Source: Leptolyngbyaceae cyanobacterium T60_A2020_046
Lineage (GTDB): Bacteria > Cyanobacteriota > Cyanobacteriia > Phormidesmidales > Phormidesmidaceae
Assembly: GCA_015272155.1 (NCBI GenBank)
Contig: JACYME010000007.1
Location: 1-42,626, forward strand
DNA length: 42,626 nucleotides
Direction of reading: 5' to 3'
Made by a program: the position numbers and the translations under genes. The notes beneath the pieces are model-generated. The model saw only the letters and a program-made list of their open reading frames with translations, was not told where the DNA came from and did not search any database. Positions 1 through 42,626 of the stretch are shown here, in pieces. Each line of letters opens with the position of its first letter. The first letter of the stretch is position 1.

Positions 1-301
1 AAGCGGCTTCCCAGATGGGGTAGAAGTGCAGGCCGATGGCGTTGGAGGAGGGCACCACTGCACCGGAGATGATGTTGTTGCCGTACATCAAGGAGCCAGC
101 GACGGGCTCGCGGATGCCGTCAATATCAACGGGGGGGGCGGCAACGAAGGCGATGACGAAGCAGATTGTGGCTGCCAGCAGGGTGGGGATCATCAGCACG
201 CCGAACCAGCCTACGTACAGGCGGTTTTCGGTGCTGGTCACCCACTGACAGAACTGCTCCCACAGGGAAGCGCTGGTGCGCTGCTGTAGTGTAGTTGTCA
301 T
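1..301 (-). CDS. psbA: Photosystem II D1 protein, N-terminal part (runs off the left edge)
   Basis: D1 is a core subunit of the photosystem II reaction centre in the thylakoid membrane and carries most ligands for charge separation and water oxidation. Only the first 100 codons are in the window. The protein opens with [17 protein letters not shown], then the first membrane helix (about residues 31-54, starting GWFGVLMIP), then the lumenal stretch with [15 protein letters not shown] and [19 protein letters not shown], all near-invariant in D1. The ATG at 301 is the natural start. Residue 130, which separates low-light (Gln) from high-light (Glu) D1 forms, lies outside the window, so the isoform cannot be assigned. 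A promoter and a hairpin covering the ribosome binding site lie just upstream. Confidence 0.97.
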
Positions 302-312
302 GATGGATAAGT

Positions 313-326
313 CCTTATTGCTAAGG
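313..326 (-). promoter_or_regulatory. Hairpin in the psbA leader covering the ribosome binding site
   Basis: Read on the minus strand, the leader holds CCTTA-GCAA-TAAGG, a perfect 5-bp stem with a 4-nt loop, ending about 12 nt before the ATG. The 3' arm is the Shine-Dalgarno-like UAAGGA. Folding would hide the ribosome binding site. Translational control of psbA through its leader is known in cyanobacteria; that this stem does so here is inferred. Confidence 0.5.
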
Positions 327-373
327 TCGATTAAGTACAAAGCGGTGAGCAAGAATGTAACCCACCTGTTACA

Positions 374-402
374 AGTTTAGAGCTTAAGCTTAGTTTTGTA
401 AA
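374..402 (-). promoter_or_regulatory. psbA promoter, -35 TTTACA / 17 nt / -10 TAAACT
   Basis: On the minus strand TTTACA (402-397) is followed by exactly 17 nt and TAAACT (379-374). The predicted start of transcription is near 367, giving a leader of about 65 nt, typical of cyanobacterial psbA genes. The -35 matches the near-consensus box usual for psbA. Confidence 0.65.
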
Positions 403-846
403 GTCATTTCAGGAAGGATTCCGCAAGGGTGCAGCGGTCGAAAAAACCGCCCTAAACCCTACAGGGCTAATGATCTCGACCTCAGATTAAGCCTGTCTAT
501 CAGCGATCGCAACTGCATCTATAAGTTTTCTCTATCTGCAAAAAGGTTTGCACTTTGCAACTGGCATCTCGCGATCGCGGTCGTTCACGAACCCTCTTCA
601 ACGCTTTGCCTCACAGGTCATTCAGCAGAATCTTGAACGACATTAGTCCGGCGTAATCTGGCCCGCACGTCTTAACACAAAGATGAGAGCGCGCTCACAA
701 TCCTGAGAATCTTGGCCATCGGTAGGCATTTGCCGCGCCCAGGACACATTCAAGCCAGCGCATGTCGCAGCGCATCAGCGGTGATCGTCCTAACCGTTTC
801 GCCCCGCGATCGCGTCTGTTATTTAGTATTTAGGCCACAGAGCAGG
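403..846. other. Intergenic region upstream of psbA
   Basis: No gene is supported here. It holds several GCGATCGC-type octamers (for example near 503 and 571) and no convincing RNA gene or terminator. It may contain further psbA control sites, but none can be pointed to. Confidence 0.5.
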
Positions 847-1113
847 CTAGAGCTTGGCACGGATTGTAAAGGAATAATCACCACCGGGCTCAAGCTGATA
901 GTCAAACCGTTCTAAAAAGCGACCCAAAGGCTCGCGAATCAGCGCCCGCCCCAAGGAAGGCTCAATTTTGAGCTGTCCCTTCGGAAACTGCCACTGAAAC
1001 TGCCACTCATAATTGCTGGCCCGCACCTCACCCTCCAACCGACTGTGCTGCCAGGATTGATGGGTAATCCGCACGTAGGCCGTAGTTTCGGGAAGGGAGC
1101 GATGACGAGTCAC
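847..1113 (-). CDS. Small conserved cyanobacterial protein, DUF3146-like
   Basis: An 88-residue soluble protein that I recognise, with moderate certainty, as the cyanobacteria-restricted DUF3146 type. Visible hallmarks are LPETTAYVRITHQSWQHS near the N-terminus, a tryptophan/glutamine-rich YEWQFQWQF, and the C-terminal QLEPGGDYSFTIRA. It has no signal peptide or membrane segment. The start is GTG at 1113; no ATG lies in frame nearby and the Shine-Dalgarno is weak, so the start is less certain than the frame. It reads in the same direction as psbA but is separated from it by 545 bp and is not its operon partner. The function is unknown. Confidence 0.7.
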   Translation of the reverse strand: MTRHRSLPETTAYVRITHQSWQHSRLEGEVRASNYEWQFQWQFPKGQLKIEPSLGRALIREPLGRFLERFDYQLEPGGDYSFTIRAKL

Positions 1114-1462
1114 GGAAAATCCTTAGCGCATTGAGTCAACTGGCGACGCTGCCCCCCAATCAGGAACGGGGCGTTGGAATCTGTTGCTAACATAACGGGC
1201 TGACGGAAGTCAGGTCTACCCGGATTTCAGGATTTTGAGACATTCCAACGGGTCAACATGCGCACTTTCAGGTGGACGATCGCGGCATTGGCGCAGTCGC
1301 GGTCAAGACTCAACCTCAGCGATCGCTTTTCAAGCGATCAAAAAAAACGGTAGCCTATTCTATTAAGAGATCGCGGTCAGGCTAAAGACAGTCGTCTTGG
1401 TAGGCAGTCTGAGGCACCGCGCACTTGGACAGGTTTTGTCTCAATCTACTCGGTAGCGACGC
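1114..1462. other. Intergenic region between divergent genes, with a perfect inverted repeat
   Basis: No gene is seen. At 1321-1339 GATCGCTT-TTC-AAGCGATC forms a perfect 8-bp inverted repeat built on an extended GCGATCGC octamer. Eight A residues follow it on the plus strand, so it is not a terminator for either neighbour (the T-run would precede the stem on the minus strand). Confidence 0.5.
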
Positions 1463-2380
1463 GTGCCCAAGGTTGGCATTATTTTTAACGACATCAAACC
1501 AGTTGCTTGCCAGATTGCAGAAACCTGGCGCGATAAGCTGGTTGACCAAGGGTATGACGTTTGCCTTGCGACAGGATTTGGAGGGCTGTTGGGATATTCC
1601 AACCCAGAGCGCCCCCTGTGTCACACCCCCATCGAAAGCCTGGTGCCTCCAGGCTTTGACGACACGATGGATTTTGCCCTAGTGCTGGGAGGCGATGGCA
1701 CCGTTTTATCCGCCTTTCGCCAAGTTGCCCCCATTGGGGTGCCGCTGCTGACCGTCAACACCGGGCATATGGGGTTTTTGACCGAAACCTATCTCAACCA
1801 GTTGCCCCAGGCAGTCGAACTGGTTTTGCAAGGAGAATACCGTCTCGAAGAGCGATCGATGCTGGTGGTCAAGCTGTTGCACCGGGGGCGGGCAATTTGG
1901 GAAGCCCTGTGCCTCAACGAGATGGTGCTCCATCGCGAGCCGCTAACCAGCATGTGCCACTTTGAGGTCACCGTGGGAGAACATGCCCCAGTCGATATTG
2001 CCGCCGATGGCATCATCATTTCGACGCCAACGGGCTCGACGGCCTATTCTCTCTCTGCCGGGGGGCCGGTGATTACCCCTGGGGTTCCGGTCACGCAGTT
2101 GATTCCCATCTGTCCGCACTCTCTGGCGTCGCGAGGTCTGGTATTCCCCGATTCCGAGATCGTCCACATCAACTCGGCCAATCCTGACCCCCTCGTGATG
2201 GTGGTCGATGGCAATGCTGGATGTTACGTCCTGCCAGAGGACTCGGTGCAGACGGAGCGATCGCCCTACGTGGCCAAATTCATTCGCCTGCGATCGCCCG
2301 AATTTTTCAAAGTTTTGCGGGAAAAACTGGGCTGGGGTCTGCCCCACATCGCTAAGCCCACCTCCGTCGAACTCCCGTAG
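1463..2380 (+). CDS. nadK: NAD kinase
   Basis: Phosphorylates NAD to NADP with ATP or polyphosphate in the cytoplasm, supplying NADP for photosynthetic electron transport. The 305-residue protein has the family signatures in order: GGDGT (about residue 77), NTGHMGFL, and [21 protein letters not shown], which binds the NAD ribose and phosphate acceptor. The start is GTG at 1463, giving [10 protein letters not shown], which matches the usual cyanobacterial N-terminus; no strong Shine-Dalgarno precedes it. Cyanobacteria commonly carry two NAD kinases, and which paralogue this is cannot be decided here. The stop lies only 8 bp before a perfect TATAAT that probably serves the next gene. Confidence 0.95.
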
Positions 2381-2388
2381 GGAAAGAC

Positions 2389-2394
2389 TATAAT
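2389..2394 (+). promoter_or_regulatory. Candidate -10 box TATAAT for the NblR-like gene
   Basis: A perfect TATAAT lies 8 bp after the nadK stop and about 60 bp before the ATG at 2455. No good -35 is found 16-18 nt upstream, which would suit an activator-dependent promoter. It also argues against the alternative TTG start at 2410, which would leave almost no leader. Confidence 0.4.
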
Positions 2395-2454
2395 CGCGGC
2401 AGTCAGGTCTTGAATGGGCTGACTGGCTGCAACAGTTTATCGGTGCTTCATTTT

Positions 2455-3150
2455 ATGGACAGTAGTGCCACGCCGTCGGTGCCCCATGTGCTGTTGATCA
2501 TAGGGCACGAAGAAACAACCCATAAAATCAAGCGTGACTTGACCGAAGCAGGCTACGACGTGACGGTGGCCCACACCGGGCAAGATAGCCTCGAACATGC
2601 CCAGCAGAGCAAACCCGCCCTCATTGTCATCGATCGCCTGTTGGGCGGCGAGTCAGGGCTCACCATTTGTCAAAACCTGAGATCGGCGGGCGTCTGTTGC
2701 CCCATTTTGCTGATGATGGCGCGCGACACCCTAGATGATCGCATTGCCTGCCTCGAAGCCGGAGCCGATGACTATTGCCTGAAGCCCTATCGACCCGAGG
2801 TTTTCCTCAACATCCTTCAAATCTATCTCCAGCCTGGGGAAACCACGACCGACCAACTGCGGTTCGGGGAGCTGACCTTAGATATTGCCAATCGCAACGC
2901 CGTGCGCAATGGCCGCGTGACTGAGCTGACGATGAAAGAGTTTGAGCTGCTGCGCTACCTCATGGAGCATCCCCGTGAAGTGCTGACGCGAGAACAAATC
3001 CTAGAGAATGTCTGGGGCTATGACTTCATGGGCGAATCGAATGTGATCGAGGTGTATATTCGCTACTTGCGCCTGAAGATCGATGGCGACCATGAGAAAC
3101 GCCTGATTCAAACCGTGCGTGGCGTGGGCTATGTGCTGCGAGAAAGCTAG
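2455..3150 (+). CDS. nblR: OmpR-family response regulator, NblR-like
   Basis: A DNA-binding regulator with an N-terminal receiver (about residues 10-125) and a C-terminal winged helix of OmpR/PhoB type (MKEFELLRYLMEHPREVLTR, then VYIRYLRLKID and VRGVGYVLRES). NblR controls phycobilisome breakdown under nutrient or high-light stress. The sequence resembles NblR as I know it, especially RDTLDDRIACLEAGADDY and QILENVWGYDFMGESNVIE. The receiver keeps the phospho-acceptor position (D60) and K110, but lacks the paired acidic residues near the N-terminus (LLIIGHEE) and has Met in place of the switch Thr/Ser (LLMMARD). NblR is described as an atypical, phosphorylation-independent regulator, which fits. 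ATG 2455 is preferred over an in-frame TTG at 2410. The gene symbol is a family-level call. Confidence 0.75.
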   Translation: MDSSATPSVPHVLLIIGHEETTHKIKRDLTEAGYDVTVAHTGQDSLEHAQQSKPALIVIDRLLGGESGLTICQNLRSAGVCCPILLMMARDTLDDRIACLEAGADDYCLKPYRPEVFLNILQIYLQPGETTTDQLRFGELTLDIANRNAVRNGRVTELTMKEFELLRYLMEHPREVLTREQILENVWGYDFMGESNVIEVYIRYLRLKIDGDHEKRLIQTVRGVGYVLRES

Positions 3151-3236
3151 GGGCGCTGCCCGCTAACGGGCGATCACGACCTCGAAACCTTACCCCAACG
3201 CCACACGTCACCCGTGGATGACCTGACCACCCCATC

Positions 3237-3806
3237 ATGATGCAGACTTCCCAACCCTGGAAACTCTTGATCAGCGGAACCGTGGGCCTTTGCCTCGGCC
3301 TCAGCAGTTGTGGCGTCATGCCCTCCTCCGCAGAAACGCCGCTCACTCCCGAGCCAGAATCCACCACGTCGCCCACCCCAGAATCATCACCCGCCCGGGG
3401 TCAACAGCTCCCCATTGAGGCGGAGGTGGTCTTGGGCGATCAAACCATTCAACTCGAAGTCGCTTCAACGCCTCAACAGCAAGCTATCGGGCTGATGTAT
3501 CGCAGCGAACTTGCGGACGATCGCGGCATGTTGTTTCCCTTCAACCCACCGCGCCCCGTCAGTTTTTGGATGAAAAATGTCGAGATTTCCCTCGATATGG
3601 TGTTTGTCACGGGTGGCCAAATTATCGCGATCGCCCACAACGTTCCGCCCTGTATCGCGGAACCCTGCCCCATCTATGGGCCAGGGCGACAGGTGGTGCA
3701 ATCAGTCATCGAGCTGCGCGGGGGACGGGCAGAGGAACTTGGGCTCGAAATTGGCGACCCGGTTGCCATCCAGTGGCGGGGCGGCACCGAGGAACCCAGA
3801 GAATAG
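3237..3806 (+). CDS. DUF192 family lipoprotein
   Basis: A 189-residue exported protein of unknown biochemical role. It starts MMQTSQPWKLL with a hydrophobic segment ending in a lipobox (GLSSCG, Cys about residue 25), so it should be lipid-anchored on the outer face of the cytoplasmic or thylakoid membrane. A Pro/Ser/Thr/Glu-rich linker (about 30-58) precedes the DUF192 domain (about 60-183), with family hallmarks EVASTPQQQAIGLMYR, GMLFPF, SFWMKNVEISLDMVF and ELRGGRAEELGL. Two adjacent ATGs (3237, 3240) are possible starts. It follows the NblR-like gene by 86 bp on the same strand; co-transcription is possible but not shown. No terminator is evident after it. Confidence 0.85.
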   Translation: MMQTSQPWKLLISGTVGLCLGLSSCGVMPSSAETPLTPEPESTTSPTPESSPARGQQLPIEAEVVLGDQTIQLEVASTPQQQAIGLMYRSELADDRGMLFPFNPPRPVSFWMKNVEISLDMVFVTGGQIIAIAHNVPPCIAEPCPIYGPGRQVVQSVIELRGGRAEELGLEIGDPVAIQWRGGTEEPRE

Positions 3807-4161
3807 TTCTTGATTGCTTATCGTTTTGTCGATTTTCATTAAAATTATTTTCAGGAAAAGCGCAGATCTTCTAGTGAGAATCTGGCTAAATTTGATACGC
3901 TATCCTCACTCATCTCAACGGGCGGTTATACCCACTGGGTTCACACCCTCCCATTGAAGTTGAGGCAGCGCGATGGTGTTTTGCCACTGCCAGAATGCCG
4001 TGTAGGGTCGAGCATCTCCGTAGGCTCAGTCAGCACCCGGTATCCTCTGACATCGGTTTTCCGACCCGCGCGTTTTTTCAAGTCTTGGCTACAATCAAGC
4101 AAGTTTTTCCGAACCCCAGTTTCTTTCGTCAAGCCCCATTGACATACCGGGTGAACAGTGA
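3807..4161. other. Intergenic region without a supported gene
   Basis: Short open frames exist on both strands (plus 3954-4142, minus 3941-4180), but neither has a ribosome binding site or a recognised protein. The AT-rich start (3826-3860) resembles a transcript end without a hairpin. A transposon relic was considered and could not be supported. Confidence 0.4.
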
Positions 4162-4365
4162 ATGAAACAGCAGATGACAACAGGTCGTGAAATCGGGCTC
4201 ATCCAGTTCCTGCGGGAAGAGTTGGCCGTTTCTCAGGACTCGATTGAGGTCGCGCTGCGACACTGTGAGCAGGATCCTGGGCCGCTGCCAATGGTGCTGT
4301 GGCAGTATGGGCTAATCACTCTGGAGCAACTTGAGCAGATCTACGACTGGATGGAAGCAGCCTAG
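4162..4365 (+). CDS. DUF2949 family small protein
   Basis: A 67-residue soluble protein of a cyanobacteria-specific family of unknown function. The hallmarks are LIQFLREELAVSQDSIEVALRH, then PLPMVLWQYGLITLEQLEQIYDW, a helix-turn-helix-like arrangement of helices reminiscent of the hinge between regulators and their targets, though no DNA or protein partner is known. ATG 4162 gives MKQQMTTGREIG; a second in-frame ATG follows at 4174 and could be used instead. It stands alone, convergent with the aminotransferase gene to its right. Confidence 0.8.
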   Translation: MKQQMTTGREIGLIQFLREELAVSQDSIEVALRHCEQDPGPLPMVLWQYGLITLEQLEQIYDWMEAA

Positions 4366-4482
4366 GGCGCAACTGGGGCGCGATCGCAAGACTCTCCCGC
4401 CTGCCGAGCGTCTCCAATCACGCTTCATTGAGGGATAGCATCGGGGCAAAGCAACTATTCTCCGTCCAATCGACTCACCACA

Positions 4483-4517
4483 AAGGTGGGGCCGTTCACT
4501 AAAAACGACCCCACCTT
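4483..4517 (-). terminator. Terminator of the aminotransferase gene
   Basis: Plus-strand AAGGTGGGG (4483-4491) pairs with CCCCACCTT (4509-4517). The stem extends inward past one mismatch through GTT/AAC. It lies 32 bp after the aminotransferase stop on the minus strand. The trailing T-run is short (TTTG), so it may act in both directions between the two convergent genes. Confidence 0.6.
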
Positions 4518-4548
4518 CGGCATTTTGGGAGCGTATCGGGTAGATGCC

Positions 4549-5706
4549 CTAGGCTCGCAACGCGGCCTGTGCCGCCGCCAGGCCGGCCCCTGGGGTCACT
4601 CCCTCAGCCCCAAGCTGGGCCAAGGTCGCTTCCAGAGCTGCGATCGCTGTCAAGACATCGCGATCGCTCACAAAGCCCAGATGGCCCATACGGAAGATCT
4701 TGCCCTTGAGGTGATCTTGGCCGCCCGCCATGGCAATATCAAACTGCTTGCGCAGGGTCGAGCGGATTTTCTCTGCATCAACGCCTTGGGGCATCACAGC
4801 AGTGACCGCTGGACTAGCAAACTCATCGGCAGCAGACAGCGGCAAGTTCAGCGCCTTCATCGCCGCGCGCGTCGCCCGCTTGAGCCGCTCATGGCGGGCA
4901 AAAATAGTCTCCAGCCCTTCGGCCTTCATCATTTGCAGCGCCACCTGCAAGGCATAGAACAAGCTCACGGGCGGCGTGAATGGCGTGGTATTTTTCGCCG
5001 CGTTTTTCCGATAGGGGCCAAGGTCAAAATAAAACTTTGGCAGGGTAGATTTTTCATAGGCGGCCCAAGCGCGATCGCTCATCGCCACAAAGCCCAACCC
5101 CGGCGGAATCATGTACCCCTTCTGAGAACCAGAGGCGACCACATCTAAGCCCCACTCATCAACCGGCACACTGCACGCACCCAAACTCGTCACCGCATCA
5201 ACAATCATCAACGCTTCGCCGTGCGCCTTGACATGGCGAGCAATGGTTTGCAAGTCATTCAAAACCCCTGTAGAGGTTTCGCTGTGGGTGACGATGACCG
5301 CTTTGATGGTCTTTGCGGTATCCGCTTCCAGCGCCGCGCGGAAAGCCTCAGGATCCAGCGGTTTGCCCCATTCGGCTTCAATCGCCTCTACCTGAATCCC
5401 AAAGGCTTCGCAGACCTTGACCCAGCGCTCGCCAAACTTGCCGTTGTTGCCAGCTAGGACGCGATCGCCCGCACTGAGAACGTTGATAATGCCTGCTTCC
5501 ATTGCGCCAGTGCCGCTGGCGGTCAGCAACAACACGTCATTTTGGGTTTGGTGAAGCCACTTGAGGTTCTCGGTGACCTCGGCCATGATCTGGCTAAACT
5601 CGCCGCTGCGGTGACCAATGAGGTGCTTGGCCTGCGCCAGCAAGACGCGTTCAGGAACCGGAGTCGGCCCCGGAATCATCAGCATAAACTTGTCATCCAT
5701 GGGCAT
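4549..5706 (-). CDS. Class V aminotransferase, alanine-glyoxylate / serine-pyruvate type
   Basis: A pyridoxal-phosphate enzyme likely to transfer the amino group of serine or alanine to glyoxylate, a photorespiratory step; cyanobacterial members are often mislabelled as the small subunit of soluble hydrogenase. The 385 residues carry MLMIPGPTPVPERVL at the substrate end, GTGAMEAGIINVL at the cofactor phosphate, VDAVTSLG, and the Schiff-base lysine in VASGSQKGYMIPPG. The C-terminal domain ends with an Ala-rich tail. ATG 5706 gives MPMDDKFM; ATG 5700 is also possible. It is a single gene with its own terminator. Exact substrate preference cannot be read from the sequence. Confidence 0.9.
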   Translation of the reverse strand: MPMDDKFMLMIPGPTPVPERVLLAQAKHLIGHRSGEFSQIMAEVTENLKWLHQTQNDVLLLTASGTGAMEAGIINVLSAGDRVLAGNNGKFGERWVKVCEAFGIQVEAIEAEWGKPLDPEAFRAALEADTAKTIKAVIVTHSETSTGVLNDLQTIARHVKAHGEALMIVDAVTSLGACSVPVDEWGLDVVASGSQKGYMIPPGLGFVAMSDRAWAAYEKSTLPKFYFDLGPYRKNAAKNTTPFTPPVSLFYALQVALQMMKAEGLETIFARHERLKRATRAAMKALNLPLSAADEFASPAVTAVMPQGVDAEKIRSTLRKQFDIAMAGGQDHLKGKIFRMGHLGFVSDRDVLTAIAALEATLAQLGAEGVTPGAGLAAAQAALRA

Positions 5707-5902
5707 GCCTGCTTAGATTACGTGTCGTTTCCTTAATGGGATAACTCCCAGCATCGCATAACTTCTGCCCCCCTACGCAAAGCCTTGGGCCTTATTCGGG
5801 ATCGATGCCGATGGTCACACCCTGCTGGGAAAATCGAAAATCTGACTCCATCTAGGTCAACACGGTGAGGAACTGCATCGCAGCAACGCGAAGGGCAATC
5901 GC

Positions 5903-7360
5903 CTACAATCCGCGCAAATATTGCAGAATTCCCTGGGCGATCGCTTGGGCCATCCGCTCTCGCCATGCAGCATCTCGCAGCAAGCGCACATCCTCCTCAC
6001 CTGTGACAAAGCCGATTTCCAGCAAGGCCGCAGGCATATTGGTATAGCGCAGAACATAGAATCGAGCACTTTTCACGCCGCGATCGCGCATCCCCGAAGC
6101 AGGCAAAATATTCGCATGAATGATTTCCGCCAGGCGTCGCCCAGACTCCGACGCGTAATAGGTTTCAATGCCATTGACATCGGGGCGGCTGAGGCTGATC
6201 GAATTGGCGTGAATGCTGACAAAAACCGTCGCGTTGGCACGATTCGCAATCTCTACCCGAGGAGCCAAATCAAGGGTGCGATCGTCCGTGCGCGTCATGA
6301 TGACTTCCACCCCCTGAGCCCGCAGCAGCTCCGTCACCCGCTGGGAAATCGAGAAAATCACCTCCTTTTCTTGCAGGCCGCCAATGCCGACCGCTCCGTG
6401 ATCTCGGCCACCGTGCCCCGGGTCAATCACCACCACAAACTGACCATCCCGAGGACGGGCAGGTGTCGTCGGCGTTTGGGGCTGGGGCGGCGTTTGCGGC
6501 GTCGGAGGGACTGCGATCGGCTGGCTGGAAGTCCATTGATCAGGAATGGATGAAATCGACACACCTGCAGGCGGCACCAGCACCACCCCACCCAAGTTAG
6601 AGGCCGTCACCTCCCAGTCTGGGCTCCCCGGTGCAAGGGTCAACCGCACCTGAGTTCTGGGTCGTCGCCCAGCCTGCTGGATAATTTCCCAACGAGTCAC
6701 GCTATAGCGATTCGTCGGCAACGCCGCTTCTCTCAGCAGTGGAGAAATCGAGGCATTCTCTATCTCAATCAGAATTTGACGGCCATTGCGGCGATTCCCC
6801 TGCCGCTCGACCTGAATCGTGGGCGTCGCCCCACGGGTACGAATAAAGAACCCATCAGGCGTTGCCAAAACTCCGTCAACCTGGGTCGCGACCCCTGGCA
6901 CAATTTGTCCTGACACACTGTTGCCCTGCCCCTGAGTCGGCGGTGGGGGCGACGCATTGCCGTCTTGGGTAGGGGTTGGAAGTTGTACCACCCAGCGATT
7001 GGACTGAATACCGCGCACCTCAATCTCACGGGGATTCAGGGTGTAGCCCGCATTCAACTCAATCACGAGGCGAGTAGTTTGGGAATCAAACTGACCCACC
7101 CGCACTTCTCGGATTGCGCCGCCCACGGGACGACTCGCAGTGGGGTTCCCCAGGGTGGTGCCCGGAAGGTCCACAACAATGCGGGTGGGGTTGAAAATCA
7201 TCTGTGCCCGGGGCTGAACCGCTCCATCGGTAGTAAAAACCAACCGATTTTCGCGGGCGTCGAACCACCAGGACTGAAGCTGGGCGGCCTCAGCGGGCAA
7301 GGTCAAAACTAGCGCACTAACAGCGCCTAAACTCGCGGGAATCAAGCAATCAAGTCTCAA
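5903..7360 (-). CDS. amiC: Periplasmic N-acetylmuramoyl-L-alanine amidase with AMIN domain
   Basis: Cleaves the bond between N-acetylmuramic acid and the stem peptide of peptidoglycan; AmiC-type enzymes act in cell separation and, in filamentous cyanobacteria, drill septal nanopores. A signal peptide (cleavage after PAEAA, about residue 26) leads an AMIN domain (about 27-130, VVDLPGTTLG and TRLVIEL visible), a Pro/Gln/Thr-rich linker, and a C-terminal Amidase_3 domain from about 305. Zinc ligands and catalytic glutamate are all present: H316 (DPGHGG), E331 (LQEKE), H384 (SIHAN), E448 (LEIGF). The start at 7360 is TTG and overlaps the TGA of the upstream 95-residue frame (TTGA), suggesting translational coupling. 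It is shorter than Nostoc AmiC (about 600), mainly in the AMIN and linker part. Confidence 0.93.
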   Translation of the reverse strand: MRLDCLIPASLGAVSALVLTLPAEAAQLQSWWFDARENRLVFTTDGAVQPRAQMIFNPTRIVVDLPGTTLGNPTASRPVGGAIREVRVGQFDSQTTRLVIELNAGYTLNPREIEVRGIQSNRWVVQLPTPTQDGNASPPPPTQGQGNSVSGQIVPGVATQVDGVLATPDGFFIRTRGATPTIQVERQGNRRNGRQILIEIENASISPLLREAALPTNRYSVTRWEIIQQAGRRPRTQVRLTLAPGSPDWEVTASNLGGVVLVPPAGVSISSIPDQWTSSQPIAVPPTPQTPPQPQTPTTPARPRDGQFVVVIDPGHGGRDHGAVGIGGLQEKEVIFSISQRVTELLRAQGVEVIMTRTDDRTLDLAPRVEIANRANATVFVSIHANSISLSRPDVNGIETYYASESGRRLAEIIHANILPASGMRDRGVKSARFYVLRYTNMPAALLEIGFVTGEEDVRLLRDAAWRERMAQAIAQGILQYLRGL

Positions 7361-7644
7361 TCCGGTGTGTCCCCCTCAGAATTAGAACTCGGTGGATTGT
7401 AGTGACGTTGGGTTGCGAGCCCCGGTGCCGGTGCCGTCGCGTAACCCACAAAGTCTCTCACCTTGCAGCGTGAAAGTCTAGCGCAGCCCATTGAAATTTG
7501 CACGACTTTTGGATTGGGGTCAATCCCGATGCGATCGCGCGTCAAACTTTGCCCCAATTCTCGCGATCGCCGTCCCAGGCAAAGGGTTTGCCCATCGCCT
7601 TTGACGCGATAAACAAGCCTCAGCAATCCCACGGGTTTCTCCAT
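7357..7644 (-). CDS. Hypothetical 95-residue protein coupled to amiC
   Basis: I do not recognise a family. The frame runs from ATG 7644 to a TGA that overlaps the amiC TTG start by 2 nt, an arrangement typical of coupled genes. Its composition looks like a real, basic, soluble protein: MEKPVGLLRLVYRVKGD, LCLGRRSRELGQSLTRD, RIGIDPNPKVVQISMG, KVRDFVGYA, then a low-complexity tail. It has no signal peptide or membrane segment. No good Shine-Dalgarno precedes the ATG, and only 62 bp separates it from the divergent phospholipase-D-like gene. An alternative is that it is a chance frame in the amiC leader. Confidence 0.55.
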   Translation of the reverse strand: MEKPVGLLRLVYRVKGDGQTLCLGRRSRELGQSLTRDRIGIDPNPKVVQISMGCARLSRCKVRDFVGYATAPAPGLATQRHYNPPSSNSEGDTPD

Positions 7645-7706
7645 CGCGCCGTTAGGGCCAGAACCGTTTTGGGCGCACTAGGGACAACGATTTTCCCCGT
7701 CAGGCT

Positions 7707-9125
7707 GTGCATCAACTCAACCTTCGTCGGTGGCGCTGGCCACTGCTCTTGTTACTGGGCATCGGTTTGGTCTGGCAACTCAATCGGTGTCAGGCCAATG
7801 CGATCGCACCGACTCAGGTGCCCCTCGCCCAAGATCCCTACGTGCAGGTGTATTTCAACCACTCTGAGGCGGCTGTATATACCGACCCCTACCGTCGCAT
7901 TCGGCGGCAGGGGGATGATTTAGAACACATTTTGCTCACGGAAATTGCAGCGGCCCAAACATCAATTGATGTGGCCGTGCAAGAGCTGAATTTGCCTAAG
8001 GTAGCGATCGCCCTGCGCGATCGTGCCCAATCCGGCATCGCCGTCCGCGTCATTGTCGAAAACCAGTACAACCGGGTCTGGCGACCCACCACGAACCGGC
8101 CCGGAGGCGACACCCGCGAACAGGCTAAATTCTCCGAAAAACAGCGACTCATCGATGCCAACAATGACGGCAAAATCACCGCCGCAGAACTCGACGCCGG
8201 CGACTCCATTCGGATCTTGCAGAAAGGAAACGTTCCCCTCATCGACGACACCGCCGATGGCTCCAAGGGCAGCGGCCTCATGCACCACAAATTCATCGTG
8301 ATCGATCGCCGCACCGTCATCACAGGCTCCGCCAACTTCACCCTAAGCGACATCCACGGCGACTTTGGCAATCCCGAAACCCGAGGCAACGCCAACGCCC
8401 TGCTCACCCTCCGGAGCCCAGACTTGGCCGCCATCTTCACTGAAGAATTTGAGCTGATGTGGGGTGATGGGCCAAAACAAAAACCCGATAGCCGATTTGG
8501 CCTGCAAAAGCCCCCTCGCAAAACTCGGATTGTCCAACCGCCGGGTTCTCAAATTACCGTCCAGTTTTCTCCCCTCTCAAAAACTCAACCCTGGAATCAG
8601 AGCACAAATGGGCTCATTAGCAAAACCCTGTCCCAAGCACGGCAAACCATTGATTTGGCTCTCTTCGTCTTTTCTGACCAAAACATCAGCAATCGTCTTG
8701 CCCAGCAGTCTCAGGCGGGGGTCAGCATTCGGGCGTTGATCGATCGCGACTTTGCCTACCGCTACTACAGCGAAGGACTCGACATGCTGGGGGTTGCCAT
8801 CCCAGACCATCGCTGCAAATTTCAACCCCAAAATCAACCCTGGAAGCAACCCATCAGCACCGTCGGCACCGCCAACTTGGCCGAGGGCGATAAGCTCCAC
8901 CACAAGTTTGCGCTGGTGGATAACACCACCGTGATCATTGGCTCCCACAACTGGAGCGCCGCCGCCAACCACAACAACGACGAAAGTCTACTAATCATTC
9001 GCAACCCAACGGTCGCGGCCCACTTTCGGCGCGAGTACGATCGCCTAATTGCCGACGCCCACCTCGGGCTCACACAGTCTGTGCGCGATCGCCTCCAGCG
9101 CCAACGTCGCCAATGCGGGCTATAG
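7707..9125 (+). CDS. Phospholipase-D-like protein with an EF-hand calcium loop
   Basis: A 472-residue PLD-superfamily protein with both catalytic HxKxxxxD motifs: H193/K195/D200 (MHHKFIVIDRRTVITGSANF) and H398/K400/D405 (LHHKFALVDN, then IGSHNWS). Such proteins act on phosphodiester bonds in lipids or nucleic acids; the substrate here is unknown. An N-terminal hydrophobic segment (about 11-24) suggests export or membrane anchoring. Inserted between the first two strands of the first PLD domain and its HKD motif is D150-A-N-N-D-G-K-I-T-A-A-E161, a complete canonical EF-hand loop. The start is GTG at 7707. The gene is divergent from the amiC unit and convergent with the broken membrane gene, whose end lies 15 bp away. 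Confidence 0.9.
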   Translation: MHQLNLRRWRWPLLLLLGIGLVWQLNRCQANAIAPTQVPLAQDPYVQVYFNHSEAAVYTDPYRRIRRQGDDLEHILLTEIAAAQTSIDVAVQELNLPKVAIALRDRAQSGIAVRVIVENQYNRVWRPTTNRPGGDTREQAKFSEKQRLIDANNDGKITAAELDAGDSIRILQKGNVPLIDDTADGSKGSGLMHHKFIVIDRRTVITGSANFTLSDIHGDFGNPETRGNANALLTLRSPDLAAIFTEEFELMWGDGPKQKPDSRFGLQKPPRKTRIVQPPGSQITVQFSPLSKTQPWNQSTNGLISKTLSQARQTIDLALFVFSDQNISNRLAQQSQAGVSIRALIDRDFAYRYYSEGLDMLGVAIPDHRCKFQPQNQPWKQPISTVGTANLAEGDKLHHKFALVDNTTVIIGSHNWSAAANHNNDESLLIIRNPTVAAHFRREYDRLIADAHLGLTQSVRDRLQRQRRQCGL

Positions 9126-9140
9126 CGCTCTCGGCATGGC

Positions 9141-10005
9141 CTACCCACGCAGACTCAGCCCCACCAAGCACCCCAAATACAGCGTCCCAAATCCTGCCAC
9201 AACGATGATGGAAGGCAAACGTAACTGTTCAGGAGTCGCCGCTCCCAGCAGATACACCCGTCTTTCATCTAAAGCAAAACTTGCGGCCTGATTGAGCCAT
9301 CGCGCACGCACCCCCACCCCCCGCGAACTCAGCGCAAGCGTGGAATCCTGCGGAATAAAGCGCTCTCCCCACGCAGGTTGGAGCGGATACAGCATCCCCG
9401 TCACAGCGGTCGATTTCGCCGCCACCGTCGTCCCCAGCGCCCGCCGTTCAACCATGACCGCGATCGCATCTGTCCGCTGCCACCCCGCTGCCACCCCGCT
9501 GCCACCCCGCTGGCAACAAGGGCACCCAATGCACCCGAATCGTGCGCGGCGGCTGAGACAGGTGGCTGTTGCCCCGCACCTTATAGGCGTCCTGGACGGC
9601 AAGCTGTGGCTGCGGCACCCCAGTCAGCCTGACGTAGGCAAGAAGCGACGGCGGCGCAGCGAGCAACGCCTCCACCGAAAGGGGAATCGGCTCACGGGGC
9701 TGCCCCCCAGCGGCATAGAACAGCGGCAGGATCGTCGTCCAAATACCTGTGAACACAAACAACTGCAAGAGCCCTACAGTGAGATGTAGGCTGATTAGCT
9801 GCTCAGATTCCCAAGCGCTCAAAAAAATACGGGTCAACATCAACCCCGTAGCCAGGGCGATCGCACCCCCCAACAGCACACTGCCATACAGCCCAAATCC
9901 AACCCACGGCGGCCACAGCCCCAGGCTAATCCCCGCCGCAAGCCACAGCGCGTTGATCACTAAGGCGATCGCGCGCCGCCATCGATATCGGAGTGCGTGG
10001 TTCAT
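9141..10005 (-). pseudogene. Integral membrane protein gene, frameshifted at an 11-bp tandem repeat
   Basis: The N-terminal part (ATG 10005, MNHALRYRWRR; a GTG at 10044 is an alternative start) has three or four hydrophobic segments: ALVINALWLAAGISLGLW, YGSVLLGGAIALATGLM, LHLTVGLLQLFVFTGIW and nearby. It runs in frame to 9507 and then loses its frame inside three copies of an 11-bp unit. The frame that continues to 9141 reads TDAIAVMVERRALG and ends with a further hydrophobic segment (SIIVVAGFGTLYLGCLVGLSL). With one repeat copy, or four, the two halves join exactly (PAGWQRTDAIAV). Family unknown. It may be a dead gene, a switchable gene, or a sequencing or assembly error. Confidence 0.7.
9474..9506. 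repeat. Three tandem copies of an 11-bp unit (CCGCTGCCACC)
   Basis: Units at 9474-9484, 9485-9495 and 9496-9506 are identical, followed by a partial fourth (CCGCTG). Because 11 is not a multiple of 3, each copy changes the reading frame of the overlapping minus-strand gene. Frame is kept only when the copy number is 1 or 4; the window has 3. Confidence 0.95.
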
Positions 10006-10142
10006 CAACGTGCAAAGCCCACCGAGAAACGGCGATCGCTGCACTGCTCAAAATGCAGCGAAACCCCGTGCAGAACCCCCCACAAACCCGATAGAGTAAG
10101 GAAATGTAACGTTTCTTAGAGTTGACCCAGAGGCGATCATCC

Positions 10143-11324
10143 ATGCGCGTGATTCTCATGACCGGTAAAGGCGGCGTCGGCAAAACGTCTGTAGCGGCTG
10201 CCACCGGGCTGCGCTGTGCCGAACTCGGCTACAAAACCCTCGTCCTCAGCACCGACCCAGCCCACTCCCTCGCCGACAGCTTTGACAGGGAACTGGGCCA
10301 CGACCCGCGCCAGGTGCGTCCCAATCTCTATGGAGCAGAACTCGACGCCCTGATGGAACTCGAAGGCAACTGGGGCGCAGTGAAACGCTACATCACCGAC
10401 GTACTGCAAGCTCGCGGCCTCGAAGGCGTCGAAGCCGAGGAACTCGCCATCCTCCCTGGCATGGACGAAATCTTTAGCCTCGTACGCATGAAACGCCATT
10501 ACGACGAAGGCGAGTTCGACGTGCTCATCATCGACTCCGCCCCAACGGGCACTGCCCTGCGCCTGCTCAGCCTTCCCGAGGTCGCCGGGTGGTATATGCG
10601 CCGCTTCTACAAGCCCTTCCAAGCCGTATCTGCGGCTCTGCGTCCCCTCGTCGAGCCCCTCTTCCGCCCCGTAGCAGGCTTCTCCCTACCCACAAAGGAA
10701 GTCATGGATGCACCCTACGAATTTTATGAGCAGCTTGTTGCCCTCGAACAAGTGCTGACCGACGCGACCAAAACCTCTGTCCGCCTGGTGACCAACCCCG
10801 AGAAGATGGTGATCAAAGAGTCCCTCCGCGCCCACGCTTACCTCAGCCTGTACAACGTTGGCACGGACTTGGTGATTGCCAACCGCATCATTCCTGACTC
10901 TGTGCAGGATCCCTTTTTCCAGCGGTGGAAGGATCAGCAGCAGCAATATCGCCACGAAATCCACGAAAACTTCCGGCCTCTGCCCGTGAAAGAAATTCCG
11001 CTGTATTCCGAGGAAATGTGCGGGCTCGCAGCATTGGAGCGCTTGAAGGAAACCCTCTACGCCAATGAAGACCCCACCCAGGTCTATTACAAAGAAACGA
11101 CCTTGCGGGTCGTGCAGGGCGACGACGATACCTATAGCCTGGAGGTTTATCTCCCCGGCATTCCTAAGGACAAGATCGAGCTGAGCAAGACTGCCGATGA
11201 GCTAAATATTCGCATCGGCAATCATCGGCGTAATTTGGTGCTGCCTCAGGCACTGGCAACCATGAATCCGGCGGGGGCCAAGATCGAAGAGGACTATCTG
11301 AAGATTCGCTTTGCGGCGGCATAG
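10143..11324 (+). CDS. ArsA/Get3-family ATPase with C-terminal HSP20-like domain
   Basis: A 393-residue ATPase of the ArsA/TRC40/Get3 family. The deviant Walker A is GKGGVGKT (residues 8-15), with [11 protein letters not shown] and the switch region [16 protein letters not shown] following. Eukaryotic Get3 delivers tail-anchored proteins to membranes; ArsA drives arsenite pumps. No arsenic genes are nearby and the metal-binding cysteines of ArsA are absent, so a Get3-like or chaperone role is more likely. The C-terminal 80 residues ([17 protein letters not shown] onward) are the ArsA-HSP20 (alpha-crystallin-like) domain found in photosynthetic bacteria. ATG 10143 begins [11 protein letters not shown] directly at the first strand; an upstream TTG at 10122 is less likely. 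It converges on a gene for a protein with a C-terminal membrane anchor. Confidence 0.9.
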
Positions 11325-11412
11325 GCGATCGCGATTCCAGCCCCGCTTTGTGCGCCTAGCGCGTATTGCGGCAACGCCCACGATTCGGCGTTGAGTTGTG
11401 GGAAAGTTCAGC

Positions 11413-11763
11413 CTACAGCACTGCAATCAGCAGGCTCAACAGAATCAAGGCAATCAGCAACAGCCAGCCCCCGTTGCGTCGCAACAGGCGACCCATCGCA
11501 ACAGCAGAATCCTGCGGTCGATCGGGGAGTGCCTCATGGGTCGCGATCGCGCTGTATAACGTGCAGGTTTGGGCCTCAGGCCGCTGTGGAAAGGTACAAG
11601 TATCATCCGCGTGATAGGTACAGGTCATGCACAGCGACTCCCCGCCACGGCTCTGGTGCAGTGGAATGCCTGGGTGGCCGTGGGCTTTGAGTTGCAGACC
11701 ACACTGCGAACACTGAAGGGCATCGGGCGCATTGCGGTATTGGCAGCGGGGACAAAGGGGCAT
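11413..11763 (-). CDS. Zinc-ribbon protein with C-terminal membrane anchor
   Basis: A 116-residue protein of unknown function. It opens with a zinc ribbon: MPLCPRCQYRNA and then CSQCG, two CxxC pairs. A second cysteine cluster follows (CMTCTYHADDTC and CTLYS). The last 19 residues (GGWLLLIALILLSLLIAVL) are a hydrophobic helix preceded by RLLRRN and nothing follows it, the layout of a tail-anchored protein with its head in the cytoplasm. ATG at 11763. It is convergent with the Get3/ArsA-type ATPase (88 bp between stops), which in other organisms inserts exactly this kind of protein; a link between the two is a guess. Confidence 0.75.
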   Translation of the reverse strand: MPLCPRCQYRNAPDALQCSQCGLQLKAHGHPGIPLHQSRGGESLCMTCTYHADDTCTFPQRPEAQTCTLYSAIATHEALPDRPQDSAVAMGRLLRRNGGWLLLIALILLSLLIAVL

Positions 11764-11793
11764 GGCGAGAGCGATCGCGCGAACGTCCGTATC

Positions 11794-12132
11794 CTAGCGC
11801 GCGGCGTCTGGCCCCACGGGCCAACGGCGCACCTGAAACTCTTGAGATGCCTCCATCATCGCCTCAAATCCCAAGGCCGCCTGAAAGCGGTGATCAATCG
11901 CCTGCAAATCAGCCTCAGGAATTGCTTTCCACTCGGCCCGTGTACGCCAGTGGATCACAAAAATCACAGATTCATCGTCATTTGGGTCAATCCAGGTTTC
12001 CTTCGACAAAAACCCTGGATATCCCCGCAAAGCTGCGGTCCAAATCTCGTCATCTATCTGGATGTAGCGCTCCCGCTGATCCGCAGGTACCCGAAACTTG
12101 AGCCATTCAACGACCAAAATCGTTAACCTCAC
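11794..12132 (-). CDS. TIGR03792-like protein, ABM-type ferredoxin-like fold
   Basis: A 112-residue soluble protein resembling the cyanobacterial TIGR03792 family, related in fold to antibiotic-biosynthesis-monooxygenase (ABM) domains; its function is unknown. Visible hallmarks are VVEWLKFRVPADQRERYIQIDDEIWTAAL (split here as EWLKFRV and DDEIWTAAL), YPGFLSKETWIDP, VIFVIHWRTRAEWKAIP and a C-terminal FQVRRWPVG. The frame begins with GTG at 12132, but homologues as I recall them begin just before VVEWLKF, so TTG at 12117 is an alternative. It lies 30 bp upstream of the zinc-ribbon gene on the same strand, so the two may be co-transcribed. Confidence 0.75.
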   Translation of the reverse strand: MRLTILVVEWLKFRVPADQRERYIQIDDEIWTAALRGYPGFLSKETWIDPNDDESVIFVIHWRTRAEWKAIPEADLQAIDHRFQAALGFEAMMEASQEFQVRRWPVGPDAAR

Positions 12133-12336
12133 ATGCCACTGACAAGGTAGTCGGACGCGATCGCCCCATCTTTACAATACGCAATACTGTCAAGCCCCGG
12201 GGGAATGCGATCAGCCACATTACACTCGACAAGGGTTCGGTTTTTGGGCTAGAGCGCAGCGAGGGTTCTTTGCCAGAATGAAGCGAGATGTCATGGCAAG
12301 ACACACCCCCTAATCGGCCTGCAACCCAGAGGATTT

Positions 12337-12660
12337 ATGGATACAAACAGCCTATTTCGCCAGTTACTCATGATCGGCATTGGCACGACTTCCCTTGTGG
12401 CAGAGCGCCTGCGGCAGGTCACCGATGAGTGGGTCAAGGAAGGACGCTTTCATCCCGAGCAGGCTAGCAAGCTTGTCGATGACGTGATGGCACAATTTTC
12501 CGGCGATGCCAGCAGCTTTGAAGACCAGATGCAGCGTCAACTCCGCAATGTGCTGCAAGACCTGGGGGTTCCGCGCCAAGCAGAAATGGACGAACTGCGC
12601 GGACGCCTCGATCGCCTGGAACGGCAGGTACGCGAGTTAGAAAATAAACTCTGGCGCTAA
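12337..12660 (+). CDS. Phasin-family small protein
   Basis: A 107-residue helical protein of the type annotated in cyanobacteria as phasin family. Phasins coat polyhydroxyalkanoate granules, but these short cyanobacterial proteins may do something else, and no pha gene is in the window. The N-terminal part (residues 1-30) is an amphipathic to hydrophobic helix (FRQLLMIGIGTTSLVAERL). The C-terminal quarter (about 83-106, MDELRGRLDRLERQVRELE) is a clear heptad coiled coil that probably drives oligomerisation. ATG 12337 is preceded by GAGGA at a good distance. It is followed by a gap of 245 bp before the FKBP gene, with no terminator seen between. Confidence 0.7.
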   Translation: MDTNSLFRQLLMIGIGTTSLVAERLRQVTDEWVKEGRFHPEQASKLVDDVMAQFSGDASSFEDQMQRQLRNVLQDLGVPRQAEMDELRGRLDRLERQVRELENKLWR

Positions 12661-12905
12661 TGGTTCACCGCTTTTTGGGAATTCCACCATGCCCATCGTT
12701 CTCATCCATTGCAGGATCGTGAGAGACTGGGTAAGCTTGCAAATTTGCTGGCTTTGGGGGGTTCACAGGCTCTTGATCGGGTGAAACCACCGGGGCGATC
12801 GCGAATTATCGCCTGTGCCCCATTTCTCAACTCAGCCCGCAAGCACCGGATACCAAGTAACCATGACCCAAGCCGTTGCCGTAAATCCCTGCTGGAGGAA
12901 TTTCC

Positions 12906-13460
12906 GTGCGCGATATCCTAATTAGCTTTGCTGTTTTGGCTGCGTTTTGTGTGGTGTTGGTGGTGGCCCAGTTCACCAGTGGCTCCCAAGACGCGATCGC
13001 AGCTAACCTTTCCAACGCTGACGCTACCCCTGAGGCTGTAATCCAGGTGGCACAATCAGCCCTTGACTTGGCTCCCGAAGAGCCTGCAACCGAGGACGCA
13101 TCCGAAATGGCCGAAGAAAATCTTGTCACGACTGACTCTGGATTACAGTATGTCGATCTTGTGGAAGGCACCGGAGCCATGCCACAACCAGGGCAGAGCG
13201 TCACCGTTCACTATACCGGCACCCTAGAAGACGGAACCAAGTTTGATAGCTCCCGCGATCGCAACCGTCCCTTCACCTTCACCATTGGCGTCGGCCAAGT
13301 GATCAAAGGCTGGGATGAAGGCGTTTCCACCATGCGCGTTGGCGGGCAACGCAAACTGATCATTCCGTCTGAGTTGGGCTACGGCGCGCGTGGGGCTGGT
13401 GGCGTCATTCCCCCCAATGCCACACTGATCTTTGATGTGGAACTGTTACGCATCGGCTAA
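12906..13460 (+). CDS. FKBP-type peptidyl-prolyl isomerase, exported
   Basis: Catalyses cis-trans isomerisation of proline peptide bonds. The 184-residue protein has an N-terminal membrane or signal segment (about 4-22, [18 protein letters not shown]), an acidic linker (about 35-75) and a C-terminal FKBP domain (about 77-184) with [46 protein letters not shown] and the closing [11 protein letters not shown]. Cyanobacterial proteins of this layout are placed in the thylakoid lumen or periplasm. The start is GTG at 12906 with an excellent Shine-Dalgarno, GGAGGAA, at 12894-12900. A strong terminator follows at 13557. Confidence 0.93.
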
Positions 13461-13556
13461 ACGACTGCCTCTGAACAGGCTGCCCTGGCCCAATACCGAT
13501 TTCTAAGCTGGGTCAGCAAAACGGATTAACCGACCCGACCCCAACCCCAAACACTG

Positions 13557-13586
13557 ACGCCGCCCGACGCTTCGGGCGGCGTTTTT
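13557..13586 (+). terminator. Strong rho-independent terminator after the FKBP gene
   Basis: ACGCCGCCCGA (13557-13567), loop CGCT, TCGGGCGGCGT (13572-13582), then a run of five T. The stem is 11 bp and perfect. It lies 97 bp after the FKBP stop. Confidence 0.93.
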
Positions 13587-13791
13587 AATGATGCTCAAAA
13601 TTTCCCAACACACTGACTCGCAACAGTTGCAGGCAGTCTCGCACTAAGTCTTGATGCGCATCCCGCGATCGTCTATCCCAGGACAATCTGTAATCTCGCG
13701 GATTGCCCTTGAATCCTTCCCTATCACCATCCGTGATTCTGCGGATTGTTCCTCCAGCCGCCGCACCGCGCCCACCCCACCAGAGGTTGTC

Positions 13792-13974
13792 ATGATCTCA
13801 CACCGCGAAATCAAACTCCATCGCCTTGTCCTGGCCGTTGTGCTGACAGTCACCATCGCCGACTTGGCTCCGCACCCAAGCCTCTCCCCTGGCCTCATCG
13901 AAAGTGTCGTGATGCGCACCCAATCACAATGGCAGCCCGAGTCTTCTCCTGCCAGAACCGTCGCGGGCCGATAG
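13792..13974 (+). CDS. Possible small exported peptide
   Basis: A 61-codon frame from ATG 13792, preceded by AGAGG 7 nt upstream. It begins with basic residues and a hydrophobic stretch (LHRLVLAVVLTVTIADLA), like a signal peptide or anchor, followed by a Ser/Pro/Gln-rich tail. No family is recognised. The region otherwise looks intergenic, so this is tentative. Confidence 0.3.
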   Translation: MISHREIKLHRLVLAVVLTVTIADLAPHPSLSPGLIESVVMRTQSQWQPESSPARTVAGR

Positions 13975-14097
13975 CCTCGGGATAGGGCTGGATGCCCTGC
14001 ACGCGATCGCGCCTCACCTGATCTCAGGCTGTAGGCCAGAAGGGAGACCCTTTACACCACACAGCGCTTGAACCACATAGAATCGGACATCAGCCAT

Positions 14098-14123
14098 AAA
14101 AAAGGAGAGGCATAACCCTCTCC
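14098..14123 (-). terminator. Rho-independent terminator downstream of tRNA-Leu(CAA)
   Basis: On the minus strand GGAGAGG-GTTATG-CCTCTCC is followed by six T. It lies about 200 bp after the tRNA on the same strand and would end a transcript running from the M48 peptidase through the tRNA. Confidence 0.85.
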
Positions 14124-14319
14124 CGATGAAGTCTGAGATTGAGAAGACTTGAGGCGTTGTCGTAAAAGCTGCTGTTGCTTGCGACGCTGCCGTTGTCGAG
14201 CAGAACCACCCCGGCCTTTCTCATTGCGGCCTACATGACGAGGCGACTCCCAACGTTTGAGTCGGGTCATGACTAGACGCTCCACAGGAGTCAATACACT
14301 TTGTAATATAGCCAACCAA
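14124..14319 (-). other. Region between tRNA-Leu(CAA) and its terminator, with a doubtful short frame
   Basis: An 87-codon minus frame (14315-14052) reads through this stretch. Its middle is very basic (RQRQRRKQQQLLRQRLK). It has no recognised family, and the terminator at 14098-14123 lies inside it, before its stop. The stretch may be an untranslated tail, a short basic peptide, or an RNA. Confidence 0.35.
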
Positions 14320-14401
14320 TGGGCGAAGAGAGACTCGAACTCTCATGACCGAAGCCGCCACATTTTGAGTGTGGTGCGTCTACCAATTCCGCCATTCGCC
14401 C
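14320..14401 (-). tRNA. tRNA-Leu, anticodon CAA
   Basis: Minus strand, 82 nt, class II with a variable arm. Acceptor stem GGGCGAA/TTCGCCC with discriminator A; D arm TGGCGGAATTGGTAGACGCA; anticodon stem CCACA/TGTGG with loop CTCAAAA, giving anticodon CAA (reads UUG); T arm GAGAGTTCGAGTCTCTC. The 3' CCA is not encoded. The first 22 nt overlap the end of the M48 peptidase gene. Confidence 0.96.
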
Positions 14402-15264
14402 TTGAATGTCGCTTCACCATTATACTGACGAACGGAATTTTTGGGATGCAGAAGTCGCTGATATTCAGGCGTCGTCGCCCAGCGATCGATTTCGCGCGCG
14501 CGGAGCACCGGCAACGGATGGGTGAGCGCCTGAGTACGCAGTTGGCGAATCATGTCTCCAAGCTGGCTCGCTGTCGCCTCATCATAGCTCCGGGCTTGGG
14601 CCAAAAAGGCATCTAGGTTGAGCTGAGAAGCCAGCGTTGGCGAACCCCCAGACAGTTTCATCAGTAAGGAAGCCACGACTCGGGCATCTTGTACCGCGAG
14701 TAGGGCGGCGCGATCGCAGGTAAACTCGGCACAGCGCACCCACTCCATAATCTGAGTTTGCAGGTTTTGCACAATCACCTCGCCAAAAGGTAACTGCCCT
14801 GCCGCGATCGCAATCAAATTTGCCAGCGTCAGATAAACGCTGTGGTCACACTTGAGATGCCCCAGCTCATGGCCAATTACCGCCTGGATCTCGGGCGGTG
14901 TCAGCAAGTCCAGCAACGACGTATGCATCACGATAAACGGCTGCCGTCCCCGCATCGCAAAGGTATAGGCATTCGGAACCGGGTGTTGACGCACATAAAG
15001 CTGCGGGACTTCCAGATCGAGGATCTGGCAAGCATCCAGCAACAACTGATAAATCTCGGGAAGTTGTTGCGGCCCTACCAAAACACTCGACGAAATATTG
15101 TCGAGATAAAACACCTGCTCTGCGATCAGGCCAACCGCCGCACGAATCAATAGGTCTAGGCCCGGAATTTGGCGCAGCGCAGACGTGGCTTGCAAATCAA
15201 GGGGATGACGAAACTGATCGGCTTTTAGCCCCGTAAGCGTCGTTTTAACGGCGGCAGCATCCAT
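14380..15264 (-). CDS. M48-family zinc metallopeptidase
   Basis: A 294-residue peptidase of the Ste24/HtpX group. The zinc motif is HELGH (H132, E133, H136), with the third ligand in E180-F-T-C-D184. Upstream lie VRQHPVPNAYTFAM and the strand FIVMHTSLLDLLT. There is no strong signal peptide; hydrophobic helices near 38-53 and 142-160 suggest membrane association. Such enzymes degrade damaged or misfolded membrane-associated proteins. ATG at 15264. The last residues (GEWRNW) and the TAG stop are encoded by the 5' end of the tRNA-Leu(CAA) gene, so gene and tRNA share 22 bp. It lies 100 bp downstream of murA on the same strand and may be co-transcribed with it. Confidence 0.9.
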   Translation of the reverse strand: MDAAAVKTTLTGLKADQFRHPLDLQATSALRQIPGLDLLIRAAVGLIAEQVFYLDNISSSVLVGPQQLPEIYQLLLDACQILDLEVPQLYVRQHPVPNAYTFAMRGRQPFIVMHTSLLDLLTPPEIQAVIGHELGHLKCDHSVYLTLANLIAIAAGQLPFGEVIVQNLQTQIMEWVRCAEFTCDRAALLAVQDARVVASLLMKLSGGSPTLASQLNLDAFLAQARSYDEATASQLGDMIRQLRTQALTHPLPVLRAREIDRWATTPEYQRLLHPKNSVRQYNGEATFKGEWRNW

Positions 15265-15364
15265 GTCTTAAATCGTCGAGGGAGGAAAGACAACAGCTTG
15301 CCCTCCTCCCCACTATGACAGGGATATCCCGTCTGAGCAACCTATCAGACGCAACCAGCGACTG

Positions 15365-16798
15365 TCATCGCATCACATCTGGGCCAACCAGCGAAGATTG
15401 CGTCCCATGAGGCAGTGTTCCCTCCACCTCATCCTCTGCAACCGCGCCCCCCTCGGACACTCGCTGAATTTTGGCTCCGAGCTTGAGGAGTTTTTGCTCA
15501 ATTTTCTCGTAGCCGCGATCGAGGTGATGCAACCCTCGCACAACGGTCTTGCCTTGGGCTCCAAGCCCCGCCAACACCAGCGCTGCCGAGGCTCGCAGGT
15601 CAGTCGCCATCACTGGCGCACCCGACAACAGAGGCACCCCCTGTACAATCGCGCAGTTGCCATTCATGCGAATATTGGCCCCCATGCGACAAAACTCCGC
15701 CACATGGCGCAGCCGATTCTCAAACACAGTTTCCGTAATCATGCTGCTGCCGTTGCTGAGGGTCATCAACGCCATGAACTGGGCCTGCATATCTGTCGGA
15801 AAACCTGGATAGGGCAGGGTTTGGATATCAGTTGCTTGAATTTCTGCCCCTGGAATCAGTCGTACCCGATTTGGAGATTCAAACACCACATCAGACCCGG
15901 CCTCACGCAGCTTGGCAATCACTGCACTGAGGTGCTCGGGCACAATGGGCGACAGCGAAATCTCAGAGCGGGTGATAGCGCCAGCGACCAAAAATGTCCC
16001 CACCTCAATGCGATCGGGGATGATGGCGTAGTCTGTTGTGTGTAGGCTAGGCACCCCAACAATAGTGACAGTGTTCGTGCCTACACCGCGAATGCGGGCT
16101 CCCATCGCCCGACAAAAGTTGGCCAAGTCAACAATTTCTGGCTCCTGGGCCGCATTATCGATAATGGTTTCCCCCTCGGCCAGGGTTGCTGCCATCATCA
16201 GTGTCTCGGTCGCGCCCACACTGGGATAGTCCAGATAAATTTGGGTCCCTTGCAATCGGCCTCGAATCCCAGGAATGCAGGCGTGGACTGTGCCGTGGTC
16301 GATATGAACATCGGCCCCCATGGCCTGAAGGCCACGCACATGCAGCTCAACCGGGCGAGCCCCGATCGCGCACCCCCCCGGCAACGGAATTCGCGCCACT
16401 CCCATGCGCGCCAGCAGAGGGCCAATGATGAAGAAACTGGCTCGCAGCTGACTCACGATGTCGTAAGGCGCACGGGTATGGCTGATGTCACTGGGATCGA
16501 GATCCAAGACATCGTCATGATGAGAAACCTTGACGCCCAGTGCAGAAAGCACTGAGATCATGCGTCTCACGTCAACTAAGTTCGGAATGTTGCGCAGGCG
16601 GCACGGCTGAGAACACAGCAGGGCACCCGCCATGACAACCAACGCTGAGTTCTTAGCACCGCTGATAGAAACATGCCCCGAGAGGCAATGCTGCCCCCAA
16701 ATTTCCAGAGCCGCGTCGTCGGCTTCAGGGGAAGCAGACCGTTGATGCAAAGCAGTAGGCGTGACGATGGGTTTACCCTCCAAGGCAAAGCGCAACAA
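15365..16798 (-). CDS. murA: UDP-N-acetylglucosamine 1-carboxyvinyltransferase
   Basis: First committed step of peptidoglycan synthesis: transfers enolpyruvate from PEP to UDP-GlcNAc in the cytoplasm. Active-site residues are visible: K49-N50 in [19 protein letters not shown], the reactive cysteine C143 in [13 protein letters not shown] (the fosfomycin target), and the catalytic aspartate in [19 protein letters not shown]-terminal tail of about 30 residues ([11 protein letters not shown] onward) extends beyond the usual end. The start is uncertain: the frame opens with TTG codons at 16798 and no ATG is found before the conserved domain, and an N-terminal extension of about 35 residues precedes it. 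Upstream on the plus strand is tRNA-Leu(CAG). Confidence 0.95.
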
Positions 16799-16947
16799 CT
16801 CAAGTAGAAATATCGTCTAGATTCTACCCAATGCCATTAATTTCTCTAAGCTTTCTTTCAATCCGTTCCGTGAGAGCAGCTTACAGATTTTTCTCGCGGT
16901 TGCCAGCCCAGGCAGACAATGCTGATCAAGTTTTCTGCAAAAGGGAG

Positions 16948-16977
16948 TTGACTTTGGGCTCAGGTGTAAGGCATGAT
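16948..16977 (+). promoter_or_regulatory. Candidate promoter of tRNA-Leu(CAG)
   Basis: TTGACT (16948-16953), 18 nt, then CATGAT (16972-16977), 31 bp before the tRNA. The -35 is good and the -10 is weak. Confidence 0.35.
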
Positions 16978-17008
16978 TAGCAGTCGCAGCGCAAATTGCA
17001 ATGCATAA

Positions 17009-17092
17009 GCGGAACTGGCGGAATTGGTAGACGCGCTAGATTCAGGTTCTAGTGTTCGCAAGGACTTCCGGGTTCAAGTCCCGGGTTCCGCA
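17009..17092 (+). tRNA. tRNA-Leu, anticodon CAG
   Basis: 84 nt, class II. Acceptor GCGGAAC/GTTCCGC with discriminator A; D arm with AATTGGTAGACGCG; anticodon stem CTAGA/TCTAG with loop TTCAGGT, anticodon CAG (reads CUG); variable arm near 17053-17069; T arm CCGGGTTCAAGTCCCGG. The 3' CCA is not encoded. Confidence 0.96.
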
Positions 17093-17096
17093 TTAT

Positions 17097-17113
17097 AAAG
17101 AGGGAACTCTTTT
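17097..17113 (+). terminator. Weak hairpin after tRNA-Leu(CAG)
   Basis: AAAGAG-GGAA-CTCTTT followed by a single extra T, starting 4 nt after the tRNA end. The stem is short and AU-rich; it may serve as a terminator or 3'-processing signal. Confidence 0.35.
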
Positions 17114-17264
17114 GATGATTAGGTTAATGGTGCTTTAGCAAGCTTTATCATCAGCTTCAATTCTTGAAGTTAATCTTTATCCAGGTGATGAAAGATTTGT
17201 CTTTATAAATTGATTCTTAGAAAAGATTACTTTTTCTGAGCGATCGCGCAAGAGGCGAACATCG

Positions 17265-18059
17265 GTGCTGACGAGCGTCAAAAATCCCCTAGTCAAGCAC
17301 ATCAAAAAGTTGCATCAAGGAAAATATCGGCGATCGCAGCAGGAGTTTTTGCTCGAAGGCACCCATCTCATCCAAGAAGCACTGAACGTCGCCTATCCCC
17401 TCACAACGGTTTGTCTGACGCCAGACTGGCAAACCAAGCACCCTGAGCTTTCTACGCAGCTTCAGCATTTTGCGGGCAGCGTTATCCCAGTTTCGCCAGA
17501 GGTGTTGGCGGCGATCGCCACAACTGTAACTCCCGATGGAATTGTGGCGATCGCGCCATTTCCGGTTAATCACGCGACCTTACCGCTCCGGCCTAGTTTG
17601 GCGATCGCCTTCGAAACCTTACAGGATCCAGGGAACCTTGGCACGGTCATTCGCACTGCAGCAGCAGTCGGCTGCGACGGCCTCTGGCTCAGCGCAAATA
17701 GTGTTGACCCATTTCATCCCAAAGTGCTGCGTGCCTCATCAGGGCAATGGTTTCGGGTCCCAATCGCAACGAGTGCTCAGATCATCCCGCAAATATCCGA
17801 ATGGCAAGCTCACGGGTGTCAGGTTTTAGCGACCTGCGTAACCGATGCTCAACCCTACTGGAACATTGACCTCCGGCAACCAACGGTTATCCTGTTGGGC
17901 AACGAAGGAGCGGGGCTTTCTGAGGCCGCCCTACAGGCATCAACCCAGCGCATCCACATCCCAATGGCAACGTCCGTAGAATCTTTGAACGTTGGCGTTG
18001 CGGCAGCGGTCATTCTATTTGAAGCCGCGCGTCAGCGCGCGATCGCTCTCAGCAGTTGA
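17265..18059 (+). CDS. SpoU/TrmH-family RNA 2'-O-methyltransferase
   Basis: Transfers methyl from SAM to a ribose 2'-hydroxyl in rRNA or tRNA. The 264-residue protein has an N-terminal substrate-binding domain (LTSVKNPLVKHIKKLHQGKYR, then EFLLEGTHLIQEAL) and a C-terminal SPOUT knot domain with the three motifs: ETLQDPGNLGTVIRTAAAVG (motif 1), VILLGNEGAGLSEAAL (motif 2) and IPMATSVESLNVGVAAAVILFEAAR (motif 3), split here by function. The exact RNA site cannot be predicted. The start is GTG at 17265; no ATG is in frame nearby. It lies 172 bp downstream of the tRNA-Leu gene and converges on the MATE transporter gene. Confidence 0.92.
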   Translation: MLTSVKNPLVKHIKKLHQGKYRRSQQEFLLEGTHLIQEALNVAYPLTTVCLTPDWQTKHPELSTQLQHFAGSVIPVSPEVLAAIATTVTPDGIVAIAPFPVNHATLPLRPSLAIAFETLQDPGNLGTVIRTAAAVGCDGLWLSANSVDPFHPKVLRASSGQWFRVPIATSAQIIPQISEWQAHGCQVLATCVTDAQPYWNIDLRQPTVILLGNEGAGLSEAALQASTQRIHIPMATSVESLNVGVAAAVILFEAARQRAIALSS

Positions 18060-18103
18060 AGAGATTCCGAATCTGGGAACGACGGACTCAACCCCAGGGC
18101 GTC

Positions 18104-19459
18104 TCACCGCACAGCCCCTTCTTCGCAGTTCTGGCCTGAGCAAGAGCCTGCTTGCAGGGTTCGCGGCACCTGTACCACCAAGGTCAGTGCCCGGAGTCCC
18201 ATGAGTGCCACCATTGCCAACCACAGGAGATGCACTGACCCCACCCATTGCGCAGCGAGTCCCGTGGGCAAAAAGCCCAGCCCCGCAGCGACTAAGGTTG
18301 ATTGTCGCAGCGCATGGCCTTCTGTCAAACCGAGAAAATAACCATCCAGCAAATAGGCGATCGCGCCGAGTATCAGCGTTGGCAATAACCAAAGGCTTAA
18401 TCGCTGGGTTTCAGCCAAGATAGCATTGTGGCTGGTCATGAGGCGAAATAAAGGGTGCGGTAACCCCGCAAAGGCGATCGCAAAGCCAGTACCGACCAGA
18501 ACACTACTCAGCACACCGAAATACAGTAATTTCTTGAGTTTGGCGCGATCGCCTGATCCTGCAAACTGGCCCGCAAAACTCTCTGTTGCAAAGGCAATGC
18601 CATCAATAAAATAGGCCGCTAGCGTCACCACCTGAAGCAAAAGCGTATTCGCCGCCAGAATTTCAGTACTCAGTTGCGCACTCCAATGGGTAAACAGAGC
18701 AAAACTCATGACCAGGGCAAAAGTCCGAATCAAAAGGTCGCGGTTGAGTTGCAGCATGACCTGAAACGTCGCAGCTTCAGTAAATCGACGACGCGCGACC
18801 CACACTCGCCCCCAGGAAATGTCCCGATGCAAGCACAGCAGTCCAACTGCGAGCATCAGCCCTTGACTCAAGGTTGTCGCTGTGCCTGCGCCTGCACTCC
18901 CCCAGCCAAAACGCTGGATGAACAAAGCATCTAACAGAATATTGCTGCCATTGCTCACTAAAGAGAGCAGCATGAGGCGATCGCCTTGACCTCGACCTAA
19001 AAACCAGCCCAGCACCACATAGTTCATCAATACAGCGGGTGAGCCCCAAATCCTTGCCGTGAAAAAGGCTTCACCCGCCGCGCGCACGTCGGGCGCAACA
19101 CTCAAAAGGTGAAATCCGACCTGACGAATCGGAACTTGCCCCGCCACCAAAAGAAGCCCCAGCCCTAGCGCCAAAGCTCCATTCCGCAAGAGCGTCAGAT
19201 GCAACTGGTCAACATCACGCTGCCCCACAGCCTGAGCAATCAGCCCAGTTGTCCCCATTCGCAAAAATCCAAAGCTCCAGTACATCACGTTGAAAATCAC
19301 CGTGGCGATCGCCACCCCAGCCAAAGCTTGAATTTCAGCCAGGTGCCCCAAAAACGCCGTATCAATGATCCCCGCCAAGGGCACCATCAAGTTGGCAACG
19401 ATATTGGCAATGGTCAATCGGCCAAACGTTGTCGTAAAGGAACGCGACGAAGAGGGCAT
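18104..19459 (-). CDS. MATE-family efflux transporter, DinF type
   Basis: A 451-residue integral membrane antiporter exporting drugs or metabolites with sodium or protons. Twelve hydrophobic segments are apparent. The N-terminal family signature is ANLMVPLAGIIDTAFLGHL, followed by GLIAQAVGQRD, and the second half repeats the fold (LAAYFIDGIAFATESFAGQFAG). The long spacing and the TESFAGQ motif fit the DinF branch. ATG 19459 gives MPSSSRSFTTTFGRL. The C-terminus is hydrophilic and contains two cysteines (SCSGQNCEE). The substrate is unknown. It is convergent with the methyltransferase gene with 44 bp between stops. Confidence 0.93.
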   Translation of the reverse strand: MPSSSRSFTTTFGRLTIANIVANLMVPLAGIIDTAFLGHLAEIQALAGVAIATVIFNVMYWSFGFLRMGTTGLIAQAVGQRDVDQLHLTLLRNGALALGLGLLLVAGQVPIRQVGFHLLSVAPDVRAAGEAFFTARIWGSPAVLMNYVVLGWFLGRGQGDRLMLLSLVSNGSNILLDALFIQRFGWGSAGAGTATTLSQGLMLAVGLLCLHRDISWGRVWVARRRFTEAATFQVMLQLNRDLLIRTFALVMSFALFTHWSAQLSTEILAANTLLLQVVTLAAYFIDGIAFATESFAGQFAGSGDRAKLKKLLYFGVLSSVLVGTGFAIAFAGLPHPLFRLMTSHNAILAETQRLSLWLLPTLILGAIAYLLDGYFLGLTEGHALRQSTLVAAGLGFLPTGLAAQWVGSVHLLWLAMVALMGLRALTLVVQVPRTLQAGSCSGQNCEEGAVR

Positions 19460-19875
19460 AAAATCATTTCTTTGAATTGACAGACTGCGCGTGCTCAGCG
19501 ATCGCGCCTAATACCAGTGCTGTGAATACCAGCAACTCACCCCCTGCTCAACGCCTCCAACAGAATCCATAACGCACTCCAAGGGTTAGCATCAACTCAA
19601 AACCACGCCACGCACCTCACCAACACGACTTAACCATCACCAAACCCTGACCCTCAATCTGTTGCACAAGGCAGATGGCACTCCCCCATCGAACAAAACC
19701 GCAAGGCACCGTCATTTATCTTCACCGATATCCCCACAGAGCAAACGCATACTCGACAAAATTGCCTCCCTCAGCAACTAAACGCGACCTAGGCACAACC
19801 TCCCGTCAGTCGCACTAACCCCTTGACTCTCCAGCCAACAAGCCACTGAATATCGCCACCGCAACCTTTCCCTAC
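19460..19875. other. Intergenic region without a supported gene
   Basis: The plus strand is markedly rich in A and C (the minus strand in T and G) between about 19530 and 19860. Only very short frames without ribosome binding sites are present. No RNA gene is recognised. Confidence 0.4.
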
Positions 19876-19911
19876 AGACAAAATCCCCTGCCTAGCACTA
19901 GACAGGGGATT
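19876..19911 (-). terminator. Terminator of the PEP-CTERM gene
   Basis: On the minus strand AATCCCCTG (19911-19903) pairs with CAGGGGATT (19890-19882) around a 12-nt loop, followed by TTGT. It lies about 80 bp after the PEP-CTERM stop. Confidence 0.75.
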
Positions 19912-19991
19912 GAAAACCCACAAGTAACAATTGGAGGGGGGCTGAGAATGCGCCTTACGAAAGGGAGAGCTACCCTTCATCGCTGACTCAG

Positions 19992-20654
19992 TTAAACCGC
20001 TTGAGACCGCTTCAAGCGAGATCCAAAACCAGCAACAACCAGCAGCCCCAGCAATGCAGCAGGTTCAGGTACCCGAGGCGGTTGAGGAGCAGGCTGCACA
20101 CGGGGAGCAAACTTGTAGACAGAAATGTGAGACAAGTCTGCGGACTTACCACCCACCCCAGTTGTCACACCACTGACATTAAACGTGCCATTCTTAACCG
20201 CAGAGTCAAAACTATCAAAATAGTAGGCCGAGTAAAAGCCAGCAGCCTTCAAAACAAGCACAAAGGGATCTTCCAGACCGTCAGTGAACGACCATGTTCC
20301 CGTCTTCTGTCCCTTAGGAATATCGTTGACCGAGTCGCTCGCTTCATCAGACTTACCGAACAACGACCACGTTCCCTCACCCAAAGCAGAAATGCTCGTG
20401 GCAAAGTCACCCGTCAGGCCACTGGAGTTGTTCAAGAACGCGACCGAATCATTCCCAGAAAAATTCTGACAAGAAACCGCTTTGGAACCCTCCGCCAAAA
20501 CATCTCCAACGTTACAGCTGCCGATAGAAAAACCACCGCCACCACCACCGCCCGAAGGTGGGCCGCCCCGAGCTTCAGCGCTACCAGCCATAGTGCCGAC
20601 CACTAAAATGGCGGCAATGGCGGCACCCGAAAAAATACGTTTGCCGATTAACAT
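19992..20654 (-). CDS. PEP-CTERM sorting-signal exported protein
   Basis: A surface or exopolysaccharide-associated protein of about 220 residues. It has an N-terminal signal peptide (FSGAAIAAILVVGTMAGSAEA), a glycine run (PPSGGGGGGGFSIG), a body of unknown fold rich in Ser/Asp with two cysteines (SCNVGD and SCQNFSG), and a C-terminal PEP-CTERM signal: VPEPAALLGLLVVAGFG, then basic SRLKRS. PEP-CTERM proteins are processed by exosortase, normally together with extracellular polysaccharide export; no exosortase is in the window. ATG 20654 is called, but a TTG at 20660 sits at better distance from the GGAGG Shine-Dalgarno, so the protein may be two residues longer. A terminator follows the gene. 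Confidence 0.88.
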   Translation of the reverse strand: MLIGKRIFSGAAIAAILVVGTMAGSAEARGGPPSGGGGGGGFSIGSCNVGDVLAEGSKAVSCQNFSGNDSVAFLNNSSGLTGDFATSISALGEGTWSLFGKSDEASDSVNDIPKGQKTGTWSFTDGLEDPFVLVLKAAGFYSAYYFDSFDSAVKNGTFNVSGVTTGVGGKSADLSHISVYKFAPRVQPAPQPPRVPEPAALLGLLVVAGFGSRLKRSQAV

Positions 20655-21243
20655 CGCCAATCTATCCCTCCAAAGGAAACAAATTGAGTCGCTTGGCTAG
20701 ATGCTTCCTGTTGATACGGTGACCCAGTGCGAACCAGAAGCTGCCATCCATCAGGTATCCAAAGTTTGCCAGACTTTTACGTGATCACCAGTGGGTCATC
20801 ACACAAGCTTCACGTGGCAGATCAATCACACGGAGACCTTATTACAATTACGCAAACAACACTTTGGAGCCTCGTTCGCACTCGTCGCGACACAGTGCAG
20901 ACAGTGAATGACCCTAATACATTTTAGGTTTTTATTTATACGAACTTATCAGTGACTTTACGCATTTCTGGGGCTGCCCTACACCGCACAAGCTGCGCCA
21001 AAACTCCTTTACCTAAAATGCGTCTAGCGTGTGGCCAATTCACATAAGAGGTCATCAATATTCTGGAAGGCGGTCGAGATCGCGCTTCAAGGAGGTTATG
21101 ACCCACCAAAGTCTTGCTGCCAGAGAGATTGTTTTTCCCAAAGCAGAAGCCATTGCTTCTGCTAGTACGATCCGGCGTAAATTTGCTCACCCATTGGCCC
21201 TCACTCTTAAATCCCGCAATCCTGGGGGACTTTGAAGTCTGAT

Positions 21244-21262
21244 CCCCCCCCGAAATCGGGGG
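21244..21262. repeat. G/C hairpin repeat
   Basis: CCCCCG-AAAT-CGGGGG, within a tract of eight C. It sits in a typical cyanobacterial intergenic motif in which a 'GGGGGACTTTG' block is followed by a C-rich hairpin. Confidence 0.5.
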
Positions 21263-21354
21263 TCGAAGGAAACCAAAATCAGCCAATTGGAGCGATTGAC
21301 GAGATATGTGTACTTAGAGGCCAGCCTTGGGAGGGGGACTCAAGGCCCCTCACT

Positions 21355-21383
21355 CCCCTTCTCCTAAGTTTTGGGAGAAGGGG
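21355..21383. repeat. Inverted repeat CCCCTTCTCC / GGAGAAGGGG
   Basis: A perfect 10-bp inverted repeat with a 9-nt loop, flanked by further near-complementary C-rich and G-rich blocks (21338-21354, 21384-21395). It resembles the short interspersed repeats of cyanobacterial genomes, possibly MITE-like. No transposase is nearby. Confidence 0.6.
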
Positions 21384-22060
21384 TCCGGAGATGAGGACAA
21401 CTCGGTATCGAGACTGTTACCACCGAGTACTAATTTGTCTCTTACAGAGGTAATGGCCCGTGGGCAAAGATGGAGGTAGCTCAATGCCTGGCATCAACAT
21501 AACTCGCAAAACATAAGCATGCTGATACCCAGACAGGCGATCGCTTTCCGCCGCCGCCCTCTCTCCTCGTTTCCGACCCTTTAGCTGCCGACACATCTCT
21601 GGCACCCTTCAATTTCTCGTCGATCGCCTATCCGCAAGAGAAAACTTTCAGTCCCAGAGTTCAAGGGTGAAGATTCTACAGTAAAGCAACAAAATCTCAG
21701 GACTCTGAGGTGCCTGTGTTTAGTCAGTCAGTGCCGAGCCTCTCTTGCAGAATCAGCATGTTCCGCACGTCTGCTTCCTGAAGAGAGAAATTTAGAATGA
21801 GGCAAATTTAAGGCAAAGCGAATTCTAGTTCGACCCACAGAAAAACCTGAAGGGCGACACAAATCCTAAATCACAGCAGATCCTATGCGGACGAATTACC
21901 GCGTTCAGGCGACGCAATGCCGTCACTATGTCGTGATTTTCTGACAGGAACGATGGGGTGAAATCAGAAAATAATGGCAGGTTAAGGGATGCAATGAAAG
22001 TGCGATCGCGCCAGTTCGGCACAAGCGCTATGAGACACGACAACCCACCACTCAAGGAAG

Positions 22061-22342
22061 CTAATCTAAACGCTCAAGCTGCCAGAGAATCTGATTGCCT
22101 TCTCGCCGAACCCTGGACACAGACCAGTTTCGCCACGCCCAATACTCACCTCGGCTTGTGACCGCACTCGCGTTGACATCCATCAAGTCGGCCAACTCAG
22201 AACTGGTGATGAGGTAGCCTTGCTTGGCGATTTCCTCTGCAATTTGCAGGGTTTCCAGCATATTACGGAGTTGATTGACCCGGGTCTCACGGGGTAGGTT
22301 ATCACTACTTTCTACCGATTGAGTGATTCCAGAATCTGCCAT
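22061..22342 (-). CDS. Small conserved cyanobacterial protein, probable winged-helix
   Basis: A 93-residue protein from ATG 22342 (a TTG at 22354 is the frame's outer limit). I recognise the type from cyanobacterial genomes but not a named family. The middle (LQIAEEIAKQGYLITSSELADLMDVNASAVTSRG) has the rhythm of a helix-turn-helix in which the second helix follows TSSELADLMDVN, and the end (WSVSRVRREGNQILWQLER) looks like a wing strand pair, so DNA binding is plausible. There is no membrane segment. It stands alone in an otherwise gene-poor stretch; no operon partner is visible. Confidence 0.7.
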   Translation of the reverse strand: MADSGITQSVESSDNLPRETRVNQLRNMLETLQIAEEIAKQGYLITSSELADLMDVNASAVTSRGEYWAWRNWSVSRVRREGNQILWQLERLD

Positions 22343-22354
22343 GTTACGCCCCAA

Positions 22355-23127
22355 AATTCTTGCTTTATTCTATGCCGTGAATTCAAAGAAACTATGAAAT
22401 CAACATCAATCCTTTCTTTAGATGTAGCAGAGTTTATTCTATGGCTATCTTGCTTACCTCCCATCAAATCTGGAGTTATTATCCCTTATTACCGAAAAGA
22501 TTCTGAATCGCCCGACAAAATTGTGAGCTTTAGCCGTCGTTGACGACGATGCACGTCTTCCAGAGTCAGCCCAGTTCATTGGCTATCGCTGGAAAGAGTT
22601 ATCATTTCTCTATCAGTTTTGCAAAACCAGGGCGTCCTAGTGTCCTTGCTGAGATTGCCGTCAGGGGTTGTGAGGCGATTCCGCTGCTGCAAGCCAGAGT
22701 GTCGCGAGATGGCAAGTAGCCCCTGAGATCGCATCAACCACCATTCACCTGCATTTCCCAAGAGCATCAGTTCCGTCATCAAAAGGTCTTACCGCGCCGT
22801 CATTCATCCCTGGCAGGGTTATCTCTCGCTGAGAGCTGCACAAGCGCTTTTTTACCAGAGGGTTCAGCCGGAACTCGGGTTAGCGCGGGGATTAGCAGCC
22901 CAAAATCTGCCTCGAGAACGATAGGGTTCCTCGCTTACTGATGCGTCCCTGAATCGGAGAACCCTCCACGGAAGTCACTGGCTAGGCTGATTTTGCCAGG
23001 ATGGCGGGGTTCAAGGGGTAAGAGATACGGTTCGGTTCAAGGCAAGCCGTGCTCCTAAAGCCATGCCCTCGCAACCTAATCCATCCTCACTGTGACAGAA
23101 CACAGGCCCACATCCCCACAACACCCC
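22355..23127. other. Intergenic region without a supported gene
   Basis: About 0.77 kb. Several short frames exist, none with a recognised product. A stretch from about 22733 to 22924 on the plus strand reads as protein-like (for example HPWQGYLSLRAAQALFY) but has no start codon in context, so it may be a decayed gene fragment. Confidence 0.4.
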
Positions 23128-23165
23128 CTAAAAACAACGCAGCCTCCCAAGATTGGGAGGCTGCG
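23128..23165 (-). terminator. Strong terminator after tRNA-Pro
   Basis: On the minus strand CGCAGCCTCCCAA-TC-TTGGGAGGCTGCG forms a perfect 13-bp stem, followed by TTGTTTTT. It starts 17 nt after the tRNA-Pro 3' end. Confidence 0.92.
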
Positions 23166-23181
23166 CGATGTCTTAACTGAA

Positions 23182-23255
23182 TCGGAGCGGCGGGATTTGA
23201 ACCCACGACCCCTACTACCCCAAAGTAGTGCGCTACCAAGCTGCGCTACGCCCCG
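23182..23255 (-). tRNA. tRNA-Pro, anticodon GGG
   Basis: Minus strand, 74 nt. Acceptor CGGGGCG/CGCTCCG (one G-U pair) with discriminator A; D arm GCGCAGCTTGGTAGCGC; anticodon stem CTACT/AGTAG with loop TTGGGGT, giving anticodon GGG (reads CCC/CCU); T arm GTGGGTTCAAATCCCGC. The 3' CCA is not encoded. An immediate terminator suggests a single-gene transcript. Confidence 0.95.
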
Positions 23256-23333
23256 GCTTTCAGTCATGCTTAACAAGCATAGCATAGCCCTGCGGAAGCG
23301 CGATCGCAGATTTTTTTGGCACGCCCTAACCGC

Positions 23334-24539
23334 CTAGAACCCGTAGGACCAGCGGGCTCGATAGCCCCGGGAGTCAATATGTGTAAAGACGGTGGCACTC
23401 GCTAAACCGCCACGTGATCCCCACCAGGAATCTAGTTCTGCAAATACGTCGTAGGGATGATAGCCTGGGATCACAAAATCCACCGCATCGCCGACTAAGT
23501 GACGAGACTGGGAAGCACCGCCTACCCGAGCATTTGTGGCCGGGTCACGATACCAAGAATTAATGCGAATGGGTCGATTTCCAAAGATTTTACGAATTTC
23601 TTCCATCGCTTTCGCAATGCGAATCATGCCATAGACGACATTGGCGCTGGCTGGGATACGGGTTCCGCCGTGGGTCGCTTCACCCCAGGTAAAGTTGCCA
23701 CCAGTCACAATTGGCTGGTTGGTGTAGTATGCGCCCGTAAAGCCTGGGAATCGTAACGCTTGACCAGGATTCGTCGGAGTTGCCGGAGTCGCGGCACCAG
23801 AACTCGCTGAGTTCGTGTCTTGGGGCTTGTTGTTAGGCTCGTTGCCTTCGATTTGAATATCGGGGCCAAAGGCATACCAGGTATTGCGATTTTCAGGCCC
23901 GAGGAAAGCCCCAGAGAGCGCCACCTTAATATGATTACCTTCGGCTTGGGCGTAGGACTGTAACTCAAAGACCGTCTTGTTAGGGACGAAAACCTTTTCG
24001 GCATCGCTCAACTGGCTCGATAGGACGGGCTTGGCCTTAAAGAGGGTATCACTGATGACCTTAAGGTCGATTTTTTGCCCATCGATCTTGACGTCGGGGT
24101 TATAGGCATACCAGGTGTTGCGATTTTCAGGCCCGAGGAAAGCATTTGCGATCGCAACTCGGACGTGATTACCAGCGGCAGGCAGATACGACTGAATCTC
24201 AAATTCAGTTCCGTTTTTGACGAAAACCTTTTCGTTATCGGCCAATTCGCTGGAAATATTGGGCTTAAGCTTAAACAAAGTGTCGCTCACCACCGTGAGC
24301 TTAACGGGCGATCCTGTGATTTCGACATCGGGACGATAGACATACCATGTGAACGTGCGCTGGTCGCCTAAGATGACGTTAGCAAGCTCAACGCGGAGGT
24401 GGTTGTCCGCCACTTCGGTGTAGAACTCGATTTCGTACTCGGTGCCGTTTTTAACGAACACCTTTTCCGCCTCTGTCAACTCTCCCGAGAGCTTAGGCTT
24501 GAGCTTAAATAGGGTGTCGCTTTTGACTTTAATTTTCAT
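23334..24539 (-). CDS. M15-type peptidase domain with three 78-residue N-terminal repeats
   Basis: The C-terminal domain (about 261-401) matches the Peptidase_M15 (D-Ala-D-Ala carboxypeptidase-like) fold, with the zinc motif SRHLVGDAVDF and a second histidine in FTHIDSRGYRARW; such enzymes trim peptidoglycan peptides. Residues 1-78, 79-156 and 157-234 are three repeats of exactly 78 residues, each with SDTLFKxKP, EKVFV, a central NHxxV, and TWYxYxPDV. They are joined to the peptidase by a Ser/Ala/Thr/Pro linker (235-260). No signal peptide is seen, which is odd for a cell-wall enzyme. ATG 24539 is the only plausible start. It follows tRNA-Pro on the same strand but has its own spacing. Confidence 0.85.
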   Translation of the reverse strand: MKIKVKSDTLFKLKPKLSGELTEAEKVFVKNGTEYEIEFYTEVADNHLRVELANVILGDQRTFTWYVYRPDVEITGSPVKLTVVSDTLFKLKPNISSELADNEKVFVKNGTEFEIQSYLPAAGNHVRVAIANAFLGPENRNTWYAYNPDVKIDGQKIDLKVISDTLFKAKPVLSSQLSDAEKVFVPNKTVFELQSYAQAEGNHIKVALSGAFLGPENRNTWYAFGPDIQIEGNEPNNKPQDTNSASSGAATPATPTNPGQALRFPGFTGAYYTNQPIVTGGNFTWGEATHGGTRIPASANVVYGMIRIAKAMEEIRKIFGNRPIRINSWYRDPATNARVGGASQSRHLVGDAVDFVIPGYHPYDVFAELDSWWGSRGGLASATVFTHIDSRGYRARWSYGF

Positions 24540-24717
24540 AACCAGTGCATTCCGCTCAAGAAAATCACCCCAGTGGGCACATGCTACACGGTGAATGGGC
24601 TGTCCCGATCACTTGGGCTGATTATGCCTTGATTCCCCTAGTGCGACACAGGGTTAGCGAGTGGTGGTCATGATTTAGAGGGGTTTTTCATACTTGTTTA
24701 CGATTTAGCACGCAGGT

Positions 24718-25083
24718 TCAAGCGAAAGTTGTCAGGGCAATCGCGCCCACAACCGCGATCGCAGCGCTGGGTGGCCAAGCCCCCTCTACCCCACGCCCGG
24801 TTAGCACGATAAACCGCAGCTCATAGGACTTGGGGTCACCTTCAATCTCGACCCAGAGGCGATCAGTTTCGAGTTCACAGGCAATGCGTTCTTCGGCCAT
24901 CAGTTCTGGCGCGATCGCAGCCAGGGTTTCCACCAGTTGACGGGTCAATCGGCAGAAGTCTTGAAACTCATCGGCGGTTAGCTCCACGGCCCAATCTGCA
25001 CCACCCAGGAGCCCCTGAAACACAGGAGCATCGGGGTTCCACCCCAGACGCCACCCAGATCCTTCCTTGAGATAACCTGCCAC
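24718..25083 (-). CDS. DUF1818 family protein
   Basis: A 121-residue cyanobacterial (and plastid-lineage) protein of unknown function. Family hallmarks are LKEGSGWRLGWNPDA, FQGLLGGADWAVELTADE and the acidic WVEIEGDPKSYELRFIVL. The C-terminal end is hydrophobic (PSAAIAVVGAIALTTFA) but too short and Ala-rich to call a membrane anchor with confidence. ATG at 25083. It lies 6 bp downstream of rpoZ on the same strand, so the two form an operon. Confidence 0.85.
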   Translation of the reverse strand: MAGYLKEGSGWRLGWNPDAPVFQGLLGGADWAVELTADEFQDFCRLTRQLVETLAAIAPELMAEERIACELETDRLWVEIEGDPKSYELRFIVLTGRGVEGAWPPSAAIAVVGAIALTTFA

Positions 25084-25089
25084 GCTGGC

Positions 25090-25320
25090 CTATTCACCAA
25101 TGATTTCGGGCTGGGTCAGCTCGTCCGACATTTCAATAATGGCGCGCAGTACGGGCTTCATGCGAGGGTCGTCGAGCGCTTCAAACTCCTCAAAGCGGCG
25201 GCGCTGGGCTCGGTTAGCCACTTGTACGGTGATCCGATATCGGTTGGATGCCGCGCGAATCAAATCTTCGGTACGACGCATGAGCTGTTGGCTCTCAAAG
25301 GGCGAAGTGTTGCGCAACAT
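25090..25320 (-). CDS. rpoZ: RNA polymerase omega subunit
   Basis: The smallest RNA polymerase subunit, which helps fold the beta' chain and influences sigma use in cyanobacteria. The 76-residue protein has the cyanobacterial form: [33 protein letters not shown] and then [15 protein letters not shown], split here by region. The ATG at 25320 is preferred over a TTG two codons upstream. It is the first gene of a two-gene unit with DUF1818, and is divergent from the SGNH hydrolase gene across a 225-bp control region. Confidence 0.93.
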
Positions 25321-25441
25321 GTTCAAATCTTAGGTTAAGGATTTCATCTCTTTAGCATATCAGCCCAACTGAGAAGCCGCTGCGATCGCCCGTCTTTTGC
25401 CAACCCATGAGCCTGGCCAACGGGATGCGATTTACAAACAA

Positions 25442-25470
25442 TTGAAAAGAATTCTTTAGGATGATAAAGT
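25442..25470 (+). promoter_or_regulatory. Promoter of the SGNH hydrolase gene
   Basis: TTGAAA (25442-25447), 17 nt, TAAAGT (25465-25470). The predicted leader is about 70 nt to ATG 25546. Confidence 0.5.
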
Positions 25471-25545
25471 CCGTTGCAGAGTGGTGACCGGCAATAGAAT
25501 GCCACCCTATCGTATGTGTTTGGCCTTTGTAACGCTGTAGGTGAT

Positions 25546-26235
25546 ATGTTAGCGACTTCCTCTGCTGCGCGATCGCTGCGTGTTGTTCCCTCGGCCCCAA
25601 AGCGCATCGTCGCCATTGGAGATAGCGTGATTTATGGCTATGGTGATCCTGAGGGTGGGGGATGGGTCGAGCGCCTGCGACGGTATTGGATGCAGCCAGG
25701 CACCCCTGACCATGCGTTGTACAACCTAGGCGTCCGGGGTGACAGCGTTGGCAAGGTCTTGGAGCGCCTTGATCATGAGTTTCGGACGCGGGGCGAACTC
25801 CGCAACCGATTGCCAGAAGTTCTCATTCTATCCGTCGGAATCAACGACTCTGCCCGCGTGGGCAAACCCGAGGGGCGGCACTACACCGATTTTGAAACGT
25901 TTCAACACCAGATGGCCACGCTTCTAGAGGAGGCGCGCGACCTTTGCCCCGTTTTCTTCGTGGGCATGACGCCCGTGCTGGCTGAGGCAATGCCCTTTGC
26001 TGAGGTGCTGTACTACAGCCAAGCCGATCAATTTCGATATAAAGAAGCAACGAAGCAGCTTTGTGCCCAGGTCAATGTTCCCTACCTCGATATTTTTGAC
26101 CTGTGGTTGAACCGAGGTGAAATTTGGTGGCGATCGCGTCTCTCTGAGGACGGCCTACACCCAAATGTGCAGGGCTATCGTTCGCTGTTTGAAGAGGTGA
26201 CCCGCTGGCCAGCGTGGCGCGACCACATCGACTAA
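25546..26235 (+). CDS. SGNH/GDSL-type hydrolase
   Basis: A 229-residue esterase/lipase-fold protein. The four SGNH blocks are present: I, IVAIGDSVIYGYGD with Ser27 as nucleophile; II, NLGVRGDSVG; III, LSVGINDSAR; V, EDGLHPNVQGYRSL with catalytic Asp202 and His205. No signal peptide is seen (the N-terminal 18 residues are hydrophilic), so it is probably cytoplasmic, acting on an ester of unknown identity. ATG 25546 is chosen over an upstream GTG at 25516 because it follows an AGGTG and begins 18 residues before the domain. Its stop overlaps that of the small membrane protein on the opposite strand. Confidence 0.9.
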   Translation: MLATSSAARSLRVVPSAPKRIVAIGDSVIYGYGDPEGGGWVERLRRYWMQPGTPDHALYNLGVRGDSVGKVLERLDHEFRTRGELRNRLPEVLILSVGINDSARVGKPEGRHYTDFETFQHQMATLLEEARDLCPVFFVGMTPVLAEAMPFAEVLYYSQADQFRYKEATKQLCAQVNVPYLDIFDLWLNRGEIWWRSRLSEDGLHPNVQGYRSLFEEVTRWPAWRDHID

Positions 26236-26426
26236 GTGAAGTAACAGGCTAAAGACGCCGCGATCGCGGGCGCAGCCCACAGCAACACACTAGCGATCGC
26301 CAGTGCTAAGGCAAGCCAAAATATTCGCAGCAACCGTCTGACCCGTTGTCCCGCAGGACTGGCGGATGTCAGGTTTGCTTGCCCATCATGCGGCAATGAT
26401 GCAGGTGTCGTTGAAGACTCATCCAT
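26232..26426 (-). CDS. Small membrane protein
   Basis: A 64-residue protein of unknown family. ATG 26426 is preceded by GGAGG with a 6-nt gap, one of the best ribosome binding sites in the window, which is the main reason to believe it. The N-terminal half is polar (MDESSTTPASLPHDG), then RVRRLLR, then one membrane helix (IFWLALALAIASVLLWAAPAIAA), ending LACYFT. The topology fits a C-tail anchor with a cytoplasmic head. Its TAG overlaps the TAA of the convergent SGNH hydrolase gene (shared CTAA at 26232-26235). It lies 181 bp downstream of the LCP gene on the same strand. Confidence 0.65.
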   Translation of the reverse strand: MDESSTTPASLPHDGQANLTSASPAGQRVRRLLRIFWLALALAIASVLLWAAPAIAASLACYFT

Positions 26427-26606
26427 CGAGAACCTCCACTGCACAGTCGAGACTTTTCTCTGAGCCTAGCGCGATCGCAAACCTGGGGATGCAAGCACCA
26501 TTCCGAGCCCGCAGCACCAAGGCAACATCAAGGCATTTCCCCCTTTGGAGGAGGTCAGTGGGATTCGGGATCACCAGTTGACGCAACCCCTCTCGGGCCA
26601 TGAAGA

Positions 26607-28010
26607 CTACTGCATCGTCGTACCCGGCGCGATCCAATCTTCACCAATACGGAGCGTGAGATCAGACTGAAGATCTCCCGTTGACTCAGCCACGACACGC
26701 CCCACCCCCAGCACTGAACTCACGACCTGGGCACTATCGAGATCTCCACGCTGGGCAATCACTTGGGTGCGCTGAAGGGTTGTTGGCCAATCTGAAATGA
26801 CGTAAACGTTGTAAAACCCCTGTTGTCGAAGTGCCTGGGCAACCGCTTGAGACGCCCCTCGCTGACTGGATGCATTTTGAATCGCAATGCGCATTCCTGT
26901 CACGGTCGTTGGTTCTGAATGGGATAAAAGCGCCACCGTATCAAGGTTGAAAAACTCAGTCATCACCTGCTGACTTGCACCGGGCTCCAGAATCCAATAG
27001 CTCGCAATAAACTCATCGGGCGTACTAAACCGCCCCGGAAGCATCACCATCTGAAAGTTAACCGCCTCTAAATCAAGGGAGAAGCTGGCGAGCGCCAGGA
27101 TTTCCTCTAGGGTTAGATTGGTGTCTACATAGCGCAGTGCGACGCGGATAATTTGAGGCAGGCGCGGAATCACGGTGGGGCTGGTCAGCCGCTCGCGCAG
27201 TGCTTTGAGCAACATCTGCTGACGCTGAACTCGGCCAATATCGCCTTGGCCGTCAGCTCGAAAGCGAGCGAATTGTTCGGCTTGATCCCCATTCAAGGTT
27301 TGCCAACCTTGCTCTAGATCAATATTGAGGTCCTGGGTGCGATCGCGATACTTCATGCGTTGAGGCACCATCACCTCCACACCGCCAACGAGATCCACAA
27401 TTTCGCGAAACGCCTCAGTATTCACGCGCACATAGCGGTCAACGGGAACAGGGCCAAGATTCGCTTGAATCGTTTCAGCGACTAGTTCTGGCCCGCCGAC
27501 GACATTGGCATCGTTGATTTTTGCGACCCCAGCACCGGGGATGTCAACCCGCGTATCTCGTGGGATGCTGAGCAAGTTGATGTTCTTTGCATCAGGGTCA
27601 ACCCGCAGCAAGAGCAAAGTATCTGTACGCCCTTCAAACGCTTCTGGACTGCCGGGCTCACTCCCAGGAACTTCATCAATCCCCATGACGACAATATTGA
27701 CCGGGCGCGTGACACGATAGCGAAACCCAGATTGCCACAGGTCAACTACATTCAGAGGTTCAGCCGTATCACGCGCCACCCAAGACGGCAGCGGCACCGT
27801 AGTAGCAAGCAGAGCACCCCCTACAGCCGACGCGATCGCCGTACCGACGAAGACAAGCCCCCACCCCATTCGACGGAGCCAGCGCATACCAGAGCGTCGA
27901 GAGGTCGGAAGAGGTGTTGCCCCAAATGAGTGAAGTGGATGATCTGCGGCCTCGGGGCTCGCTTCCGAGGAATTCTCGACAGTCGGCAGGTCTAGGGGCG
28001 GTGGGGTCAT
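26607..28010 (-). CDS. LytR-CpsA-Psr (LCP) family protein with LytR_C domain
   Basis: LCP enzymes attach glycopolymers from lipid carriers to peptidoglycan on the outer face of the membrane. The 467-residue protein has a cytoplasmic Pro/Ser-rich N-terminus (1-40), a single membrane helix (about 47-72, MGWGLVFVGTAIASAVGGALL), the LCP domain (about 100-330) with NIVVMGID, GRTDTLLLLRVDP, LLSIPRDTRVDI, KINDANVVGG and GQGDIGRVQRQQ, and a C-terminal LytR_C domain (about 375-460, MRIAIQNASS and QGFYNVYVI). ATG 28010. It is divergent from mannose-1-phosphate guanylyltransferase, which makes a glycopolymer precursor, suggesting a shared role in surface sugars. Confidence 0.93.
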   Translation of the reverse strand: MTPPPLDLPTVENSSEASPEAADHPLHSFGATPLPTSRRSGMRWLRRMGWGLVFVGTAIASAVGGALLATTVPLPSWVARDTAEPLNVVDLWQSGFRYRVTRPVNIVVMGIDEVPGSEPGSPEAFEGRTDTLLLLRVDPDAKNINLLSIPRDTRVDIPGAGVAKINDANVVGGPELVAETIQANLGPVPVDRYVRVNTEAFREIVDLVGGVEVMVPQRMKYRDRTQDLNIDLEQGWQTLNGDQAEQFARFRADGQGDIGRVQRQQMLLKALRERLTSPTVIPRLPQIIRVALRYVDTNLTLEEILALASFSLDLEAVNFQMVMLPGRFSTPDEFIASYWILEPGASQQVMTEFFNLDTVALLSHSEPTTVTGMRIAIQNASSQRGASQAVAQALRQQGFYNVYVISDWPTTLQRTQVIAQRGDLDSAQVVSSVLGVGRVVAESTGDLQSDLTLRIGEDWIAPGTTMQ

Positions 28011-28147
28011 GAATCCTCACACAGGGTTGTCTTAATCTCAACGGATAAACCGCTTTGGGGACGCGGGGAGTGCCATTCAATACAGACCACGCAGTCGCTC
28101 ACCAGGACGACGCAGTTAACCTATCAAAATCTTCGCAAGATGATGAT

Positions 28148-28176
28148 TTGTTAATCAATATTACAGGGATTATATC
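28148..28176 (+). promoter_or_regulatory. Candidate promoter of the guanylyltransferase gene
   Basis: TTGTTA (28148-28153), 17 nt, TATATC (28171-28176). Predicted leader is about 50 nt to ATG 28234. Confidence 0.5.
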
Positions 28177-28178
28177 CC
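28166..28178. promoter_or_regulatory. Perfect palindrome GGGAT-TAT-ATCCC over the -10 box
   Basis: A 13-nt perfect inverted repeat (5-bp arms, 3-nt centre) overlaps the predicted -10. Position suits a repressor operator between the two divergent genes. No regulator is identified. Confidence 0.4.
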
Positions 28179-28233
28179 GATGATCTGGGTCTGACGGTAG
28201 GATGATGCGGACAGTAGCGAGAGTGTCTGCCCC

Positions 28234-29298
28234 ATGACCCAACGCTTGATTCCTGTGATTTTGGCCGGTGGCAAGGGAGAACGATTTTGGCCGGTGAGCC
28301 GTCTCCAACGTCCCAAGCAGTTTTTGTGTCTGGATGGAAGCGGCTCAAGTTTACTGCAAGCCACGGCCCAGCGTCTGTTGCCTGTGGCCAAAGACTGGGA
28401 TGCGCTATGGGTCATTACCGCGTCCCATTTGGCGGATGGCGTGCGCGAACAACTGCCCGACTTACCCAAGAGCAATCTTTTGGTGGAGCCAGAGGGGCGC
28501 GATACGGCCCCAGCCGTAGCCTGGGCCACCTTAGAAGTCGCAAAACGTCATGGCGAGGATGTGATCGCGGGCTTCTTCCCTGCGGATCATTGGATTGCTG
28601 ACGAAGACGCCTATCGCAACACCCTGGCTGCCGCCGCAGACCTCGCCCGCAGCCAAGGGGCGATCGCCACCCTGGGGATCACACCCACCGATGCTGCCAC
28701 CGGCTATGGCTACATTGAACAAGGCGAGGGAGTCGGTAGCTACCATAACATTCCAGCCTATCGAGTGGCCCGCTTCACCGAAAAACCCGACCAAGCCACC
28801 GCCGAAACCTTCCTGGCCAGTGGGCGCTTTAGCTGGAATAGTGGCATGTTCATCTTCCCGGCAGCCGTCATGCTCGAAGAATTGGACGCCCATGCTCCAG
28901 AACTAATAACCGCCCTCCGCGACCAGGGCGTCGCCGCCTATCCCAGTCTCACAAAGCTCAGCATTGACTATGCCGTGATGGAAAAAACCGATCGCGCCTG
29001 CGTCATGCCCGTCACCTTTGGTTGGGACGACCTCGGCGACTGGAATGCCGTCGAACGCTTGCTGAAAACCAGCGATCGCCCCAACGTCGAAATGGCACAG
29101 CACGTGGGCATCGACACCCAGGGCAGCGTCATCTATGCCTCAGACGACAATGAAGTCATCGTCACCATCGGCCTAGAAGATGTCGTCATTGTGCGCGACG
29201 GCAACGCCACCCTTGTGGTTCACAAAAGCCGCACACAAGACATCAAAAAAGCCGTGAAAGCCCTCGGCGCAGACGACCGCTTTCAGAATTTACTCTAA
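28234..29298 (+). CDS. manC: Mannose-1-phosphate guanylyltransferase
   Basis: Makes GDP-mannose from mannose-1-phosphate and GTP, for exopolysaccharide, glycan and fucose synthesis. The 354-residue enzyme has the pyrophosphorylase signature LAGGKGERFWPVSR near the N-terminus, then RPKQFLCLDG, LLVEPEGRDTAPAVA, the metal-binding FFPADHWI, GYGYIEQG, FTEKPDQ and the downstream SWNSGMFIFP and VTFGWDDLGDW. It is the short form (354 residues), without the phosphomannose isomerase domain fused in bifunctional ManC/AlgA. ATG 28234. It faces away from the LCP gene, which also serves surface polymers. No terminator is seen after it. Confidence 0.93.
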   Translation: MTQRLIPVILAGGKGERFWPVSRLQRPKQFLCLDGSGSSLLQATAQRLLPVAKDWDALWVITASHLADGVREQLPDLPKSNLLVEPEGRDTAPAVAWATLEVAKRHGEDVIAGFFPADHWIADEDAYRNTLAAAADLARSQGAIATLGITPTDAATGYGYIEQGEGVGSYHNIPAYRVARFTEKPDQATAETFLASGRFSWNSGMFIFPAAVMLEELDAHAPELITALRDQGVAAYPSLTKLSIDYAVMEKTDRACVMPVTFGWDDLGDWNAVERLLKTSDRPNVEMAQHVGIDTQGSVIYASDDNEVIVTIGLEDVVIVRDGNATLVVHKSRTQDIKKAVKALGADDRFQNLL

Positions 29299-29512
29299 AT
29301 CCAATCCACACAGCATCTCAAATCACCGCGAAGTTAAACCATTGCTGACCGGATAACTCCAGCGCAGGTCTGGGGGGGTTCTTCGAGGCTCCACCCATCA
29401 GCCTGGATAACACATTCCCCGTGCAACCTCGCTCGGCCTAATCCACTTGGCTTTTGACCCTATCGACAAAGTCCTTACACTAAGAAACGTAACGACGTTT
29501 TGCGCAACCAAT

Positions 29513-29788
29513 ATGATGGAGCGAATCTGCATCATCGTTCACGGACAAGTCCAGGGCGTCGGGTATCGCTACAACACGCGCACTGAGGCCACTCGCCTGG
29601 GGCTCACCGGCTTTGTCCGCAACCAGCCCGACGGCACGGTCAAGATTGTGGCTGAGGGCGATCCTGAAAAACTCAACCAGTTGTTGAGTTGGGCCAACGA
29701 AGGCCCGCCTGCGGCCCGCGTCCAAGCGGTCGAGTTCGCCTTTGAAACAGCATCCGAGGAATTTGGAAGGTTCTCGATTGAACGATGA
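29513..29788 (+). CDS. acyP: Acylphosphatase
   Basis: Hydrolyses carboxyl-phosphate bonds such as those in acetyl phosphate. The 92-residue size is normal. The catalytic arginine lies in the phosphate loop GQVQGVGYR and the catalytic asparagine in LTGFVRNQPDGTVKIVAEG. Two consecutive ATGs (29513, 29516) give MMERICIIVHGQ; either may be used, and the longer open frame starting at 29447 is not needed for the domain. It is a small single gene on the plus strand between the guanylyltransferase (214 bp upstream) and the MOSC gene. Confidence 0.93.
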   Translation: MMERICIIVHGQVQGVGYRYNTRTEATRLGLTGFVRNQPDGTVKIVAEGDPEKLNQLLSWANEGPPAARVQAVEFAFETASEEFGRFSIER

Positions 29789-29958
29789 GTACGGTTCGAG
29801 CGATGTCTTCTGTCATTCATTCATCAGAAGATGGCCCAAATCACCGACCTCGGGCGATCGCTCACAGGGTTTGAGCGCGCCTCCGCTCCCCCAAAGCCGA
29901 TGAGTCAAGGGCTCTCCTGAGACCGCTATGATTGGGCAGGTAGACTCTAACGACCGTC

Positions 29959-30438
29959 ATGACTCCGTGTATTTTTCAAATCAGTATTTCGCCCGGTGGG
30001 GTGCCCAAGCTACCCATTCCCGAAGCGGAGGTAGGGCCAATGGGGTTAGTGGGCGATGGGCACAACGCTCCTGACATCCACGGCGGGCCAGACAAAGCGG
30101 TCTGCCTGTGGTCGCAGGAGGTGATTGAGCAACTCCGGGAAGAAGGGCACAACCTTGCAGCGGGCTATGCGGGGGAAAATATCACGATTGCGGGTCTGGA
30201 CTGGAACACCGTTGTTCCTGGGATACAGCTTCAGTTGGGCAAGCTCGTGCGGCTCGAAGTGGTGAGCTATACGACGCCCTGCCGTAAAAACATGCACTGG
30301 TTTGCAGACAAACGCTACAGCCGCATTCACCAAAAACATCATCCTGGGTTTAGCCGGGTCTATGCACGGGTGTTGCAAACGGGCACCATTCGCACTGGGG
30401 ATGCTGTAGCGATCGCGGCCCATCCTGCTGCCGAGTAG
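29959..30438 (+). CDS. MOSC-domain protein
   Basis: The MOSC domain (molybdenum cofactor sulfurase C-terminal) binds the cofactor and transfers sulfur through a conserved cysteine. The 159-residue protein is a stand-alone MOSC of the YiiM type. Visible signatures are GLVGDGHNAPDIHGGPDKAV at the start of the domain, YAGENITIAGLDW, the cysteine in SYTTPCRKN, and GFSRVYARVLQTGTIRTGD near the end. ATG 29959. It probably handles toxic or thiol-reactive substrates, as YiiM-like proteins do, but that is inference. It converges on the DUF1823 gene (33 bp between stops). Confidence 0.9.
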   Translation: MTPCIFQISISPGGVPKLPIPEAEVGPMGLVGDGHNAPDIHGGPDKAVCLWSQEVIEQLREEGHNLAAGYAGENITIAGLDWNTVVPGIQLQLGKLVRLEVVSYTTPCRKNMHWFADKRYSRIHQKHHPGFSRVYARVLQTGTIRTGDAVAIAAHPAAE

Positions 30439-30471
30439 CACAACCGTGACGAGGATTCAAAGACTGTGCCC

Positions 30472-30873
30472 CTATTGCGGTGCATTCGTCAGGAGGTCAC
30501 CGCGATCGACCATCACACTCAGCAGCCAGTTTGCCATTGTGGCTCGCCGCGTCAGCCGAGGAATCAGTTGATCGACGCTGTAGCCCTTAAAGCCCAGCAC
30601 CTCCTTCAGCAGTTGCTTGTTCGCTTTGGGAATTGCCCGAGTCAGTTGCACCGTGGCCGGGCGGCTGTCGATGAAGTTTGGGGGAGTTGGGTAGGCCGTG
30701 GCCCAAGCCGAGTCAACGGCTTCGAGATTCCAGGTTTGGGTCGCGTTATCAAAGCAATAGCCCAGAGTGTCCCACACCAAGGCATTCACAGTGTCGTCGT
30801 CGAGGGTGTCATTCAAGATTGCCCAAATTGTGTCTTGGGTCAGGGGCGGAAGGGTGGAGGAGTGAGCAGACAT
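30472..30873 (-). CDS. DUF1823 family protein
   Basis: A 133-residue protein of a cyanobacterial and plastid-lineage family of unknown function. Hallmarks are LTQDTIWAILNDTLDDDTVNALVWDTLGY, PPNFIDSRPATVQLTR, NKQLLKEVLGFKGY and RRATMANWLLS (shown as separate blocks). ATG 30873 is chosen; the frame extends upstream to 30969 but that part has no family match and overlaps the end of the aspartokinase gene. It lies 55 bp downstream of aspartokinase on the same strand and is probably co-transcribed with it. Confidence 0.85.
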   Translation of the reverse strand: MSAHSSTLPPLTQDTIWAILNDTLDDDTVNALVWDTLGYCFDNATQTWNLEAVDSAWATAYPTPPNFIDSRPATVQLTRAIPKANKQLLKEVLGFKGYSVDQLIPRLTRRATMANWLLSVMVDRGDLLTNAPQ

Positions 30874-30928
30874 GGGGAGTGGGGACGAATGAGGGGGCAA
30901 AGGGTAGCAGGCAGAAGGTCGCTTCCCC

Positions 30929-32734
30929 TTAGGCTGGAACCACAACGCGCTCTGAGCCAGAGAGGCCAAAGGCTCCGTGTACGGCTTTCAGGGCTTTGAC
31001 GCCATCCGCTTCGTTCACCAAACAGCTAATCTTGATCTCCGAGGTGGCGATCATTTGAATGTTGATGCCGTCGTCCGCCAGAGCTTTAAACATACGGGCA
31101 GCGACGCCGGGGGTTTCAATCATGCCCATGCCGACAACGCTGACTTTGGCGATCGCCACATTCACCAGCACCTCGCCGCAGCCCAGCTCAGTCGCCGCCG
31201 CTTCGACAATGGTGCGGGCCTGCTCTGCATCGGCTTGGGCCACGGTAAAAGCGATATCGCGCGTGGCGAGGCCATTTACCAAGCGGCACCGTTGGGACTG
31301 AATAATCATATCGACGCTGACGCCCGCCTCGGCCAGCAGGGCAAAGATACGAGCAGCCATGCCAGGGCGATCGGGCACGTGGCGCACCGCAACCTGTGCC
31401 TGCTTGAGATCCAGCGCTGCGCCACGAACCTCCGGCGTCGCGCTTGGGGCGGCAGATTCTGCCTCTAGGGGCGAACAGGTAACTTGGAAAGCATTGCACA
31501 GGGCAGTGATCGCAAGATCGCAGTCCTCTGCATCAATCGTGCAGCTCACCTTCACTTCAGAGGTGGAGATCATTTGAATGTTGACGCCTGCCGCTGCCAA
31601 AGTCGAGAACATTTTGGCCGCCACCCCAGGCCGACCAATCATGCCCGCCCCAGCGATGCTGACCTTCGCAATGCGCTGATCGACAATGACCTCTGCCTGG
31701 GTCGTGTCGGTCGGGGTTTCTCGCAGGGCAGGGGCGATCGCGGCAGCCACAGCTTCTGCCCGTACTAGGCTCGGCTGCGCCACCGTAAAGGCAATATCGT
31801 TGGTGTTGCCCTCGTGGATGGATTGGATCACGAGGTCAATGTTGAGGTTTTGGGCAGCAATTTCGCCAAACAGTCGGGCAGCAATGCCTGGGCGATCGGG
31901 GATGCGCAACAGCGCCACCTTGGCCTGATTGGTGTCAAATTCCACCGCATCTACGGGGTGAGCCAACTCCAAGCCTTCTAGCGATCGCGGCGATCGCAGC
32001 GGCGCAATCACGCGCGTTCCGGGTTCCTGCGTCCAGCTCGAACGCACCACCAACGGCACCCCATAATTCCGTGCAATTTCTACTGCGCGCGGATGCAGCA
32101 CCTTTGCCCCCAAGCTTGCCAGTTCCAACATCTCATCGCAGGTGATGTCGCGCATCAACTGCGCATCGGGCACCAACCGGGGATCAGTGGTCAAAATGCC
32201 AGGCACATCCGTGTAAATCTCGCAGGTGTCGGCTTGCAACGCCGCCGCCACCGCCACTGCCGAGGTGTCTGATCCGCCGCGTCCCAGGGTTGTGATTTCC
32301 AGGTCAGAACTCTGGCTAATCCCCTGAAAGCCTGCAACTACAACCACTTTGCCATCTTGTAAATGGCGACGGATGCGATCGGTGCGAATGTCAAGAATGC
32401 GGGCGCGAGTATGTTCTGACTCGGTAACAATGCCCACCTGAGCACCTGTGAGCGAAATCGCGTCTTGACCCAGTGCTTGCAACGCCATTGACAGCAGCGC
32501 AATCGAAACCTGCTCGCCCGTAGAGAGCAGCATATCCATCTCGCGACGGCTGGGCTGGCTGGAGATTTCCTGCGCAAGTTTCACCAGGCCATCGGTCGTC
32601 TTGCCCATGGCGGACACCACAACCGCCACTTGATTCCCCTCGGCCACGGTCTGCCGAACTCTCTGGGCTACTGCTTGAATCCGTTCCACAGAGCCAACGG
32701 AAGTGCCGCCGTATTTTTGAACGATGAGCGCCAT
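30929..32734 (-). CDS. lysC: Aspartate kinase with four ACT domains
   Basis: Phosphorylates aspartate, first step of lysine, threonine and methionine synthesis. The 601-residue protein has the kinase domain (about 1-245) with [20 protein letters not shown], the [13 protein letters not shown] nucleotide motif, and [13 protein letters not shown]. The C-terminal half contains two pairs of ACT domains in tandem (about 260-430 and 440-600), the doubled arrangement described for cyanobacterial aspartokinases, with PDRPG repeated twice and [14 protein letters not shown] / [14 protein letters not shown] marking the paired units. ACT pairs bind lysine and/or threonine for feedback inhibition. ATG 32734 is the conserved start; the frame runs further upstream without merit. 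DUF1823 follows. Confidence 0.95.
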
Positions 32735-33079
32735 GTCCAAAATCAATCCCGATCGCAACGAAAAAGTACTGTTGAACGCTGCGCCGTTGCCGAGCGATCG
32801 CCCAAGCTCGTCTGCAATACCGTCCAATGTTTTCCAAGATTACCGCAGAGGATGGGGGGATCGAAGCCCATTTTTTCGAGAGATGGGGATGGGGATCTGA
32901 CGGTTCTGCATCGGTCATCTCGACCTGCCCTGACAGACGCAAGCCGTTGCCTAGTCCAAGATTATCCGCTTTGCTAAATCCAGCGATTGCTCACATCCCG
33001 ACCCGTCCGATGGCCCAACACCCCGCATACAATGGCTCGCAAGCATTCCTTTGTAAGGCATTGTTCAGGATCGATCTTC
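32735..33079. other. Intergenic region upstream of lysC
   Basis: No gene supported. It contains a GCGATCGC octamer near 32796 and short frames only. It separates aspartokinase from the wreck zone that starts at 33080. Confidence 0.4.
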
Positions 33080-33222
33080 ATGACGCATTCGGCCTTCCGA
33101 CATCGGCTCATGCTCGGCGCGTCCTTCGGCATCGGGCTCAGTTGATGCGCGATCGCCGCCGGGTTTGTTCACCGTTGGGAAGTTTCCCAGCATCACAGTC
33201 AGTTTCAACAACAAATTGATAA
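33080..33222 (+). pseudogene. N-terminal remnant of a membrane sensor protein (kinase- or cyclase-like)
   Basis: From ATG 33080 the frame reads MTHSAFRHRLMLGASFGIG, then an in-frame TGA (33143-33145), then continues CAIAAGFVHRWEVSQHHSQF with no further stop to about 33222. Read through the stop, it has basic residues, one membrane helix, then a polar coiled stretch. This is the layout of the N-terminus of CHASE-type sensor kinases or diguanylate cyclases as I know them. The coding sense then passes without a gap into the transposase remnant. No downstream kinase part is found. Confidence 0.45.
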
Positions 33223-33673
33223 GCCACTGCGGCGACCAGTTCGTCGAGCATCCAACGGATAAACGCATTGCCCAGCCTACGCGAGAACTGATTGACCGAC
33301 TGTTGTTAGCGCGGATCTCGATAGCTGGTATTGCGCGAGCGGTGAGATGGTTGGGGCGCATGTGGCAGTCGTGGGCGAGACAGCGCTCAGCAGCGTTGGC
33401 GATCGCTGCCGTCAGGTTATCGACAGGGCGCGGTTCTCGACACCGATGCCTGGGAGGCATATCAGGGGGGCTGCCATCCAAACGGCATCGAGTGGTGTCC
33501 AAAGACGGCGGCAAACCCCGCGATATTGAGCGATGCAACTGTCCCCTTTGTCAGCGCGTCTCCCGGTTTGTGAGGCGGAGTTTGGCATTTTCCAAGAGCC
33601 TGCGGCATCACATTGGCTTGTTGTGGCACTTCATCCACCACGACAACGCATCATTATCTCCGTAGCACTACCC
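33217..33673 (+). mobile_element. Decayed IS1-family transposase remnant
   Basis: Segments of an IS1 transposase are recognisable in different frames: FVEHPTDKR and TRELIDRLLLARISIAGIARAV (frame of 33165), GRDSAQQRWRSLPSGYRQGAVLDTDAWEAY (from 33373, shifted frame; shown here only as SLPSGYRQGAVLDTDAWEAY), then SKRHRVVSKDGGKPRDIER and RVSRFVRRSLAFSKSLRHHIG, HFIHHDNASL (original frame). The N-terminal zinc ribbon and the middle with the first catalytic aspartate are missing, and there are at least two frame changes, one at a run of six G (33470-33475). The right end, read on the minus strand, begins GGTAGTGCTAC, matching IS1 ends. The left end is not found. Not functional. Confidence 0.75.
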
Positions 33674-33958
33674 GGCCCCGGAGTCTAGGCCCAAAACCTT
33701 ATCCGTACTGGTATCCCGGGCAGTCAGCATCAATACCGGAATCAACACACCGTCCCTCCGCAGACGCTGACAAAGCTGAATGCCATCGAGTTTTGGCAAC
33801 GCTACATCCATCAGCACTAGATCATAGGACAGTGTGAGGAGACGATCCCCGGCAGACTCTCCATCTCGGGCCACATCAACGGCATATCGCTGGGCACTCA
33901 GGGCTTCGCTAAAGGACTCCGCCAGTCGGGTGTCATCCTCTACCAGCAGGATTTGCAT
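33668..33958 (-). pseudogene. Response regulator truncated in its receiver by the IS1 remnant
   Basis: From ATG 33958 (preceded by GGAAGAAG) the frame is a standard OmpR-type receiver: MQILLVEDDTRLAESF with the acidic pair, phospho-acceptor in DLVLMDVALPKLDG, switch Thr in VLMLTARD, then GLDSGAG and a TAG stop. Native receivers continue GADDYLVKPF here, so the protein ends just before the conserved lysine, last helix and whole DNA-binding domain. The TAG stop is supplied by the end of the IS1 remnant. The missing C-terminal part is not found on the other side of the element. It lies 141 bp downstream of the large histidine kinase, its likely partner. Confidence 0.8.
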
Positions 33959-34099
33959 AGCTTCTTCCCACAACACGACCCCAGCAATTTTGCAGCGGGA
34001 ATGGCTGAATTCTAAAGGCCACCTTGGCACACCCTTGGGATCAGGATTTTCCGTTAGTAAACCAAATGAGCGCCTATTCTCCCCAATGGCAATGGGGCA

Positions 34100-37000
34100 T
34101 CACTGCTTCGACTGACTGAGGGGAATGGTGATCACAAAACAGGTGCCGCCAGTCTCGGGGGTTGTGCAGGTCAGGGTGCCGCCGTGCTTTTCAGTCACGA
34201 TTTGGTAGCTAATTGAAAGACCCATACCCGTTCCCTTACCGATGGCTTTGGTGGTGAAGAAGGAATCAAACAGGCGATCGCGCAATGACTCCGGCACTCC
34301 CGGCCCTGTATCGGCGATCGCAATCTGAACCAAATCATCCTCGACTAACGTAGTCGTCAAGGTAATCCCAAGCTCTGAATCGGCCCCGTCGGGTGCCTCG
34401 TAATGTTCCTCCAGGGCGTCAATCGCATTACTGAGAATGTTCATAAAAACCTGGTTGAGCTGCCCAGCGTAGCATTCCACTGGGGGAAGGCTGCCGTACT
34501 GGCGATGAATGACAATTTCGGGGCGATCGCCCTTGGCCTTAATGCGATTTTGCAAAATCATCAGTGTGCTGTCTAAACCTTCATGGAGATCGACTGCCTT
34601 CATTTCGGCCTCATCCATGCGCGAGAAGATACGCAGCGACGCCACAATCTGCTGAATGCGATCGGCCCCGACCTTCATGGAATTCAGCATTTTGGGAAGG
34701 TCTTCAAGCAAAAAGGGCAGATCAATGGCATCCATTTCTGCCGCGATCGCCTCCGGCGGGTCAGGGTAGGTCGTTTGATACAGCTCAACCAGCCCCATCA
34801 AATCTTGGGTGTAGCCACGGGCGTGCATCAAGTTCCCGTAGATGAAGTTGACCGGGTTATTGATCTCGTGAGCTACCCCAGCAACCAACTGCCCCAAGCT
34901 CGACATCTTTTCACTTTGAATGACCTGAGCCTGAGTCCGTCGCAGTTCATCCAGGGTATGTTGCAGTTCCACCGCCTGGTTGCGCAGTTCAAGTTCAGAC
35001 TGTTGCAGCGCCAGTTCCGTTTGTTGCCGTTGCCAGGCTTCAATCGCGGAAGTTAGCAGGTCAGCCAGCGAGCCCGCAAAACTGATTTCCTCAATGCTCC
35101 AGAGGCGCTCCGTTGGCCCCGAGGACTCCAGGCAAAACACCCCTACCATCCGCCCCCGCAGCCATAGGGAGGTGTCCAGTAAGGCCGTCACGCCCTCCGT
35201 GGTGCCATACACCTCCGCCAGATCAAGCGTCCGGGAATCCGTTGCAAGATTTGCGATCGCGAGGGTTCGTTCTTCCTCCAGCGCCTTGAGGTAGATCGGC
35301 AATGCTCGCATGTCAAGATTTGGAGTCTCGACGTGATCCCCGTTGAGGCGGCAAACATCTTGGCACTCCAGATAATTGCCATCCTGACTACGGAGCCACA
35401 GGCTAGCACTGACGGAGAGCGTTGCCGCCGTTGCCTTTAGTACCTGAGTCACAAATTCCTTAAAGGACAGTTGCTCTAGGGCACGAATCCGCACAAGTTG
35501 GGCGATCGCATCCCGATGAACGCGCAACTGCGCCTCACTTTGACGCTGGGCCGCCATTGCCTGCTCACGCTCAGTAATATCCAGCACCAAAGAGGCGCTG
35601 CCGATCATCTCCCCATCGGCATTAATGAGGGGCGTGTTGTACCAGTCACAAATAATCGAGCGGCCCTCACGAGTCAGGTTGGAATTGGTGCTGCGGGTGC
35701 CGCCTGTGCCTTGACGCAACGCCTCAAATCGTTCCTCTGCCAGGGGGATGCCCTCAGGAGCGATGATCAACCCGATTCTCTGCCCGATCGCCTCCGCAGC
35801 GGAATAGCCAAAAATCCGTTCTGCCGCAGGATTCCACGCCTGAATCAGACCCTCCGGACTCCACTCAATCACGGCCAAGGGCGACTGTTGAATCATCAAC
35901 GCCAGCTTTTGCTGGGAAGCGCGCAGGGCATTTTCCGTCGCTTTGCGAGCGCGAATATCCCGCACAATTGTGGACAAATATTGCAGCGTGCCCGCCCCAT
36001 CCTTGTGCGACAAAATCACCTGCGAAACCGGAACCGTCTGACCATCACTGCGGAGCAAGAGGGATTCTCCTTGCCAGGTGCCCCGCGCGATCGCCTTCGG
36101 CACCGCCACCTTGAGCAAAGTCCCCACTTCTTCTGGAGCGACCAACGCCTTAACGTGGAAATCAGGCGGCAGCGGCCCAGATTCCGGCAGACCCACCATG
36201 GCCCGTCCTGCCCGGTTCATATAAGTGATCTGGCCGTCAGGCATGGCCGTACTAACCAAATCAGGCGTCGCTTCCAAAATTGCCAGCAAGCGATCTTGCT
36301 CACGCTGGGCAGCAAGGCGATCGGTAATATCCATCGCTAATCCTGCAATACCAATCAGCATCCCCTCCGCATTCACCAGAGGCAGGTTATACCATTCACA
36401 AAAAATCCGACGGCCATCCTTGGTCTGATTTTCATTGGTGTTAAAAATCACGGCTTGGCGCGTCACCGCATCTTGAAAGACTGCATTCACCTCATCCTGA
36501 AACTCGGGGGGAACGAGCAACTCCACACCTCGACCCCAAACCTCTTCAGCGGTGTATCCAAAAATGCGCTCCGCTGACGGATTCCAGGCTTGAATGCGGC
36601 CTTCGTTGTCCCATTCGATGATAGCGATCGGGCTCTGCTGCACCAACAGCTCCATCCGTTGCCGATATTCCTGAATTTCACGGGTGCGCGCCTCCACACG
36701 GGCTTCCAGTTCCGCATTCAGACGCTGGAGCTGAACTTCTGCGCGGTGGCGATCGCTCACATCCCGCACCATCACCAACACCTCATCCACACCGCAGGGC
36801 GTCACGCGCACCTCTTCACGACACGTTTGCCCCTGAATCACAATGTCCTGCTCATAAACTTGAGTTTCCCCAGTCAACAGGGCTTGAGCCGTGTAGGCCA
36901 TCCGCGCTTGGGCGAGCGTCGATGGCAAAATATCAAACACAGTGCGTGCCAAGGGTTCATCGATCCCAACGGGCTGCACGCTGAGATTCGTACCTGCCAC

Positions 37001-38401
37001 CACATCCCGATAGGTACCATCCGCTGCCATACAAATTAGGAGATCTGGAACCGCTTGAATAAGCGCCCGATTCGTCGCTTCGCTCTGGCGCAATTGATCA
37101 TCCGCCAACTTGCGCTCGGTGATGTCAAAAATCACGCCATCCAAATACAGCAGGTTCCCCGCCTCGTCAAAACAGCCGCGCCCTTTTTCGTAAACCCAGC
37201 GTAGCGAACCATCGGCATGCCAAATGCGATATTCCACCTCATAGGACTGCTGAGCTTCCACGGCTTGCATCACATGCTTTGTCGCTACCGCGATATCCTC
37301 GGTGTCAATCAAGCTTGTCCACGATCGCACCGCATCTTTCAAAAAGTCTGTTGCAGGGTAGCCACAAATCTCCTCAACACAGTCACTCAACAGCAGCATG
37401 ATCCACTCCGCATCACACTGACAGCGATAGATAGCCCCAGGCACATTGGCAATCAACTGTCGCAAGCGCGATTCACTTTCTGCCAAGGAAAGCTCAGCCT
37501 GCTTGCGTTCTGTAATGTCTTGGGTCGTGCAAATGATGCGATGAACCTGCCCGGTGTCATCTCGCAGAGGCGTCAGCGTGGTTTGCCCCCAAATCAGCAG
37601 ATCGCCGACGGGCACACTTTCTTCGTAGGTTAAGCTACATCCATAGGCCAAACACTCTCGATAGCGGGCTTCCATCCCATGGCCTACCTCAGGCCCAAAC
37701 ACCTCAACCACGGATCGCCCCTGCACTTGCTCGGGCTGGAGTGACAAGGTGCGGGCCGTCATGGCGTTAATCCCCAGCAACGTAAATCCGCCGCTGGGGG
37801 TGACTTCAATGATCGCGAGACCATAGTCCACCCCATCGTAGATTTCGCGCAGCAGCGCCTCTTGCTCTCTCACCGCGCGTTCGATCTGCTTTTGTTGAGT
37901 AATTTCGCGCAGGGTAGCAATGATGAAGGGGTTGCCTTGGAGATCGTGGAAAATCGACTTTTGGCTGGCGATTGTGTGCTGCTGGCCGTGAGCATCGGTG
38001 AGGGTTACTTCGCGATATTGCGGCTGGTGGGTGCGCAGCACGTCGTCATCCCCTTGCCAGAAAATCTGGGCTTCCGCTGGGGGGAAAATCGCCTCATTCG
38101 ACTGGCCCAGCAACGCTTCGGGGCCATACCCAACGAGTTGGCAGAATGCGTTGTTGACAAAGACCCATCGGTGTTGATGGTCTTTAATCACCAGGGGATC
38201 GCTGATGCCGTTGAGTAGGTTAGGTAAAACCCCGAGGGACAGGCTATCGAAGAACTCTGGGTGGAAGGGCACGGTAGTTAAGGGTTGACAAGGGATAACG
38301 CTGGCAGGGAAATCGCGATCGCGGCGGAATGTCACCGCATAGAACCACAAGCGGTCTTCTATTGTTGGCCCATTTGAGGGGTGCCTCACAACCGACGCCA
38401 T
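34100..38401 (-). CDS. Multi-PAS histidine kinase (seven PAS, GAF, HisKA, HATPase)
   Basis: A 1433-residue soluble sensor kinase. PAS domains begin at about residues 55, 183, 312, 445, 584, 705 and 832, most followed by a PAC-type DITERK motif (for example near 298, 428 and 950). A GAF domain (about 970-1110) follows, then a coiled linker, the HisKA domain with the phospho-acceptor His1178 in GVAHEINNPVNF (the HEINNP type common in cyanobacteria), and the HATPase (NAIDAL, ADTGPGVP, FFTTKAIGKGTGMGLSIS). There are no membrane segments, so it senses intracellular signals. PAS5 and PAS7 are near copies of each other. ATG 38401. The response regulator 141 bp downstream, its likely partner, is truncated by an IS1 remnant. 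Confidence 0.93.
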   Translation of the reverse strand: MASVVRHPSNGPTIEDRLWFYAVTFRRDRDFPASVIPCQPLTTVPFHPEFFDSLSLGVLPNLLNGISDPLVIKDHQHRWVFVNNAFCQLVGYGPEALLGQSNEAIFPPAEAQIFWQGDDDVLRTHQPQYREVTLTDAHGQQHTIASQKSIFHDLQGNPFIIATLREITQQKQIERAVREQEALLREIYDGVDYGLAIIEVTPSGGFTLLGINAMTARTLSLQPEQVQGRSVVEVFGPEVGHGMEARYRECLAYGCSLTYEESVPVGDLLIWGQTTLTPLRDDTGQVHRIICTTQDITERKQAELSLAESESRLRQLIANVPGAIYRCQCDAEWIMLLLSDCVEEICGYPATDFLKDAVRSWTSLIDTEDIAVATKHVMQAVEAQQSYEVEYRIWHADGSLRWVYEKGRGCFDEAGNLLYLDGVIFDITERKLADDQLRQSEATNRALIQAVPDLLICMAADGTYRDVVAGTNLSVQPVGIDEPLARTVFDILPSTLAQARMAYTAQALLTGETQVYEQDIVIQGQTCREEVRVTPCGVDEVLVMVRDVSDRHRAEVQLQRLNAELEARVEARTREIQEYRQRMELLVQQSPIAIIEWDNEGRIQAWNPSAERIFGYTAEEVWGRGVELLVPPEFQDEVNAVFQDAVTRQAVIFNTNENQTKDGRRIFCEWYNLPLVNAEGMLIGIAGLAMDITDRLAAQREQDRLLAILEATPDLVSTAMPDGQITYMNRAGRAMVGLPESGPLPPDFHVKALVAPEEVGTLLKVAVPKAIARGTWQGESLLLRSDGQTVPVSQVILSHKDGAGTLQYLSTIVRDIRARKATENALRASQQKLALMIQQSPLAVIEWSPEGLIQAWNPAAERIFGYSAAEAIGQRIGLIIAPEGIPLAEERFEALRQGTGGTRSTNSNLTREGRSIICDWYNTPLINADGEMIGSASLVLDITEREQAMAAQRQSEAQLRVHRDAIAQLVRIRALEQLSFKEFVTQVLKATAATLSVSASLWLRSQDGNYLECQDVCRLNGDHVETPNLDMRALPIYLKALEEERTLAIANLATDSRTLDLAEVYGTTEGVTALLDTSLWLRGRMVGVFCLESSGPTERLWSIEEISFAGSLADLLTSAIEAWQRQQTELALQQSELELRNQAVELQHTLDELRRTQAQVIQSEKMSSLGQLVAGVAHEINNPVNFIYGNLMHARGYTQDLMGLVELYQTTYPDPPEAIAAEMDAIDLPFLLEDLPKMLNSMKVGADRIQQIVASLRIFSRMDEAEMKAVDLHEGLDSTLMILQNRIKAKGDRPEIVIHRQYGSLPPVECYAGQLNQVFMNILSNAIDALEEHYEAPDGADSELGITLTTTLVEDDLVQIAIADTGPGVPESLRDRLFDSFFTTKAIGKGTGMGLSISYQIVTEKHGGTLTCTTPETGGTCFVITIPLSQSKQ

Positions 38402-38557
38402 GCAGCGCCTGTGATTCCGCGAATGCCCCTAGCGGGGACAGTCCACTTCCAGGTTGCCCAATTTTCTGCCCCGGCTGACAATCCGTCGGATCCTCTCCCT
38501 GAAGCGCCCTCGATGCGATAGGCTGAGGCGAAAGGCGGGTGCTGGAGACGGCTCGAA

Positions 38558-39361
38558 ATGTGTCGATTGTTGGGCTATGTGGGATCACCGATCTCCCTGG
38601 GCGCTCTGCTCACTGATCCCCCCCATTCGCTGCGGGTACAAAGCTATGCACCAAGGGAGTTGCGGGTCGCGCTGCTGAATGCCGACGGGTTTGGCTTTGG
38701 ATGGTATGACGGCGATCGCGATCGCCGTCCTTTTACCTATCGCAGCATCCTGCCCCTCTGGAATGATCCTAACGTGGATTCTCTGTGCCGCTATATTCAC
38801 ACCCCAGCCGCGATCGCCTACGTCCGCAGTGCGACTCCCGGCCAAACGATCGATCACAGCAATTGCCAGCCCTTCCAGTCTGGCGAGTTGTTATTTTCCC
38901 ACAATGGCTATATTCACAACTTTCGGGAAACGCTGTATCGTCCGCTGCGATCGCGCCTGAGCGATCGCGCCTATGCTGCCATCCAAGGCAGCACCGACTC
39001 AGAACACCTGTGGGGGCTGGTGCTCACCGCCCTCGAACAAACCCCCGACTTACGCAGCGCCTTAGCCCATGCCCTTAATACCTTGGCAGATCTCGCAGTC
39101 CAATTTACCACGGCCATCGCCGCCAACATCCTGATGAGCGACGGCACTCAGCTCATTGGCGCGAAATTCTCATCTTTCGATCCTTCCCCCTCCCTATACT
39201 GGCTCCGAGGTGATCCGCGCTTTCCAAATAGCGCGATCGTCGCTTCAGAACCCCTCTTTGAAGCCGACTGGCAACCCTGCCCAGAGGCCACGTTGTTTAC
39301 GATATCTGCTCACCGTGACCCAGAATTTCATCCCCTCCAGCCCACGCCCTCTTCTATCTGA
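38558..39361 (+). CDS. egtC: Class II glutamine amidotransferase, ergothioneine EgtC type
   Basis: EgtC removes the glutamyl group from the gamma-glutamyl intermediate in ergothioneine synthesis. The 267-residue protein begins MCRLLGYVG, so Cys2 is the N-terminal nucleophile of the Ntn-hydrolase fold once Met is removed. Further hallmarks are RELRVALLNADGFGFGWY, AYVRSATPG, NCQPF, FSHNGYIHNFR and GSTDSEHLW. ATG 38558. The end of the gene overlaps the egtB start by 47 nt. EgtC in a cyanobacterium implies that EgtB here uses gamma-glutamylcysteine, as in mycobacteria, rather than free cysteine. EgtA and EgtE are not in the window. Confidence 0.88.
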   Translation: MCRLLGYVGSPISLGALLTDPPHSLRVQSYAPRELRVALLNADGFGFGWYDGDRDRRPFTYRSILPLWNDPNVDSLCRYIHTPAAIAYVRSATPGQTIDHSNCQPFQSGELLFSHNGYIHNFRETLYRPLRSRLSDRAYAAIQGSTDSEHLWGLVLTALEQTPDLRSALAHALNTLADLAVQFTTAIAANILMSDGTQLIGAKFSSFDPSPSLYWLRGDPRFPNSAIVASEPLFEADWQPCPEATLFTISAHRDPEFHPLQPTPSSI

Positions 39362-40622
39362 GAATGCTCGCCAAGCCCTCTGGGATGACATGATCGCCTG
39401 TCGCCAGAGCACCCTCACCCTCATCAAAGGGCTAACCCACACTGAACTGTGCCAGCAGGCCCACCCTGACTTCAGTCCTGTGGGCTGGCATCTGGGGCAC
39501 ATCGCTTTCACAGAATCGCTGTGGCTGCTTGAGCAGCTCAAGGGTGACCCCTGTCCCTATCCCCACTATCGTCGTGTGTTTGCCGCCGATGGCTTACCTA
39601 AATCTGAACGGCAAAATCTACCGTCCCTGGCAGAGTTGTTGGCATTTATGCAGACAATTCGCGATCGCACCCTCGCCTACCTCAACACCGCCCCGCTAGA
39701 AGACACCCACCGCCTCTGGCGATGGCTCCTCCAACACGAAAGCCAGCACGCAGAAACCGCTACGCTCTTGCTTGAGGTCCATCGCTGGCCCCGCAAGGTA
39801 ACCTGTTCTCCAACCTTGGCCACCGATCTCGCCCTAGATGCCCACCCACTGCCCCCAGAAATGGTCTACATTCCTGCTGGTGAAGTCATCCTTGGTAACG
39901 AGCATGACGACGCCCTCGATAACGAGCGTCCTCAACACCTCAGATACACCGACGCTTTTTTTATCGATCGCACCCCAGTCACCGTTCACGCTTTCCGCAC
40001 CTTCATGGAAGCGGGCGGCTATCAAAATCAAGAATTCTGGACACCCCAAGGCTGGCAATGGCGGCAAGCCTACGGTATTACCCAACCTCGCTACTGGCGC
40101 GATGCACCTGGCTGGGAGGCTCATCCAGTCTGTGGGGTCAGCCTTTATGAAGCCCAAGCCTATGCTCGTTTCGTCAACAAGCGACTCCCCACAGAAGCGG
40201 AGTGGGAAAAAGCTGCTCGCGGCCTAGCAACTCGCGATCGCCCCAATCCCAAGATTTCCCCCTTATATCCTTGGGGCTCACCTGAGATCGATCATCGATA
40301 CAGTAACTTCGGCAGCGCGATCGGCCACACAACCCCCGTCTCCCACCATCCCCTCGGCGCAAGTAACACTGGCTGTCTCGACCTTCTGGGCAACGTCTGG
40401 GAATGGACGGCCACAACCTTCCAAGACTATCCCGGCTTTCAAGCCTATCCCTATCGTGGCTATTCCCAAGCCTATTTTGACCACGCTCACTGGGTACTGC
40501 GAGGTGGCAGTTGGGCCACCCGCCGTTGGGCGCTGCGCAGCACCTTTCGCAACTGGTATCACCCCCATGTCCGCGAAGTCTTCGCCGGATTTCGATGTGT
40601 GTTAGATGCATCACAAGCTTAA
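39315..40622 (+). CDS. egtB: Ergothioneine synthase, sulfoxide-forming EgtB
   Basis: A non-haem iron enzyme that joins hercynine to a cysteine-containing thiol with O2. Of its 435 residues, the N-terminal DinB-like domain carries the iron ligands: the histidine in WHLGHIAF, then H141 and H145 in QHESQHAET. The C-terminal formylglycine-generating-enzyme-like domain (about 180-430) has MVYIPAGEVILGN, FIDRTPVTVHAF, RLPTEAEWEKAAR, LLGNVWEWT and VLRGGSWATR. The start is GTG at 39315; the ATG at 39390 would cut off the conserved first helix (ARQALWDD). It overlaps egtC by 47 nt and is followed after 60 bp by egtD, so the three genes form one unit. Confidence 0.9.
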   Translation: MTQNFIPSSPRPLLSENARQALWDDMIACRQSTLTLIKGLTHTELCQQAHPDFSPVGWHLGHIAFTESLWLLEQLKGDPCPYPHYRRVFAADGLPKSERQNLPSLAELLAFMQTIRDRTLAYLNTAPLEDTHRLWRWLLQHESQHAETATLLLEVHRWPRKVTCSPTLATDLALDAHPLPPEMVYIPAGEVILGNEHDDALDNERPQHLRYTDAFFIDRTPVTVHAFRTFMEAGGYQNQEFWTPQGWQWRQAYGITQPRYWRDAPGWEAHPVCGVSLYEAQAYARFVNKRLPTEAEWEKAARGLATRDRPNPKISPLYPWGSPEIDHRYSNFGSAIGHTTPVSHHPLGASNTGCLDLLGNVWEWTATTFQDYPGFQAYPYRGYSQAYFDHAHWVLRGGSWATRRWALRSTFRNWYHPHVREVFAGFRCVLDASQA

Positions 40623-40682
40623 AACTCCGGTGGCAGAATACACAGGGGCGTCTGCCCCCCTTGTCCCATCATTTGGTTCTTT

Positions 40683-41741
40683 ATGCTCCCTTCTTCGTCC
40701 TCAATCCGCGATCGTCATCCCCTCAACATCAACCCAGATGTACCATTACCCACCATCCTCCGCGATCGTCTCACGATGGAATATCGCACCCAGCCTGAAA
40801 CCGAAACAATCCGCGAAGGTCAAGATGTTGTCCTCGGCCTCAGCGCAACACCCAAATCTTTGCCACCTAAGTATTTTTATGATGACCGCGGCTCCAAGTT
40901 GTTTGAAGCCATTACTCAATTGCCAGAATATTATTTAACTCGCACTGAAACGACAATTTTACAGAACTGTGTCAGCGCGATCGCAGCCCGAGTCGGCCCC
41001 TGCGACTTGATCGAGTTGGGCAGCGGTAGTTCTACCAAGACTCGCATCCTACTCGATGCCTACCGTCAGCTCAACATTCATCTCCGCTACGTGCCCGTTG
41101 ATGTCAGCGGCAGCATGTTAGAAGAAACCGCCCATCTACTATTGCAAGAATATCCTCAACTCTCCATTCACGGACTCGTCAGCACCTACGAAAACGCCCT
41201 CGCCAACCTTCCAGATCGAATCCACCCAAGTCGAATGATCGCTTTTATTGGAAGTACCTTAGGCAACCTAGCTCTCCATGAATGCGAAACTTTTTTAGGC
41301 CATGTCAGCGCAGCCCTACAACCCAACGACCACTTTCTCCTCGGCATCGATCTTCACAAAGATACCGCTATCCTAGAAGCAGCCTACAACGACAGCCAGG
41401 GGATCACCGCCGCATTTAATCTCAACATGCTGGATCACCTTAACTGGCGTTTTCAAGGCAACTTTGACCTTCGACATTTTCGACATGTGTCGTTCTACAA
41501 CACTCGCGATCGCCAAATTGAAATGCACATTGAAAGTCTCAGATCACAAATCGTCAACCTCAGATCCCTAGAGTTCACCGCCACATTTGCAACAGGGGAG
41601 AAACTACTCAGCGAAATTTCTCGAAAATTTGAGATCCCTGAAATTCAAGAGACCTTGAGCAAGCACCACCTTAACGCCGTTGAGACCTTTACCGATAGTC
41701 AACGCTGGTTTGCACTGATCCTTTGCCAAAAGAAGCCGTAA
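40683..41741 (+). CDS. egtD: L-histidine N-alpha-methyltransferase EgtD
   Basis: Trimethylates histidine with SAM to give hercynine, the first step to ergothioneine. The 352-residue protein has the EgtD hallmarks: SLPPKYFYDDRGSKLFEAIT, LPEYYLTRTE, DLIELGSGSSTKT (SAM loop), VPVDVSGSMLEE, GSTLGNL and FLLGIDLHKD, then FNLNMLDHLNW and IEMHIESL in the histidine-binding part. ATG 40683 is upstream of the domain by about 45 residues; ATG 40776 (MEYRTQPE) is an alternative start. It is the third gene of the egtC-egtB-egtD unit. No terminator follows within 150 bp. Confidence 0.94.
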   Translation: MLPSSSSIRDRHPLNINPDVPLPTILRDRLTMEYRTQPETETIREGQDVVLGLSATPKSLPPKYFYDDRGSKLFEAITQLPEYYLTRTETTILQNCVSAIAARVGPCDLIELGSGSSTKTRILLDAYRQLNIHLRYVPVDVSGSMLEETAHLLLQEYPQLSIHGLVSTYENALANLPDRIHPSRMIAFIGSTLGNLALHECETFLGHVSAALQPNDHFLLGIDLHKDTAILEAAYNDSQGITAAFNLNMLDHLNWRFQGNFDLRHFRHVSFYNTRDRQIEMHIESLRSQIVNLRSLEFTATFATGEKLLSEISRKFEIPEIQETLSKHHLNAVETFTDSQRWFALILCQKKP

Positions 41742-41901
41742 CTTAAACACATCAACAACATATCAATCGACTGGAAATACCCGTCACGACCCTTTAAACC
41801 CTGGTAGAAAAACAGTGCTCTGTTTCATGCCTCTACAACATGAAAATGCCTAGAACTCGTCACAATTAACACGTTGCCTGTCATTTCACGCTGATTCCCA
41901 A

Positions 41902-42626
41902 ATGTCCGTCCCCATCGCCCTACTCACAGACTTTGGCACTCAAGATGGATACGTTGGCATCATGAAAGGGGTGATTGCAAGTATTCACCCCAATGCACCC
42001 GTTATCGACATCAGTCACGCAGTATGCCCACAAGACCGGCTAGCAGCCCGGTTTATCCTTCTCAACGCAGTTCCCTACTTCCCCACCAACACAATCTACA
42101 CAGTCGTCGTTGATCCAGGGGTCGGAACTCGGCGGCGGGCGATCGCAGTACAGTTTTCAAGAGGTTATCTCGTTGGGCCGGATAATGGTGTTTTTAGCGG
42201 CGTCCTGGATGCATTTCCCGCGATCGCCGCTGTCACCCTCAACAAGCCTCAATATTGGCGAACCCCACAACCCAGCACAACATTCCACGGACGAGACATC
42301 TTTGCTCCTGCTGCCGCCTACCTCTCAGCAGGATTGCCCCTAGCAGAACTCGGCCAAGCTATCGGACTTCATACGCTGACAAACCTCAACCTTCTCAAAC
42401 CAACGATTGAACCTTACCGCATCACAGGGCAAATTCAATACATTGATCACTTCGGCAACCTCATCACAACAATTCCAGGCACTGCGATCGCCTTAAGGGA
42501 CTGGTACATTAACATCAACGGCATACCTATTGCGCTTCAAACAACCTATGGGGAAGTCGACCCTGGGAAAGCTGTTGCGATCGTGGGGAGCCACAACTGG
42601 GTAGAAATCGCAGTCAACCAAGGTAG
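41902..42626 (+). CDS. SAM hydrolase / adenosyltransferase (DUF62), cut by the right edge
   Basis: Members of this family split S-adenosylmethionine with water or a halide using a D-R-H triad. All three residues are visible: D10 (IALLTDFG), R77 (GVGTRRR) and H129 (TFHGRDIFAPA). Other hallmarks are DGYVGIMKGVI, VIDISHAV, VVVDPGVG, VGPDNGVF and, in the C-terminal domain, YIDHFGNLITTI. At least 241 residues are encoded, and only the last part of the protein lies beyond the window. ATG 41902. Being next to the SAM-using egtD is probably coincidence. Confidence 0.92.
   Translation, partial: MSVPIALLTDFGTQDGYVGIMKGVIASIHPNAPVIDISHAVCPQDRLAARFILLNAVPYFPTNTIYTVVVDPGVGTRRRAIAVQFSRGYLVGPDNGVFSGVLDAFPAIAAVTLNKPQYWRTPQPSTTFHGRDIFAPAAAYLSAGLPLAELGQAIGLHTLTNLNLLKPTIEPYRITGQIQYIDHFGNLITTIPGTAIALRDWYININGIPIALQTTYGEVDPGKAVAIVGSHNWVEIAVNQG

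Follow-up and report, generated by a model that had tools for sequence, protein, structure and literature searches.

Simple-sequence contingency loci undergo phase variation by slipped-strand mispairing, and Waite et al. reportedly described, in 2001 and 2003, sequence duplications in capsule genes of the pneumococcus that can revert. One account places the duplication in these capsule genes inside the open reading frame and calls the loss reversible (PMC4243769). For Mycobacterium tuberculosis, it has been proposed that phase variation outside the classical systems can arise from tandem-repeat copy number (PMC12817950). In the GeneTack survey, a phase-variation cluster requires at least five frameshifted genes together with a tandem repeat near the frameshift, and singleton frameshifted genes likely originate from an indel mutation or from a sequencing error (PMC3711429). 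For the heptamer repeats of Nostoc and Xanthomonas, phase variation has been judged unlikely, and the same article cites work that found suppression of simple repeats at mid-gene positions (PMC4692102). The phrase "phase variation" was not found in the main text of PMC9716671; in PMC6560206 it occurs twice, in the introduction with regard to E. coli and in one reference. No slippage-driven phase-variable gene from a cyanobacterium was recognized among the literature matches listed, and such a gene may still be in print.

In the Leptolyngbyaceae cyanobacterium T60_A2020_046, a stretch of 42,626 nucleotides (the window) contains a perfect 11-bp tandem array (9474-9512, assigned to neither strand) inside a minus-strand gene (9141-10005) which is predicted to encode a membrane protein with an extramembrane domain, whose relatives are 278 and 274 aa long, and whose frame is interrupted. 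We favor, with a probability of roughly 70%, the explanation that this gene is a recent loss-of-function allele which was made by tandem slippage and is reversible in principle. As in the pneumococcal capsule genes, a duplication within the reading frame breaks the gene; phase variation was observed in that system, whereas here a single allele is known from one draft cyanobacterial genome (PMC4243769). Like simple-sequence contingency loci, the array has a unit which is not a multiple of three and lies within coding sequence (PMC3711429), but it consists of few long units in mid-gene and neither homologue carries the repeat. The M. tuberculosis copy-number variants share with this locus tandem-repeat copy number as the proposed source of phase variation, although variants were compared between sequenced strains in that work and there is one assembly here (PMC12817950). 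The gene also resembles the GeneTack singletons in being one frameshifted member among intact homologues, with the difference that its indel cleanly adds two tandem units; it has the repeat expected near the frameshift in a phase-variation cluster, yet it is a singleton (PMC3711429).

The array contains 3.55 copies of the unit, which reads CCGCTGCCACC on the plus strand and CAGCGGGGTGG on the minus strand. Tandem Repeats Finder reported a period of 11, 3.5 copies and 100% matches, confirming the three identical units at 9474-9506 that had been noticed in an earlier sequence-only reading of this DNA; these whole units are followed by six more bases, CCGCTG. This array is the top-scoring one in the window (score 78 vs. 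61 for the second). When the window was shuffled 30 times with an order-2 Markov model, only one array with a unit of 8-30 and at least 2.5 copies was obtained across all shuffles combined. In the organism's own 4.2-Mb genome, a search for two consecutive units that tolerated at most two mismatches gave matches within the 9474-9512 array alone.

On each side of the repeat, the gene remains open. The upstream frame (9448-10005, minus strand) ends with the TGA at 9450-9448 after a short out-of-frame tail; its ATG start at 10005 was selected by homologue alignment, a GTG at 10044 being an alternative. The downstream frame (9141-9494, minus strand) encodes the remainder of the extramembrane domain and a final hydrophobic stretch, and it terminates at the stop 9143-9141. 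Using a codon-usage model trained on 149 long ORFs of the organism, the upstream and downstream halves scored 0.191 and 0.159 bits per codon in their own frames, while all ten other readings (five per half) were negative and contained at least one stop. Both scores lie below the lower quartile (0.236) and above the 5th percentile (0.054) of 165 long ORFs, and this position in the lower quarter was counted against the preferred explanation. Hydropathy analysis revealed hydrophobic stretches at about three places ahead of the repeat and one behind it, in support of a membrane protein. In the three-copy reading, the residues GWQR are followed by 15 foreign residues (GGSGVAADRCDRGHG) and then by the TGA at 9450-9448, and the frame is restored when (copies - 1) x 11 divides by three, that is, with one or four copies. 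The claims of the sequence-only reading that the halves are open and protein-like in different frames, that three copies end the protein early and that one or four would rejoin it are thus borne out. For annotation purposes, the 198-aa and 153-aa ORFs found here should be regarded as a single gene.

The ancestral state was deduced from homologues, which were found in two other genomes by searching 59 genomes (the organism's own and 58 relatives). Both are intact ORFs, of 278 aa (L002) and 274 aa (L003), the latter being the same protein as the one from the MAG casp40-mb.69 (L011). The TGA within the profile match of the 278-aa homologue is its terminal stop, since the match of 837 bases corresponds to the ORF plus the stop codon. 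Searched against the window DNA by tblastn, the 278-aa protein gave two matches overlapping at its residues 161-166, and residue 166 mapped to two window positions, in two frames, 22 bp apart. Residue 166 of the 274-aa homologue likewise mapped to two positions in two frames separated by 22 bp, both distances being computed from the coordinates of the tblastn matches. The 274-aa homologue had two further matches in the locus, both short and weak, with E values of 0.20 and 0.48; these were set aside as chance. The tblastn identity to the 278-aa homologue is 46% ahead of the site and 44% after it, and to the 274-aa homologue 28% and 31%, respectively; the downstream half matched the two-homologue profile with an E value of 1.8e-20. 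In the alignment, the two window rows share the GWQR columns and face a part of the 278-aa homologue that contains no gap. Both homologues cross the repeat site in one uninterrupted frame, and no repeat was seen by eye at the corresponding site in the DNA of either (n=2).

As the same residue falls on two positions 22 bp apart, the homologues settle that the window carries exactly two units beyond the uninterrupted gene. Given this two-unit excess and the absence of the repeat from both homologues, the three-copy state is derived. The repeat thus does set the frame, as had been claimed, and both homologues, intact, could be aligned to each half, an alignment which the sequence-only reading had suggested as a check. 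The gene is not decayed throughout, its two halves resembling the nearer homologue to a similar degree (46% and 44% identity). Intact homologues together with a disrupting indel, here the 22-bp excess over both of them, are found as for a frameshifted allele, and the dead allele which had been offered as an alternative to a switch is the best fit to these data.

A plausible mechanism can be proposed for the formation of this allele. On the coding strand, CAGCGG-GGTGG-CAGCGG comprises two identical hexamers 11 bp apart, and within the window this pattern is confined to the 9474-9512 array. The uninterrupted gene would have contained the 11-bp unit once, with a partial copy of 6 bp behind it, forming a CAGCGG direct repeat on the coding strand. 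Replication slippage between the two hexamers would have duplicated the unit, and the lengthened array, likely to slip more readily, would then have reached three copies. The 22 extra bp shift the frame, and the protein ends after GWQR and the 15 foreign residues, with the loss of the remainder of the extramembrane domain and of the last hydrophobic stretch. Loss of units could put the gene back in frame; the array is in principle reversible in this manner and is not known as a regulated or selected switch. DNA secondary structure was considered as the cause of slippage and rejected, the fold of the region being no better than that of shuffled sequences (z +1.72; among 200 shuffles, 198 gave a fold that was at least as good). 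A scan of 9000-10300 identified no promoter-like site and three terminator-like sites, vs. 2.0 expected. As a broken gene, the locus would provide a clean and small example of a six-base direct repeat growing into a frame-breaking array.

The break is probably recent, given the identity of the copies and a downstream half that still resembles coding sequence. Under neutral change, a perfect 39-bp array would persist with a chance of 13.5% at 0.05 changes per site and 1.6% at 0.1, and a downstream frame without a stop with a chance of 57% and 32%, respectively. The open downstream frame is therefore weak evidence of recency, a 32% chance remaining even at 0.1 changes per site. Slippage within the array itself may keep the copies alike, which counts against recency, and the overlapping start and stop may allow a split but working product, which was counted against loss of function.

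We further infer that the gene is presumably dispensable, because it is sporadic among relatives. With a profile built from the two homologues, which may miss remote relatives, the gene was found in three of 388 genomes of the class and in two of 63 genomes of the order, the organism's own genome being included in both counts, and in one of the three species of the genus of one homologue (G037). Scans of genome contigs returned no further homologue with the upstream half as query and only the MAG gene again with the two-homologue alignment, and no relative was found in plasmids or viral contigs. Neither the halves nor the intact homologues came near a curated cut-off in Pfam or NCBIfam: the only NCBIfam hit was MamD for the upstream half (E 0.041; 13.1 bits vs. 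a cut-off of 100) and the only Pfam hit was DUF2448 for the 274-aa homologue (E 0.61). The absence of a family above cut-off is consistent with a dispensable gene. A profile search of the PDB gave two hits only (E 1.1 and 1.5). The structure predicted for the 274-aa homologue from an alignment with the two window halves reached a mean pLDDT of 47.6, too low for a fold search; this low-confidence model agrees in outline with the hydropathy analysis. A heme-insertion (CCB) or SURF1-like identity was considered, found no support and was dropped. The gene is flanked by a convergent PLD-domain protein (7707-9125, plus strand) and by a divergent ArsA/Get3-type ATPase with a C-terminal HSP20-like domain (10122-11324, plus strand), and by eye the neighbors within about 1.5 kb differ from those of the two homologue loci.

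We also considered an error of assembly or sequencing, in which case the real copy number would keep the frame. The genome is a draft assembly of 250 contigs, which would fit such an error. A 39-bp array is however shorter than an ordinary short read, and repeats tend to be collapsed by assemblers instead of gaining copies. Moreover, 18 of the 20 other ORFs of the window matched Pfam at E<=0.001, and the single-domain matches that were inspected, in a non-systematic search for frame breaks, cover nearly the whole profile. We hence regard an error as unlikely.

The possibility that the array acts as a selected contingency locus, its copy number varying often and the membrane protein being produced at one or four copies, is likewise improbable. 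It has in its favor a perfect array whose unit is not a multiple of three, located inside a membrane-protein gene which is otherwise intact, a four-copy state which would be in frame and a repeat site which, in the low-confidence model of the homologue, is predicted to lie between two strands. Repeat copy number does decide the frame here, but a frameshift in several homologues was not observed: neither of the two known homologues, too few to reach the five of the GeneTack survey, carries the repeat or a frameshift. The array is in addition unique in its own genome, and 3.5 long units are short for a hypermutable tract. The allele is known from one draft assembly, and neither the 59 nor the 63 genomes examined include a second member of this genus.

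The sampled part of the genome revealed no class of loci of this kind. This sample comprised 61 stretches (805,850 bases, ~19% of the genome, window included), in which exact arrays of at least 20 bp were collected, with units of 5-100 and at least two copies (at least three for units below 8); in the first 41 stretches, the 20-bp floor leaves out two 18-bp arrays of 5-bp units. Only four arrays had at least three copies, and among them only the 9474-9512 array was found to break a gene, two of the others lying within ORFs of 640 and 261 aa and having units that are multiples of three. A perfect 10-bp array, TGCATCGGCC, with 3.8 copies and unique in the genome, was observed on contig C238 of the same organism (L021, 18759-18796), by eye apparently between fasciclin-like and response-regulator-like ORFs; it was judged intergenic, despite being covered by two mechanical ORFs (98 and 163 aa) that overlap each other. 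Among 56 arrays with 180 bases of flank per side, both flanks were coding-like on one strand in 19 cases, 17 of them in frame, the two frame changes corresponding to the 9474-9512 array and to one at the boundary of two neighboring ORFs. This flank test was the sole basis for judging several two-copy arrays that are located in mechanical ORFs and whose units are not multiples of three. The contingency switch put forward by the sequence-only reading is therefore not supported, considering the homologues (0 of 2), the few long units and the lack of a similar broken gene in 19% of the genome. More doubtful still is a mixed population in which 11-bp slippage would switch a rare and undescribed membrane protein, active at one or four copies and silent at two or three. 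If copy number did vary in the population, the locus would represent a slippage-driven phase-variable gene in a cyanobacterium.

Finally, a split but working gene, in which ribosomes ending at the premature TGA would restart at an ATG of the downstream frame (9453-9455, minus strand) so that the second half forms its own chain, is highly improbable: this ATG (9455-9453) begins five bases ahead of the TGA 9450-9448, which speaks for re-initiation, but its methionine also occurs in the intact 278-aa homologue and was therefore not made for re-initiation, no ribosome-binding site was recognized by eye in the 20 bases ahead of it, and the break falls within the domain between the helices.

Elsewhere in the window, three adjacent plus-strand ORFs (38558-41741) encode, according to their Pfam domains, a class-II glutamine amidotransferase, a DinB_2 and FGE-sulfatase protein and a histidine-specific methyltransferase, a trio which we take to resemble an ergothioneine (egtC-egtB-egtD) cluster. 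A 24-bp repeat (40427-40475; 1.9 copies, 80% matches) is located near the end of the DinB_2/FGE-sulfatase ORF. On the minus strand (34100-38401), a 1433-aa sensor histidine kinase contains several PAS domains and a GAF domain, and its HisKA match extends over 96 residues for 64 profile positions, which hints at an insertion in this domain.
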